64,000 nt of DNA from Candidatus Pantoea soli (GTDB lineage: Bacteria > Pseudomonadota > Gammaproteobacteria > Enterobacterales > Enterobacteriaceae). A program made the translations under genes and the position numbers. Position 1 is the stretch's first letter; each line of letters opens with the position of its first letter. The stretch covers positions 2,976,001 through 3,040,000 of the forward strand of contig NZ_CP032702.1 in the NCBI RefSeq assembly GCF_007833795.1, written 5' to 3'. The notes under the pieces were generated by a model. The model was not told where the DNA came from and made no database searches. It saw only the letters and a list, made by a program, of their open reading frames with translations. Below are positions 1 to 64,000 of the stretch, in pieces.

Positions 1-848
1 ATCATCACCGCCGGTGTGGCATTGAGAAAACCAGCCTGATACTGATCTTCCACCGCGTCATAGACGGTGGCGACATCGCGCAGCCGCACGGCCCGGCCCG
101 CCTGATAGCTGACAATCAAATCGCGATACTGCGCCGCTTTATCCAGCTGGCCGTTGCTGTCCACCACCCATGACTGTGCGCTGCCCTGCAGCATGCCTTT
201 CGGCAGGTTCGTGGTGCTGCTGGCGATGGCGCTGCGTACCCTGTCCAGCGCTATCCCGTAGTGCGTGAGTTTTTGCGGCTGCAGATCGATACGCACCGCC
301 GGCAGGGCGCTGCCCATCAGCGAGACTTCCCCGACGCCCTGCACCTGCCCCATCGCCTGTTCAATTTTGCTTTCGGCCAGATCGTACAGTTCACCCGGCG
401 TGCGCGTGGCAGAGGTTAACGCCAGCATCACAATCGGCGCATCCGAAGGGTTGGCTTTGCGGTAAGTGGGCAGCGAAGTCATCGCGTCCGGCAGCAGGCT
501 GCGCGCTGCGTTAATCGCCGCCTGCACATCGCGCGCCGCGCCGTTGATGTCGCGGTCGAGATCGAACTGCAGGATCACACTGGTAGAGCCCTGTGAGCTG
601 GATGAGGTCATTTCGGTCACGCCGGCAATCTGCCCGAGCGCGCGCTCAAGCGGCGTCGCAACAGTGGCCGCCATGGTCTCCGGGCTGGCACCGGCCAGGC
701 TGGCGCTGACCATAATGGTGGGAAAATCCACCTGCGGCAGCGGCGCCACCGGCAGCAGCCGGTAGCCCAGCACGCCGGCCAGCACGATTGCCAGCGTCAG
801 CAGCAGCGTGGCCACCGGACGGAAGATAAACAGCCGGGTCAGGTTCAT
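1..848 (-). CDS. mdtC: MdtC, RND multidrug efflux pump subunit (N-terminal part, cut by window edge)
   Basis: Inner-membrane RND (AcrB-type) proton antiporter that works as an MdtB/MdtC hetero-trimer with the adaptor MdtA and TolC. About 282 N-terminal codons are visible: the typical RND start (MNLTRLF, then the first membrane helix) followed by porter-domain sequence, continuing past base 1. The ATG at 848 overlaps the mdtB stop as ATGA, so translation is coupled. Similarity to MdtB in the same positions supports the paralogous pair. The truncation comes from the window edge and is not a mutation. Confidence 0.9.
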
Positions 849-3800
849 TCTTCACCCCGCGCCTGCTGCTGTTTACGTTGCATAAAGCGCGAGCCGCGTT
901 GCGCGAGGCCAGCAAACCACAGATAGATCACCGGCGTCGAGTACAGCGTCAGCACCTGACTGACAATCAGACCGCCCACAATCACCAATCCAAGCGGCTG
1001 GCGTAGCTCCGCCCCGGAACCGGACGCCAGCATCAGCGGCAGCGCACCGAGTAGCGCCGCCATGGTGGTCATCAGGATCGGCCGAAAACGCAGCAGACAG
1101 GCCTGATGAATCGCATCCCGTGGCGACAGACGCTGCTGCTGTTGCGCCGCCAGCGCAAAGTCGATCATCATAATGGCGTTCTTTTTCACAATGCCGATCA
1201 GCAGGATCACCCCAATCAGCGCAATCAGGCTGAAGCTGCTGCCAGCCAGCATCAGCGTCAGCAGTGCGCCCATGGCCGCCGATGGCAGCGTCGAAAGAAT
1301 GGTCACCGGATGAATAAAGCTCTCATACAGAATGCCCAGCACCACATACATCGTGATAATCGCCGCCAGAATCAGCCACAGCGTATTGCCGGTGGCGCGC
1401 TGAAACGCCGAGGTTTCGCCCTGGTAGCGCAGCGTCATGCTGGCAGGCAGATGGAGCTGCTGCATCACCGTGCCGATCGCCTGCTGCCCCTGCTGCAGTG
1501 AATAGCCGCTGTTAAGGTTGAAAGAGACCATCACCGCCGGGGACTGATTCAGCCGCATGTGCATCAGCGCGCCGCTGCGCAAGTGCACCGTGGCAATCGA
1601 GGTCAGTTTCACCATGCCGCTGCTGCCGGAACCGGAGGTGCCGGTACCGCTGCTGGCCGTGCTGCTGCTCACCGGCAGATAGACATCATCCAACGCGGCG
1701 GGTGACTGCTGATACTGCGGCGCCACTTCCAGCACCACGCGATACTGACTGGACTGGGTAAAGATGGTGGAAACCAGCCGCTGGCCGAAGCTGTTATACA
1801 GCGCGGTATCCACGTCCGCGGCGGTGATCCCGTAACGCGCGGCTTTATCGCGGTTCAGCACCACATAGGCTACCTGCCCCTGATTCTGCAGGTTGCTGAC
1901 GACGCCGTTAAATTCCGGGCGCTGCTGCAGCGCGGCGACCAGCGCAGGCGCCCAGCGCACCAGGTTTTCGCTGTCGGCATCGTCGAGCGTGAACTGATAC
2001 TGGCCTGGCGTCACCTGCGCATTGACGGTCAGATCCTGCGCGGGTTGCAGATAGAGCTGAATGCCCGCCACCTGCGCCGCCGCCTGACGCAGCTGCGCAA
2101 TCACCGTCCCGGCTTTCACGCTGCGCTGATCGAAGGGTTTGAGGCTAATCTGCAACCGGCCACTGTTCAGGCTGGTGTTGCTGCCGTCAATGCCAATGGT
2201 GGATGACACGCTTTCCACTGCGGGATTCTGCAGCACCGCACGCACCAGCGCCTGCTGGCGCTGCGCCATCACGCTGAACGACACATCCTGGGACGCCACG
2301 GTGATGCCCTGTATCAGCCCGGTATCCTGCGTCGGGAAAAAGCTTTTCGGGATCGCCAGATAAAGCACCACGGTGAGCACAAAGGTGGCCAGCGTCACCA
2401 GCAGCGTCAGCGCCTGGTGGTTCAGCACCCGGGTAAGCAGCCGATCGTAGCCGCGCACCAGCTTATCGAACAGCACACCGCCCTGACGGGCAAAGCGCGA
2501 CTGCTTCTCCGGCGGAATGTGCTGCAGCAGGTAAGCACACAGCATCGGCGTCAGGGTCAGCGACACGCCCATTGACACCAGAATCGCCACCGCCAGCGTG
2601 ACAGCAAATTCGCGGAACAGACGCCCGACCACATCGCCCATAAACAGCAGCGGAATCAGCACCGCAATCAGCGAAAAGGTCAGCGAAATCAGGGTAAAGC
2701 CAATCTGCTGCGCGCCTTTCAGCGCCGCCTGCATCGGCGTTTCGCCCTGCTCCAGCCGCCGTGCGATGTTTTCCACCACCACAATCGCATCGTCAATCAC
2801 AAAGCCGGTGGCGATGGTCAGCGCCATCAGCGACAGATTATTCAGGCTGAAATTTGCCAGATACATCACGCCGAAAGTGCCGATCAGCGACAGCGGCACG
2901 GCCAGACTGGGGATCAGCGTGGCCGCCACGCTGCGCAGAAACAGGAACGTCACCATCACCACCAGCGCTACCGAAAGCAGCAGTTCAAACTGCACGTCGT
3001 GGATGGACGCGCGGATGGTTTGCGTGCGGTCAGATAACACCGTCATTTTCACGCCGTCGGGCAGCGCGGCCTGCAGCGCCGGCAGCTGCGCTTTGATGTG
3101 ATCCACCACCTGGATAACGTTGGCACCCGGCTGGCGCTGCACGCTGATGACGATCGCCGGTGTGTGATTGGCCCACGCCGACTGGTAGCGGTTTTCCGGT
3201 GCCTGCTCAATGTGGGCAATATCTTTCAGCCGCAGCGCCGCACCGTTGTGCCAGGCAAGGATCAGGTTGCCGTACTCTGCAGCGGTACGCAGCTGATCGT
3301 TGGTATCAATAGTGACCGAATGGTATTTGCCATCAAAACCGCCTTTGGCACCGTTCACGTTGCTGTTGGTGATGAGCGTATTCACGTCTTCCAGCGACAG
3401 CGCATGTGCGGCCAGCGCCTGTGGATCCAGCTGCACGCGAATCGCGGGCTGGTGGCCGCCCGCCAGCGTCACCATGCCGACACCGTTAATCTGCGACAGT
3501 TTAAGCGCCACGCGGGTATTCACCAGATCCTGCACCTGGGTCAGCGGCAGCGTGGTGGAGCTGGCGGCCAGCGTGATCACCGCGCTGTCCGCCGGGTTGA
3601 CCTTTTTATAGGTCGGTGGCGCAGGCAAATCGTCCGGCAGCAGGTTATTGGCTGCATTGATGGCCGCCTGTACCTCCTGCTCAGCGACATCCAGCGCCAG
3701 ATCGAGGCTAAACGTCAGGGTAATGATTGACGAACCGCTGGCGCTGGTGGAGACCATCTGACTCAGGCCGGCCATCTGTCCAAGCTGACGCTCCAGCGGT

Positions 3801-3994
3801 GAGGTTACCGAGGAGGCCATCACATCCGGACTGGCGCCAGGATAGAGCGTGGTGACCTGAATGGTCGGGTAATCTACCTGCGGCAGCGCTGAGGTGGAGA
3901 GAAAGTGCCAGGCAAAGAGGCCGGCGATCAGCACGCCCGCCATCAGCAGAAGCGTGGCAACCGGACGCAGGATAAACAGGCGTGACGGATTCAT
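845..3994 (-). CDS. mdtB: MdtB, RND multidrug efflux pump subunit
   Basis: 1049-residue RND transporter (E. coli MdtB is 1040), the second inner-membrane subunit of the MdtABC-TolC pump. In E. coli this pump exports novobiocin, bile salts and other amphiphiles. Visible features: N-terminal helix after MNPSRLF, large periplasmic loops, and the central membrane block with the conserved [14 protein letters not shown] stretch that carries the proton-relay aspartates. The C-terminal tail is rich in Gln/Arg. It overlaps mdtA upstream (ATGA, 3991-3994) and mdtC downstream (ATGA, 845-848), giving a tightly coupled operon mdtA-mdtB-mdtC. There is a Ser/Gly/Thr-rich low-complexity insert in the second periplasmic loop (around + strand 1620-1670). 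Confidence 0.95.
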
Positions 3995-5193
3995 GATTTC
4001 GCCGCCGTCTCAGCCAGCTGAACATGGCTGCCGGTGGTGAGGCGATCGATTCCCTCGGTCACCAGCCGTTCGCCCGGCACCACCCCGCGCAGAATCGCCT
4101 GCCCGCTGTCACCGAAGGCCGGTCCGGTAGTGACCGCTCTGCGGGTGACGGTATTGTCCGGGTTGATCACAAACACAAAGCTGCCGTCGCTGCTGAGCTG
4201 CAGCGCCTGAGCCGGAATTACCGTGGCGTTTTTCAGCGTGGCAACCTGCACCCGCAGATTGACAAACTGATTCGCGAACAGCGCCTCATCCTGGTTGGCG
4301 AAGGTGGCTTTCAGCGTCACCGTGCCGGTGCTGGTGTCAATCTGGTTGCTGATATACTTCACCTCGCCCTGCGCCAGCACCGTGCGGTTGTCCTCATCCA
4401 GCGCCACGGCTGGCAGCGTCTGGCCGCTGCGCAGCGCCCGGGTAAGCTGGGGAATCGTGCTCTGTGGCACGCTGAAGGTCACCGCCGCTGGCTGCATCTG
4501 CGTCACCACCACAATGCCGGTGGTGTCGCTGGTTTGCACCATGTTGCCGGGATCCACCAGCCGCAGCCCGACGCGTCCGCCGATCGGCGCGGTGATACGC
4601 GCATAGTCAATATTCAGCTTCGCACTGGCAATCTGGGCTTCATCGGCGGCTACCGCGCCTTTGTACTGGCCCACGGTGGCGATTTGCGTATCGAGATCCT
4701 GGCGCGACAGGGAATCCTGCGCGGCCAGTTTCTGATAACGCGCCAGCGTCAGTTCGGCACTCTTCAGCAGCGCCTGGTTCTGCTGCAACTCGCCCTGATA
4801 CTGCGCCAGTGTCGCCTGATAGCTGCGCGGATCAATCTGCGCCAGCAGCTGCCCTGCGCTCACTTTTTGTCCTTCCGTGAAGAAGACCTTTTCCAGCTGG
4901 CCGGCCACGCGGCTGGTCACGGTCACGCTGGCACCGGGGATCACCGTGCCGGGTGCCTGCAGGTACTGCGGCACGTCGGCGCGGGTGGCCACGCCGCTGT
5001 GCACCAGCGTTGCCGTGCTGGCGGCATGCGCCCTGCCCGGCGGTCCGCCGGCAGGCTCTCCATCGGGTTTTCCATCCGGTGGCTGGCCGCCGGCTACGCG
5101 CCAGATCGCGCCCGCCAGCAGTATGATTACCAGTAACAGCAGCAGCCATTTCAGCCAGCGGGAAAAACCAGAGCGGGGAGTATGGGTTGTCAT
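3991..5193 (-). CDS. mdtA: MdtA, periplasmic adaptor (membrane fusion protein) of the MdtABC pump
   Basis: 400-residue membrane fusion protein; E. coli MdtA is about 415. It starts with a basic stretch, one hydrophobic helix (about residues 15-32), then a Gly/Pro/Asp-rich low-complexity segment (about 36-52). The lipoyl/beta-barrel adaptor fold follows ([20 protein letters not shown] and a matching C-terminal half). It links the MdtB/C trimer to TolC. First gene of mdtABC. In E. coli the operon answers to the BaeSR envelope-stress system; I could not identify a convincing BaeR box in the 330 bases upstream. The Shine-Dalgarno is weak (GAAG). Confidence 0.93.
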
Positions 5194-5523
5194 CAGTGTC
5201 TTCAGGTCAGCGGAGAAAGGAGAACCCCCGGAAAAACAGGGGATTAGTGCAACGATAACGGTGTACGAGGCGCATTATCTGCGCTCTGCCTGCGGGTTTT
5301 CTATACGCAAACCGTAAGGGTTATGTTAAGCCGGAAGGAGGCGTCCGCCGCTGGCTGGCGCGGTGGTGAAGCGCGCTGGCAGGCGCAGTGCGGCGGGAAA
5401 CGCGGCCTGGCGGACAGCAGTGAAGTGTAAGGCCAGCGCTTAGCTGCTCACACCTTGAGATAATTCGCGCGGGCCGGCTGAGCCGGGTGCCGCAAGCCAG
5501 CCGGTGCGGCGCTGAAAAAAGGC
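5194..5523. other. Intergenic region upstream of mdtA
   Basis: About 330 bases between the 3' end of the first Omr-like sRNA and mdtA. It must contain the mdtA promoter on the minus strand. No ORF with coding character and no convincing BaeR or MarA-type box was found. The omr terminator at the far end should insulate mdtA from sRNA transcription. Confidence 0.5.
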
Positions 5524-5634
5524 AAAAAAAAACCCACGCATCCGCGTGGGTCGGTGCAACCGAACAGGGTGAATACCTGAAGCCAGGTATTGCTGCCGCA
5601 GCAGCCGATCTTCACACCAATTAATACCTCTGGG
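5524..5634 (-). ncRNA. omrA: OmrA/OmrB-family small RNA (copy 1)
   Basis: On the minus strand the transcript would begin at 5634 with CCCAGAGGTATTAATTGG, which matches the 5' seed shared by E. coli OmrA and OmrB (CCCAGAGGTATTGAT). It ends with a terminator hairpin (5531-5551, ACCCACGC-GGAT-GCGTGGGT) and nine U. Length is about 111 nt, longer than E. coli OmrA (88). The extra length is a central hairpin-forming stretch around 5573-5602. Known role of the family: Hfq-dependent repression of outer-membrane receptors, ompT, csgD and ompR by the 5' end. In E. coli omrA and omrB lie in tandem just upstream of galR, as here except for the inserted genes. Which copy is omrA and which is omrB is not resolved. 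Confidence 0.88.
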
Positions 5635-5671
5635 ACCTTCATCCTCGCGCAAAGGCCGCGGCGATAACAGG

Positions 5672-5704
5672 GGCAAAACGCAACGGAGTTCGGCGAAATG
5701 CAAC
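5672..5704 (-). promoter_or_regulatory. Tandem OmpR-like sites in the promoter of omr copy 1
   Basis: Reading the minus strand, GTTGCATTTCGCC (5704-5692) is followed 20 nt later by GTTGCGTTTTGCC (5684-5672), at about -70 and -50 from the predicted start at 5634. A -10 like GAGGAT sits at 5646-5641. The same arrangement occurs before copy 2. In E. coli both omr genes are activated by OmpR; assigning these repeats to OmpR is inference. Confidence 0.6.
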
Positions 5705-5746
5705 GAGGTGTGAAAAGCGCGACTGTCTGTTTACATCCTGATTTTA

Positions 5747-7477
5747 TTAAGATTTATCTGAAGCTGGCTTGCTGTAAATGGCGTCAGGCGCAATGTTCAT
5801 GTGCTTCAGCACCGGCCCCATAATGTTGCCAAACACCGGTGCCGCCACCGATCCACCAAAGTGATCGCCGGCCGTCGGATGGTTGATCATCACCACCAGC
5901 GCCACTTCCGGATGGCTGGCAGGCGCGATGCCGGCCGTGTAGTTGACGTAGCCGCCATCATACTTGCCGCTGCTGCCCATCTTTTCCGCGGTACCGGTTT
6001 TGGTGGCCAGACGGTAGCCCGGCACGGCGGCTTTCACCCCGGTTCCGCCCGGCAGTACGTCGCTTTCCAGCATGTGCACTACCGTCTGGACGATTTGCGG
6101 ATCGGCCACCTGTTTACCCAGCACCGGCGGTGTCACTTTGGTGATCGACAGCGGGCGGTAAACGCCGTACGCGCCCAGCGTGGCGTATTCACGCGCAATC
6201 TGCAGCGGCGTCACGCGCAGTCCATAACCAAACGAGAAGGTGGCGCGTTCAATGTCCGCCCAGCGCTCGCGATGCAGCGGGAAGTAGCCGACGCTCTCGC
6301 CGGTCAGTCCCAGCCCGGTGGGTTTACCCAGACCAAACGCATGATAGGTGTTCACCAGCGCTTCTGCCGGCATCGCCAGCGCAATGTGTGAAACGCCGAT
6401 GTCGCTCGATTTCTGCAAAATGCCGGTCATGGTCAGACGCGGCCAGTGACCGACGTCGCGGATCAGGTGGCCGTTAACGCTGTAAGGCGTGGTGTCGATT
6501 ACCGAATCGGCGCGCACCAGGTGGCGCTGCAGCCCTTCCATCACCACCAGCGGCTTCACCGTTGAGCCGGGCTCATAGCTGTCGTTGATGGCGGTATTGC
6601 GCATCTGCGCAGGCGTGGCGTTATCGTAATTGTTCGGGTTAAACGAGGGATAAGAGGCCATCGCCAGGATTTCGCCGGTGTCAATTTTCACCAGCACCGC
6701 TGCACCGGAATCGGCTTTGTTCAGCAACACGCCGTCGCGCAGTTTGCTGTAGAGCGTGAACTGATCGAACTTGTCGATGCTGAGCTGCACGGTCGGCGGC
6801 TGCTTTGGCGGCTCGTAATCGATCATGGCAATGATATTGCCGTCACCGTCCTGACGATACACCTCTTTGCCCGGCTCGCCCTGCAGCACGTGATCAAAGC
6901 CCTTTTCCAGCCCGTTGAGGCCGTTATTGTCCGCACCAACGATACCAATCAGCGGCGCCGCGGCTTCACTCATCGGGTAGAAGCGGCTGTCGTCATAGAC
7001 CGAGCTGATGCCTTTCAGATGCAGTTCGGCAATATCTTTCGCGATGCCAAGCTCGATCTTGCGCCCGAGATAGAGAAAGCGCTTTTTCGGGTTGGCGGTG
7101 ATCTGCGCGCGCAGCTCTTCCGGGCGCAGGTTGAGCGCGGCGGCAAGGTAGTTCCATTTCGCGCTGCTGAAATCGGGGTTAGCCTCCAGCACGCGCAGCG
7201 GGTCGGCAATGATATCGCGCGACGGCACGCTGAGCGCCAGTGCCTGACCATCGCGATCCAGCAGCGTGCCGCGATTGGTCGGCAGCGTTACGGTGCGCAG
7301 CGAGCGCTGATCCGCCTCGTGCTCCAGCATCGGATGGTTGATCAACTGCAAATCGCCGACGCGCGCCAGCAGCAGGCCCATACAGCCTAATACGCCGAGG
7401 CAAATCAGACGGAAACGAAACGGGTTAAACGGGGCTTTAATCTGGTCTTTTCCCAGAAATTTTTTAATCGGGGGCAT
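5747..7477 (-). CDS. PBP3/FtsI-family peptidoglycan transpeptidase paralogue
   Basis: 576 residues from the MPPIKKF start; an upstream in-frame ATG at 7561 would add 28 residues that have no counterpart in FtsI. One N-terminal membrane helix (about 21-39), a class B PBP pedestal with RGTLLDRDG (about 69-77), then the transpeptidase domain. Active-site motifs: SxxK as STVK (305-308), KTG (493-495), and SSD (357-359) where E. coli FtsI has SSN. It looks like a second PBP3 and not the division-cluster ftsI, because no mra/mur genes are adjacent. Salmonella carries a comparable second PBP3 (PBP3SAL) used in acid; whether this is its orthologue is not known. It lies between the two omr sRNA genes. 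Confidence 0.85.
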   Translation of the reverse strand: MPPIKKFLGKDQIKAPFNPFRFRLICLGVLGCMGLLLARVGDLQLINHPMLEHEADQRSLRTVTLPTNRGTLLDRDGQALALSVPSRDIIADPLRVLEANPDFSSAKWNYLAAALNLRPEELRAQITANPKKRFLYLGRKIELGIAKDIAELHLKGISSVYDDSRFYPMSEAAAPLIGIVGADNNGLNGLEKGFDHVLQGEPGKEVYRQDGDGNIIAMIDYEPPKQPPTVQLSIDKFDQFTLYSKLRDGVLLNKADSGAAVLVKIDTGEILAMASYPSFNPNNYDNATPAQMRNTAINDSYEPGSTVKPLVVMEGLQRHLVRADSVIDTTPYSVNGHLIRDVGHWPRLTMTGILQKSSDIGVSHIALAMPAEALVNTYHAFGLGKPTGLGLTGESVGYFPLHRERWADIERATFSFGYGLRVTPLQIAREYATLGAYGVYRPLSITKVTPPVLGKQVADPQIVQTVVHMLESDVLPGGTGVKAAVPGYRLATKTGTAEKMGSSGKYDGGYVNYTAGIAPASHPEVALVVMINHPTAGDHFGGSVAAPVFGNIMGPVLKHMNIAPDAIYSKPASDKS

Positions 7478-7590
7478 AGCAATCCGCTGCGATAAAAGGT
7501 GAGTCCGGAACGCAATCCATGCAGTTATAAAGAAAGGCGCGCAGGGATGACAGGAAAACAATGTTTCGATTCGTTATCGACACCGCAGGC

Positions 7591-7665
7591 AAAAAAAACC
7601 TGCGCATCTGCGCAGGTCGGTGTAATCAAGAAACGTTTTGATGTTCACCCATCAATACCTCTGGG
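7591..7665 (-). ncRNA. omrB: OmrA/OmrB-family small RNA (copy 2)
   Basis: On the minus strand it starts at 7665 with CCCAGAGGTATTGATGGGTG, identical over the first 15 bases to E. coli OmrA/B. It ends in the terminator CCTGCGCA-GA-TGCGCAGG plus eight U (7591-7617), which is nearly the E. coli OmrB terminator. Length about 75 nt. A TACAGT -10 hexamer lies at 7677-7672. The middle third differs from copy 1, as E. coli OmrA and OmrB differ from each other, so the pair shares seed and terminator only. It is transcribed towards the PBP3 paralogue, with its terminator before that gene. Confidence 0.9.
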
Positions 7666-7707
7666 ACCCTGACTGTAGCAATCTGCTGCCGGGCGAAACT
7701 ATCACTC

Positions 7708-7736
7708 AAACGCAACAGTTACCGGCAAAATGTAAC
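7708..7736 (-). promoter_or_regulatory. Tandem OmpR-like sites in the promoter of omr copy 2
   Basis: Minus-strand GTTACATTTTGCC (7736-7724) followed 20 nt later by GTTGCGTTT (7716-7708), at about -71 and -51 from the predicted sRNA start. The first element resembles the OmpR consensus (TTTACATTTTG). Sequence and spacing match the copy 1 promoter although the flanking DNA differs, which suggests selection. Confidence 0.62.
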
Positions 7737-7750
7737 CAGCGGTGAGATTG

Positions 7751-10024
7751 TTAGCCGATTGTGCAACTGACGTGTTTTTTGATTTCCACCAGGCAGCTCA
7801 TGGCATTCGGTCCCTGCGTTAATGAGGAGGTCCCGATGTCGAGCGTCAGCACGTTCGGGTTACCGGCGCGATCCCACGGCAGCCACGCGCCGCCAAAGCC
7901 AGGATCAAACCAGGCACCGGTTGCCACGATCACCACGCCCGGCGTCAGGCCGTCGGTCAGGCGCACGCCCGCCAGCATCCGCCCGCGCGCGTTGCTGACT
8001 TCAATTTCATCACCGTCACTAATGCCGCGTGCGGCAGCATCGTGCGGGTGCATATAGAGCGTTTCATGGCCGGCGGTTTTGCCAGCCTGAACCTGCGGCG
8101 TGCTGTCCAGCTGGCTGTGCAGGCGATCGGCAGGCTGCACCGAAATCATATGCAGAGGATAGGTGCGGCTGAGCGGCGCGCCCAGCCACTCCTGCGGCTC
8201 GCGCCACTCCGGATGCCCGGCAAAATCCGCCAGCTGGAAATCCGCGATGGTCTGGCAGAACAGCTCGATTTTGCCGCTGGCGGTCTGAATGGGATGGCTG
8301 ACCGGATCGGCGCGGAACGCCGCCATATCCACAAACGGCTTGCCGCCCGGCGGGATCTCCACGTAACCGCGCTGCCAGAATTCGTCAAACGCCGGAAATT
8401 CAATGCCGCGTTGCGCATGCGCATGCGCGCACTGCTGATACAGATGCGCGATCCACTGCATCTCGTTGCGCCCTTCGGTGAAGCGATCCCGGTAGCCGAG
8501 GCGGTCAGCGATATCGGCAAAAATGTCGAAATCGTTGCGGGCCTGGTGCTGCGGCCGCACGGCCTGATGCATCGCCAGCACGAAACGGTCGCGCGAGGAG
8601 CCGCCAATGTCGTTACGTTCCAGCGTGGTGGTGGCGGGCAGGACAATGTCCGCCATCTGCGCGGCGGGCGTCCAGACAATGTCCTGCACAATCACCGTAT
8701 CTGGTCGCTGCCAGCCCGCGACCAGCCGGTTAAGCTGCTGATGGTGATGGAACGGATTACCGCCCGCCCAGTGCACCAGATGGATATCCGGGTAGTGTCG
8801 CGTTTCGCCCTGGAAGCGGTAGGGTTGCCCCGGATTAAGCAGCATGTCGCTGATGCGCGCCACCGGAATAGCCAGCCCGGCCGGATTGGGCCCGGTGCTC
8901 ATCATCGGGGCCGGCCCTTCCTGCCGCGGGTTGCCCACGCTGTTCATCGAGCCGTGACCAAACGAGAAGCCGCCGCCCGGCAGCCCAGGCTGGCCGAGCA
9001 TGGCTGAGAGCGCAATCATCATCCAGTAGGGCTGCTCGCCGCGATGCGCGCGCTGCACCGCATAGGCGCAGGTGATAAAGCTGCGTTTACCGATCAGCTG
9101 TCCGGCCAGTTGGGCAATACGCGCGGCCGGAATGCCGGTAATCGCGCTGGCCCACGCCGGCGTTTTGGCGATGCCATCGCTTTCACCCAGCAGGTAGCGG
9201 CGCAGCTGCGGCCAGCCGGTGCAGTGGCTGGCAAGGAACGCCTCATCCACGGCATCGCGCCGGGCGATCTCGTAGCCCAGCGCCAGCATCAGCGCGACAT
9301 CGGTATTCGGCCGGATAGGGATCCATTCGGCGTTGACAAAGTCCGGGCAGTCGTCCCGCATCGGGCTGATATTGATCACCGTCGTGCCTCTGGCGCGCAG
9401 CTGCTCCAGCGCCGGGCGCAGGCTGTGTTCGCCGGCGCCGCCCGACGCCACCTGGGCGTTTTTCAGCGCCAGACCGCCAAAGGCGATAAAGATGTCGGCA
9501 TGCTCCACCACCGACGGCCAGTCAGTCACGCGGCCGGTGAGCGGCATCCAGCTGCCGATGACGTACGGCAGAAAGAACTGCGCCGCCCCCCAGCTGTAGT
9601 TGCCCTGCTGATCGACGCCACCGCCGCCCTGAAAGTAGAAGCGGCGGATCAGGGTGCGGGCATGGTTAACGCGCCCGGCCGAGGACCAGCCGTAAGAGCC
9701 GTTGAAAATGCCGGCGGCGCCGTAGCGCTCACGCACGCGGCGGTTCTCGTCCGCCACCAGATCCAGCGCGGTTTCCCAGTCTACAGCGACAAAATCTTCA
9801 CGGCCGCGCAGCGTGCGGTCGCTGTTTTCGCGCGATTTCAGCCACGAGCGGCGCACCATCGGCTGGCGGATACGCCTGTCGGAGTACACCAGCTGCGGCA
9901 CGGTATGAATCATCGGGGAAGGATCGCGATCGGCAAAGAAAGGTTCGCAGGCAATCAGACGGCCGTTTTCGGTGACGGCGGTAAAGGCGCCCCAGTGCGC
10001 AAGGTGTGGCACACGTTTTTTCAT
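7751..10024 (-). CDS. BisC-like molybdopterin S/N-oxide reductase
   Basis: 757 residues from MKKRVPH; an ATG 16 codons upstream is less likely. DMSO reductase family: the GSYGW motif near residue 110 contains the serine expected to bind molybdenum, followed by the central catalytic domains and a C-terminal molybdopterin dinucleotide-binding domain (from about 630). There is no Tat signal and no N-terminal [4Fe-4S] cysteine set, so it should be cytoplasmic like E. coli BisC (777 aa), which reduces biotin sulfoxide and methionine sulfoxide. The sequence diverges clearly from BisC after GSYGW, so the substrate is uncertain. It has no membrane-anchor or cytochrome partner next to it and stands alone between omr copy 2 and galR. 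Confidence 0.8.
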   Translation of the reverse strand: MKKRVPHLAHWGAFTAVTENGRLIACEPFFADRDPSPMIHTVPQLVYSDRRIRQPMVRRSWLKSRENSDRTLRGREDFVAVDWETALDLVADENRRVRERYGAAGIFNGSYGWSSAGRVNHARTLIRRFYFQGGGGVDQQGNYSWGAAQFFLPYVIGSWMPLTGRVTDWPSVVEHADIFIAFGGLALKNAQVASGGAGEHSLRPALEQLRARGTTVINISPMRDDCPDFVNAEWIPIRPNTDVALMLALGYEIARRDAVDEAFLASHCTGWPQLRRYLLGESDGIAKTPAWASAITGIPAARIAQLAGQLIGKRSFITCAYAVQRAHRGEQPYWMMIALSAMLGQPGLPGGGFSFGHGSMNSVGNPRQEGPAPMMSTGPNPAGLAIPVARISDMLLNPGQPYRFQGETRHYPDIHLVHWAGGNPFHHHQQLNRLVAGWQRPDTVIVQDIVWTPAAQMADIVLPATTTLERNDIGGSSRDRFVLAMHQAVRPQHQARNDFDIFADIADRLGYRDRFTEGRNEMQWIAHLYQQCAHAHAQRGIEFPAFDEFWQRGYVEIPPGGKPFVDMAAFRADPVSHPIQTASGKIELFCQTIADFQLADFAGHPEWREPQEWLGAPLSRTYPLHMISVQPADRLHSQLDSTPQVQAGKTAGHETLYMHPHDAAARGISDGDEIEVSNARGRMLAGVRLTDGLTPGVVIVATGAWFDPGFGGAWLPWDRAGNPNVLTLDIGTSSLTQGPNAMSCLVEIKKHVSCTIG

Positions 10025-10186
10025 GCGGTGGTATCCGGCAGGCAGCAAGAGACAGGCCTGCCAGCATAGCATGCCCGGTCGCGCGCACTAAAGTGTGGCG
10101 ACATGGCTGAATTTCCCCGCTTTTGCGACAGCGCTGGCATTCTGCCGGGTTGCGGCCCCGGGGCTTTTCCGTAACACTGGTGGCAT

Positions 10187-10202
10187 GTGTAAACGTTTTC
10201 CC
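10187..10202. promoter_or_regulatory. Candidate GalR operator
   Basis: GTGTAAACGTTTTCCC matches the gal operator consensus GTGNAANCGNTTNCAC at 11 of the 12 fixed positions. It lies 17-32 bases upstream of the galR ATG, where bound repressor would block transcription or the ribosome site. GalR is known to repress its own gene in E. coli. Confidence 0.65.
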
Positions 10203-10218
10203 GGATGTCGGTAATTGC

Positions 10219-11220
10219 ATGGCTACCATTAAGGATGTTGCTCGCCTCGCCGGGGTTTCGGTCGCGACCGTTTCCCGCGTCATCAACCACTCACCCAAAG
10301 CCAGCGAGAGCTCCCGCCTCGCCGTAAACCAGGCCATGGAGCAGCTGCAGTATCACCCGAACGCCAATGCACGCGCGCTGGCGCAGCAATCCACCGAGAC
10401 GCTGGGACTGGTGGTGGGCGATGTTTCCGATCCGTTTTTCGGGGCCATGGTTAAGGCCGTGGATGAAGTGGCCGGGCAGACCGGCAACTTTCTGCTGATT
10501 GGTAACGGTTACCATAACGAGCAGAAAGAGCGTCAGGCCATTGAGCAGCTGATGCGCCACCGCTGTGCGGCGCTGGTGGTCCATGCCAAAAAAGTTCCGG
10601 ATGACGATCTGGAAGTGCTGATGAAGCAGGTGCCGGGCATGGTACTGCTGAATCGTCTGCTGAAAGGGTTTGAAGCGCGCTGCATTGCGCTGGATGACCG
10701 CTACGGTGCCTGGCTGGCCACGCGCCATCTGATCCAGCAGGGCCATACGCAGATTGGTTTTATCTGCTCTACGCACACCATTTCTGACGCTGAAGAGCGG
10801 CTGCAGGGCTATTACGATGCGCTGAAAGAGCACGGCCTGCCGAGTAACGACCGGCTGGTGGCCTGGGGTGAGCCCGATGAAGTGGGCGGCGAACAGGCGA
10901 TGACGGAGCTGCTGGGCCGCGGGAAACCGCTGAGCGCGGTGGCCTGCTACAACGATTCCATGGCCGCCGGTGCGCTGGCGGTGCTGAGCGATAACGGGGT
11001 CAACGTTCCGGAAGCGATGTCGCTGATCGGTTTTGATGATGTGCTGGTGTCACGCTATGTGCGGCCGCGGCTGACCACGGTGCGCTATCCGATTGTGACC
11101 ATGGCGCAGCAGGCCGCTCAGCTGGCGCTGGCGCTGGCAAACGGCACGCCGCTGCCGGAAGTGACCAATATGTTCAGTCCGACGCTGGTACGCCGTCATT
11201 CAGTCAGCGGTCCGGGGTAA
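10219..11220 (+). CDS. galR: GalR, galactose-operon transcriptional repressor
   Basis: 333-residue LacI-family repressor, E. coli length 343. The N-terminal LacI helix-turn-helix reads MATIKDVARLAGVSVATVSR, followed by the hinge and the periplasmic-binding-like sugar domain, with DVSDPFFGAMVKAV and NGYHNEQKERQAIEQL as in E. coli GalR. The start at 10219 gives the family N-terminus; an in-frame ATG at 10123 would add 32 unrelated residues. It binds D-galactose and controls gal genes. Position beside lysA/lysR and next to omr sRNAs matches E. coli synteny. A GalR-type operator sits just upstream, implying autorepression. Convergent with the GNAT gene, 40 bases apart. Confidence 0.93.
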   Translation: MATIKDVARLAGVSVATVSRVINHSPKASESSRLAVNQAMEQLQYHPNANARALAQQSTETLGLVVGDVSDPFFGAMVKAVDEVAGQTGNFLLIGNGYHNEQKERQAIEQLMRHRCAALVVHAKKVPDDDLEVLMKQVPGMVLLNRLLKGFEARCIALDDRYGAWLATRHLIQQGHTQIGFICSTHTISDAEERLQGYYDALKEHGLPSNDRLVAWGEPDEVGGEQAMTELLGRGKPLSAVACYNDSMAAGALAVLSDNGVNVPEAMSLIGFDDVLVSRYVRPRLTTVRYPIVTMAQQAAQLALALANGTPLPEVTNMFSPTLVRRHSVSGPG

Positions 11221-11260
11221 CCCGGCACGCCTGATGCCCGCGCGGCCGGCCACGCCTCTG

Positions 11261-11713
11261 CTACACGCGCTGCGCATACACCCTGACGCGGAGGTCCGGA
11301 AACTCCAGCGCTTCACACTGATACTCCCAGCCAAAGCGCTCGTAGTAGCCGCCAAAGGTTGACCATAGCCATACCTGTTCATGCCCGCGCTCGCGGGCAT
11401 ACGCCAGTACGTGCTGCTGCAGCGCGGCGCTCAGGCCGCTGCCACGCGCGGCTTCGGTGATGTAAAGCGCAGCGACCCACGGCGAGAGATCCTGCCGGCT
11501 GATCAGATCGCAGCGCCAGAACCCTACCGTGCCAAGCGGCGTGTCATCCGCATCCAGCGCGACAAAGGTCACCGGAAAATCGGCCCCGTGCAGGCTGCTG
11601 CGGATAATACTGTCGTAAAACTCCCGCGCGGTACCCGCCCCGAAGGCCTGCCACAGCCAGTCGGTAAGCTGGCTGGCGTGATGCGGCACGGCGCTGAGCG
11701 GCACGATACGCAT
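11261..11713 (-). CDS. GNAT-family N-acetyltransferase
   Basis: 150-residue single-domain GNAT protein. The acetyl-CoA binding region is visible as LYITEAARGSGLSAAL (motif A, R/Q-x-x-G-x-A/G type: ARGSGL), with the usual beta-strand VALDADDTPLGTVGFW before it and YYERFGWEY near the C-terminus. Its ATG (11711-11713) overlaps the lysA stop codon by one base (TGATG), so it is co-transcribed and probably translationally coupled with diaminopimelate decarboxylase. The substrate is unknown. The coupling hints at a small amine or amino acid but proves nothing. E. coli has no gene here between galR and lysA. Confidence 0.8.
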   Translation of the reverse strand: MRIVPLSAVPHHASQLTDWLWQAFGAGTAREFYDSIIRSSLHGADFPVTFVALDADDTPLGTVGFWRCDLISRQDLSPWVAALYITEAARGSGLSAALQQHVLAYARERGHEQVWLWSTFGGYYERFGWEYQCEALEFPDLRVRVYAQRV

Positions 11714-12966
11714 CAGTTCAGCTCCAGCGCCAGCAGCTCCTGAATGGTTTGCGCGCGGCGGATCTCGCGCGCCTGACCGTTTTCAAACAGCACTTCCGGA
11801 ATCAGCGGCCGGCTGTTGTAGTTGGATGACATAGAGGCGCCGTAAGCCCCGGTATCATGGAACACCAGATAGTCACCTGGCTGCGCCGCCGGCAGCGCGC
11901 GCGTTTCCACTTTGCCGCCCTCCAGCTGGGTAAACACATCCCCGGATTCGCACAGCGGGCCTGCCACCACGCTCTCGATCGTGGCCTCGCCAGGCGCGCG
12001 GCCATCCGCCGGCAGCAGGGAGATATGGTGATAACTGCCGTACATGGCCGGACGCATCAGATCGCTGAAGCCGGCATCCACCAGCACAAAGTGGCGGCTG
12101 CCCATCTGTTTAACCGCCCGCACCTGCGACACCAGCACGCCCGCTTCCGCGACGAGGAAACGCCCCGGTTCAATTTCCAGCGTCACCGGGTGGCCCAGAT
12201 GCGCAGCGATGCGTTCACGCGCCTGATTCCACAAACCGAAATAGTGCCGGGTGTCGATCGCCTCTTCACCGACGCGGTAAGGAATCGATAACCCGCCGCC
12301 GGCAGAAATCGCCTGCAGATCCTGGCCGAAGGCGATCACCTGCGCCACCATCGCGTCACACACCTGCTGCAGGTGGCCGTAATCCACGCCGGAACCAATG
12401 TGCATATGCAGGCCAACCAGCTGCAGCCCGTGCTGCTGAATCGCGGCCAGCGCCAGCGGCAGATCGCTGTGCCAGATGCCGTGTTTGCTGTTTTCCCCGC
12501 CGGTGTTGGTTTTCTGGCTGTGACCATGCCCAAAACCGGGGTTGATGCGCAGCCACACTTTGTGACCAGGCGAGACCGCGCCGAGCTGATGCAGCATATC
12601 CACTGAACCGGCATTCACCGGCACGTGCAGCGCGGCGACACGCGAAAGCGTCGGCGCATCAAACACGTCAGCGGTGAAAACAATCTCGTCGCCGCCCGGC
12701 AGGTAACCGGCGGCCAGCGCCCGCTCAATTTCGCCCAGCGACACGGCATCAACCCGGACGCCCGCGGCGCGCATCAGGCGCAGAATATGGATGTTCGAGC
12801 AGGCTTTCTGCGCAAAGCGCACCACATCAAACGCGCTGAGCTGGGCAATCCGCTCACGGATAACTGCCGCATCGTAGGCCCAGAAAGGCGTGGAGTAACG
12901 CTGCGCCAGCGGCAGCAGGCTGGCGGCATTCAGCGCGGTTTCAGTGGTCGTCAGGGGACGTGGCAT
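11713..12966 (-). CDS. lysA: LysA, diaminopimelate decarboxylase
   Basis: PLP enzyme that decarboxylates meso-diaminopimelate to L-lysine, the last step of lysine synthesis. 417 residues (E. coli 420). Fold-type III decarboxylase: FAQKACSN carries the PLP lysine K54, HMHIGSG around 188-194, SAGGGLS around 221-227 (phosphate binding), EPGRF around 266-270, and the catalytic CESGD (C339) near the C-terminus. Divergent from lysR over 109 bases, the classical arrangement in which LysR with diaminopimelate activates lysA. Its stop overlaps the start of the downstream GNAT gene. Confidence 0.96.
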   Translation of the reverse strand: MPRPLTTTETALNAASLLPLAQRYSTPFWAYDAAVIRERIAQLSAFDVVRFAQKACSNIHILRLMRAAGVRVDAVSLGEIERALAAGYLPGGDEIVFTADVFDAPTLSRVAALHVPVNAGSVDMLHQLGAVSPGHKVWLRINPGFGHGHSQKTNTGGENSKHGIWHSDLPLALAAIQQHGLQLVGLHMHIGSGVDYGHLQQVCDAMVAQVIAFGQDLQAISAGGGLSIPYRVGEEAIDTRHYFGLWNQARERIAAHLGHPVTLEIEPGRFLVAEAGVLVSQVRAVKQMGSRHFVLVDAGFSDLMRPAMYGSYHHISLLPADGRAPGEATIESVVAGPLCESGDVFTQLEGGKVETRALPAAQPGDYLVFHDTGAYGASMSSNYNSRPLIPEVLFENGQAREIRRAQTIQELLALELN

Positions 12967-13075
12967 GGTGATTCTCCTCAGTCAATGAGGCCATTTAGCC
13001 ACACGGCAGCGATGCAGAAAAATATCTGTTTTGGCAGCAGCTATGCAAATATGATATGGGTGCACGGAGGAAGCG
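12967..13075. promoter_or_regulatory. lysA-lysR divergent promoter region
   Basis: 109-base spacer that must hold both promoters and the LysR-binding region. An AT-rich stretch with ATAT half-elements (about 13018-13058) sits near the lysR side. The lysR ribosome site GGAGGAAG lies at 13066-13073. No lysine riboswitch fits in this space. Confidence 0.5.
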
Positions 13076-13996
13076 ATGGCAAAAATTAACTGGCGGCACA
13101 TAGAGATTTTTCACGCGGTGATGACCAGCGGTAACCTGACGCAGGCGGCAACGCTGCTGCATACCTCGCAGCCCACCGTCAGCCGCGAGCTGGCGCGTCT
13201 GGAGCAGCAGCTGGGACTGCAGCTGTTTGAACGGGTGCGCGGCCGCCTGCAGCCCACCGTGCAGGGGCTGCGGCTGTATGAGGAGGTGCAGCGGTCGTGG
13301 TACGGGCTGGATCGCATCATGGATGCGGCTGAAGGGCTGCGCCAGTTCAGGCAGGGTGAACTCTCCATCGCCTGCCTGCCGGTGTTCTCGCAGTCGCTGC
13401 TGCCACCACTGCTGCAGCCCTTTTTACAGCGCTATCCACAGGTGAGCCTGAATATTATCCCGCAGGAGTCGCCGCTGCTGGAGGAGTGGCTGTCGGCACA
13501 GCGTTACGATCTGGGGCTGACCGAAACCCAGCACGCGCCGGCCGGGACACAGCGCGTGCCGCTGCTGACCTGCGACGAAGTGTGCGTCCTGCCGCCGCAG
13601 CACCCGCTGTGCGCACGCACGGTGCTGACCCCGCAGGATTTTCACGGTGAAAACTATGTCAGCCTGTCGCGCAGCGACAGCTATCGCCAGTTGCTGGATG
13701 CGCTGTTTCATGAGCAGGGTGTGGAGCGGCGCCTGGTGCTGGAGACGCACAGCGCCGCTTCGGTATGCGCGATGGTGCGCGCCGGGGTGGGTATTTCTAT
13801 CGTTAATCCGCTTACTGCACTGGATTACGCGGCGAGCGGCGTGGTGATGCGTCAGTTCAGCGTGGCGGTGCCGTTTACCGTCAGTCTGGTACGGCCGCAG
13901 CACCGCCCGGCTTCAGCGCTGGTGGATCACTTCTGCGACCACCTGCAGCAGCAGGTGGCCACCTTTCCCCAGCAGATCGCCGCCCGGCTGGCTTAG
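13076..13996 (+). CDS. lysR: LysR, activator of lysA
   Basis: 306-residue LysR-type regulator, the family's founding member. N-terminal winged helix with IEIFHAVMTSGNLTQAA and TSQPTVSRELARLE (about 8-48), then the two-lobed effector domain (about 90-295). Divergent from lysA, so it should activate lysA when diaminopimelate accumulates and repress itself. The start is supported by a strong GGAGGAAG ribosome site. Its TAG overlaps the TAA of the convergent MFS gene by 4 bases. Confidence 0.93.
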   Translation: MAKINWRHIEIFHAVMTSGNLTQAATLLHTSQPTVSRELARLEQQLGLQLFERVRGRLQPTVQGLRLYEEVQRSWYGLDRIMDAAEGLRQFRQGELSIACLPVFSQSLLPPLLQPFLQRYPQVSLNIIPQESPLLEEWLSAQRYDLGLTETQHAPAGTQRVPLLTCDEVCVLPPQHPLCARTVLTPQDFHGENYVSLSRSDSYRQLLDALFHEQGVERRLVLETHSAASVCAMVRAGVGISIVNPLTALDYAASGVVMRQFSVAVPFTVSLVRPQHRPASALVDHFCDHLQQQVATFPQQIAARLA

Positions 13997-15156
13997 GCGC
14001 GTACCGTCTCGCCCTGCCCGCCGGTTTTGCGGAAGGTCAGCAGACACACCAGCAGCCCTGCCGCGGCCAGCGCCGCCGCCGCGACCGGTACCGACGTCAG
14101 GCCATAGCCTTTATCGATGACCGCGCCGCCGACCCATGCGCCCAGCGCGTTACCGACGTTGAAAGCCGAGATATTCAGCGTGGAAACCAGGTTCGGCGCA
14201 TCTTTACCGTGGCGCACCACGTTGATTTGCAGGCCCGGCACCGTGGCAAATGTCGCCATCGCCCACAGGAACAGCGTGATTTCCGCCAGCCACAGCGCAT
14301 GACTGGTCCAGCTGAACAGCAGAGAAAAGACCGCGATCAGCGTAAAGCTGAGGATCAGGCTGAACGACACTTTCCAGTCCGCCAGCTTGCCGCCCAGAAT
14401 GTTACCCACCGTCAGGCCGGCGCCAATCAGGAACAGCGTCCAGCTGACGCCGCGATTGCTGATGCCGGTGACCTGCAGCAGCAGCGGCGCGATATAGCTG
14501 AACAGCGCAAACATCGCCGCGGCAAAACACACCGTCATCAGCAGCGACAGCCACAGCCGGCCGTTGGCCAGCGCGCTGACTTCACGGGCCAGATGCACCG
14601 GTTTTTCATCTTTGTTGGTGGGCAGGCTGACGATCAGGGCGATAAAAGCAAGGATGCCGATTATCGCCACGCCCCAGAAGGTGGCGCGCCAGCCAAACAG
14701 CTGTCCGAACCAGGTACCGAGCGGCACGCCCAGCACATTAGCCAGCGTCAGGCCGGTGAACATCAGCGCAACCGCTGAGGCCTGGCGGCCAGGCGCTACC
14801 AGACTTGCGGCCACCACCGCCCCGATACCAAAGAACGCACCGTGACACAGCGCGGTGACCACGCGCGCCAGCATCAGCAGGTTATAGCTGTATGCCAGCG
14901 CACAAAGCGCATTGCCGATGATAAAGATGATCATCAGCAGAATCAGGGTCCGCTTGCGTGGCAGCTTCGCCGTCAGCAGCGCCATAATTGGCGCGCCGAT
15001 AGCCACACCCAGCGCATAGCCGCTGATGAGCCATCCCGCTGAAGGAATGGTTACCTGCAGATCGCCCGCCACGTCCGGCAGCAATCCCATGATAACGAAC
15101 TCCGTGGTGCCGATGGCGAACGCACTCAGCGCCAGCGCCAGTAATGCAACAGGCAT
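13993..15156 (-). CDS. MFS transporter, DHA1 family (YdhP/AraJ-like)
   Basis: 387 residues with about 12 hydrophobic segments. The start at 15156 is chosen because GGGAGAG lies 7 bases upstream and the protein then begins with MPVALLALALSAFAIGTTEF, the usual DHA1 opening; an ATG 14 codons earlier lacks a ribosome site. The inter-helix 2/3 motif region reads LTAKLPRKRTLI. It resembles the YdhP and AraJ exporters of E. coli, proton-driven efflux of sugars or drugs of unknown identity. It replaces the ygeA-araE genes that follow lysR in E. coli. Convergent with lysR. Confidence 0.82.
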   Translation of the reverse strand: MPVALLALALSAFAIGTTEFVIMGLLPDVAGDLQVTIPSAGWLISGYALGVAIGAPIMALLTAKLPRKRTLILLMIIFIIGNALCALAYSYNLLMLARVVTALCHGAFFGIGAVVAASLVAPGRQASAVALMFTGLTLANVLGVPLGTWFGQLFGWRATFWGVAIIGILAFIALIVSLPTNKDEKPVHLAREVSALANGRLWLSLLMTVCFAAAMFALFSYIAPLLLQVTGISNRGVSWTLFLIGAGLTVGNILGGKLADWKVSFSLILSFTLIAVFSLLFSWTSHALWLAEITLFLWAMATFATVPGLQINVVRHGKDAPNLVSTLNISAFNVGNALGAWVGGAVIDKGYGLTSVPVAAAALAAAGLLVCLLTFRKTGGQGETVRA

Positions 15157-15522
15157 AACACACTCTCCCAAGATAATTTTGCAGGCGAACCGCATCACGA
15201 ACGCGATGCGGTAAAACGGACGCTTGTTAGAATTTGAACTGCGTCACAACGTGCCATTAAAGCACAGCTCCCCGCCTGCAACCACCCGGTGCAGAGCAAG
15301 GCTATTTTGCTTCTCAGGCAATAATCGCCCGGCGAAAAAGTGTCTCTGGCGAAGCACTGAGACAGCGCGCTGATAACACGCTACGCTTGATAACAGGTTT
15401 TGACCGCCGTCACGGCAGCGTGGCTTTTGCTGCCAAATCAGGCAGTAAAGGATAGGCGCGCAGTGCCGATACCCCAATGGATTGCCCGGTAAGACGGTGC
15501 CAGAAAACAGGGGGAAACACGT
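15157..15522. other. Intergenic region between the MFS gene and the trypsin-like lipoprotein
   Basis: 366 bases holding two divergent promoters. The ribosome site CAGGGGG for the lipoprotein lies at about 15508-15514. No RNA gene, operator or repeat was recognised. Confidence 0.4.
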
Positions 15523-16149
15523 ATGCGATGGATCATCGTGCTGACGTTCGGCTGCCTGAGCGGCTGTTCCGTTGGGCATTACGAGTACAGCCAGGAAGCG
15601 GCCAGACGTGTCGATATGACGGTTACCGGCATTCCGACCGTGCTGGGAGTCGGTGCGCTGGGCACCACGATTCCGCTGACCCGGGACTACAGTCTGACGG
15701 CGGCACACGTAGCGAAATATTCGCTGTATCGGGTGAAAGCCTGGCACCCGGAGTGTGATATCGCCGTGGTGTATCACAAAAATCCGGAAGTCGGGCTGCC
15801 GCCGCCGTTTCGCAACAGCCATATCGGCGACAACGTGAATCTGTATGGTTACAGCTTTATTTCCGCCCTGCCGGTGGCCTCAAGCGGTAAAAACCTGATC
15901 AATACGACGCTGGCGAATAGCTGGAATAAAGCCAGCTGCGTGGTGGTTGCCGCCAACGCCGGGGTGGTAAAGGGGATGTCAGGCGGTGCCGTGTATAACG
16001 CCAGCGACGATACGCTGGCCGGCGTGATTGTGGGGTACAGCAGCCGGATTGACGACAACCAGAGCGGCAAGACGCTGTATAAGGATGTTGCCCTCTATGT
16101 GCCTTATGCACGGTTTCAGGCGTGGCTGGAAGGGGTCATGAAGTCGTAG
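15523..16149 (+). CDS. Trypsin-like serine protease, predicted lipoprotein
   Basis: 208 residues. The short signal peptide ends in the lipobox L12-S-G-C15, so it should be a lipoprotein; Ser at +2 favours outer-membrane sorting. A chymotrypsin-fold triad can be read: H62 in TAAHV, D79 in CDIAVVY and S153 in GMSGGAV. Spacing is compressed compared with DegP-type proteases and there is no PDZ domain. Role unknown; a periplasmic or surface protease is the simplest reading. The ribosome site CAGGGGG supports this ATG. It stands alone, convergent with lysS. No E. coli K-12 gene occupies this place, so it is probably lineage-specific. Confidence 0.75.
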   Translation: MRWIIVLTFGCLSGCSVGHYEYSQEAARRVDMTVTGIPTVLGVGALGTTIPLTRDYSLTAAHVAKYSLYRVKAWHPECDIAVVYHKNPEVGLPPPFRNSHIGDNVNLYGYSFISALPVASSGKNLINTTLANSWNKASCVVVAANAGVVKGMSGGAVYNASDDTLAGVIVGYSSRIDDNQSGKTLYKDVALYVPYARFQAWLEGVMKS

Positions 16150-16218
16150 CGCTCAGGGCGCCAGCGGGGGCACGCTGCTGCCCTCGCCTGACGGAAAGGG
16201 CAGCAGGGGTGAGACGTG

Positions 16219-17739
16219 TTATTTCGCGGTCGGACGCAGTGCCGGGAACAGGATCACATCACGGATGGTGTGGCTGTTGGTAAACAGCATAACCATGCGG
16301 TCGATACCGATGCCCAGACCTGCGGTCGGCGGCAGACCGTGCTCCAGCGCAGTAACATAATCTTCGTCGTAGAACATGGCTTCGTCATCGCCGGCGTCTT
16401 TGGCGTTAACCTGCTGCAGGAAACGCTCAGCCTGGTCTTCCGCATCGTTCAGCTCGGAGAAGCCGTTACCGATTTCGCGGCCGCCAATGAAGAACTCAAA
16501 GCGGTCGGTGATTTCCGGGTTTTCGTCATTGCGACGCGCCAGCGGCGACACTTCAGCCGGATATTCGGTAATGAAGGTCGGCTGAATCAGATGCGCTTCG
16601 GCCGTCTCTTCGAAGATTTCGGTCACGACGCGGCCCAGCCCCCAGCTCTTCTCCACTTTGATGTGCAGTGCCTGCGCAATGGCCACCGCTTTATCAAAAT
16701 CGTCCAGATCGGCGAGGTCGGTTTCCGGGCGGTATTTTTTGATCGCTTCACGCATGGTGAGCTTCTCAAACGGCTTGCCGAAATCGAAGGTGTGCTCACC
16801 GTACGGCACTTCGGTGGTGCCCAGAACGTCCTGCGCCAGGGTGCGGAACAGGCTCTCCGTCAGTTCGATCAGATCTTTGTAATCCGCATACGCCATATAG
16901 AGTTCCATCATGGTGAACTCCGGATTGTGGCGCGGCGAGATACCTTCGTTACGGAAGTTACGGTTGATCTCAAACACGCGATCAAACCCGCCGACCACCA
17001 GACGCTTCAGATACAGCTCCGGTGCGATACGCAGATACATATCGATATCCAGCGCATTGTGATGGGTAATGAACGGACGCGCCGAAGCCCCGCCCGGAAT
17101 GACCTGCATCATTGGCGTTTCCACTTCCATGAAGTCGCGGCTGACCATGAACTGGCGAATGCCGGCCATGATGCGGGAGCGCACTTTGAAAGTGTGACGC
17201 GATTCGTCGTTGGAGATCAGATCAAGGTAACGCTGACGATAGCGGGTTTCCTGGTCAGCCAGACCGTGGAATTTGTCCGGCAGCGGGCGCAGGGCTTTGG
17301 TCAGCAGACGCAGCGCAGAGATATGGATCGACAGCTCGCCGGTTTTGGTTTTGAACAGCTTACCGCGTGCGCCGAGGATATCGCCCAGATCCCACTTTTT
17401 AAACTGCTCGTTGTAGACGCCTTCAGGCAGATCGTCACGGGAAACGTAGATCTGAATCTGGCCGCCAACGTCCTGCAGGGTGGCAAACGACGCTTTACCC
17501 ATGATGCGGCGGGTCATCATACGGCCCGCGACGCTGACCTCAACGCCGAGCGCTTCCAGCTCTTCATTGCTCTTGTCGTCGTAGCGTGCATGCAGCTGAT
17601 CAGAAGTGGCATCACGGCGGAAATCGTTAGGAAACGCCACGCCCTTTTCACGCAGCGCGCTGAGTTTTTCGCGACGCGCTTTCAGTTCGTTGTTTAACTC
17701 AAGGGCGGCATCAGCGCTCTGCGGTTGTTGTTCAGACAT
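16219..17739 (-). CDS. lysS: LysS, lysyl-tRNA synthetase (class II)
   Basis: 506 residues (E. coli LysS 505). Charges tRNA-Lys. N-terminal OB-fold anticodon-binding domain (about 60-150, [19 protein letters not shown]), then the class II core: motif 1 [10 protein letters not shown], motif 2 [20 protein letters not shown] and motif 3 [12 protein letters not shown] near the C-terminus. Nine bases downstream of prfB on the same strand, the conserved prfB-lysS operon. Confidence 0.97.
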
Positions 17740-17748
17740 GTCGGTTCC

Positions 17749-18847
17749 TTATAGCCCTGCTTTTAAACTTGCTTCAATAAAACGGTCGAGATCGCCATCC
17801 AGCACCGCCTGAGTGTTGCGGGTTTCGACGCTGGTGCGCAGATCTTTAATGCGCGAATCGTCAAGCACGTATGAACGGATCTGGCTGCCCCAGCCGATAT
17901 CGGACTTGTTCTCTTCTGCAGCCTGCTTGTCCGCGTTTTTCTTCTGCATTTCATATTCATACAGCTTGGCGCGTAACTGCTTAAAGGCCTGATCTTTGTT
18001 CTTGTGCTGCGAACGGTCGTTCTGACACTGCACCACAATGTTGGTCGGCAGGTGGGTAATACGCACCGCAGACTCGGTTTTGTTGACGTGCTGACCGCCA
18101 GCACCCGACGCGCGATACACATCGATGCGCAGATCCGCCGGGTTGATTTCGATATCGATGTTGTCATCCACTTCCGGGTAGATAAACACCGAACTGAATG
18201 AGGTATGACGGCGGCCGCCGGAGTCGAACGGGCTTTTACGCACCAGACGGTGCACGCCGGTTTCCGTGCGCAGCCAGCCGTAGGCGTAATCACCAATGAT
18301 CTTGATGGTGGCGGATTTGGTGCCCGCCACTTCGCCTTCAGACTCTTCGATAATTTCGGTTTTAAAGCCTTTGGCTTCGGCCCAGCGCAGGTACATACGC
18401 AGCAGCATGCTGGCCCAGTCCTGCGCTTCCGTACCGCCGGAGCCGGCCTGAATATCCATGTAGCAGTCGGCGCTGTCGTACTCGCCAGAGAACATGCGAC
18501 GGAATTCCAGTTCGCCCAGCTTCACTTCCAGCGCGTCCAGCTCCGCCACCGCTTCGTTGAACGTCTCTTCGTCTTCTGCTTCTACGGCCAGATCCAGCAG
18601 GCCTTGCACATCTTCCAGCCCCTGATGCATCTGATCGAGGGTTTCGACCACCGCTTCCAGCGACGCACGTTCTTTACCCAGCGCCTGAGCGCGCTCAGGT
18701 TCATTCCAGACGTCCGGCTGTTCCAGCTCGGCGTTTACTTCTTCAAGACGTTCTTTCTTCGCATCGTAGTCAAAGATACCCCCTAAGAACGCCGCTGCGC
18801 TCGCTGAGATCCTGGATACGATTTTTGACCGGATTAATTTCAAACAT
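17749..18847 (-). CDS. prfB: PrfB, peptide chain release factor 2, with programmed +1 frameshift
   Basis: RF2 recognises UGA and UAA. Read with the frameshift it is 365 residues, the E. coli length: 25 codons from ATG 18847 to an in-frame UGA at 18772-18770, then the +1 frame to 17749. Key motifs are SPF (in RKSPFDSGG, stop-codon recognition) and GGQ (in [12 protein letters not shown], peptide release). A naive ORF in the main frame runs upstream to 19023, but those residues are not RF2-like; the true N-terminus MFEINPVKN is in the zero frame. Heads the prfB-lysS operon. The usual upstream partner recJ is separated from it here by an inserted autotransporter gene. Confidence 0.96.
18769..18784 (-). 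promoter_or_regulatory. prfB +1 programmed frameshift site
   Basis: Minus strand reads AGGGGGTATCTTTGAC: the internal Shine-Dalgarno-like AGGGGG (18784-18779), 3 bases, then the slippery CUU followed by UGA C. This is the same element as in E. coli. Low RF2 lets the ribosome slip at CUU and make full-length RF2, giving autoregulation. Confidence 0.96.
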
Positions 18848-19398
18848 GGCTTTTCAGTCTTTTTTGGCGATTCGGTGAGAGGAGATAAAAAGTAACGCGC
18901 TAGTCTACCCGAAAGTGCGCTTACTTTGTAGCTTTGCACGTCCCGGACGAATCCGCGCGTGCCACCGTGAAAAAAATTCCGCTGTTTTCTGGAAACCGGC
19001 GTCACGCTGCGCTTGCGCCCCACGGCCCGCGCCGGTTGCCTGCCTGAGCCCCTCCTCAGAATTTTCTTAGTAAACTGCGTCAGTACGCGTCAGGAAGAGC
19101 GAGTAAAGTCGATGATATTTATAAAAATTCCATGAAGAATGCCAGTTGAGAAATTTCCTTCAGACAAGGATGAATGGCGCGAGAAGCGATGCAGATGCCT
19201 TGTTGATCCGGCCATCAGTATGACCCGATCTGCCGTATGATTTTTGTGCTAACCCGGCATCTTACGCGCTTTGCGCCCGCTGTGCCTGTCTGTCAGCCAC
19301 GTTTTCTGGAACCTGCTTTACACACATGGAATACCTTTATCCCGGCCTGAATCTCTGAAAGGCCACTTAACATGCCCTGAGAGGCATGAGGAGCCGTC
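18848..19398. other. Intergenic region between prfB and the autotransporter
   Basis: 551 bases with promoters for prfB (minus) and the autotransporter (plus). The part at about 19080-19160 is more AT-rich than its surroundings, and a TATGAT -10-like hexamer lies near 19236. The autotransporter ribosome site GAGGAG is at about 19388-19393. No RNA gene or operator identified. Confidence 0.4.
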
Positions 19399-22242
19399 AT
19401 GCTTTATCCTGACGTTACGTTGCGTACCTCCCCGCGCCTGCTGGCGCTGCTGATGCCGCTGCTGCTGAGCGCCTGCGGTGGTGGTGGCGGTGGCGGTGGC
19501 AGCAGTTCGCCCGCCACGCTGGGACCGGCGCCGCAGCCGGTTGCACCACAGCCGGTTACGCCACAGCCGGCTACGCCGGATACTCCCGTTACGCCGGTGA
19601 ATCCGGTTACGCCGGTCACCGCGCCAGAGCCCGCTGCGCCTGGCGTGGCTGCCAGCTATAAGGTCGGAGTAATCGATTCCGGCCTCTCGCCGGATCGCAG
19701 CGAGATTAACTACGACAAGGTGCACTTTTTCAGCGTGTTCAACAGCAGCACCACGCCGAATGACAACCAGGGCATTAACGGTCACGGCACGCTGGTGGCC
19801 ATGACCCTGCTTGGCCTTGCCCCGGCCAGCGAGCTTTATGCCGCCCAGGCATCGCAAAACAATCAGTTTAACTATGCCAACAGCACCCGCGCCGTGTACG
19901 GTCTGCTGGACCAGGGTGTGCGCGTCATCAATATGTCTTACGGCTCGCTGGAGCGTCTGACCACGCAGCAGGCGCTGAGCGATGCGCGCACGCGCTATCA
20001 GCCGCTGTATCAGGGTTTACAGGCGATCACCACCGCCGATGGCTTAGCGGTAATCAGCACCGGCAACAGCGGCACCGCAACGCCCGCGCCGGATGTGCTG
20101 ACGCCGCTGATGTATAACGATCCGCAGCTGGCGCGTCATCTGATCGCCGTCACCGGCGTGCTGAATACCACCAGTTACGATCAGGCCGGCCGTGCTGCCG
20201 GGACCGGGCCGTTTGACGCCTGCGGCGGCGCGGCAGCCTGGTGCCTGACGGCACCCGGTTATACCGATTTCGTGTTTCATAATTCGGATGGCACCGTTGC
20301 CAATGCGCGCGCGTTTGGCACCTCCTTTTCCGCACCGCGCGTCACTGCCGCGGCGGCACAGCTGCTGCAGCATTTTCCCTGGATGAGCGCCAGCAACCTG
20401 CAGCAAACCCTGTTAACCACCGCGACTTACCGCAGCGATGCGCACGGCACCGTGGCAGACAGCGCCAATGGTCGTCCCTATAACGACACCTTTGGCTGGG
20501 GCGATCTGAACGCCGCCCGCTCCTTAAATGGACCGGGACAATTCCAGGGAGATGACTTCCACGCCGCGCTCGACGGCGGACGGTATCAGTTCAGCAATGC
20601 GATTCAGGGCAACCGCGGTCTGGTACTGGATGGTAGCGAGCACAACGGTGTGCTGCAGCTGACCGGCAACAACAGCTACAGCGGCCTGACACAGGTTTCA
20701 GCCAATAATCTGCTGATTGACGGGGCGATCAGCGGTAATGCGCTGGTGAACGGCAGCGGCAAACTGGGCGGCAGCGGTCGCATTGGCGGTACGCTGGTGA
20801 ACCAGGGCGCGGTCAGCGGCGGCCTGCAGGTGGGCGGAGACTATCAGCAGGGCGCGGGCGCTACGCTTAACGTCACGCTGTCGCATCCGCTGCAGGTAGC
20901 AGGTCACGCGGCGCTCGACGGCACGCTCAACCTGGCACCACCTTCCTCCACCTATGTGGTGCAGCAGCAGGAAACCCTGCTGACCAGCGGCGCAGGGCGC
21001 AGCGGCCAGTTCAGCAGCGTTAACACCGGTCCGTTCCTTGCCGGGAGCGTCAGTTACGGCACCAATAACGTGACCGGGCAGCTAACGCGCCGTAATACGC
21101 CCGCGGCCGCGGCCGCAGCGGGCATCAGCGACAGCAGCGCACAACAGACTGCCAGCAATCTGGAACAGGCTTTCAGCGTAGCCGACCGCTGGCAAACGCA
21201 GGGCACCACCCGCGCCGCAAACCAGTCGGCGCTGGCGAGCGCGGCAGCGTTTCAGACCTTACCGGATGCGGCCAGCGCCCGGTCTGCGCTGGATTCGCTG
21301 TCAGGCCAGGCGCATGCGTCTGCCAATGCCGTGCTGTTTAATGCCCTGGATTACCAGACGCGCCTGCTGAATAACCGCATCAACGATGCGCACGATCAGG
21401 GTCGCACCGGCTTCTGGCTGGAGAGTGGAGAATTACGTGGCGCGCTGCATCAGCAGGGTTATCTGAGCAACAGTTACCGCAATACGCTGACGGCACTGGG
21501 GGTGGACACGGATTTTGACCGCCCCGATCTGCGTGCGGGCATTGCCTGGACACACAACCAACTGAATGCACGCTATGCCGGTAGCGGCGGTAACAGTCAG
21601 AACAGCCTGGATGGCGTGATGCTGTATGGCCGCTATGACGTGACCCCCGCGTGGTACTGGCAGGGCAATCTCAGCTATCAGCACGGTCGCGACAAACTGC
21701 AGCGCCTGGTGCTGCTGGATCAGGCCGCGCCGCTCTCCTCGTCCACGCGCAGCGACAGCTGGCAGGCAGCGCTGCAGAGTGGCTACCGCTGGGAATGGCA
21801 GGAAAATTACTGGCTGGAGCCTTACCTCGGCTGGCGCGAAACCGGCCTGCAGACCGGCGGCTTCCGCGATCAGGGTAGCGCGTTTGGGCTGGAAGGCAGC
21901 GGTGACAGCTATCACCGCAGCGTGGGGTACAGCGGGCTGAGCCTCAGTGCGCGCCAGGACTGGTCGGCGGGCTGGTGGAGCATGCTGAGCCTGTATGGCG
22001 AGTATGAGTATGCGTTCAGCAATCCTGCGCTTGACGTCAGCGCCCGCTGGAGCGGCTTCGGTGACGATCAGTCACGCTTCAGCGTGCCGGGTATGCAGCT
22101 CGATCGCCAGTCGCAGTGGATCGGCGCCCGGGTGGATGTGGCGCAATCTGCCCGCGCGCGCCTCTTCCTGCGTGCTGACCGGCACCTCACCGCGCGCGGC
22201 GATGAGAACGTGCTGCGCGGCGGGGTTGACGTGCGGTTTTAA
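19399..22242 (+). CDS. Subtilisin-like autotransporter lipoprotein (SphB1/NalP type)
   Basis: 947 residues. Signal peptide with lipobox LLSAC (C26), then eight glycines (27-34) and a Pro-rich linker to about 80. The S8 peptidase domain follows with D93 (VIDSG), H129 (NGHGT) and S309 (GTSFSAPR). A passenger stem with TGNNSYSGLT-type autotransporter repeats spans about 400-560, and a C-terminal beta-barrel of about 280 residues ends in VDVRF, a typical terminal Phe. Lipid anchor, Gly/Pro linker, subtilase and barrel are the architecture of Bordetella SphB1 and Neisseria NalP, which process other surface proteins. By analogy it should act at the cell surface; its targets are unknown. The start is supported by GAGGAG. 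It sits between prfB and recJ, which are neighbours in E. coli. Confidence 0.9.
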   Translation: MLYPDVTLRTSPRLLALLMPLLLSACGGGGGGGGSSSPATLGPAPQPVAPQPVTPQPATPDTPVTPVNPVTPVTAPEPAAPGVAASYKVGVIDSGLSPDRSEINYDKVHFFSVFNSSTTPNDNQGINGHGTLVAMTLLGLAPASELYAAQASQNNQFNYANSTRAVYGLLDQGVRVINMSYGSLERLTTQQALSDARTRYQPLYQGLQAITTADGLAVISTGNSGTATPAPDVLTPLMYNDPQLARHLIAVTGVLNTTSYDQAGRAAGTGPFDACGGAAAWCLTAPGYTDFVFHNSDGTVANARAFGTSFSAPRVTAAAAQLLQHFPWMSASNLQQTLLTTATYRSDAHGTVADSANGRPYNDTFGWGDLNAARSLNGPGQFQGDDFHAALDGGRYQFSNAIQGNRGLVLDGSEHNGVLQLTGNNSYSGLTQVSANNLLIDGAISGNALVNGSGKLGGSGRIGGTLVNQGAVSGGLQVGGDYQQGAGATLNVTLSHPLQVAGHAALDGTLNLAPPSSTYVVQQQETLLTSGAGRSGQFSSVNTGPFLAGSVSYGTNNVTGQLTRRNTPAAAAAAGISDSSAQQTASNLEQAFSVADRWQTQGTTRAANQSALASAAAFQTLPDAASARSALDSLSGQAHASANAVLFNALDYQTRLLNNRINDAHDQGRTGFWLESGELRGALHQQGYLSNSYRNTLTALGVDTDFDRPDLRAGIAWTHNQLNARYAGSGGNSQNSLDGVMLYGRYDVTPAWYWQGNLSYQHGRDKLQRLVLLDQAAPLSSSTRSDSWQAALQSGYRWEWQENYWLEPYLGWRETGLQTGGFRDQGSAFGLEGSGDSYHRSVGYSGLSLSARQDWSAGWWSMLSLYGEYEYAFSNPALDVSARWSGFGDDQSRFSVPGMQLDRQSQWIGARVDVAQSARARLFLRADRHLTARGDENVLRGGVDVRF
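19531..19620 (+). repeat. Degenerate 15-base tandem repeat encoding the Pro-rich linker
   Basis: Imperfect repeats of the type CAGCCGGTTACGCCA within the autotransporter gene encode PQPV/TPVTP units between the lipobox-polyglycine segment and the protease domain. The units are multiples of three bases, so copy changes would alter linker length without a frameshift. Confidence 0.7.
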
Positions 22243-22249
22243 GTGGCGA

Positions 22250-23977
22250 TTAGCGCGGCCAGAGGTGATCAATGATCAGCTGTACCGATCGGTTGCCACG
22301 ATATTCGTTGATATCCAGTTTGTAGGCCAGCTGCACCTGACGGACGCTGCTGTCTGGCCACAGCGTGGTGTCCACGTTGAAGGCAATGCCATCCAGTAAC
22401 GGGCCGCCGCCGAGCGGCTCTACCATGACCTTCAGGTGCCGCTCGCCCACCAGCCGCTGCTGCAGCAGGGTAAACTGACCATCAAACACCGGCTCGGGGA
22501 AGGCCTGCCCCCACGGGCCGGCTTCACGCAGCATCTCAGCGGTGTGCAGGGTAAACTCCTGCGCATGCAGTTCGCCATCTGACCACATCACGCCCTGCAG
22601 CGCTTCCCCCTCCAGCCAGTCATCAATCAGCGCCGCAAAGCGCTCGCGGAAGGTTTCGTAATTTGCCGCCGCCAGCGACAGACCGGCCGCCATGGCGTGT
22701 CCGCCAAACTTGATCATCATCCCCGGATAGAGCGTATCCAGACGCTCCAGCGCGTCGCGCAGATGCAGGCCAGCCACCGAGCGGCCTGACCCTTTCAGCG
22801 TGCCGTCACCGGCTGGCGCGAAGGCAATCACCGGACGGTGAAAGCGCTCTTTCAGGCGTGACGCGAGGATGCCTACCACGCCCTGATGCCAGTCCGGATG
22901 GTAAAACGCCAGTCCAAGCGGCAGATCGGTGTGCTGTCGCTCCAGTTCATTGCACAGCGCCAGCGCTTCACTCTTCATGCCCTGCTCGATCTCTTTGCGC
23001 GTCTGATTCAGCGCATCCAGTTCACTCGCCAGCATGCGCGCCTGCGCAATGTCTTCGGTCAGCAGCAGCGCCACGCCTACCGACATATCATCCAGCCGCC
23101 CGGCGGCGTTGAGGCGCGGCCCTACCGCAAAGCCGAGATCGCTGGCGGCCAGCTGACGGGCATCGCGGTTGGCAATCTCCAGCAGCGCACGGATACCGGC
23201 GCGGCATTTTCCGGCCCGGATGCGGCTCAGCCCCTGCCACACCAGAATACGGTTATTGGCATCCAGCGGCACCACGTCGGCGACCGTGCCGAGCGCCACC
23301 AGATCCAGCAGTTCGGCCAGGTTGGGCTCGCTGCGGCCGTCGCTGAACCAGTTCTGCTGACGCAGATGCGCACGCAGCGCCAGCATCAGATAAAACGCCA
23401 CGCCCACGCCCGCCAGCGATCGGGAAGGAAACGCGCTGTCGGTGAGATTAGGGTTCACAATGGCTTCGGCGGCCGGCAGGGTTTCCCCCGGCAGGTGGTG
23501 ATCGGTCACCAGCACCGGAATGCCGTGCTGGTGCGCCGTTTCCACGCCGGCATGGGACGAAATACCGTTATCGACCGTGAGAATCATCTCCGCGCCGCGC
23601 GCGCGGGCCTGCTCCACCACTTCCGGACTCAGACCGTAACCGTCGTCAAAACGGTTTGGCACCAGATAATCTACGTTGCCGCCCATGCTGCGCAGGGCCA
23701 GTACGCTCAGCGCGGTGCTGGTGGCGCCGTCGGCGTCAAAATCGCCGACCACCACAATGCGCCTGCCCTGCTGCATCATCTCATGCAGCAGCCTGACGGC
23801 CTCTTCAATCCCGCCGAGGCTCTGCCAGGGCAGCAGGAATTTCGCGCCGCGTTCCAGTTCCGCCGCGTCCTTTACGCCGCGCTGCAGATAGAGGCGACGC
23901 AGCAGCGGTGGCAGGGTATCGGGTAAGCTGGCGTCAGCGGGCACTTCGCGCCGACGCAGTTCAACAGAATGTATCAC
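22250..23977 (-). CDS. recJ: RecJ, single-strand DNA 5'-3' exonuclease
   Basis: 575 residues (E. coli 577). DHH-family exonuclease in recombination and mismatch repair. The DHH-family metal-binding motifs are visible: VVGDFDADGATST (about 75-87), VDNGISSHAGV, and TDHHLPGETLPAA. The DHHA1 region near the end of the catalytic core reads KFGGHAMAAGLSL, followed by the C-terminal OB-type domain. Six bases downstream of dsbC in the xerD-dsbC-recJ operon. Confidence 0.96.
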   Translation of the reverse strand: MIHSVELRRREVPADASLPDTLPPLLRRLYLQRGVKDAAELERGAKFLLPWQSLGGIEEAVRLLHEMMQQGRRIVVVGDFDADGATSTALSVLALRSMGGNVDYLVPNRFDDGYGLSPEVVEQARARGAEMILTVDNGISSHAGVETAHQHGIPVLVTDHHLPGETLPAAEAIVNPNLTDSAFPSRSLAGVGVAFYLMLALRAHLRQQNWFSDGRSEPNLAELLDLVALGTVADVVPLDANNRILVWQGLSRIRAGKCRAGIRALLEIANRDARQLAASDLGFAVGPRLNAAGRLDDMSVGVALLLTEDIAQARMLASELDALNQTRKEIEQGMKSEALALCNELERQHTDLPLGLAFYHPDWHQGVVGILASRLKERFHRPVIAFAPAGDGTLKGSGRSVAGLHLRDALERLDTLYPGMMIKFGGHAMAAGLSLAAANYETFRERFAALIDDWLEGEALQGVMWSDGELHAQEFTLHTAEMLREAGPWGQAFPEPVFDGQFTLLQQRLVGERHLKVMVEPLGGGPLLDGIAFNVDTTLWPDSSVRQVQLAYKLDINEYRGNRSVQLIIDHLWPR

Positions 23978-23983
23978 TGTGCC

Positions 23984-24697
23984 TTAACCACCCCGTTTCT
24001 GGCCATCAAGCACCTGCTTCAGCTCCTGCGGCCCCTGATAACCCGGGATCATCATGCCGCTGTCGGTGAGAATCGCTGGCGTGCCCTGAATGCCAAACAG
24101 AATGCCGAGCTTGTAGTGCCGATCAAGATTGATCTTACAGGTTGCCGGCGCGTCCATCTGCGGCGCGTCGCCTTTCATCGCGGCGTCAAAGGCTTTGTTG
24201 CGATCGGCGCTGCACCAGATCGCTTTCATGGCTTTCTCCACCTGACCGTTCAGCCCCTCACGCGGGAACGCCAGATAGCGCACGGTAATGCCCAGCGCGT
24301 TGTAGTCTGCCATCTGCTCATGCAGCTTGCGGCAGTAGCCGCAGGTGATATCGGTAAACACGGTGATGACGTGCTGCTCTTTTGGCGCTTTGTAGACGAT
24401 CATTTCCGGTTCCAGCGCCGCCACTTTTTTATCCAGCAGCTGGTTGGTGACGTTAACCGGACGGGCGCCGCTGACGTCATACAGCGGCCCCTGAATCATG
24501 TGTTTGCCGTCTTCGCTGACATACAAAACGCCGCTTTCGGTCAGCACGGTTTTCATGCCCGGCAGCGGTGAAGGCTGGATCTCTGCCTGGGACATACCCA
24601 GTTTTTTCAGTGACTGCTGAATGGCGCTGTCATCGGCGTGGGCCAGGGCGGTGAAAGCGCTGACCAGCAGAGCCAGCATCGTTAACTGTTTTTTCAT
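23984..24697 (-). CDS. dsbC: DsbC, periplasmic disulfide isomerase
   Basis: 237 residues with a cleavable signal peptide (cut near A21, ALAHA-DD). N-terminal dimerisation domain (about 22-82), then a thioredoxin-like domain with the active site C119-G-Y-C122 and the structural cysteine pair further on. Isomerises wrong disulfides, kept reduced by DsbD. The start at 24697 gives the standard signal peptide MKKQLTML; an upstream ATG at 24772 would place 25 residues before it and overlap xerD. Middle gene of xerD-dsbC-recJ, 22 bases after xerD. Confidence 0.95.
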   Translation of the reverse strand: MKKQLTMLALLVSAFTALAHADDSAIQQSLKKLGMSQAEIQPSPLPGMKTVLTESGVLYVSEDGKHMIQGPLYDVSGARPVNVTNQLLDKKVAALEPEMIVYKAPKEQHVITVFTDITCGYCRKLHEQMADYNALGITVRYLAFPREGLNGQVEKAMKAIWCSADRNKAFDAAMKGDAPQMDAPATCKINLDRHYKLGILFGIQGTPAILTDSGMMIPGYQGPQELKQVLDGQKRGG

Positions 24698-24719
24698 CTC
24701 AAATCCTTGTTGCCGCTGC

Positions 24720-25613
24720 TCAGGCGCGCGGATGATGCTGTTGATGTAACTGACGCAGGCGCTCAGTGGCAACGTGCGTATAAATTTGGGTTGTCGAGAG
24801 GTCGCTGTGGCCCAGCAACATCTGTACGACGCGCAAATCGGCGCCGTGGTTCAGTAAATGTGTGGCAAATGCGTGACGCAGCACGTGCGGTGACAGTTTT
24901 TCGCTGTCGATACCGGCAAGGGTGGCATAGTGTTTGATGCGATGCCAGAAGGTCTGACGCGTCATTTGCTGCGCGCGGTTGCTGGGGAACAGCACATCCA
25001 GCGTTTGCCCGTTCAGCAGCCACGGCCGGCCATGTGCCATATACTGCTCCAGCCAGTAAATGGCTTCTTCACCTAATGGCACCAGCCGCTCTTTATTGCC
25101 TTTGCCGATGACGCGCACCACGCCCTGACGCAGACTGACATCGCTGAGGGTCAGGCCCACCAGCTCAGACACACGCAGGCCGGTGGCGTACAGCAGCTCC
25201 AGCATCGCCTTGTCACGCAGCTCCAGCGGGATATCGGTGGCAGGCGCCTGCAGCAGACGCTCAACCTGATTTTCCGATAAATCTTTTGGCAGGCGCTGCG
25301 GCAGTTTTGGCGCCGACAGCAGCGCGCTGGGATCGTCGCTGCGCAGCTTTTCGCGGTACAGGTACTGGAACAGGCGGCGCATCGCGCTGAGGGTGCGGGC
25401 CGAGCTGGTGGCTTTGTAGCCGCCTTCCACGCGTTCGGCGAGAAACTGTTGCAGATCGGCCGCTTCCAGCGTCAGGAGCGTGCGCGCATGCTGCTGCAGC
25501 CAGGCGGTGAGCGTTTGCAGATCCTGACGGTAGGAGGCCAGCGTGTTCTGCGCCAGATTGCGTTCAATCCAGAGTGCGTCAAGAAACTGTTCGATCAGAT
25601 CGCTGTCCTGCAC
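24720..25613 (-). CDS. xerD: XerD, tyrosine recombinase (dif resolution)
   Basis: 297 residues from a GTG start at 25613, which has GAGGAG 6 bases upstream (minus strand GAGGAGACACCGTG); an ATG 11 codons upstream lacks this. E. coli XerD is 298. N-terminal SAM-like core-binding domain (1-100), catalytic domain with ATGLRVSEL (Arg), [11 protein letters not shown] (Lys), HVLRH (His-Arg), LGHSD (His) and nucleophile Tyr in TTQIYTH. With XerC it resolves chromosome dimers at dif under FtsK control. First gene of xerD-dsbC-recJ. Confidence 0.96.
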
Positions 25614-25714
25614 GGTGTCTCCTCGCGGGTGTGAAATCGTGCTCATTATGCCTGAAACTGGCCGGCTTCTGGTACAATTGCGCCCAAGTGAGTTTCAGCC
25701 AGAGCATTAACTGC

Positions 25715-26233
25715 ATGAATATCGGTCTTTTTTACGGCTCCAGCACCTGTTACACCGAGATGACCGCGGAGAAAATTCGCGACTTTATCGGGGAAGAGCT
25801 GGTCACGCTGCACAATCTGAAAGATGACGATCCCTCCCTGATGGAGCAGTACGATTTACTGATTCTCGGTATCCCGACCTGGGATTTCGGTGAGCTGCAG
25901 GAGGACTGGGAAGCGGTGTGGCAGCAGCTGCCCGCGCTGAATCTGCAGGGTAAAATTGTCGCGCTGTATGGCATGGGTGACCAGGTGGAATACAGCGAAT
26001 GGTTCCTGGATGCACTGGGCATGTTGCATGAACTGCTGCAGCCCATGGGCGTGCAGTTTGTGGGTTACTGGCCGCTGGACGGCTACACCTTTAGCAGCCA
26101 AAAGCCGCTGACCGCAGACGGCACGCAGTTTGTCGGCCTTGCCCTGGATGACGTGAATCAGTTCGAACTGAGCGAAGCGCGGATTGAACAGTGGTGCGAG
26201 CAGATTCTGACAGAAACCGCCGCGCTGCTTTAA
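25715..26233 (+). CDS. fldB: FldB, flavodoxin 2
   Basis: 172 residues (E. coli FldB 173). FMN-binding electron carrier. The phosphate loop [14 protein letters not shown] at the N-terminus (residues 8-21) and the aromatic FMN-contact region [13 protein letters not shown] (about 55-67) identify it; [12 protein letters not shown] follows. The start is set at [10 protein letters not shown] because the longer ORF would overlap xerD. Divergent from xerD over 101 bases, as in E. coli, where fldB responds to SoxS. Convergent with ygfX, the stop codons overlapping by 4 bases. Confidence 0.95.
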
Positions 26234-26643
26234 GGCGCGTTTTGCTGCATAATGCAGCGGGCGCGTAACGCACGCCACGCCTGCGGCGGCATGCTGTCCT
26301 GCATCAGCCACAGCCGCCAGCAGCGGCCCTGCGGCGGGCGCAAAACCAGCAGTACGCCCCACGGCAGCCAGCACGCCTGGTGCTGTGACCGCCAGCGCCT
26401 GCCACGCCAGTGCCAGTTTCTCTTCTCATCCAGCGCCAGCCTGCCTGTGCGCTGCACCAGCCGGCGCTCATGGCGCCAGCCCGAGAGCAGCAGCAGCAAA
26501 ATCAGCGGCGCGCGGCCCCAGCGCCACACGTCTGGCCAGGGCGCACTCACCAGCAGCAGGACGCACAACAGCGTGAGCGCCAGGTTCAGCCACCGGGCGC
26601 TGCGCGACGGCTGCAGATTACATTGCCACCGGACCGCGTTCAC
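26230..26643 (-). CDS. ygfX: YgfX (CptA), membrane partner of SdhE
   Basis: 137 residues, E. coli 135. Two adjacent hydrophobic segments (about 19-35 and 43-55) followed by a basic, Trp-rich cytoplasmic tail, as in YgfX. In E. coli it was described as the toxin of the CptAB pair affecting MreB and FtsZ; in Serratia YgfX interacts with SdhE and affects prodigiosin. It overlaps the 3' end of sdhE by 26 bases, so the two are co-translated. The exact start (ATG 26643 or GTG 26634) is not settled. Confidence 0.88.
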
Positions 26644-26884
26644 GGTTGCGCTGCTGGATCAGTTTCACCATGCGCCGCAGTTCAGGATCGGCCGGTTCGC
26701 CGTGGTTCATCATCCAGTTAAACAGGTCCGGATCGTCACTTTTTAACAGCGCAACAAACACCCGCTTATCGCTGTCGCTCAGGGTGTCATATTCATATTT
26801 AAAAAACGGCATGATTGAGACGTCCAGCTCCAGCATGCCGCGCCGGCACGCCCACTGAACGCGGGCTTTGTCATGAATATCCAT
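26618..26884 (-). CDS. sdhE: SdhE (YgfY/CptB), FAD assembly factor for succinate dehydrogenase
   Basis: 88 residues, exactly the E. coli length. The conserved RGxxE motif is present as RRGMLELD (about 14-21), the segment needed for flavinylation of SdhA and FrdA. The start ATG at 26884 gives [16 protein letters not shown]; upstream in-frame codons are unrelated. First gene of sdhE-ygfX and divergent from ygfZ, also the E. coli arrangement. Confidence 0.95.
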
Positions 26885-27112
26885 GTCTCTTTTTCCACAG
26901 CTGAAAACAGTGAGGCTCAGTGTACCTGCTTTTTGGCCGGACTGCAGGCGCTGTGCGGGACGCTGCGCACGATGCCGCAAAGTGATGGCTGCGGTGACCA
27001 ACCTGTCACGCGATTTGTGCGCCAGATTCCGCAAACAGGTTGCAAAGCCCTCCTGCTCTTTTAACATTGGAAGCATTATGCCGGGACAACCCTTATCAAT
27101 CAGGACGGACAC

Positions 27113-28096
27113 ATGCCGATTTTTACCCTACCTCCCCGCCAGCCTGCTGCTGCGGCGCGCCTGCCCTTAACGCTGATGTCGCTCGATGAATGGGCGCTGG
27201 TTGCTGTACAGGGCAAAGACAGCACTTCTTATTTGCAGGGACAGCTGACGCTGGATGTGGCGGCGCTGGATGCGGCGCAGCATCGTCCGGCGGCGCATTG
27301 TGATGCGAAAGGCAAAATGTGGACCAACCTGCGCCTGTTCCATCGCGGCGAAGGTTATGCCTATCTGGTACGGCGCAACCTGCGCGACCAGCAAATTACC
27401 GAGCTGAAAAAATACGCGGTGTTTTCCAAAGTGACGATTGCCGCAGATGACGATGCCGTGCTGCTGGGCGTGGCCGGATTCCAGGCGCGGGCTGCGCTGG
27501 CCGACCTGTTCCCTGCCCTGCCCGACGCCGCTACGCCGGTGGTGCAGCAGGCAGAGAGCACGCTGCTGTGGTTCGGCGAGCCTGCCGAGCGCTTTCTGCT
27601 GGTGACCACGCTGGACCAGGCTAACGCGCTGAAAGAGAAGCTGGCCGGCGAGGCGCAGCTTAATGACAGCACCCAGTGGCTGGCGCTGGATATCGCGGCG
27701 GGCATCCCGGTGATAGATAGCGCAACCAGTGCACAGCTGATTCCGCAGGCCACCAATCTGCAGGCGCTGGACGCCATCAGCTTTAAAAAAGGCTGTTATA
27801 CCGGCCAGGAGATGGTGGCGCGCGCCAAATTCCGCGGCGCAAACAAACGCGCCCTGTACTGGCTGGCGGGTAACGCCAGCAGCGTACCGGCGGCAGGCAG
27901 TTCACTGGAGCTGCAGATGGGCGACAAATGGCGGCGTACCGGTACGGTGCTGAGCGGCGTTCAGCTGGATGACGGCAGCGTATGGGTGCAGGTGGTCATG
28001 AATAACGATCTTGAGCCGGAGAGCGTGCTGCGCGTGGAAGGCGATGAAGGGGGCAGACTGACGATTCAGCCGCTGCCTTACGCGCTGGAGGAGTAA
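27113..28096 (+). CDS. ygfZ: YgfZ, folate-dependent Fe-S cluster protein
   Basis: 327 residues (E. coli 326). GcvT-like folate-binding fold used in maintenance of certain Fe/S enzymes such as MiaB. The signature K-G-C-Y-T-G-Q-E is present with its essential cysteine near residue 228, within the [17 protein letters not shown] stretch. The ATG follows AGGA nearby. Divergent from sdhE and convergent with yqfA. Confidence 0.94.
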
Positions 28097-28105
28097 AATA
28101 GCCGA

Positions 28106-28135
28106 CCCGGCGGCACCTGCCTGCACGCCGCCGGG
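28106..28135. terminator. Hairpin between convergent ygfZ and yqfA
   Basis: Perfect 9-bp stem CCCGGCGGC / GCCGCCGGG with a 12-base loop, between two convergent genes. No good U-tract on either side, so terminator function is only probable. Confidence 0.45.
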
Positions 28136-28144
28136 CGCTTCACG

Positions 28145-28798
28145 TTACATCACGTAAAAGTAAATGGCGCAGAAATGCAGCACGCTGCCGCCCAGCACAA
28201 AGCCGTGCCAGATGGCATGGTTGTAAGGGATACGGCGCGAAACGTAAAAAATCACCCCCAGCGAGTAGACAATCCCGCCTGCAGCCAGCAGCCAGACACC
28301 TCCGGCAGAAAGCTTCATCGCCAGCTGATAGATCACCACCAGCGACAGCCAGCCCATGCTGAGATAGGTCACCAGCGACAGCACTTTGAAGCGATGCGCA
28401 ATCGTCAGCTTAAAGATGATGCCTGCCAGCGCCAGGCTCCAGATCACCACCATCAGCCCCTGCGCCAGCGGTGACTGCAGTCCCACCAGCAGAAAAGGCG
28501 TGTAGGTGCCAGCGATCAGCAGATAAATGGCGCAGTGGTCAAATTTCTTCAGCCAGTATTTGGCGCGCTGATGCGGAATGGCGTGGTAAAGGGTGGAGGC
28601 AAGAAACAGCAGAATCATGCTGCCGCCGTAGAGGCTGTAGCTGGTAATGGCGGTGATATTGGCTTGCGTATCAATGGCCTGAGTCAACAGCAGCACCAGA
28701 CCCACGATGCCAAACACGCAGCCAATGCCGTGGCTGATACTGTTGGCAATCTCTTCAGCCAGTGAGTAGCCCTGCGCGATAAGACGATGTTGTACCAT
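28145..28798 (-). CDS. yqfA: YqfA (TrhA), hemolysin III/PAQR-family membrane protein
   Basis: 217 residues, about seven membrane helices. PAQR/hemolysin III family features: [12 protein letters not shown] near the N-terminus, STLYHA after helix 2 (Ser and His that bind metal in the family), [18 protein letters not shown], and [13 protein letters not shown] near the C-terminus. E. coli YqfA is linked to membrane fluidity homeostasis. The start at 28798 matches E. coli (MVQ...); upstream in-frame residues are unrelated. E. coli yqfB is absent here. Confidence 0.92.
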
Positions 28799-28976
28799 AG
28801 CGTAAAATTCCTGAGCAGAAAGGGAAGCGCTGTACTTTTTCTGTGCACCAGAGTAGCGAAGAACAATTTCAGTGTACACATGTACGCTAAAATAATTCTG
28901 TGAAAGGGTGTGACAACCCGGCCGTGCGCCAATCTGATACACTGCCGCTTTCTTTTCCGTCGTGAGCGCCGTCCGC

Positions 28977-29708
28977 ATGTTTGCACACAGCGATTTATCC
29001 CGTCTGAATGACCTGGAAATGCAGGTTTATCACTACATCATCAAACACCGGGAAAGTGTCAGTTATATGACGATTCGCGAACTGGCTACCCGGGCGGGCG
29101 TCTCAACCACCACCGTGCTGCGCTTTTGCCGCAAGCTGCACTGCGAAGGCTGGTCAGAATTTCGTATTCGCTTCCGGCTGGCGCAGGAGCAGGCCGCGCC
29201 GCCGGTCATGCCCTCCGGTGTCGGTGACATGCTGAGTTTTTTTAAAAGCATTAATAATGCGGAATTTGATCAGCATATTGCTCAGGCCGCACAGATGATT
29301 ATGCAGGCCGATCATATTTTCTTTATTGGCGCGGGCACCTCTGGCAGCCTCGGGAAATATGGCGCGCGCTTTTTCTCCAATGTGGGGAAATTCAGCCATC
29401 ATATTGATGATCCCTATTATCCGGTAAGCCAGAGCGCCTATCAGAATGCGCTGGCCATTATTCTGTCGGTCTCCGGTGAGACAGAAGAGATCCTGCGCTT
29501 TGCCAGCCAGTTCAGCCTTAACCACTGTAAAATCATTTCGATAACCAACCATGAGCGCTGCTCGCTGGCAAAAATGGCCGATTTCAATCTTTCTTACCAT
29601 ATGCCGCAGATGAAGCTGGGCGATCGACTGGATATCACTACCCAGGTGCCGGTGCTGTATATTCTGGAAACGCTGGGGCGCTATATTTCCCAGGCGGCCA
29701 CCCGATAA
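28977..29708 (+). CDS. RpiR/MurR-family transcriptional regulator
   Basis: 243 residues. N-terminal RpiR helix-turn-helix (about 1-75; [20 protein letters not shown]) and a C-terminal SIS sugar-phosphate-binding domain (about 90-225; [29 protein letters not shown]). Such proteins sense phosphosugars. It is immediately upstream of bglA on the same strand, so control of the 6-phospho-beta-glucosidase by a phosphorylated sugar is the natural inference. The start at ATG 28977 was preferred; a GTG at 28962 is possible. No equivalent gene is present here in E. coli. Confidence 0.83.
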
Positions 29709-29823
29709 AACAGCCTGTTTTTTTGACGTAACGAATCACCTTTTTGCGCCGGTGTTATAACGTGACTTTGTTTTATCGCTTGTTACACTGCGGGCAGTTT
29801 CATATTCATTAAACGGATAATGA

Positions 29824-31272
<1,449 letters not shown>

Positions 31273-31284
31273 GCCAGGCCTGAG

Positions 31285-31324
31285 ACGGCGGTGCCCTGTC
31301 TGCAGCAGAGCAGGACGCCGCCGT
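31285..31324. terminator. Hairpin between convergent bglA and ygfF
   Basis: ACGGCGG ... CCGCCGT stem enclosing a second small helix, directly after bglA and before the end of ygfF. No U-tract; probable transcription stop for convergent genes. Confidence 0.42.
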
Positions 31325-31340
31325 GCAGCGTAGCAGCGGA

Positions 31341-32081
31341 TTATCGCCCGCCCGTCACATCGATCAGGGTGCCGGTGACATAGGATGCCGCCTCGCTGGC
31401 CAGCCACAGCACCGCCTGCGCAACCTCCTCCGGCTGACCGCCGCGCCCCATCGGAATCGCGCCCGCGACCCGATCGACCCGCTGCGGTTCACCGCCGTCG
31501 GCATGCATGTCGGTGTACACCGGGCCGGGCCGCACGCCATTCACGCGAATACCCTGAGTGGCCACTTCCAGCGCCAGCCCCCTTGTCAGCGTATCCATTG
31601 CCCCTTTAGAGGCGGCGTAATCGACATATTCATTGGGTGAACCGGTGCGCGCTGCGGCGGAGGAGACATTGATGATGGCACCGCCCTGGCCGCCGTGTTG
31701 GGTGCTCATGCGCTTTACCGCTTCCCTGCAGCAGATAAAGGTGCCGGTGACATTGGTGGCAAAAACGCGCTGAATACGCTCTGCCGTCAGGTCTTCCACC
31801 CGACACTGGGTAAACAAAATCCCGGCGTTATTCACCAGCACGCGCAGCGTTCCCTCGCGGTCCAGCTGGTTAAACAGCGCGATGACCTGGGTTTCATCGG
31901 CAATATCTGCCTGTACGGCAAAAGCACTGCCGCCCTGCGCGGCAATTTCTGCCACTACCTGCTGCGCCTCGGCTGCACGCTGACGATAGTTAATCGCCAC
32001 GCGGTAGCCCGCCTGCGCCAGTAAATGCGCGGTCGCCCGCCCGATTCCGCGGCTGCCGCCGGTTACCAGTGCCAGTTCCAT
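31341..32081 (-). CDS. ygfF: YgfF, SDR-family NAD(P)-dependent oxidoreductase
   Basis: 246 residues (E. coli YgfF 247). Classical short-chain dehydrogenase: the TGGSRGIG nucleotide-binding motif at 7-14, NNAG around 84, the catalytic Ser in NVSSAA, and YxxxK as YAASK. The C-terminal YVTGTLIDVTGG is typical of the family. The substrate is unknown; E. coli YgfF has been studied for glucose dehydrogenase-like activity. It lies between bglA and gcvP as in E. coli. Confidence 0.9.
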   Translation of the reverse strand: MELALVTGGSRGIGRATAHLLAQAGYRVAINYRQRAAEAQQVVAEIAAQGGSAFAVQADIADETQVIALFNQLDREGTLRVLVNNAGILFTQCRVEDLTAERIQRVFATNVTGTFICCREAVKRMSTQHGGQGGAIINVSSAAARTGSPNEYVDYAASKGAMDTLTRGLALEVATQGIRVNGVRPGPVYTDMHADGGEPQRVDRVAGAIPMGRGGQPEEVAQAVLWLASEAASYVTGTLIDVTGGR

Positions 32082-32092
32082 GGTGCCTCCTG

Positions 32093-32120
32093 AATAAAAA
32101 AGGGCCGCGTGACCGGCCCT
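32093..32120 (-). terminator. Intrinsic terminator of the gcv operon
   Basis: Minus strand GGGCCG-GTCACG-CGGCCC followed by six T, 80 bases after the gcvP stop. A clear rho-independent terminator. Confidence 0.85.
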
Positions 32121-32196
32121 TCGTCTCTGTTTGCTATTCTGTTGTAACCTGAATCACGGCGCGGCGGCAAGCCGGCACCGTTCCGCCACGCAGCGG

Positions 32197-35070
<2,874 letters not shown>

Positions 35071-35124
35071 TTGCAGTACATCCTGAATCGGGCTGGGTTA
35101 CAAAAATGGCATTAAATCAGGCAG

Positions 35125-35157
35125 AGAAAAAAGAAGGCGCTGCAGTGCAGCACCTTC
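35125..35157 (-). terminator. Terminator-like hairpin between gcvH and gcvP
   Basis: Minus-strand RNA GAAGGUGCUG-CACUG-CAGCGCCUUC followed by UUUUUUCUC: a 10-bp stem with one G-U pair plus a six-U tract, 11 bases after the gcvH stop. By form it is an intrinsic terminator inside the operon. Confidence 0.75.
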
Positions 35158-35167
35158 AGACTACCGG

Positions 35168-35554
35168 TTACTCGTCGATTGACGCTTTATAGGCATCGGC
35201 ATCAAGCAGGGTGTCGAGTTCTGATTCGTCACTGGCTTTAAGGCGAAACAGCCAGCCGTTACCGTAGGGCTCGCTGTTGACCTGCTCCGGCGCGTCGCTC
35301 AGGGCGTCATTCACCGCGACAATTTCGCCGCTCAGCGGTGCGTAGATGTCAGAAGCGGCCTTGACCGATTCCGCCACCGCACAGTCATCTCCGGCGGCGA
35401 AGCTGGCACCAACTTCGGGCAGATCGACAAATACCATATCGCCCAGCAGTTCCTGCGCGTGTTCGGTAATGCCCACGGTGTAAGTGCCGTCGGCTTCTTT
35501 ACGCACCCACTCGTGGCTGTCACGGTATTTCAATTCATTTGGCACATTGCTCAT
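35168..35554 (-). CDS. gcvH: GcvH, glycine cleavage system H-protein
   Basis: 128 residues (E. coli 129). Lipoyl carrier; the lipoylated lysine is K65 in AESVKAASD. The start at 35554 is preferred: AGGAG lies 9 bases upstream, while an ATG two codons earlier (MAMSN) is too close to that ribosome site. It shuttles the aminomethyl group between GcvP and GcvT. About 20 bases downstream of gcvT and followed by a terminator-like hairpin before gcvP. Confidence 0.96.
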
Positions 35555-35573
35555 CGCCATTTCTCCTGAAAAA

Positions 35574-36671
35574 TTACTGAGCGACCGGCTTACCGGCGCG
35601 AACGAAAACGGGTTTGGTAACCTTGACCGGCATCTCGCGATGACGGATCTCCACAATGGCCTGCTCGCCGATGCCCGCAGGCACGCGCGCCAGCGCGATG
35701 CTGTAACCCAGCGTCGGTGAGAAGGAGCCACTGGTAATAATACCCTGCTGCGGCTGACCCTGTTGATCGGTGAAACGTACCGGCAGACCGTTACGCAACA
35801 CCCCTTTTTCGGTCATGATCAGTCCGACCAGCTTTTCAGTGCCCTCTTCACGCTGCGCTTCCAGCGCCTCGCGACCGATAAAATCCCGATCTGCCGGCTC
35901 CAGGCAAAGGGTCCAGCCCATGTTGGCGGCCAGCGGCGACACCGCTTCATCCATCTCCTGACCGTACAGATTCATGCCAGCTTCCAGCCGCAGCGTATCG
36001 CGTGCGCCCAGTCCGGCAGGTTTAACCCCGGCGGCCAGCAACTGCTGCCAGAATGCCGCCGCCTGCGCTGCCGGCAGCGCGATTTCGTAACCGGCTTCGC
36101 CGGTATAGCCGGTGGTGGCGATAAAGAGTTCACCGGCCTGCACGCCAAAGAAGGGTTTCATGCCGGCCACTGCCTCACGCTGCGCGGCGCTGAACAGCGT
36201 CTGCGCTTTCTCCTGCGCGTGCGGCCCCTGTACGGCAATCAGCGCCAGATCGTCACGTTCAGTGACGTTCACGCTATACGCCTGCGCATGCCGGGTAATC
36301 CATGCCAGGTCTTTTTCTCGCGTGGCCGAATTCACCACCAGGCGGAAAAAATCCTCTGCCATGAAATAGACAATCAGATCGTCAATCACGCCCGCTGAGG
36401 CGTTAAGCATGGCGGTATACAGGGCTTTGCCGGGATGGGTCAGCCTGGCGACATCATTTGCCAGCAGGTAGCGCAGGAATTCGCGGGTGCGGGCACCGTG
36501 CAAATCGAGAATAGTCATATGGGAAACGTCAAACATGCCGGCATCCCGGCGCACGGCGTGGTGCTCGTCCATTTGCGAGCCATAATGCAGCGGCATCATC
36601 CAGCCGTGGAAATCCACCATGCGTGCACCGCAGGCCTGATGCTGTTCATAGAGAGGCGTTTGCTGAGTCAT
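35574..36671 (-). CDS. gcvT: GcvT, aminomethyltransferase (T-protein)
   Basis: 365 residues (E. coli 364). Transfers the methylene unit from the H-protein aminomethyl group to tetrahydrofolate and releases ammonia. Conserved folate-binding elements: [14 protein letters not shown] near the N-terminus, the aspartate in [16 protein letters not shown] in the middle, and [12 protein letters not shown]. The start at 36671 gives [11 protein letters not shown] as in E. coli; the longer ORF adds unrelated residues. First gene of the gcv operon. Upstream lie PurR-like and GcvA-like motifs. Confidence 0.96.
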
Positions 36672-37118
36672 AACCATCCTGTGAAAACAAGTGAATGTGG
36701 CGGCCTGCGCCGCGGCTGAGCGCCGACGCAAACGTTATCCTTGCCCTGACGTTATCACCGAATGCCGTAATTAACCATGAGTAAAACGAGGGCGAACGCA
36801 GGCTGCACCACAGTGAGACGTCCTTCAGCATGCAGCATAATTCACTGGATTTGTGTGATTAACCACGCACAAAATACAACAACCAACCTTTACCACAGCA
36901 AATAAATGGAATGGCGACAGCACACCGCTGAAAAACTCCGGCAGAGAGATTTTTATTACATGAGATAAACTAATGCGAATCGGCAGGTAAAATTAGAATA
37001 AATCAAACGAAGGTCAACAACAGAGCCATGTTGCACCACAGAAGTGCGCAGCAGGCAGTGCGGCTGAGAGACGATGAGCAGTGGGGAGAAAAAGACGCGC
37101 TGGCAGGTCACCCCGGGT
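36672..37118 (-). promoter_or_regulatory. gcv operon promoter region
   Basis: About 450 non-coding bases. A PurR-like site is at 36726-36741. Two CTAAT pentamers in opposite orientation (36970-36974 on plus, 36992-36996 as ATTAG) resemble GcvA contact sequences. The stretch 36840-37020 is AT-rich, suiting Lrp binding. I see no tandem glycine riboswitch. Confidence 0.55.
36726..36741. promoter_or_regulatory. Candidate PurR operator upstream of gcvT
   Basis: ACGCAAACGTTATCCT matches the PurR consensus ACGCAAACGTTTTCGT at 14 of 16 positions, 55 bases upstream of the gcvT start. PurR is a known repressor of gcvTHP in E. coli, acting near the transcription start. Confidence 0.65.
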
Positions 37119-37145
37119 AAAAAAAACGGCACCCAAAGGTGCCGT
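37119..37145 (-). terminator. Intrinsic terminator after ubiI
   Basis: Minus strand CGGCACC-TTTG-GGTGCCG followed by eight T, 12 bases beyond the ubiI stop. It ends the ygfB-pepP-ubiH-ubiI unit. Confidence 0.88.
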
Positions 37146-37156
37146 GTACGAAAGGA

Positions 37157-38359
37157 TTAGCGAATCCAGGCGGGCATATCATTCAGGCCCATCGCCTGTT
37201 TCAGCATCCGCGGTTTGACACCGGGCAGCGTGTCGGCCAGTTTCAGCCCGACATCCCGCAGCAGCTTTTTCGCCGGATGGGTACCGGCAAACAGCTCGCG
37301 GAAGCCCTGCATCCCGGCCAGCATCATCGCCGCGCTGTGTTTACGGCTGCGCTCGTAACGCCGCAGATAAAGATGCTGACCGATATCTTTGCCAGCCAGA
37401 TGCAAACGCCGGATTTCCCCAATCAGCTCTGCGGCATCCATGAAGCCAAGATTCACCCCCTGGCCGGCGAGTGGATGGATGGTGTGCGCCGCATCCCCCA
37501 CCAGCGCCAGGCGATGCGCCGCGAAGTTGCGCGCATAACGTGCCATCAGCGGGAAGGTTTTACGCTCGCTCTCCACCTGACACAGCCCCAGCCGCATATC
37601 AAACGCCACTGACAGCTGCTGATTAAATAAGGTTTCCGGCATCGACTGCATACGCGACGCTTCCTGCGGCGACAGCGACCAGACAATCGAACTCAGGTGC
37701 GGGTCCTGCATGGGCAGAAACGCCAGAATGCCGTCGCCGTGAAACACCTGCCGCGCAATGGCGTCGTGCGGCATATCAGTGCGGACATTTGCCACCAGCG
37801 CATGGTGCTCGTAATCCCAGAACGTCACAGGGATATCGGCTTTATCACGCAGCCACGAGTGCGCGCCATCGGCGGCAACCAGCAGACGGGCGGTCAGCAT
37901 GCCGCCATCCTGCAGGGTCACAAAGGCTTCATTTTCACCAAATGCCACCTGCTGCAGCGCGGCCGGTGCCAGCAGCGTGATATCGCTGCACTGGCTGGCG
38001 CGCTGCCACAGCGCACTGTGGATGACGTCATTTTCAACAATATGCCCGAGGTGCGACAGGCCCTGCTGCTCATCGTCAAAGCTGATGGAACCAAAACTGT
38101 CCTGATCCCAGACTTCCATGCCGTGATACGCGCTGGCGCGCAGCGCAAGGATGGCAGACCAGACATCCAGCTTTTGCAGCAGGCGCTCGCTGGCCGCATT
38201 AATCGCCGACACGCGAATGGAGGCCGCTGCCGCCGGATCAAATTGTGGCGCGGCGGCTTTTTCCAGCACGGCGACGCGCAGGCCGCTGCCCTGCAGACCG
38301 CAGGCAACCGCCAGCCCCACCATGCCGCCACCGGCAATTGCCACATCAAATGTTTGCAT
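37157..38359 (-). CDS. ubiI: UbiI (VisC), ubiquinone C5-hydroxylase
   Basis: 400 residues, the E. coli length. FAD monooxygenase that hydroxylates C5 of the ubiquinone ring. The N-terminal dinucleotide fold IAGGGMVGLA (8-17), a middle DG motif in ADGAHSWLR (about 162-170), and ALVGDAAHTIHPLAGQGVN (FAD ribityl motif, about 288-306) are all present. It forms part of the soluble Ubi metabolon. Located 20 bases downstream of ubiH; last gene of ygfB-pepP-ubiH-ubiI. Confidence 0.95.
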   Translation of the reverse strand: MQTFDVAIAGGGMVGLAVACGLQGSGLRVAVLEKAAAPQFDPAAAASIRVSAINAASERLLQKLDVWSAILALRASAYHGMEVWDQDSFGSISFDDEQQGLSHLGHIVENDVIHSALWQRASQCSDITLLAPAALQQVAFGENEAFVTLQDGGMLTARLLVAADGAHSWLRDKADIPVTFWDYEHHALVANVRTDMPHDAIARQVFHGDGILAFLPMQDPHLSSIVWSLSPQEASRMQSMPETLFNQQLSVAFDMRLGLCQVESERKTFPLMARYARNFAAHRLALVGDAAHTIHPLAGQGVNLGFMDAAELIGEIRRLHLAGKDIGQHLYLRRYERSRKHSAAMMLAGMQGFRELFAGTHPAKKLLRDVGLKLADTLPGVKPRMLKQAMGLNDMPAWIR

Positions 38360-38379
38360 CGCTGCCCCTTAATTCATGC

Positions 38380-39558
38380 TTAACGCTTCACCCAGCCGAG
38401 CGTACGCACGGCAAGCGGGTTTCGCAGCCACGGCAGGTGGTCCATTGCCACCAGCCCAAGATTTCGTCCTGCCACCAACGGCGCATAGCGGTTGGCAAAC
38501 ACGCGCACCAGCCCATCGGTCACACCGATGGTGGTGCTGCGATCCGGCTGACGACGCGCGGAAAAATGGTGCAGTACCGCATAGCTGCCGGGATCCTGCT
38601 GCTGACGGTGCGCCGCTGCCAGCGTTTCTGCCAGCGACATCACATCACGCAAACCGAGGTTGAACCCCTGCCCGGCGATCGGATGCAGCGTCTGTGCGGC
38701 GTTGCCAACCAGCGCCAGCCGGTGAGTCACCTGCCGGTCAGCGGTCTGCAGCGCCAGCGGATAGCATTCGCGCTGGCCGGTGTGCGTAAAGCGCCCCAGA
38801 CGCCAGCCAAAGGCGCGCTGCAGTTCGCGCAGAAAGGTTGCATCATCCCACTGCCGCACGGTGGCTTCGGCTGCCGCCGGGTGACACCACACCAGCGACA
38901 GCCGGTTGCCGGACATCGGCAGCAGCGCCAGCGGGCCGTGTTCGGTGAAACGCTCGAAGGCGCGCCCCTGATGCGGCAGCTGCGTGGAAACGTTGGCAAT
39001 GACGGCCAGCTGCTGATAATCCTCGCGCTGCCAGCGGATGCCGCAGGCGGCCGCCAGTGCGGAGCGTGAACCATCCGCCGCCACCAGCAGCGCACCGCTA
39101 AGTTGCTCACCACTGTGCAGGGTCACCTGCACGCACTCCGCGCTGCGGCTTACGCTGGCGACACTATCCGGACAGCGCAGCGTGACACCGGGCGCGCTTT
39201 TCAGGCGGCGAAATAACCGCTGACCGGTATCAAACAGCTCCACCACATTGCCCAGCGCCGGTAGCTGGTAATCCGCCGCTTTCAGCTGCACAAATCCGCT
39301 GTGGCCGCGATCGGAGACGTGAATCGTGGTAATGGGCGTGGCGCAGTCCGCCAGGGAGCGCCAGAGGTCGATATCCGCCAGCTGCTGGCAGGTACCCGCC
39401 GCCAGCGCAATCGCCCGCCCGTCATAGCCGGGATGCGCGCGGCTTTCCGGCTCGCTGCGTTCGATCAGTGTGACCGGCAGCTGGCCCTGGGTGAGATGCG
39501 AAATCGCCAGCGCCAGCGTTGCCCCGGTCATGCCACCGCCTGCAATCAGAATCGTCAT
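38380..39558 (-). CDS. ubiH: UbiH, ubiquinone C1-hydroxylase
   Basis: 392 residues (E. coli 392). FAD monooxygenase homologous to UbiI; hydroxylates C1 of the ring (2-octaprenyl-6-methoxyphenol hydroxylase). GGGMTGATLAL at 7-17 is the FAD fold, ADGSRSALA the DG motif, and LVGNAAQTLHPIAGQGFN the second FAD motif, with Asn replacing the Asp of the common GD pair. The start overlaps the pepP stop by 4 bases (ATGA). Confidence 0.95.
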   Translation of the reverse strand: MTILIAGGGMTGATLALAISHLTQGQLPVTLIERSEPESRAHPGYDGRAIALAAGTCQQLADIDLWRSLADCATPITTIHVSDRGHSGFVQLKAADYQLPALGNVVELFDTGQRLFRRLKSAPGVTLRCPDSVASVSRSAECVQVTLHSGEQLSGALLVAADGSRSALAAACGIRWQREDYQQLAVIANVSTQLPHQGRAFERFTEHGPLALLPMSGNRLSLVWCHPAAAEATVRQWDDATFLRELQRAFGWRLGRFTHTGQRECYPLALQTADRQVTHRLALVGNAAQTLHPIAGQGFNLGLRDVMSLAETLAAAHRQQQDPGSYAVLHHFSARRQPDRSTTIGVTDGLVRVFANRYAPLVAGRNLGLVAMDHLPWLRNPLAVRTLGWVKR

Positions 39559-40877
39559 GCGCTGCGTGCCGCGGCCATCAGGGCTTCAATGGCGTCAGCG
39601 TCTTTGACCACGCTGTCGGTGAGGTTTTCGTTGCCGTCAGCGGTAATCACGATGTCATCCTCTATGCGGATACCGATGCCGCGGTACTGCGCCGGCACTT
39701 TGGCATCCGGAGCAATATACAGTCCGGGCTCAACGGTCAGCACCATGCCCGGCTCCAGAATGCGATCGCGCACCGACGTGCCGTAATGACCTACGTCGTG
39801 CACATCCAGCCCCAGCCAGTGGCTGAGCCCATGCATAAAGAACGGACGGTGCGCCTGCTCTTCAAACAGGGTGTCAATGTTGCCTTCCAGAATACCGAGA
39901 TCCACCAGGCCGGTAATCATGATACGCACCACTTCATCCTGCACATCATGGATGCTGATACCCGGACGGAACATGGAGAGCGCTTTGTACAGCGAGGCCA
40001 GTACAATGTCGTAAATCTCCCGCTGCGGCGGCGTAAAGCGGCCATTGACCGGGAAGGTGCGGGTGATATCGCCGGCGTAACCGTGAAATTCACAGCCCGC
40101 ATCAATCAATACCAGGTCGCCGTCGCGCAGTTCGCTTTCATTTTCGGTGTAGTGCAGAATGCAGCCGTTTTCACCGGAGCCGACAATGGTGTTGTAAGAA
40201 GGGAAACGCGCGCCATGACGGGTAAATTCATGGTGGATTTCGCCTTCCAGCTGATACTCAAACATGCCCGGACGGCAGCACTGCATTGCGCGGGTATGCG
40301 CCAGCGCGCTGATTTCACCTGCCCGCCGCAGAATCGCAATCTCTTCTTCACTTTTGAACAGGCGCATTTCATGCACCCACGGCCGCCAGTCCGTAACGGT
40401 AGCCGGCGCGCTGAGGTTCTGCCGGAAGCCGCGACGCAGCGTTTCCAGCGCGCTGAAAACCAGCTTGTCGGCTTCGGCATACGCGCCCTGCGCGTGATAC
40501 ACCACATCAAGACCATTCAGCAGCTGGTGCAGCTGCTCGCCAATCGCATCCCACGGCAGCGCGCGATCCACACCCAGCCTGGCGGGTGCTGCCTCCTGGC
40601 CAAGCCGGCGGCCGAACCAGATCTCCGCGCTGAGATCGCGGACCCGGTTGAACAGCACGCTGTGGTTATGTTTATCGTCACTTTTGATCAGCACCAGCAG
40701 CGCCTGCGGCTCATTAAAGCCGGTGAAGTACCAGAAGTCGCTGTTCTGACGATAGGGATATTCGGTGTCGTTGCTGCGCGTCACTTCAGGTGCAGCAAAA
40801 ATCAAAGCGGCGCTGCCCGGCACCATGCGGGAAATCAGCGCCTGACGACGTTGCCGGAACGTTTCCAGTGTAATCAT
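39555..40877 (-). CDS. pepP: PepP, Xaa-Pro aminopeptidase (aminopeptidase P)
   Basis: 440 residues (E. coli 441). Removes an N-terminal residue preceding proline. Pita-bread dimanganese peptidase; metal ligands in DAGCEFHGYAGDITR (two Asp), HGLSHWLGLDVHD (His), VEPGLY (Glu) and GIRIEDDI (Glu). The start at 40877 gives MITLETFRQRR with GGGAG upstream. A longer ATG at 40907 adds 10 residues without a family counterpart. Between ygfB (48 bases) and ubiH (overlapping by 4). Confidence 0.95.
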   Translation of the reverse strand: MITLETFRQRRQALISRMVPGSAALIFAAPEVTRSNDTEYPYRQNSDFWYFTGFNEPQALLVLIKSDDKHNHSVLFNRVRDLSAEIWFGRRLGQEAAPARLGVDRALPWDAIGEQLHQLLNGLDVVYHAQGAYAEADKLVFSALETLRRGFRQNLSAPATVTDWRPWVHEMRLFKSEEEIAILRRAGEISALAHTRAMQCCRPGMFEYQLEGEIHHEFTRHGARFPSYNTIVGSGENGCILHYTENESELRDGDLVLIDAGCEFHGYAGDITRTFPVNGRFTPPQREIYDIVLASLYKALSMFRPGISIHDVQDEVVRIMITGLVDLGILEGNIDTLFEEQAHRPFFMHGLSHWLGLDVHDVGHYGTSVRDRILEPGMVLTVEPGLYIAPDAKVPAQYRGIGIRIEDDIVITADGNENLTDSVVKDADAIEALMAAARSA

Positions 40878-40925
40878 GTTTGCACTCCCTGTTGAAGCGG
40901 GCAGCAACCTGCCCGGCTGACGCGC

Positions 40926-41507
40926 TTAGTGTAGCGTGGGTTTCTGCACTTCCGGTGCGGCTGGCGAACGCGGACGGGTAAAGGTATCGTGACACAGCAG
41001 CGCTGCCACACGCACATACTCGATCACCTCTTCCAGCGACTGTTCCAGCTCTTCCTGATCTTCATCTTCATCGTAGCCAAGCTGAGCGATGGTGCGCAGG
41101 TCGTCAATCGCCTCACCGGTTTCACCGGTCACTTTATCCAGCTTAGGCTGGGTTACTCCCAGCCCGAGCAGGAAGTGATTGACCCAGCCAGCCAGCGCAT
41201 CGGCACGATCAAACACGGTAATGTCATCTTCATCGGGCAGCATGAGCTGGAACAGGAAGCCATCCTCGTCCAGTGTGGTGCTCAGGTTTTCATGCAGCGC
41301 CTGCAGCGGCTGCGACAGGCTCTGCGAAAAAGCTACGCCTTCATTCGTCAGATCGTGAACCAGGGTTTTCCAGCTGCTATCCTGATTGCCGCCACACAGA
41401 ATGCCACACAGCAGTCCGTGCATCTCGGCGGGCGTCATTCCCACGCCCTGCTGGGAAAGTGCTGCGGCCAGCGCGTTGTAAGTGGGTGTTGCGTTCTGTA
41501 AAGACAT
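40926..41507 (-). CDS. ygfB: YgfB, UPF0149-family protein
   Basis: 193 residues (E. coli 192). All-helical UPF0149 protein with the [11 protein letters not shown] motif around residues 30-40 and an acidic segment [15 protein letters not shown] before the C-terminus. In Pseudomonas a homologue affects ampDh3 expression and beta-lactam resistance; the role in enterics is unclear. First gene of ygfB-pepP-ubiH-ubiI and divergent from zapA, a very conserved arrangement. Confidence 0.93.
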
Positions 41508-41677
41508 AAGCTTTGGTCGTCGTTGGCAGAATAAGTTCGTGTTATGCTACCACCAGGTGCCTCAGGGTTTCCAGAAAAGGGGTTGTAACTTATCACGCGG
41601 GTCTATATAGTTGCGCACCTCCCAACCCATTGACAGGTAAGGGAGATGCGAACGAAGTAATCAGTCAGGATGGTGGC

Positions 41678-42007
41678 ATGTCTGCACAACCGGTAGATAT
41701 TCAGATTTTTGGTCGTTCATTGAGAGTGAATTGTCCGCCTGAACAGCAAGATGCGCTGAATCTGGCCGCAGAGGATCTCAATCAACGGTTGCAAGATTTA
41801 AAAGTTCGCACTAGAGTCACAAATACAGAGCAACTGGTGTTCATCGCCGCGTTAAACATCTGCCACGAGCTGGCGCAGGAAAAAGGTAAGACGCGCGACT
41901 ATGCAGCCAACATGGAACAACGTATCCGTATGCTGCAGCAGACCATTGAACAGGCATTAGTTGAGCAAGGTCGCATAACCGAACGCCAGGGCCCTAAATT
42001 CGAATAA
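41678..42007 (+). CDS. zapA: ZapA, FtsZ-associated cell division protein
   Basis: 109 residues, the E. coli length. N-terminal globular domain ([18 protein letters not shown]) and a C-terminal coiled coil (about 50-100) that forms the antiparallel tetramer bundling FtsZ filaments. ATG 41678 is the family start (MSAQPVDIQ); the longer in-frame ORF begins at 41513 in leader sequence. Divergent from ygfB, followed by 6S RNA and ygfA. Confidence 0.96.
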
Positions 42008-42045
42008 TACTTCATGGTTCTCGTGTCAGAGTGACGGTGAAGTCA

Positions 42046-42231
42046 ATTTTCTCTGAGATGTTTGCAAGCGGGCCAGTCCCCTGAGCCGATATTTCATACC
42101 AACAGAGTGTGACGCTCTGTAGCCTGTGAGCATGCTCGGTCCGTCCGAGAAGCCTGATGGTTACGACGGCATACTCACCTTGAACCAAGGGTTCAAGGGT
42201 TACAGCCTGCGGCGGCATCTCGGAGATCTCC
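42046..42231 (+). ncRNA. ssrS: 6S RNA
   Basis: About 185 nt, nearly identical in its conserved blocks to E. coli 6S RNA: TCTCTGAGATGTT at the 5' side pairs with GGCATCTCGGAGA at the 3' side. CAAGCGGGCCAGTCCCCTGAG, CATGCTCGGTCCGTCCGAG and CACCTTGAACCAAGGGTTCA are all present. It mimics an open promoter and binds sigma-70 RNA polymerase in stationary phase. Located between zapA and ygfA as in all enterics. Confidence 0.97.
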
Positions 42232-42300
42232 TCTTAGTTCCATTCTGTTATTCCCGGTGTGATAAAGTGGCAGACCACTGCCTTATCAGCCGGGGACATC

Positions 42301-42906
42301 ATGTCAGCACCTACTCTTCTCGATCGTCAGGATATTCGTCAGCACGTGCGTCATCTGCGCCGCAATCTGACATCCCAGCAGCAGGAACAGGCCGCCGATT
42401 TGCTGGCCGAACATGCCCTGAATTTTGCCCCTGTCTCACAGGCCAGCCGTATTGCGCTGTTTCTCTCTGTGGATGGCGAACTCAATACCCGCCCGCTGAT
42501 TGCCAAACTGTGGCAGCAGAAAAAACAGGTCTACCTGCCGGTGCTACATCCGTTTGCTTCCGGCCATCTGCTGTTTATGCGCTATACGCCGGAAACCGAA
42601 CTGCGCCCTAACCGTCTGCGCATCCCGGAGCCGCCGCTGGATATCACCCAAATGGCCACGCTGGATGCGCTGGATGTGATGCTGGTGCCGCTGGTGGCGT
42701 TTGACGATGACGGACAACGGCTGGGCATGGGCGGAGGCTTTTACGATCGCACGCTGCAAAACTGGTCACAGCACGGATGCCTGCCGGTGGGTATTGCACA
42801 TGATTGTCAGCGCGTGGAGAAGCTGCCAGTGGCAGAGTGGGATGTGCCGCTGCCGGCGATTCTGACGCCGTCAGGGCTATGGCAGTGGGAAACGCCAGGC
42901 AAATAA
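42301..42906 (+). CDS. ygfA: YgfA (Fau), 5-formyltetrahydrofolate cyclo-ligase
   Basis: 201 residues. Converts 5-formyl-THF to 5,10-methenyl-THF with ATP. Family motifs: RIALFLSVDGELNTRPLI, then the C-terminal LVPLVAFDDDGQRLGMGGGFYDRTL that forms the ATP/folate site. ATG 42301 gives MSAPTLLDRQ; upstream in-frame residues belong to the leader. Co-transcribed with ssrS in E. coli, where it also affects persister formation. Its folate role fits the nearby gcv, ygfZ and serA genes. Confidence 0.94.
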   Translation: MSAPTLLDRQDIRQHVRHLRRNLTSQQQEQAADLLAEHALNFAPVSQASRIALFLSVDGELNTRPLIAKLWQQKKQVYLPVLHPFASGHLLFMRYTPETELRPNRLRIPEPPLDITQMATLDALDVMLVPLVAFDDDGQRLGMGGGFYDRTLQNWSQHGCLPVGIAHDCQRVEKLPVAEWDVPLPAILTPSGLWQWETPGK

Positions 42907-42925
42907 AAAGGGCGCCGCAGCGCCC
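42902..42925 (-). terminator. Intrinsic terminator after serA
   Basis: Minus strand GGGCGC-TGCG-GCGCCC followed by TTTTTATTT, 8 bases past the serA stop and touching the ygfA stop codon. The plus direction lacks a U-tract. Confidence 0.82.
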
Positions 42926-42932
42926 TGAATCA

Positions 42933-44171
42933 TCAGTAGAGCAGACGGGCGCGGATGGTGCCTGGAATGGCCTTCATCAGCTGCAGCGCTTTCTCCGCCA
43001 CCTCTTCTTCCGCATCAATATCGATCACCACGTAGCCCATGATCGGCGAGGTCTGCAGATACTGCGCCGCGATGTTAATGCCCTGCTCGGCAAAGATCTG
43101 GTTGATCGCTGTCAGGATCCCCGGACGGTTTTCATGAATGTGCAGCAGGCGGCTGGCGCTGGCTGCGTGCATGGGCAGCGAAACTTCCGGGAAATTCACC
43201 GCTGACAGCGTTGAACCGTTGTCGGAGTATTTTGCCAGCTTGCCGGAGACTTCCAGACCGATATTCTCCTGTGCCTCCTGCGTGGAGCCGCCAATATGTG
43301 GCGTCAGGATAACGTTATCAAATTCACACAGCGGTGAGTTGAAAGGATCGCTATTGGTGGCCGGTTCAACCGGGAACACGTCAATAGCGGCACCGGCCAG
43401 ATGTTTGCTGGAGAGCGCATGGCACAGCGCCGGAATATCAATCACCGTCCCGCGTGCTGCGTTAATCAGCAGTGCGCCAGGCTTCATCAGCGCCAGCTCT
43501 TCCGCACCAATCATATTCTGCGTTGACGCCGTTTCCGGCACGTGCAGGCTGACGACATCGCTCATGTTCAGCAAATCAGAGAGATGGCGCACCTGCGTGG
43601 CATTGCCCAGCGGCAGTTTATTCTCAATGTCATAGAAGAACACATGCATACCCAGGCTTTCTGCCAGCACGCCCAACTGCATCCCGATGTGGCCATAGCC
43701 GATGATACCGAGCTTTTTACCCCGCGCTTCATAAGAACCGGTGGCTACTTTGTTCCAGATACCCCGGTGCGCTTTGGCATTGGCTTCCGGAATACCGCGC
43801 AGCATCAGCAGCATTTCGCCAATCACCAGTTCTGCAACCGAACGGGTATTGGAGAAGGGTGCGTTGAAAACCGGCACGCCGCGCTTTGCCGCAGCGTTGA
43901 GATCAACCTGGTTAGTACCGATACAGAAGCAGCCGACCGCGACCAGTTTTTCAGCCGCAGCGAAGATCTCTTCGGTCAGTTGGGTACGGGAACGGATACC
44001 AATAAAGTGCGCATCGCGAATGGAGGATTTCAGGGATTCTGCATCCAGCGCGCCTTTGTGGAATTCGATATTGGTGTAACCTGCAGCGCGCAGGTTATCC
44101 AGCGCACTCTGGTGAACGCCTTCCACCAGCAGGAACTTAATCTTGTCTTTTTCCAGTGATACCTTTGCCAT
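42933..44171 (-). CDS. serA: SerA, D-3-phosphoglycerate dehydrogenase
   Basis: 412 residues (E. coli 410). First enzyme of serine synthesis, NAD-dependent, inhibited by serine. Substrate and NAD domains with GYGHIGMQLG (about 160), the catalytic His in TPHIGGSTQEAQ (about 294) and Arg in NAARGTVID. The C-terminal ACT domain (about 338-412; HENRPGILTAINQIF) is the serine sensor. A CRP-like site lies about 195 bases upstream. Convergent with ygfA. Confidence 0.97.
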   Translation of the reverse strand: MAKVSLEKDKIKFLLVEGVHQSALDNLRAAGYTNIEFHKGALDAESLKSSIRDAHFIGIRSRTQLTEEIFAAAEKLVAVGCFCIGTNQVDLNAAAKRGVPVFNAPFSNTRSVAELVIGEMLLMLRGIPEANAKAHRGIWNKVATGSYEARGKKLGIIGYGHIGMQLGVLAESLGMHVFFYDIENKLPLGNATQVRHLSDLLNMSDVVSLHVPETASTQNMIGAEELALMKPGALLINAARGTVIDIPALCHALSSKHLAGAAIDVFPVEPATNSDPFNSPLCEFDNVILTPHIGGSTQEAQENIGLEVSGKLAKYSDNGSTLSAVNFPEVSLPMHAASASRLLHIHENRPGILTAINQIFAEQGINIAAQYLQTSPIMGYVVIDIDAEEEVAEKALQLMKAIPGTIRARLLY

Positions 44172-44364
44172 TTCCCGACCCTATTCAGAATTCAACGAGG
44201 ACTGTCATAAGCCAGCCTTCTGTCAAAATATCAAAATTTTCAGGCGCGGCAATACAAACGATTGCCTGCGCGCCAGCATGCGCCCGCGCCGGGACAGCAC
44301 AAATCCATACAAAATCGTGATATGCGTGAGACGCGAAGTACGAACCTGCTGTTGATGACCTATT

Positions 44365-44380
44365 TGTGACATAAGTCACC
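44365..44380. promoter_or_regulatory. Candidate CRP site upstream of serA
   Basis: TGTGA-CATAAG-TCACC matches the TGTGA-N6-TCACA consensus at 9 of 10 positions. It lies between rpiA and serA, about 195 bases before serA. In E. coli serA is activated by cAMP-CRP and Lrp. Confidence 0.5.
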
Positions 44381-44419
44381 AAATTTCATCACCGCAAGAA
44401 AAGATGTTTTGCAGCCGGA

Positions 44420-44447
44420 AATAACTGGCGCGCAATGTCGCGCCAGT
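44420..44447 (-). terminator. Hairpin after rpiA
   Basis: Perfect 9-bp stem ACTGGCGCG / CGCGCCAGT with a 6-base loop just after the rpiA stop, followed on the minus strand by TATTTCC. The U-tract is short. Confidence 0.55.
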
Positions 44448-44451
44448 GCCC

Positions 44452-45111
44452 TTAGCGCGTCAGGGTTTTTACCCCCTGCGCTGTACCAATCAGCGCCACA
44501 TCCGCCCCGCGCGAAGCGAACAGACCCACAGTCACTACGCCGGGCAGCGCGTTAATGCGTGTTTCCAGTGCAACAGGGTCAAGGATGCGCAGATTATGCA
44601 CGTCGAGAATAATGTTGCCGTTGTCCGTTACGACATGCTGGCGATACTCCGGCTGGCCGCCCAGCTTCACCAGTTCCCGCGCCACGTAGGAGCGCGCCAT
44701 TGGAATCACCTCTACCGGCAGAGGAAAACGCCCAAGGATATCCACCTCTTTAGAGGCATCGGCAATGCAGACAAAGGTTTTTGCCACCGCAGCGATAATT
44801 TTTTCCCGCGTCAGTGCAGCACCACCGCCTTTGATCATCTGCATCTGCGGGTTGATTTCATCGGCACCGTCCACGTAGACCGACAGCGCATCCACATTGT
44901 TCAGGTCAAACACCGGAATGCCCAGGGAGATCAGCTTCGCCGTGGAGGCTTCTGAACTGGACACCGCGCCTTCAATCTGATGTTTGATGGTCGCGAGCGC
45001 ATCAATGAAATGCGCGGCCGTTGAACCGGTGCCTACGCCAACAAGGGTGCCCGGCTGCACATACTGCAGCGCTGCCCAACCAACCGCTTTTTTTAGTTCA
45101 TCCTGGGTCAT
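44452..45111 (-). CDS. rpiA: RpiA, ribose-5-phosphate isomerase A
   Basis: 219 residues, the E. coli length. Interconverts ribose-5-phosphate and ribulose-5-phosphate in the pentose phosphate pathway. Family motifs: [16 protein letters not shown] (phosphate loop), [33 protein letters not shown] with catalytic Asp, Glu and Lys. Divergent from argP over about 180 bases, as in E. coli. Supplies the same pentose pool used by transketolase at 56-58 kb. Confidence 0.97.
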
Positions 45112-45292
45112 GGTATGTTTAAAACCTGTGCGACATCGAAGTGCGCGTAGTATAAAACAAGGCGCCGTGAAAATGCGCGACTGTTAGCCCCCGGTTTTCG
45201 CCTTTGGAAGCCAGCCCGCAAAAAAGAGCTGACCGCACAGGCTGACGCTTTTATGGCATAGTACTTTCCACCCTGAACGAGAGAGAACAACA

Positions 45293-46198
45293 ATGAAACG
45301 CCCGGATTATCGAACGCTTCAGGCGCTGGATGCAGTCATTCGCGAGCGCGGTTTTGAGCGCGCCGCCCAGAAATTATGTATTACGCAGTCTGCCGTCTCG
45401 CAGCGTATCAAGCAGCTGGAAAATTTGTTTGGACAGCCGCTGCTGGTGCGCACCGTACCGCCGCGCCCTACCGAACAGGGGCAAAAATTGCTGGCGCTGC
45501 TGCACCAGGTTGAACTGCTGGAAGAGGAGTGGCTGGGTGATGACAACGGGGGCACGACGCCGCTGCTGCTGTCGCTGGCCGTTAACGCCGACAGTCTGGC
45601 CACCTGGCTGCTGCCTGCGCTGAAAGATGTGCTGGCGGATTCCCCGGTGCGCCTGAATCTGCAGGTGGAAGACGAAACCCGCACCCAGGAGCGCCTGCGC
45701 CGTGGTGAAGTTGTGGGCGCGGTGAGTATTCAGCCGCAGCCGCTGCCGAGCTGCCTGGTGGATCAGCTGGGTGCGCTGGATTACCTGTTCTGCGCCTCAC
45801 CGGATTTTGCGGCGCGCTACTTTCCCAATGGCGTAACGCGTTCGGCACTGCTCAAAGCGCCCGCCGTTGCGTTTGATCATCTGGACGATATGCACCAGGC
45901 GTTTTTGCAGCAGAATTTTGATTTGTCGCCGGGCAGCGTTCCCTGCCACATCGTCAATTCATCTGAAGCCTTTGTGCAGCTGGCGCGTCAGGGTTCAGTG
46001 TGCTGCATGATTCCGCACCTGCAGATTGAGCGCGAACTGGCGCAGGGTGAACTGGTGGATTTGACGCCGGGTCTGTATCAGCGCCGTATGCTTTACTGGC
46101 ACCGCTTCGCGCCGGAAAGCCGCCTGATGCGCAGCGTAACCGATGCGCTGATTGCGCATGGGCACCGCGTGCTGCGCCAGGATGCGGTGACCGTATAA
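45293..46198 (+). CDS. argP: ArgP (IciA), LysR-type activator of argO and lysine-sensitive genes
   Basis: 301 residues (E. coli 297). N-terminal LysR HTH ([35 protein letters not shown]), then the effector domain. Activates the arginine exporter gene argO with arginine and is antagonised by lysine; it also acts on dapB, lysA and gdhA in E. coli. argO lies about 4.6 kb downstream here, separated by the accessory region. Divergent from rpiA. GAGAGAG precedes the ATG. Confidence 0.94.
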
Positions 46199-46491
46199 AC
46201 CTTTAGCCGCTCAGGTTTCCATATCGTACCAGCAGGGCGTACAGCACTACGCCCGTCTCTCATCACGTCATACCCGATAGCGATATTTTCTGCCATCTCT
46301 GCGGCCAGATTCTTTTTTTATCAGTGCCACATACAGCGAAAACTATCTGAAATCCGCCCTTATTAGCTTTATGAATGTCTGCGATTTAAATCGAGACATG
46401 TCTCGTATTCTCCTGCGCCGCTCTGCCTGTATTTGAGACTTTCCTGCCACCTTGAGTAAGCAGCAGCGATGATGAAAAAGCGAGATAAAAT
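46199..46491. other. AT-rich spacer before the two-gene cassette
   Basis: 293 bases with no coding gene. A tiny ORF, MMKKRDKI (46469-46495), ends in ATGA overlapping the next gene's start and could be a leader peptide or chance. Base composition shifts from GC-rich to AT-rich here, marking the edge of the cassette. Confidence 0.35.
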
Positions 46492-47196
46492 ATGAGTGAA
46501 AGAAAGGATATCATTGATGGACGGGAAGCTGCCTTTGCCCGTGGAGGCCTGGTATATACTGAAGTATTGGGCTGGATTGACCTGGGCCATGCCCGCGGCG
46601 ACGATATTCGCACGGTAATGCGCAGTATTCGTCAGGGTGAATCTTCAGGGAATAAGTATTACGATGTTACCTACTCACAAGGCATGTCTTCCCCTTATGG
46701 CTTAATTCGCGCGGGTAAGGTAATTACCTGGCGGATTAAACATGGCCGTCCAGACTGGGAGCAAAAATCTATTGCGCTGGCAATGATGATGACGATGGCA
46801 CGAACTTTTGAAGCTTTTCAGGATAGCTTTCCCGTCAATCGGGTCACCGATAGCGGATACAGTGGCGAAGATTTGGTTTCCGATCTTTTGGGTTTTTATC
46901 GGGTAGTATCGGTACAAAATCCATTTCCCATGTTAAAACCCGTCAGCAAACAAGAGGCATTAAAGCGATGGGATCATTATGGAAAAACAGGCTCTTTCAA
47001 AGTTAAAGACTTCACGCCTTTGCTATTTCCTGCTCCGGATAAATTTCCTCATGCACGGCCGCAAAAGGGTATGCTTCCTCCCTTTATATTAACTATTGTG
47101 CCTTATAATGACTTTTTATCCGGCAATGTTATTCTTCCACAGCGGGATAAAACCTTTGTTGTTGTAGGTGCGGGCAATGGAAGGATGCGTTTGTGA
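46492..47196 (+). CDS. Uncharacterised protein, possibly DUF4056-like
   Basis: 234 residues, no signal peptide and no membrane helix. Two segments, GGLVYTEVLGWIDLGHAR (about 18-35) and GYSGEDLVSDLLGFYRV (about 122-138), resemble what I recall of the DUF4056 family, whose members usually carry an exported N-terminus. Here the frame upstream is closed by TAA at 46486, so the protein may be cytoplasmic or N-terminally shortened. Codon use and AT content differ from the neighbours, suggesting transfer. It overlaps the next gene by 4 bases (GTGA), so the two form one unit. Function unknown. Confidence 0.6.
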   Translation: MSERKDIIDGREAAFARGGLVYTEVLGWIDLGHARGDDIRTVMRSIRQGESSGNKYYDVTYSQGMSSPYGLIRAGKVITWRIKHGRPDWEQKSIALAMMMTMARTFEAFQDSFPVNRVTDSGYSGEDLVSDLLGFYRVVSVQNPFPMLKPVSKQEALKRWDHYGKTGSFKVKDFTPLLFPAPDKFPHARPQKGMLPPFILTIVPYNDFLSGNVILPQRDKTFVVVGAGNGRMRL

Positions 47197-47609
47197 AGAT
47201 GAAAGCTGCTTTATTATTTATTATCGCCCTGGTGATTACTTTCGCTTTCTTATGGCGACCCTATTTTGAAATGGAATTAGCCAGTAGCGCTTACTATAGC
47301 CAAAATGACAAGCGTGAATATGAATATTATACTCCTGAATTATTTAAAATGATGCCGCGTATTTCCTCCACTTATAGCTTTCAGTACATCAGCAATCATG
47401 ATGCCCGAAAAAGACTTTATGGCATCAGATTTGATGGAACCTCCGAGACGGAAAAGCTTAAAAGCTGGCTGCAATTGGCAGGCTATAAGCCACAGGCCAC
47501 ATGCGATACCTCTGCTGAGTGCTGGCGAAAAGAGGATTCAGATAACGTGGTGTCATTATACTCATCCGCGAATCCCGATTACGTCGTTATCCAGCTCTCC
47601 CAAAAATAA
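47193..47609 (+). CDS. Small membrane-anchored protein, partner of the upstream gene
   Basis: 138 residues from GTG 47193 (or 136 from ATG 47199). One N-terminal membrane helix (about 5-20), then an extracytoplasmic domain of about 110 residues with two closely spaced cysteines (CDTSAEC) that could form a disulfide. No family recognised. Translationally coupled to the upstream gene and equally AT-rich. The pair, one soluble and one membrane-anchored with a periplasmic domain, could be an effector/immunity or enzyme/inhibitor couple, but nothing in the sequence proves it. Confidence 0.6.
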   Translation: MKMKAALLFIIALVITFAFLWRPYFEMELASSAYYSQNDKREYEYYTPELFKMMPRISSTYSFQYISNHDARKRLYGIRFDGTSETEKLKSWLQLAGYKPQATCDTSAECWRKEDSDNVVSLYSSANPDYVVIQLSQK

Positions 47610-47696
47610 ACTGCAGCGCTGCGCACTGGCTATTTCAGGCACGTTACTCTCCATGGAACGCGGACAAACTGCAGATAAACAGTACAGAAAGTATTT

Positions 47697-47718
47697 AGCG
47701 GCGCTTTATTGCGCCGCT
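47697..47718. terminator. Hairpin between the cassette and yggE
   Basis: 8-bp stem AGCGGCGC-TTTATT-GCGCCGCT between convergent genes. The flanks are only moderately U-rich. Confidence 0.42.
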
Positions 47719-47736
47719 GGTGTTCACAGTTTTAGA

Positions 47737-48468
47737 TTACTGCGCAGCATTCGGTTTGATTTCAAACACCACGTCGACCTGATCGTCGAAATGAATGCTT
47801 TGCTGCTCATAAGTCTGCTGTGCGGTGGTATCGGCCGCCGCGCCTGCGGCTTTGTACATGCGCGCCATTGGCATTGGCTGATAGTTTGCGACGTGATAAC
47901 GGATACTAAACACCGGGCCCAGCTTCGCGTTGAAGCCCTCCGCCAGCGCATTTGCCTGCTGGGTGGCATTGGCGATTGCCGCTTTACGCGCCTGATCTTT
48001 GTAGCTGTCAGCATTGGCCACGCCCAGCTCCACGCTGCGGATCTCATTCAGGCCCGATTTCAGCGCGCCATCCAGTAGCTCATTCAGCTTGTCCAGCTGG
48101 CGCAGCGTCACCTGCACCTGACGGACCGCACGGTATCCTTTCAGTACCGATTTGCCGTCTTTGGTGTAGTCGTACTCTGGCTGCGTGCTCAGATTCGCTG
48201 CATCAATATCTTTCTTTTCGATACCGTTTTTCTGCAGGAAATCAAAGTATTGTGCAACGCGATCGTCCGCCTGTTTCTTGGCATCCGCTGCGTCTTTCGA
48301 CGAAACATTTACCACGATGGAGAGTGTGGCCATATCCGGACGGGCATCCACGCTGGCCTGACCGGAAGTCACGACATGCGGCCCCTCGGGTACCTCACCT
48401 GCCTGGACCAGGCCGGACAGTGCGCCCGTACTCATTGCGGCGGCCAGCGCCAGTGCTTTCAGTTTCAC
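47737..48468 (-). CDS. yggE: YggE, periplasmic SIMPL-domain oxidative stress protein
   Basis: 243 residues from a GTG start at 48468 with a perfect AAGGAGG 6-7 bases upstream; the ORF continues upstream to an ATG without a ribosome site. Signal peptide with cleavage near QAGE (about residue 23), then the SIMPL/DUF541 domain (GPHVVTSGQASVDARPDMA). In E. coli it lowers reactive oxygen and responds to superoxide and heat. It precedes argO in E. coli too, but here the decayed catabolic locus lies between them. Confidence 0.92.
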   Translation of the reverse strand: MKLKALALAAAMSTGALSGLVQAGEVPEGPHVVTSGQASVDARPDMATLSIVVNVSSKDAADAKKQADDRVAQYFDFLQKNGIEKKDIDAANLSTQPEYDYTKDGKSVLKGYRAVRQVQVTLRQLDKLNELLDGALKSGLNEIRSVELGVANADSYKDQARKAAIANATQQANALAEGFNAKLGPVFSIRYHVANYQPMPMARMYKAAGAAADTTAQQTYEQQSIHFDDQVDVVFEIKPNAAQ

Positions 48469-48689
48469 GAAAGTCCTCCTTGAAAGGTTCAATTTGCAGG
48501 TCGCCACTATGGCGAAACCCAAAACACATTACTCTGCGTGATGGTCTGATTATGAAATTAGCAAAAAGTTCGTTAAGACGGCGGATTTAGCCTCGCCGCG
48601 ATCGCAAAGTTACCGGCACAGCCTGTGCCGGATGCGGCACCGCACGTTTCCATTAAAGAAACATTTTGCTGTGACAGGAGCATTGCCTT

Positions 48690-49353
48690 ATGACCATACA
48701 GCCCACTGGCCCGCACGCTGCCCGCGCGGGACGCACGCGCTTTCTGATGCCCGGCCTGGTGTTTATCACTATCATCATCAACCAGATGGATCGCACCAAC
48801 CGGTCAGTTGCCGCCACCGCCATTGCCGGTGAATAGCGCTTCACACCGATGGAAAGGGGGCTGATCTTCTCTGCGTTTGGCTGGATCTCTGCCGCACTGC
48901 AGATGCCGGGCAGCTTTTTAATTGATCGCCCCGGAGTCCGCCTGGTCTGCGGCGGCGGGCGGTTTAGCTGGTCCCTGATGACGGCGTTGCCCGCCCTCGC
49001 CAGCAGCGTCGGCGCGCTGTCTGGTCTGCGGCTGGGCGTGGGCGCTTTTGAACCACCGGTCACGCCGTCGAATAACCGGGTGATTGCCAGCGGGTTCCCG
49101 GAGCAGGAGCGTGCCAGCGCCATCGGGATTTACTCCTCTGCACTGTTTGTCGGACTGGCCTGTATGACGCCGCTGCTGTTTCACCTGCAGGCGGCACTGG
49201 GCTGGCGCGGCCTGTTTCTGATAACCGGGATAGCGGGCATGATCCGGGCGCGGGTGTGGTCGGTGTTCTACCGAGGGCCGGCGCAGCATAACGGCGTTTC
49301 CGCCGCCGAATTGCGTTAGCTGCAGGCGAACGGCGCGCTGCTGGCAAGCCCTC
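48690..49353 (+). pseudogene. MFS anion:cation symporter pseudogene
   Basis: The reading frame from ATG 48690 encodes the N-terminal half of an MFS permease of the sugar-acid (ACS) type: MDRTNRSVAATAIAG matches the family's DRxNLSxA motif, followed by FSAFGW and further helices. It is broken by TAG at 48834-48836 and again at 49317-49319. After the second stop, similarity (LQANGALLASPQ) continues until about 49353, where the gene is cut off by the end of the iclR-type gene. Only about half of the usual 430 residues remain. Ribosome site GACAGGAG precedes the ATG. Confidence 0.8.
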
Positions 49354-50050
49354 AGCCCGCCCGGCCAGGTGAGATACACCGGGCCAGCGTTTGCAGCTGC
49401 TCCTGACGCTGCGCCAGCTGACCGGCATCAGCCTGCCAGATTTTGGCAAATGCCAGCGCGGCCCGGTTGTTGTTGATCGGCAGGGCCATGCTGATCTCGC
49501 CATCGTCGCGGTGCCAAATCAGGTGTTCCGCTTCGCGCTTGCGGGCCAGCAGCGGCGCTATCTGCATCCACTGTTCCTCACTGAAGCGCGGCTGCAGCCG
49601 TTCATCCGGTTCTGCCGCCAGCAGCGCCACGCCAATCACCGATTGCCACGCCGGCAGCATACGGAAACCCGCCAGTGCCTGGCTGGTGCGTTCACCCGGT
49701 TCCGAGTGCCAGATATAGATGACCTGATCTTCCCACAGCACGCCCAGTGCTACCACGATATCGCGCGGCGCGTGTGCTTCCAGCTGCGGCAGCGCCTGCG
49801 CAAACAGCGACGATCCGCGAATCGCCTGCGCCGCCAGCGCATGAATGCCCGGCCCCGGCAGATAGCGCCGGTGCTCATCCTGCATGGTCAGGCCGACCGA
49901 AGCCATGGTCATCAGCAGCCGGTTAACCCGCGTGCTGTTCATGCCCATCTGGCGCGCCAGTTCGCGGCAGCCAATGGCTTTGTCGCTCGACACCAGATAT
50001 TGCAGGCAGCGAATCCCGTCAATCAGGCTTTGATTGGGTTGCGAAGACAT
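49352..50050 (-). CDS. IclR-family transcriptional regulator
   Basis: 232 residues. N-terminal winged helix (about 1-70; SLIDGIRCLQYLVSS, CRELARQMGMNSTRVNRLL) and an IclR effector domain (about 75-225). IclR proteins control catabolic operons. It probably governed the adjacent permease and oxidoreductase, which are now broken. The last residues (CISPGRAG) end exactly where the MFS pseudogene is truncated, so the C-terminus may be altered by the same rearrangement. No stop or frameshift inside; it may still be functional. Confidence 0.8.
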   Translation of the reverse strand: MSSQPNQSLIDGIRCLQYLVSSDKAIGCRELARQMGMNSTRVNRLLMTMASVGLTMQDEHRRYLPGPGIHALAAQAIRGSSLFAQALPQLEAHAPRDIVVALGVLWEDQVIYIWHSEPGERTSQALAGFRMLPAWQSVIGVALLAAEPDERLQPRFSEEQWMQIAPLLARKREAEHLIWHRDDGEISMALPINNNRAALAFAKIWQADAGQLAQRQEQLQTLARCISPGRAG

Positions 50051-50110
50051 AGGTCACCTTTGACGGTAAAAAACCCATCTTAGCAGTGTTAACGCCGGAG
50101 TCATGCCACT

Positions 50111-50228
50111 ATGCAAACATTCTCTTCCCAGGGTAGCCATCACCTCCCCGAACAGACTGTGCATACCGATGTATTGATGGCGGGCGGCGAACTGGCGGGC
50201 ATCTGCGCCGCGCTGGCCACCGCCCGGT
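50111..50228 (+). pseudogene. Remnant of an FAD-dependent oxidoreductase (N-terminus)
   Basis: About 39 codons survive: TDVLMAGGELAGICAALATAR is the start of an FAD-binding Rossmann fold (GxGxxG-type) with Glu in place of a conserved Gly. The frame then jumps into unrelated sequence (SDASGNGVP), so the rest of the gene is deleted. Divergent from the IclR gene, the usual place for its target operon. Confidence 0.6.
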
Positions 50229-50796
50229 TCAGTGATGCCAGCGGCAATGGCGTCCCCGGCTTTCTGGCCTGGTTCGCGCATCGTATGGGGCGGAAACCCC
50301 GGCGGTGTTCAGTGAAAGATGGAGCGCGGCGCACAGTTCGGCCATAAACCGTGGCACACCATCTGCTCAGCGCCCCGGGCCGCTGACGCCTGCAGTTTGA
50401 TTACCTGGCAGACAGCGGCCGCTATCTGTTTATCGCTTTTGCGGAGCAGCCCGCTGCGGAGATGGCGCTTTCCCGCCAGCGTCTGCCCGGCATCATGAGG
50501 GTGTTTAACAGCCTGAACCGGCGCGTTGCCCGGCGTACCCGCCAGATCAATAACGGCGATTACGCCATGGAGACGGTCCAGATGGCCACGTGGCGGCGGG
50601 CACGCCCCATTGCATCACGCACTATCGCTTATGGCTGGAAAACGGTTTGCTGGCTGAGGTCAGCGATAAACATGACTCGCTGTGCCATCACGCCATACCG
50701 GTCAGTGTCCGCTTCAGCCACCTCCGGCTGGCGTTGCCGGCCAGCGCCGGCGCCCTTCCCGCCCTGCACCTGCATCAAAGCGCGGCTATCCCCTGA
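50229..50796 (+). pseudogene. Frameshifted C-terminal remnant of an unidentified catabolic gene
   Basis: Protein-like sequence appears in alternating frames. SDASGNGVPGFLAWFAHRMG continues after a one-base shift as TPAVFSERWSAAHSSAINRG. From about 50397 one frame reads DYLADSGRYLFIAFAEQP up to METVQMATW. After another shift near 50585 it continues with HYRLWLENGLLAEVSDKHDSL to a stop at 50796. Two or more frameshifts make it a pseudogene. Its 3' end overlaps argO by 22 bases. I could not name the family. Confidence 0.55.
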
Positions 50797-51398
50797 CGCG
50801 CCAGCTGGAAGGCAATGCACCACATGACGCCGCCCACCAGCAGGTTAATGATGCGCTGCGCTCGCACGGTGCGCAGCCGCGGTGACAGCCACGCCGCCAG
50901 CAGCGCCAGGCCAAAGAACCACAGCACGGAAGCACTCACCGTGCCCAGCGCAAACCAGCGGCGGGTGTCCGCCGAGGGTAACTGGCTGCCCAGGCTGCCG
51001 AGCACGACAAAGGTATCCAGATACACATGCGGATTGAGCCAGGTGACCGCCAGCAGCGTGGCAATAATGCGCCAGCGGCCCTGTTTCAGCGCCGCATCGC
51101 CGGTCAGCAGCGTATCGCCCTGCCACGCGCTGCGCAGCGCGCCCCAGCCATACCACAGCAGAAAAGCCACCCCGGCCCAGGTGATCGTCAGCAGCAGCAA
51201 CGGTGACTGATGCAGTAACGCGCTGCCGCCAAAAATGCCGCCACAAATCAGCACAATATCGCTCAGCGTACACAGAGACGCGGTCATCAGATGATAGTGG
51301 CGTTTAATGCCCTGGTTCATGACGAATGCGTTTTGTGGCCCCAGCGGCAGGATCAGCGCCGCCCCCAGCGCAAGCCCTTGTAAGTAAACAGATAGCAC
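50775..51398 (-). CDS. argO: ArgO (YggA), arginine exporter of the LysE family
   Basis: 207 residues (E. coli 211), about six membrane helices. LysE-type exporter: the N-terminal [20 protein letters not shown] is characteristic, and [17 protein letters not shown] lies in the middle. GTG start at 51398 with AGGAAA 7 bases upstream. Exports L-arginine (and canavanine), activated by ArgP, whose gene is at 45.3 kb. The 3' end overlaps a decayed gene on the other strand. Downstream of mscS. Confidence 0.94.
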
Positions 51399-51488
51399 AA
51401 TGATTTCCTGTGAAACAGAGAGATGCGATGCAGTATAAGGAGGCGCGGATATTAGCGGAAATGGAAAGATTTAATCGGCTATTAGCAG

Positions 51489-51515
51489 AAATAATAAGGC
51501 CGCCCTGCGGCGACC
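51489..51515 (-). terminator. Probable terminator after mscS
   Basis: Minus strand GGTCGCC-GCAG-GGCGGCC (one G-U pair) followed by TTATTATTT, 46 bases after the mscS stop and before the argO promoter. Confidence 0.55.
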
Positions 51516-51560
51516 TGTGTACATAATGGCAGGGTTTGCGCCCTGCTCTGCCAGCATGGC

Positions 51561-52433
51561 TTATTCGCTGCGTGCCGGCGGCTGCTGCGTGCTGACCTGA
51601 TGCAGGTGCACATCCATCTGCGGATAAGGAATACCGATGCCGTGCGCATCCAGCGTACGTTTGAAGTTCTTCATCAGATCCCAGTAGACGTTCTGCAGAT
51701 CGCCACTTTTGCTCCAGCAGCGCACCACAAAGTTCAGTGAAGAGGCAGCCAGTTCATTCAGGCCAATCTGGATACCCATCTCTTTCAGTACGCGCTCATC
51801 CGCTTCCACCACGTCACGCAGCAGGCCGATAACCTGATCCACATCGGCATCGTAGGCCACGCCGATAATAAATTCGTTACGGCGAATCGGCTCGCGTGAG
51901 AAGTTAATGATATTGCCGGCGATGATTTTGCCGTTTGGCACCACCACAATTTTGCCATCTGCGCTTTTCAGCGTTGTGGAGAAGATCTGCACATTCTGCA
52001 CCGTCCCCATCACGCCGCCGAGATCGACAAACTCACCGGTTTTGAACGGACGGAAGGTGACCAGCAGCACGCCGGCCGCCAGATTAGACAGCGAGCCCTG
52101 CAGCGCCAGCCCCACCGCCAGACCGGCCGCACCCAGTACGGCGATCACCGAAGCGGTCTGCACGCCTACGCGCCCCAGCGCGGCTATCAGCGTAAAGGCA
52201 ATGATGCCGTAACGCACCAGCGCGGAAAGGAAATCCGCCACCGTGGCGTCAATGTGGCGCGCCAGCAGCACGCGATTGACCGCGTTAGAGATGATACGGG
52301 CAACGAACATCCCGATGATGATGGTGATGATCGCCGCAACGATATTCACCGCATAGCTCAGGATCAGCGCCTGATTACGCACCAGCCAGCCGCCGGCGTT
52401 ATGAATGCCATCAACGACATTTAAATCTTCCAT
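51561..52433 (-). CDS. mscS: MscS (YggB), small-conductance mechanosensitive channel
   Basis: 290 residues (E. coli 286). Heptameric channel that releases solutes on osmotic downshock. Three membrane helices: TM1 about 25-55, TM2 about 65-90, and pore-lining TM3 with the Gly/Ala pattern [20 protein letters not shown] (about 98-117). The beta/alpha-beta cytoplasmic vestibule ([14 protein letters not shown]) follows. Lies between fbaA and argO as in E. coli. Confidence 0.96.
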
Positions 52434-52578
52434 TTGTTAGCCCTGTTGTTGAGTTTCCCGCAGGAAAGTACAAAAACTGCCAGATTTAATCCGACACTCC
52501 CGCTAACAAGGGTAAACAAAAATGGGACAGAGCGCCAAAAAAGCGCTGAATGGATTCACTTTTCCAGACCGGACGCAT

Positions 52579-52605
52579 AAAAAAAGGCCCTTTCGGGCCT
52601 TTTTT
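52579..52605 (-). terminator. Intrinsic terminator after fbaA
   Basis: AAAAAAAGGCCC-TTTC-GGGCCTTTTTT: a compact GC stem flanked by A and T runs, 17 bases after the fbaA stop. It could work in both directions; the minus direction serves fbaA. Confidence 0.88.
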
Positions 52606-52621
52606 GTACCGCAGGCAAAAA

Positions 52622-53701
52622 TTACAGTACGTCGACAGCGTTCAGCTCTTTGAAAGCCTGCTCTAAACGCACAACCATGGAAGATTGTGCAGAGCGCAGC
52701 CAGACGCGTGGATCGTAGTATTTCTTGTTCGGGCTGTCCGGGCCGTTCGGGTTGCCCAGCTGCCCCTGCAGGAAGGCTTCGTTGGTTTTGTAGTACTGCA
52801 GGATGCCGTCCCAGGTTGCCCACTGGGTATCGGTATCGATGTTCATTTTGATCACGCCATAGCTGATCGACTCTTCAATTTCTGCCGCAGAAGAACCAGA
52901 GCCGCCGTGGAACACGAAGTCCAGCGCGTTGTGCGGCAGGCCGTGTTTTTCACAAACGTATTTCTGTGAATCGCGCAGGATGGTTGGGGTCAGCTTCACG
53001 TTGCCTGGCTTGTACACGCCGTGCACGTTACCAAAGGATGCAGCAATGGTGAAACGCGGGCTGATTTTGCTCAGCTCGGTGTAAGCGTAATCCACATCTT
53101 CTGGCTGGCTGTACAGTGCAGAGGCGTCAACGTGGCTGTTGTCCACGCCATCTTCTTCGCCACCGGTCACACCCAGTTCGATCTCCAGCGTCATGCCCAT
53201 TTTGTCCATGCGCGCCAGATACTTGCTGCAGATTTCGATGTTTTCTTCCAGAGACTCTTCAGACAGGTCAATCATGTGTGAAGAGAACAGAGGCTTACCG
53301 GTTTTTTTGAAGTGCTCTTCGCCGGCATCCAGCAGGCCGTCGATCCACGGCAGCAGTTTTTTCGCGCAGTGGTCAGTGTGCAGGATCACCGGCACGCCAT
53401 ACTGTTCGGCCATCAGATGCACATGGTGCGCACCGGAAATGGCACCAAAAATGGCGGCGCCCTGAGGTTTGTCAGTTTTGAAGCCTTTACCGGCGATGAA
53501 GGCGGCACCGCCATTGGAGAACTGAACGATGACCGGCGCTTTAACTTTGGCCGCAGCTTCGAGTACCGCGTTGATGGAATCCGTGCCGACGCAGTTAACT
53601 GCAGGCAGAGCGAATTTGTTTTCTTTCGCTACTTTGAAGATCTTCTGAACGTCATCACCAGTGACAACGCCGGGTTTTACGAAATCAAAAATTTTAGACA
53701 T
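52622..53701 (-). CDS. fbaA: FbaA, class II fructose-bisphosphate aldolase
   Basis: 359 residues, the E. coli length. Zinc-dependent cleavage of fructose-1,6-bisphosphate. Zinc ligands in HTDHCAKKLLPW (about 108-119), plus HGGSGS (about 265), which binds substrate phosphate and metal, and IEIGVTGGEEDG-type sequence in the middle. Third gene of the epd-pgk-fbaA cluster, 102 bases after pgk. Confidence 0.97.
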   Translation of the reverse strand: MSKIFDFVKPGVVTGDDVQKIFKVAKENKFALPAVNCVGTDSINAVLEAAAKVKAPVIVQFSNGGAAFIAGKGFKTDKPQGAAIFGAISGAHHVHLMAEQYGVPVILHTDHCAKKLLPWIDGLLDAGEEHFKKTGKPLFSSHMIDLSEESLEENIEICSKYLARMDKMGMTLEIELGVTGGEEDGVDNSHVDASALYSQPEDVDYAYTELSKISPRFTIAASFGNVHGVYKPGNVKLTPTILRDSQKYVCEKHGLPHNALDFVFHGGSGSSAAEIEESISYGVIKMNIDTDTQWATWDGILQYYKTNEAFLQGQLGNPNGPDSPNKKYYDPRVWLRSAQSSMVVRLEQAFKELNAVDVL

Positions 53702-53803
53702 GGTTGTGTCCTGTTTCGTTACCGTTCATCCCGCAGAGGGACGTCGATTTTTTGCCCGGAATGGGCAAGCCTTCAGACGGCGCAGCCGCGCCGCCCCCAA
53801 AAG

Positions 53804-54967
53804 TTACTGCTTCGCACGCTCTTCAAGCATGGCAACCGCAGGCAGTTTTTTGCCTTCCACGAACTCCAGGAAAGCGCCGCCGCCGGTAGAGATATAGGAG
53901 ATCTTGTCTTCGATACCGAACAGGTCGATTGCCGCCAGGGTGTCACCGCCGCCGGCCACAGAGAAGGCATCACTGTCCGCGATCGCGTTAGCGATAATCT
54001 CGGTGCCTTTGCGGAAGTTAGGGAACTCAAACACGCCCACCGGACCGTTCCACAGGATGGTTTTCGCTTCTTTCAGCAGCTTCGCCATCGCCTGTGCGGT
54101 TTCATCACCGAAGTCCATAATTTCTTCGTTATCTGCCACTTCGGAAACCTTTTTCACGGTTGCCGGTGCAGTTTCAGAGAATTCCGTGCCGACGCGGGAG
54201 TCAACCGGAACCGGGATACCGTACTGATCGCGCAGGCCTTTGGCCGCTTCCACGAAGTCTGGTTCGTACAGGGATTTACCGACGTTGTTGTCGATCGCCA
54301 CGAAGGTGTTAGCGATACCGCCGCCAACAATCACGGTGTCCGCGATTTTTACCAGCGACTGCAGCACATCAAATTTGGTCGAGACTTTGGAACCGCCCAC
54401 TACCGCGACCAGCGGACGCTGTGGGTTGCTCATCACTTTACCCAGTGCTTCCAGCTCAGCGGACAGCAGCGGACCGGCACAGGCGATAGGTGCGTGCTTA
54501 CCCACGCCGTGGGTAGAGGCCTGCGCGCGGTGCGCAGTACCAAACGCATCCATGACAAAGACGTCGCACAGTGCGGCATATTTCTTCGCCAGGGTTTCGT
54601 CGTCTTTTTTCTCGCCTTTGTTGAAGCGGACGTTTTCCAGCACCACCAGCTCACCGGCACCGACTTCCACGCCATCCAGGTACTCTTTCGCCAGCGTCAC
54701 CTGGGTGCCGTTCAGCTTATCTTTCAGGTAGTTAACAACTGGCAGCAGGGAGAACTCTTCGTTGTATTCACCTTCAGTCGGACGACCAAGGTGTGAGGTA
54801 ACCATCACTTTCGCGCCCTGTTTCAACGCCGCTTCGATGGTAGGCAGAGAAGCACGAATACGTGCGTCTGACGTCACTTTCCCTTCTTTCACTGGTACGT
54901 TGAGATCGGCGCGGATCAGAACGCGTTTACCAGCAAGATCCAGATCGGTCATCTTAATTACAGACAT
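53804..54967 (-). CDS. pgk: Pgk, phosphoglycerate kinase
   Basis: 387 residues, the E. coli length. Transfers phosphate from 1,3-bisphosphoglycerate to ADP. N-terminal RADLNVPVK (substrate Asp and Asn), the HLGRPTEG basic patch, a hinge and the C-terminal nucleotide domain with [12 protein letters not shown] and [14 protein letters not shown]. Between epd (51 bases) and fbaA. Confidence 0.97.
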
Positions 54968-55018
54968 GGTGAACCCTCTCGTTGATTCTCATAAGTTTTG
55001 CCAGACGCAATCCGCGTC

Positions 55019-56038
55019 TTACCTGAAACCGCTTGCGGCCATTGCTAACGTGGTGTCGATCATGCGGTTAGCAAAGCCCCATTCGTTGTCACACCAGACC
55101 AGGGTTTTGATCAGGTGATGACCGCTGACCCGCGTCTGCGTGCCGTCCACTATGGCACTGTGCGGATCGTGGTTAAAATCTACTGAGACTAACGGTAATT
55201 CCGTATAGTCAACTATACCACGAAATGCCCCCTCTGACGCGTTTTGCAGCAGCGCGTTGACCTCGCACGCCCTGACGGCTTCACGTACTGAGACGCTTAA
55301 ATCAATCGCTGTCACGTTGATAGTCGGCACGCGTACTGCAATCGCTTCAAAGCGATCGTTAAATTTCGGAAAAATACGGGTGATGCCTGCCGCCAGCCGC
55401 GTATCCACCGGAATAATGGACTGACTGGCTGCCCGCGTGCGGCGCAGGTCGCTGTGATAGGCATCAATCACCTGCTGATCGTGCATCGCGGAGTGAATCG
55501 TCGTAACCGTACCGGATTCAATGCCAAAGGCGTCATCCAGCAGTTTGATCACCGGGATAATGCAGTTGGTGGTGCAGGAGGCGTTAGAAACAATGCGATC
55601 GCTTTGCTGCAGCGCCTGTTCATTGACGCCAAACACCACGGTGGCGTCGAGATCGTTGCCGCCCGGATGCGAGAACAGCACCTTCTTTGCGCCAGCCAGC
55701 AGATGCGCTTCGCCGTCCGCCCGGCTGCCGTAGACGCCAGTGCAATCCAGCACGATATCCACATTCAGCTCCCGCCACGGTAGAGCCGCAATCTCTGCCA
55801 GATGCAGAATGCGAATGGTGTCATCGCCAACCAGCAGCTGGTCCCGTTCCTGCCGCACATCAAAGGCGAACCGGCCGTGGCTGGTATCGTATTTCAGCAG
55901 ATGCGCCATGCCGGCGGCCTCTGCCAGTTCGTTGATGGCCACAACGGTGATTTCCGCGCGGCGACCGGTTTCATACAGTGCCCGCAATACATTGCGGCCG
56001 ATACGGCCAAACCCATTGATGGCAATACGAATGGTCAT
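55019..56038 (-). CDS. epd: Epd (GapB), erythrose-4-phosphate dehydrogenase
   Basis: 339 residues, the E. coli length. Oxidises erythrose-4-phosphate to 4-phosphoerythronate for pyridoxal phosphate synthesis. GAPDH fold: [15 protein letters not shown] (NAD), the catalytic Cys in SNASCTTNC (about 155), and His in the following domain. The start at 56038 gives MTIRIAING with AGGAAG upstream; an ATG 6 codons earlier is less likely. First gene of epd-pgk-fbaA. Two Cra-like sites lie upstream. Confidence 0.96.
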
Positions 56039-56156
56039 CTTACTTCCTGCTACCACACCTGAAAAAACGTGCCAGATACCTTGAGCGTTTCACGCGGGTT
56101 TGTACAGGAAATTCTGGCGGCTCCGGCGCGATCGCGTCAGGCGGCTCACCGGCAAC

Positions 56157-56168
56157 TGAAACGGTTCA
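56157..56168. promoter_or_regulatory. Candidate Cra (FruR) site A upstream of epd
   Basis: TGAAACGGTTCA fits the near-palindromic Cra consensus TGAAWCGWTTCA except for one central base. It lies 119 bases upstream of the epd start. Cra represses glycolytic genes, including epd-pgk, in E. coli. Confidence 0.6.
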
Positions 56169-56279
56169 GCTACAATAAAGCATGTGAGGAATAACAGGAA
56201 TGATTGCGATCAACTGCGCTGCTGATTATTGGATCTGCGTCACAATTTTTCTGGAGGACATTATTACTGCAGGAATAAT

Positions 56280-56291
56280 TGAACCGTTTCA
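56280..56291. promoter_or_regulatory. Candidate Cra (FruR) site B upstream of epd
   Basis: TGAACCGTTTCA is the exact reverse complement of site A; the identity extends one further base (13 bases in all). It lies 242 bases upstream of epd, 123 bases from site A. Confidence 0.58.
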
Positions 56292-56397
56292 GGTGAAGGG
56301 ATAAAAAGGCTGATATCGTGCAGAGCGGTCAAATCCGCCGGCAGGGCTTTCGCGGTCGCGGCGTACATTATCGCCCCGGTTTAACGCGCAACGTTCA

Positions 56398-56431
56398 CCT
56401 TAAAACGCGCCGCTGCAGAACGCAGCGGCGC
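56398..56431 (-). terminator. Intrinsic terminator after tktA
   Basis: Minus strand GCGCCGCTGC-GTTCT-GCAGCGGCGC, a perfect 10-bp stem followed by GTTTTAAGG, 17 bases past the tktA stop. Confidence 0.78.
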
Positions 56432-56447
56432 AGAGGATCACGCGAAA

Positions 56448-58439
56448 TTACAGGATGGATTTCGCGGTGTTAACAACGTTCTCAACCGTAAAGCCGAACT
56501 CTTTGAACAGCAGCTCTGCCGGGGCAGACTCACCAAATGTGGTCATGCCGACAATCGCACCGTGCAGGCCGGTGTACTTGAACCAGTAATCGGCGATGCC
56601 CGCTTCGATAGCCACGCGCGCGGCGACCGCTTTCGGCAGCACGGATTCGCGGTATGCCGCGTCCTGCTTGTCAAAGGCATCGGTAGACGGCATGGAAACC
56701 ACGCGGACTTTGCGACCTTCAGCGGTCAGCTGCGCGTAAGCCGCTACCGCCAGTTCCACTTCGGAACCGGTGGCGATCAGGATCAGCTCTGGCGTGCCTT
56801 CACAGTCTTTCAGCACGTAACCGCCGCGCGCCACGTTTGCCAGCTGCGCCGGAGTACGCTCCTGCTGCGCCAGGTTCTGGCGGGAGAAGATCAGTGCGGA
56901 AGGCCCATCCACGCGCTCAATCGCGTACTTCCAGGCCACAGCGGATTCAACCTGGTCACAGGGACGCCACAGGCTCATGTTCGGCGTGGTACGCAGGCTG
57001 GCCATCTGCTCAACCGGCTGGTGGGTCGGGCCATCTTCGCCCAGACCGATTGAGTCATGGGTGTAGACCATAATCTGACGGATTTTCATCAGCGCGGCCA
57101 TGCGGGCAGCGTTACGGGCGTATTCCACGAACATCAGGAAGGTGGCGGTGTACGGCAGGAAACCGCCGTGCAGCGCGATACCGTTCGCGATAGCGGTCAT
57201 GCCAAATTCACGCACGCCGTAGTGGATATAGTTACCGGCTGCATCTTCGTTGATCGGTTTTGAGCCAGACCACATGGTGAGGTTGCTCGGTGCCAGGTCA
57301 GCAGAGCCGCCCAGATATTCCGGCAGCAGTTTACCGAACGCTTCGATGGCATTCTGCGAGGCTTTACGGCTGGCAATTTTCGCCGGGTTCGCCTGCAACT
57401 GCTCAATGAACTTCTGCGATTCGCTTTCCCAGTTAGCCGGCAGCGCATTGCGGGTACGGCGGGTGAACTCGTCAGCCAGCTCCGGGAAGGCGCTGGCGTA
57501 AGCGGCAAACTTCTCGTTCCAGGCGCGCTCTTTGGCCTGACCGGCCTCTTTCGCATCCCACTGCGCGTAGATCTCAGACGGGATCTCAAATGGCGCGTGG
57601 TTCCAGCCCAGCTGCTTACGGGTCAGGGCGATTTCGTCGTCGCCCAGCGGCGCGCCGTGGGAGTCGTGCGTGCCGGCTTTGTTTGGTGAACCAAAACCGA
57701 TAACGGTTTTGCACATCAGCAGCGAAGGCTTATCGGTCACCGCTTTGGCTTCTTCCACCGCTTTTTTGATGGCGTCTGCGTCGTGGCCATCCACGCCGCG
57801 CACCACGTGCCAGCCGTAGGCTTCAAAACGGGCAGCGGTGTCGTCGGTGAACCAGCCGTCGATATGGCCATCAATTGAGATGCCGTTGTCGTCGTAGAAC
57901 GCCACCAGCTTGCCCAGTTTCAGGGTACCGGCGATAGAGCACACCTCATGCGAGATGCCTTCCATCATGCAGCCGTCGCCCATGAACACATAGGTATGGT
58001 GGTCAACGATATCGTGGCCCGGACGGTTAAACTGCGCCGCCAGCGTGCGCTCGGCAATGGCGAAGCCAACCGCGTTAGCGATGCCCTGCCCCAGCGGGCC
58101 GGTGGTGGTTTCCACGCCGGCGGTGTAGCCGTATTCCGGGTGGCCTGGAGTTTTTGAATGCAGCTGACGGAAGTTCTGCAGCTCGCTCATCGGCAGATCG
58201 TAACCGGTGAGGTGCAGCAGGCTGTAAATCAGCATGGAGCCGTGACCGTTCGACAGCACAAAGCGGTCGCGGTCTGCCCACAGCGGGTTAGTCGGATTGT
58301 GGTTGAGGAAATCACGCCACAGCACTTCGGCGATGTCCGCCATGCCCATCGGGGCACCCGGATGTCCCGATTTCGCTTTCTGTACTGCATCCATACTTAA
58401 CGCGCGAACGGCGTTGGCAAGCTCTTTACGAGAGGGCAT
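56448..58439 (-). CDS. tktA: TktA, transketolase
   Basis: 663 residues, the E. coli TktA length. Thiamine-diphosphate enzyme of the non-oxidative pentose phosphate pathway. ThDP-binding GDGCMMEG (about 154) through to the NGIS region, the pyrimidine domain with [17 protein letters not shown] (about 470), and the C-terminal domain. Upstream of epd as in E. coli; together with rpiA it handles pentose phosphates and makes erythrose-4-phosphate, the Epd substrate. Divergent from loiP. Confidence 0.97.
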
Positions 58440-58712
58440 CTTCTACTCCAGGTCGGATTAATGCTCCGCCACGCTTAACTTATTGTAATTAATCAGTTAT
58501 AAGGCGAAGCGAGAAAAAAGTCGCACATCAATGTACATGAAAATAAGGGCAAAAGTACATGTGTCAGGGTGCTAAATCTGCGGGCAGAAGGTTGCAATTC
58601 CGCGCATGTCTGCTAGCCAGAATCGCTGTGGCACGCTATAACCAAAGCGTTTAAACACCTGCAACCGTTTTCGGGTGTTTGTTTAACGACTTGTTACGTA
58701 AAGGATGCTGAT

Positions 58713-59471
58713 ATGAAAGTACGCGCCACGATTCTGGCTCTGGGGATGGCTTCGCTGCTGAGCGGCTGCGAAGGGATGAATAACAGCGGTTTACTGCAGT
58801 CCGGCGCGCAGGCGTTTCAGGCTTATACGCTGAGCGATGCGCAGGTGAAGCAGTTGAGCGATCAATCCTGTGCGCAGATGGATAAGGATAATCAGGTGGC
58901 ACCCGCCAGCAGCAGCTACCAGCAGCGGCTGAACAAAATCGCCGCCGCGCTGGGCGATAACATCAACGGTGTCCCGGCGAACTATAAAGTCTATATGACC
59001 AAAGATGTGAACGCGTGGGCCATGGCAAACGGCTGTATCCGCGTTTACAGCGGCCTGATGGACATGATGTCGGATAACGAAGTAGAAGGCGTGCTGGGCC
59101 ATGAAATGGGCCACGTGGCGCTGGGCCATACGCGTAAAGCGATGCAGGTCGCGTTTGCGACCACCGCAGCGCGTAATGCGGCCGCTTCCGTTGGCGGCGT
59201 GATTGGTTCACTGTCGCAGTCGCAGCTGGGCGAGATGGGCGAAAAACTGGTTAATGCCCAGTTCTCTCAGACACAGGAGTCACAGGCGGATGACTACTCG
59301 TACGATCTGCTGAAAAAACGTGGCATCGATCCCACCGGTTTAGCCACCAGTTTTGAAAAGCTGGCGAAGCTGGATCAGGGACATCAGAGCTCCATGTTTG
59401 ATTCGCACCCGGATTCTGCGGCCCGTGCGCAGCATATTCGTGAGCGTATTGCCGCTGACGCGAAAAAATAA
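58713..59471 (+). CDS. loiP: LoiP (YggG), M48 metalloprotease lipoprotein
   Basis: 252 residues, the E. coli length. Lipobox LSGC with C19; M48 zinc motif H130-E-M-G-H134 (LGHEMGHVALGH) and the third ligand Glu in TQESQADDYSYDLL. Outer-membrane protease that in E. coli is induced at low osmolarity and cleaves between Phe residues, working with BepA. Divergent from tktA across 273 bases, convergent with speB. Confidence 0.94.
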   Translation: MKVRATILALGMASLLSGCEGMNNSGLLQSGAQAFQAYTLSDAQVKQLSDQSCAQMDKDNQVAPASSSYQQRLNKIAAALGDNINGVPANYKVYMTKDVNAWAMANGCIRVYSGLMDMMSDNEVEGVLGHEMGHVALGHTRKAMQVAFATTAARNAAASVGGVIGSLSQSQLGEMGEKLVNAQFSQTQESQADDYSYDLLKKRGIDPTGLATSFEKLAKLDQGHQSSMFDSHPDSAARAQHIRERIAADAKK

Positions 59472-59497
59472 CAGCGCGGGGGCCATGGTGCCCCCGC
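59468..59497 (-). terminator. Probable terminator of speB
   Basis: 8-bp stem GCGGGGGC-ACCATG-GCCCCCGC on the minus strand, followed by GCTGTTATTTTTT, 9 bases beyond the speB stop. It could also stop loiP transcription weakly. Confidence 0.6.
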
Positions 59498-59505
59498 CCT
59501 GCCCG

Positions 59506-60426
59506 TCAGCCTTTGTTCGCAGCCTGCACGTGCAGCATATCCAGCGCCAGCGTCGCCGCAGCCAGTGACGTCAGATCGGCGTGATCGTAACCTGGCGCCA
59601 CTTCTACCAGATCCATCCCGACAATGTTCATGCCCTGCAGCCCGCGAATCAGCTTGGTGGCTTTATCGCTGGTCAGGCCGCCAATAACCGGCGTGCCGGT
59701 GCCTGGCGCATGCGCCGGATCGAGGCAGTCGATATCAAAGGTCAGGTAAACCGGCAGATCGCCCACCGTGCGCTTCACTTCAGCCAGAATGTCATCAACG
59801 CTGCGATCGTTCACCTGCGCCGCATCCAGCACCTTAAAGCCCAGACTCTTATCAAACTCGGTGCGAATCCCGATCTGCACCGAGTGCTGCGGATCGATCA
59901 GCCCCTCTTGCGGCGCGGTAAAGAACATGGTGCCGTGATCAAACGTTGGGCCGTTGGAGTAGGTATCGGTATGCGCATCAAAATGCACCAGCGCCATTTT
60001 GCCAAAGTGTTTCGCGTGCGCGCGCAGCAGCGGCAGGGTGACATAGTGATCGCCGCCAAACGTCAGCATGCGCTTGCCGTTAGCCAGCAGTTTCTCTGCG
60101 TGTGCCTGCAGCTTGTCTGAGAGATCCTGGGAGTCGCCAAAGGCGTACACCAGATCGCCGCAGTCCACGACCTTCAGGCGCTGACGCAGATCAAAATCCC
60201 ACGGCCAGCGGCAGCCTTCCCACGCCAGATTGGTGGAGATCTGACGGATAGCCCCCGGCCCCAGACGACTGCCCGGACGACCGGAGGTGGCGGCATCGAA
60301 CGGCACGCCGGTGATGACCCATTCGGCGTCGCTGTCATACGGCTGGAAGTTAAGCGGGAAGCGCATAAAACCAAATGCATTTGAGACCAGAGAGTTGTCG
60401 TACTGGTTACCCAGAGTGTTGTACAT
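59506..60426 (-). CDS. speB: SpeB, agmatinase
   Basis: 306 residues, the E. coli length. Hydrolyses agmatine to putrescine and urea. Ureohydrolase manganese motifs: [11 protein letters not shown] (about 125), HFDAHTDTY (about 150) and [15 protein letters not shown] (about 228). In E. coli speA (arginine decarboxylase), which makes agmatine, is immediately upstream; it is not there in this window, where a type I secretion operon occupies that side. Confidence 0.96.
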
Positions 60427-60486
60427 AACGTGTCCTCTTGAAGTGCTCAGGTTGAGGCTGCCAACCCGGAATATTCAGGTATAGAT

Positions 60487-60531
60487 GAAAAAAATCCCCT
60501 CCGCGTCGTTAGGCCCGACGAGGAAGGGATG
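60487..60531 (-). terminator. Terminator of the type I secretion operon
   Basis: Minus strand stem TCCC-TCC-CGTCG paired with CGACG-GGA-GGGA (small bulges), followed by seven T, about 50 bases after the HlyD-family stop. Confidence 0.75.
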
Positions 60532-60582
60532 AGATAGCGGTGATTATCGCGGAGATTTTTGCGCCCTGCAATCTCCAGACGC

Positions 60583-61809
60583 TTAGCGCTCGCGCATCGC
60601 CTCTTTCGCCTTGTTAAACGGCTTAATCAGATAATCCATAATGGTTTTTTCGCCGGTTTTAATGTCCACCGTAGAGACCATGCCCGGACTGATTGAAAAG
60701 CGCCGGCCCGCCTTGTTCTGTACATAGTCGTTATCGGTGCGGATAAACACCCGGTAGTAGTAGATCTCAGGCTTCACCTCATCCTGAATGGTATCCGGCG
60801 AAATGCTCTCCACCACGCCGTTCAGGCCGCCGTAGATGGCGTAATCATACGCCGAGATCTTCACCACCGCGCGCTGGCCCGGATGGATAAAGGCGATATC
60901 GCGCGGCGACAGACGGGCCTCAATCAGCAGGCGATCGTTCATCGGCACAATGTTCATCAGCTCGCCGTTAGGTGGAATCACCCCGCCCACCGTCGAGACT
61001 TTGATGTTTTTGACCACGCCGCGCATCGGCGAACGGATGGTCAGCCGCGTCACGGTATCTTCGCGGCCTTTAATCACCTGCGCCAGACTGTCGGCCTCGG
61101 CGCTGGCCTTGGCCAGCTCCTCGCGCGCCTGCACATAGTATTGCGAACGCATGTCGGTGAGTTTCAGTTCCAGATCCGATTTATCCCGCTGCAGCCGCAG
61201 CACCTCCACGCTACTGGCCGCACCGGTTTTCGCCAGCCGCTGCGTAATGGCCAGCTCGCGGTTCGCCAGCGCCAGCGAGGCGTTAAACTGCCGCGTGGCG
61301 TCGTTGAGCTGCGCACGTTTGGTTTTATACAGCCGCGTCTCTGAGGCGATGAGATCGGGATAGGCCTTCAGCTCCGCCGGGAACACCAGCGGATCGTCAT
61401 TGACTTCGGCCCGCAGCCGCGCCGCCGCAGCCAGCGCCGCACGGTAGCGGGCCGCGCTCTCGCCCACGCTGGACTGCGAGCGCGTGGCATCCAGCTTTGC
61501 CACGATCTGCCCGGCCTGCACCTGATCGCCCTCATGCACGTAAAGCTCGGTGAGAATGCCGCCCTCCAGCGACTGCAGCACCTGATCGCGCGAGCTGGGG
61601 ATCACTTTGCCGGTGCCGGTCGAGACCTCATCCAGCACGCCAAACCATGCCCACACCAGCGCCACCAGGATCAGCGCGGTACTGATCACAATCAGCCGTA
61701 CCGCGCCGGTGTAGTGGGTCTCCGATTTCAGTTCACCCAGCAGATCGTCTGACGAATCCACCTCGGCGGCCGTCACCAGCCGCAGTTTTGCCGGCAGTTG
61801 TTTCATCAT
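60583..61809 (-). CDS. HlyD-family type I secretion adaptor (membrane fusion protein)
   Basis: 408 residues. N-terminal cytoplasmic segment, one membrane helix (about 37-58), a lipoyl half-motif GGILTELYVHEGDQVQAGQIV, a long alpha-helical hairpin (about 120-260) rich in Ala, Leu, Glu and Arg, and a beta-barrel C-terminus. The GMVSTVDIKTGEKTIMDYLIKPF signature near the end is typical of HlyD/LapC adaptors. Bridges the ABC transporter to a TolC-like channel. Its ATG overlaps the ABC gene's TGA (ATGATGA), so the two are coupled. The outer-membrane partner and substrate are not in the window; large RTX proteins are the usual cargo. Confidence 0.9.
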   Translation of the reverse strand: MMKQLPAKLRLVTAAEVDSSDDLLGELKSETHYTGAVRLIVISTALILVALVWAWFGVLDEVSTGTGKVIPSSRDQVLQSLEGGILTELYVHEGDQVQAGQIVAKLDATRSQSSVGESAARYRAALAAAARLRAEVNDDPLVFPAELKAYPDLIASETRLYKTKRAQLNDATRQFNASLALANRELAITQRLAKTGAASSVEVLRLQRDKSDLELKLTDMRSQYYVQAREELAKASAEADSLAQVIKGREDTVTRLTIRSPMRGVVKNIKVSTVGGVIPPNGELMNIVPMNDRLLIEARLSPRDIAFIHPGQRAVVKISAYDYAIYGGLNGVVESISPDTIQDEVKPEIYYYRVFIRTDNDYVQNKAGRRFSISPGMVSTVDIKTGEKTIMDYLIKPFNKAKEAMRER

Positions 61810-63989
61810 GATTGCGCTCCCGGCAGGTTCTCACTGGCGCGCGCGCCCGGCAGCGCCTTTTCCTTCGGACTGTCCATCACCAGCTGCCCCTCCTTCAGCA
61901 CCAGCACGCGATCCACCAGGGACAGGATCGCCGCGCGGTGTGTGGCCACGATCAGCGTGCGGCCGTTCAGCCAGGCACCCAGCCGCTCAATGAACTCTTT
62001 CTCGGTGTGATCGTCGAGTGATGCCGTCGGCTCATCCAGCAGCACAATGTTGGGATCGCGCAGCAGCATGCGCGCCAGCAGCAGCGACTGCCGCTGGCCG
62101 CCGGAGAGCCCGACGCCGCCCTCCATCACCGGGTGATCCAGCCCCAGCGGCAGGCGGCGGATAAAGTCAGCGCCGCCGCTGACCGTCAGCGCGGCAAAAA
62201 TTGCGTCATCGGTGGCGTGCGCCGCGCCCATGGTCAGATTTTCCCGCAGCGTGCCGTGGAACAGGCGGGCGTTCTGCGTCAGCAGCCCGACATTGCGCCG
62301 CACATCGGCCACGTCAATCTGCGGCAGGCTGAGGTTATCCAGCCGCAGCTCGCCGCCCACCAGATCCATACCGCCCGCCATCGCCTGCAGCAGTGTGGAT
62401 TTACCGGAGCCGTTGCGCCCGAGCACCGCCACCCGTTCGCCGGGCTGAATGGTCAGGGATTTGATGCGCAATGCCACGGTCAGGGAGTCGGTGTAATAGC
62501 GGAACATGGCGTCGGTAAACTGATAGTGCCCAAACAGTACCGGACAGTGAATGCGCGTCTCCTCCTGGCTGTTTTCCACCGGCAGCGCCATCAGCGCGTC
62601 CAGGCTGCTTTTTGCCGCTTTCACCTGCTGCCAGCGCGCCAGCACACCGCACAGCGTGGCCATGGGCGCAATCATGCGCGATGAGAGCAGCGAGGCCGCC
62701 ACAATGGCACCGGTGGTGATATCACCGTCGATCACCATCGGCGCACCCACCACAATCACGGTAGCGTATACCAGGCCCTGCACCGTCACGCCCCAGCTGA
62801 TCAGGGAATGCATCACCTTGCGCATCTCCACGCCGGACTGCGCGGTAATGCGGATATAGCTGTTCCACTGCTGCAGAAAACGGTCTTCCGCCTGCATCAG
62901 CTTGATATCCTCCAGCCCCTGCACGCTCTCCACCAGAACCGCATTACGCAGCGTGGACTCTTTCAGGTTCTGCTGCGCCAGCTTTGCCAGTTTTTTCTGG
63001 CTCAGCAGCCCCGGCAGCACCATCAGCAGGACCGCCACCGGCGCGATCCACGCCAGCTGCGGCGCAATGATCGCCATGACCAGCATAAACAGCAGGAAAA
63101 ACGGCATATCCACGATGGCCGTCACTGTGGTGGAGGTCACCATTTCGCGGATCGCTTCCAGCTCGCGCAGCTGGGAAATAAAGGTGCCGGTAGAGCGCGG
63201 TATAACGCTGTTGCGCAGCCGCAGCGCGTGTCCGAATACGCGGTCCGAGACGCGCATATCCGCGCGTTTCCCCAGCAGATCGGTGACGTGATCGCGCCCG
63301 ACGCGCAGAATATAGGTAAACACCACCGAGATGATCACGCCGATATAGAGCACATAAAGCGTGGGATAAGACTGCGCCGGAATCACCCGGTCATACACCT
63401 GCATAGAGAAGATAATGCCCACCAGCGCCAGCAGGTTGATCAGGAACGCCCCGAGCATCACATAGCCGTAAGGGCGCAGATCGTGCAGCACCAGACGGCG
63501 CAGCCAGTCGGCTTTCACCGGTTTCAGATAGCGATCCACCCGGCTGTCGCGCGCGGCGCTAACCGGGCGCAGTGCGGCGGTGTAGCGAATCGCCGGCAGC
63601 AGCGTCGCCAGCGCCAGCGGGGCCGGCTGCTCCTCGCCGGCGAAGTGCACACGCACTTCATCCTCTCCGTCAAAACTGGTGATCACGCCGACCTGTCCAT
63701 CGGCCAGCTCCACCGCCAGCGGCAGCCGCCAGCGGGTGATTTCCTGATTGTTCTCCTGGTAAAACTGCAGCGACAGACCGGCCTGACGTGCCAGATGGCG
63801 CAACGCTTTATCGCGCGTCTGCCTGCCCTGCCACTCGCTGGCGGCCATGATCATGCCCGGCGAACAGGGCAGGCGGTAGTGCGTGGCGATGAGAATAATG
63901 GCCGTGGCCCAGCCGTTGAGCGGCATCTGGCCGCCGCTGGCGCTGTCGGCGCGGCCCTCAGGCCCGTCGGGAAGCGATAATTGCGTCAT
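61806..63989 (-). CDS. Type I secretion ABC transporter with C39-like domain (LapB/HlyB type)
   Basis: 727 residues, complete. An N-terminal C39-like domain (about 20-135) lacks the peptidase motif with its catalytic Cys, as in HlyB, so it should bind cargo without cutting. Six membrane helices follow (about 170-440). The nucleotide-binding domain has Walker A GRNGSGKST (524-532), signature LSGGQ (628-632), Walker B IVLLDE (648-653) and the switch His at 684. Exports RTX-type proteins with uncleaved C-terminal signals. Only 11 bases of upstream sequence are visible, so the first gene of the operon and its promoter are unknown. Confidence 0.9.
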   Translation of the reverse strand: MTQLSLPDGPEGRADSASGGQMPLNGWATAIILIATHYRLPCSPGMIMAASEWQGRQTRDKALRHLARQAGLSLQFYQENNQEITRWRLPLAVELADGQVGVITSFDGEDEVRVHFAGEEQPAPLALATLLPAIRYTAALRPVSAARDSRVDRYLKPVKADWLRRLVLHDLRPYGYVMLGAFLINLLALVGIIFSMQVYDRVIPAQSYPTLYVLYIGVIISVVFTYILRVGRDHVTDLLGKRADMRVSDRVFGHALRLRNSVIPRSTGTFISQLRELEAIREMVTSTTVTAIVDMPFFLLFMLVMAIIAPQLAWIAPVAVLLMVLPGLLSQKKLAKLAQQNLKESTLRNAVLVESVQGLEDIKLMQAEDRFLQQWNSYIRITAQSGVEMRKVMHSLISWGVTVQGLVYATVIVVGAPMVIDGDITTGAIVAASLLSSRMIAPMATLCGVLARWQQVKAAKSSLDALMALPVENSQEETRIHCPVLFGHYQFTDAMFRYYTDSLTVALRIKSLTIQPGERVAVLGRNGSGKSTLLQAMAGGMDLVGGELRLDNLSLPQIDVADVRRNVGLLTQNARLFHGTLRENLTMGAAHATDDAIFAALTVSGGADFIRRLPLGLDHPVMEGGVGLSGGQRQSLLLARMLLRDPNIVLLDEPTASLDDHTEKEFIERLGAWLNGRTLIVATHRAAILSLVDRVLVLKEGQLVMDSPKEKALPGARASENLPGAQS

Positions 63990-64000
63990 GGCTGAATCTC

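Follow-up and report, generated by a model that had tools for sequence, protein, structure and literature searches.

In Escherichia coli, the sRNA genes omrB and omrA lie side by side, in the order galR, omrB, omrA, aas. In the 64,000-nucleotide stretch of the Candidatus Pantoea soli genome analyzed here, hereafter the window, a gene for a penicillin-binding protein (PBP) lies between two genes of this type. The arrangement raises the question of whether the PBP shares the transcription signals of the sRNAs or is simply their neighbor. An earlier note, made from the sequence alone, had described the locus as an OmrA/OmrB pair that is adjacent in E. coli and is split here by a PBP3-family gene. 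It had further claimed a 5′ seed and a strong terminator in both sRNAs, duplicated OmpR-like promoters, and an association with mdtABC.

Results

Identity of the sRNA pair

The window was searched using the Rfam OmrA-B covariance model (RF00079). Both copies exceeded the gathering score of 40 (Table 1), and the 4.63 Mb of the organism's own genome contained these two matches in all, with no third. Both sRNAs start with CCCAGAGGTATT and terminate in a G+C-rich hairpin followed by a T run. They thus carry the conserved 5′ end and the Rho-independent terminator of the family, with predicted OmpR-type boxes upstream that match those of E. coli by sequence. A generic terminator scan alone returned 3 sites versus a shuffle mean of 3.0; because this was no excess, weight was placed on the covariance model. 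A consensus scan of the window, too blunt for this purpose, found no sigma-70-like promoter. Overall, the earlier description of the pair, its seeds and terminators, its interruption by the PBP gene, and the adjacency of the two genes in E. coli was borne out.

Table 1. Positions of the features discussed, numbered from the first nucleotide of the window.
Feature	Position	Strand	Basis
omrB-type sRNA, 75 nt, with terminator 1	7665-7591	-	RF00079, 74.0 bits, E 2.1e-12 (cmscan)
Two OmpR-type elements 20 nt apart, omrB promoter	7707..7736	-	sequence likeness to E. coli omrB
Conserved PBP promoter block, window form GAATCGAAACATTGTTTTCCTGTCA	7548..7572	-	5/25 mismatches to consensus
TATAAC, likely -10 of the PBP promoter	7524..7529	-	sequence
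PBP3 (FtsI) paralogue, 576 aa, STVKP / SSD / KTG	7477 (ATG) to 5747 (stop)	-	
Two OmpR-type elements 20 nt apart, omrA promoter	5675..5704	-	sequence likeness to E. coli omrA
omrA-type sRNA, 110 nt	5634-5525	-	RF00079, 65.6 bits, E 2.4e-10 (cmscan)
omrA terminator	5552-5525	-	
MdtA-family adaptor gene	3991-5193		
6S RNA	42047-42230	+	RF00013, 130.4 bits

The window and E. coli have the family score, the 5′ seed, the terminator, and the galR-omrB-omrA order on one strand in common. They differ in that E. coli lacks a 576-aa PBP gene between omrB and omrA, and in the length of the omrA-type RNA, which is 110 nt in the window versus 88 in E. coli. The omrAB sRNAs of E. amylovora and P. ananatis belong to the same family. 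In E. amylovora, the reported orientation of the neighbors (< < >) is consistent with an sRNA that precedes a gene on the same strand (PMC4070566), and in P. ananatis the sRNAs are reported to be Hfq-dependent (PMC6749038); the available excerpts of these two papers mention neither a PBP nor a split pair in connection with omrAB. An additional hairpin, AATACCTGGCTTCAGGTATT, occurs in the 110-nt OmrA-type RNA and duplicates a portion of the seed; neither P. ananatis L101 nor P. agglomerans L100 showed it. A 6S RNA gene also lies in the window (Table 1).

The omr promoters

On the minus strand, the omrB promoter elements are GTTACATTTTGCC from position 7736 and GTTGCGTTT from 7716; those of omrA are GTTGCATTTCGCC from 5704 and GTTGCGTTTT from 5684. 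The E. coli omrB and omrA promoters carry the same two elements, also 20 nt apart. The paired elements are therefore inherited and are not special to the window. The promoters of the two organisms also match copy by copy. Specifically, the galR-side promoter of the window aligned with a score of 18 to E. coli omrB versus 3 to omrA, and the other promoter with a score of 20 to omrA versus 6 to omrB. The window's two promoters scored 5 against each other and E. coli's two scored 3. Thus, the duplication and the spacing predate the split, and the galR-side copy is, by promoter sequence and position, omrB, and the other copy omrA. The duplicated OmpR-type architecture was correctly noticed, but the likeness of the two promoters is that of an inherited, E. 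coli-type pair.

The spacing is maintained among relatives. On the omrB side, the GTTAC/GTTGC pair was found 20 nt apart at -71 in 94/97 promoters (72 distinct). On the omrA side, anchors matched with at most 2 mismatches each had one constant spacing in 42/44 promoters (40 distinct). In E. coli, OmpR directly activates both omrA and omrB, according to a review (PMC12692685).

The PBP3 paralogue between the sRNAs

The intervening gene encodes a class B PBP with 51-53% identity to FtsI (52-53% to the organism's own FtsI; 52% to L215, 51.5% to L216) and 98% identity to the PBP of P. dispersa. It scored 678.6 bits against the FtsI subfamily model PRK15105 (NF011685), below the curated cut-off of 737; the solved structures that match it by sequence are FtsI/PBP3. 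A tree of 67 rows resolved FtsI, a clade B having 60-70% identity to FtsI, and a clade A, including the window PBP, having 48-56%. Clades A and B joined at 98/94, apart from FtsI, in a tree containing 16 of 29 FtsI outgroups; the alternative of clade B together with FtsI was not firmly rejected (p-AU 0.068). All 60 paralogues of the alignment have SSD, versus SSN in 7/7 FtsI. Among the outgroup FtsI, SSN occurred in 27/29, and the other two gave no match to the pattern used. The motif is already given as SXN/D in the Salmonella PBP3SAL paper (PMC5736910); the literature searched included none that joins the SXN motif, penicillin-binding protein, aspartate, and acidic pH.

PBP3SAL of Salmonella and PBP3PARA (ftsI2) of Klebsiella are, like the window PBP, a second PBP3 beside FtsI with SSD in place of SSN, and they represent its sister clade. 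Clade B was equated with PBP3SAL based on identity and on the locus of the two members checked: L199 and L203 adjoin genes like E. coli yobF, cspE, yobH, and yebO, and PBP3SAL is described as lying between rrmA and cspC in Salmonella (PMC5736910). The window PBP differs in three respects. Its identity to FtsI is lower than the 61-63% published for PBP3SAL/PBP3PARA (PMC13251458, PMC5736910), it falls in clade A, and it is placed between omrB and omrA rather than at the rrmA-cspC locus. Orthology with PBP3SAL/PBP3PARA was thus rejected; by identity, tree, and locus, the protein is a sister line of PBP3SAL.

Spread of the arrangement

The locus was compared among relatives, as the earlier note had proposed for the Erwiniaceae. 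Within the genus, 59/61 genomes have Omr, with two matches in 55/61, and 56/61 have the PBP (E 1e-190 or better). Genomes G420, G434, and G444 have Omr with no PBP match at this threshold. The PBP has Omr on both sides within 600 nt in 53/59 genus loci; 3 others have Omr upstream only and 3 have neither. The latter are second PBP copies of clade-A type, with 83% identity, situated on other contigs of three genomes (G403:C3, G404:C2, and G438:C19) and lacking Omr within 600 nt. In 60 named loci, the Omr seed (at most 1 mismatch) precedes the PBP in 53 and follows it in 36, and on these counts the split arrangement is old. Among 75 full-length PBP loci above 79% identity, Omr flanks the PBP on both sides in 38, lies only upstream in 31, and is absent from 6.

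The PBP sister lineage also occurs in named Erwinia, Mixta, Rosenbergiella, and Kosakonia, and in most relatives that have the PBP the gene is placed in the OmpR sRNA locus. Where other genera have two Omr copies, the spacing is approximately 200 nt in the examples G080 and G360. Two loci were unusual. In G417:C46:34424-45738, approximately 11 kb separates the two Omr matches; the match before the PBP is in place, and the other is displaced. A record titled Enterobacter cancerogenus M004 (L136) contains a Pantoea-type locus with 94% PBP identity; its title may be a misnomer.

The flanking genes are more variable. In the window, an MdtA-family adaptor gene lies beyond omrA, and a gene like S/N-oxide reductases (bisC_fam 939.1 bits, below the cut-off of 1017.55) lies upstream of omrB, followed by galR and lysA. 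No aas match was found in the window. Within the flanks examined, mdtA and aas each occurred in 15/60 named loci. Thus, the MdtA-family gene is where mdtABC had been noted, but mdtABC was rejected as a stable component of the locus. In Mixta L110, aas lies behind the PBP (8698-10839), as it does behind omrA in E. coli.

The terminator behind the PBP and omrA

On the minus strand of the window, no terminator-like site intervenes between the PBP stop codon and the omrA terminator, making the latter the first such site after the PBP. The corresponding hairpin, CCCACGC-n-GCGTGGG plus a T run, was found downstream in 37/38 two-copy loci. In 4/31 loci without omrA, namely P. rodasii L143, E. rhapontici L121, and E. 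persicina L124 and L127, it is retained 22-33 nt behind the PBP stop. E. piriflorinigrans L144, also without omrA, has a shorter form of the hairpin that the strict pattern missed, and in 26/31 such loci the terminator is not kept. The 2.68 Mb of strand sequence from these partly redundant loci contained no other occurrence of the pattern. Since P. rodasii belongs to a different lineage from the Erwinia loci, retention of the terminator without omrA probably happened at least twice.

A conserved PBP promoter block and its absence from Mixta

A conserved block, consensus GAACTGAAACACAGTTTTCCTGTTA, lies between the omrB terminator and the PBP. Counted with at most 6 mismatches, it is present in 67/75 loci, 65/67 of which have it 84-95 nt before the start codon, and it is followed by TATAAC (at most 1 mismatch) in 59/67. 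Shuffled upstream regions contained a match in 2/3750 cases, and the 21-base core with at most 3 mismatches occurs only at the window site in the organism's own genome. More distant paralogues and FtsI, represented by 52 upstream regions, yielded no match to the block. The block was kept in 5/6 loci without Omr, among them three named Kosakonia and L130, which matched only at 6 mismatches; it therefore belongs to the PBP. It has decayed in L132. The genome also has two PBP2-like genes, L005 (G000:C1:3122569-3124326) and L006 (G000:C1:1097129-1097956). Upstream of L005 lies CTGACACACTTTTGCC, which is faintly like the block, although the search with at most 6 mismatches gave no match there.

The block is missing from three Mixta loci (L110, L111, L113), two Mixta-type loci (L153, L154), [Erwinia] mediterraneensis L112, a metagenome-assembled genome (MAG) locus (L095), and L167, which has no Omr nearby. 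In the five Mixta-type loci, the three Mixta loci included, the T run of omrB ends 15-22 nt before the PBP start, a gap too short for a separate PBP promoter. The Mixta-type PBP nevertheless shows purifying selection, with dN/dS of 0.022-0.042 across four pairs (two of them identical in value), and the omrB terminator is unchanged in Mixta (dG -15.8, T8). Based on the absence of the block and the proximity of the T run to the start, transcription of the Mixta-type PBP probably relies on polymerase reading through the omrB terminator. The omrB promoter is the nearest to the PBP; transcription of the reductase gene, which in L110 lies upstream of omrB in the same direction as the PBP, could add to it. 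Transcripts from either source must pass the unchanged terminator, and read-through may be slight. Alternatively, a promoter inside omrB may serve the PBP.

Pairing of the sRNAs with neighboring genes

The earlier note had also suggested a search for seed complementarity near the starts of mdtA and the PBP. We compared crude duplex energies, which do not consider accessibility, in 52 rows in which mdtA and the PBP were each entered twice. The best window gene for the omrB 5′ end was mdtA, at -24.4 kcal/mol, and its start region contains CTCTGG, which a review gives as a motif of OmrA targets (PMC12692685). However, CTCTGG was found near only 2 of the 22 distinct mdtA starts listed, the window included; P. 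dispersa has TTCTGG. The PBP start ranked an unremarkable 14th for omrB and 9th for omrA. As a control we used ompR, known as a target elsewhere; it came 8th with the omrB 5′ end and 13th with the omrA 5′ end, and 36th and 37th using longer sRNA stretches, so the scan has little power. With the mdtA site not conserved and the PBP start unremarkable, base pairing of the sRNAs with these genes was rejected: that they control mdtA or the PBP at the start regions is highly improbable. Regulation in trans, which the earlier note had invited, is thus unsupported, and regulation in cis gained indirect support through the shared transcription signals. More broadly, the pair, its interruption, and the OmpR-type elements stood up to analysis; a stable mdtABC neighborhood and trans regulation did not.

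Discussion

The data suggest that the PBP shares transcription signals with the omr sRNAs. In the model that we favor, an OmpR-controlled omrB/omrA pair would have been inherited from the common ancestor with E. coli and split in an Erwiniaceae ancestor by a PBP3 paralogue carrying its own promoter. The predicted result is a one-strand series: omrB promoter, omrB, terminator 1, PBP promoter, PBP, omrA promoter, omrA, terminator 2. Terminator 2 would serve both the PBP mRNA and OmrA. Leakage through terminator 1 would let the OmpR-driven omrB promoter contribute to transcription of the PBP, and in Mixta, which lacks the block, this read-through would be the main source of PBP transcript. The PBP itself may work in the manner of PBP3SAL and Klebsiella PBP3PARA, as a substitute septal transpeptidase under acid or envelope stress. 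Support by analogy comes from these enzymes: genetic data link expression of ftsI2 at low pH to OmpR in Klebsiella, and the Salmonella PBP3 paralogues are stated to be under EnvZ/OmpR (PMC13251458). With an enzyme of the sister group between two OmpR-driven sRNAs, OmpR would raise the sRNAs and the PBP together, through read-through or the PBP's own promoter. We give this model as a whole about an even chance.

How the signals would be shared is a more tentative matter. One possibility, to which we give somewhat better than a one-in-three chance, is that omrB acts as a leader of the PBP: OmpR-driven transcripts would leak past the omrB terminator, and the PBP mRNA would end at the omrA terminator and may yield OmrA from its 3′ end. 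Slightly less probable is that the locus comprises three independent units, with the PBP transcribed from its own promoter and its position having no regulatory meaning. The promoter block, conserved even where Omr is not near, and the strong terminator after omrB are as expected from such independence, as is the loss of the omrA terminator from most loci without omrA. Against it, the PBP is under purifying selection in Mixta-type loci that lack the block, and P. rodasii and some Erwinia have retained the omrA terminator after the PBP. Less probable again, at roughly a quarter, is direct action of OmpR at the PBP's own block without read-through from omrB. Beside the likely -35 region, the block does contain GAAAC, which has the GxxxC form reported for elements of OmpR boxes (PMC10342277), and the OmpR dependence of Klebsiella ftsI2 in the genetic data (PMC13251458) would agree with such action; but inspection of the block's surroundings revealed no clear 10-bp element repeats like those of the omr promoters, and Mixta-type loci have no block at all.

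If omrB does act as a leader, one signal would set both the outer-membrane sRNA response and a septal enzyme, and read-through from omrB would be the sole route to the PBP in Mixta. These loci look like a natural promoter deletion and provide a direct test bed for transcription that runs past an sRNA terminator into a conserved gene.

The arrangement of Omr and the PBP was not found described in the literature searched, in which the available text of PMC10342277 covers Enterobacteriaceae, Yersiniaceae, and Pectobacteriaceae, and we found no literature joining OmrA, penicillin-binding protein, and Pantoea. This suggests familiar parts in a new wiring. According to earlier descriptions, PBP3SAL does not occur in non-pathogenic bacteria (PMC5736910), and only pathogens have so far been described to carry paralogous class B PBPs (PMC13251458). 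In contrast to these descriptions, the sister lineage of PBP3SAL is general in this Pantoea genus, occurring in 56/61 genomes.
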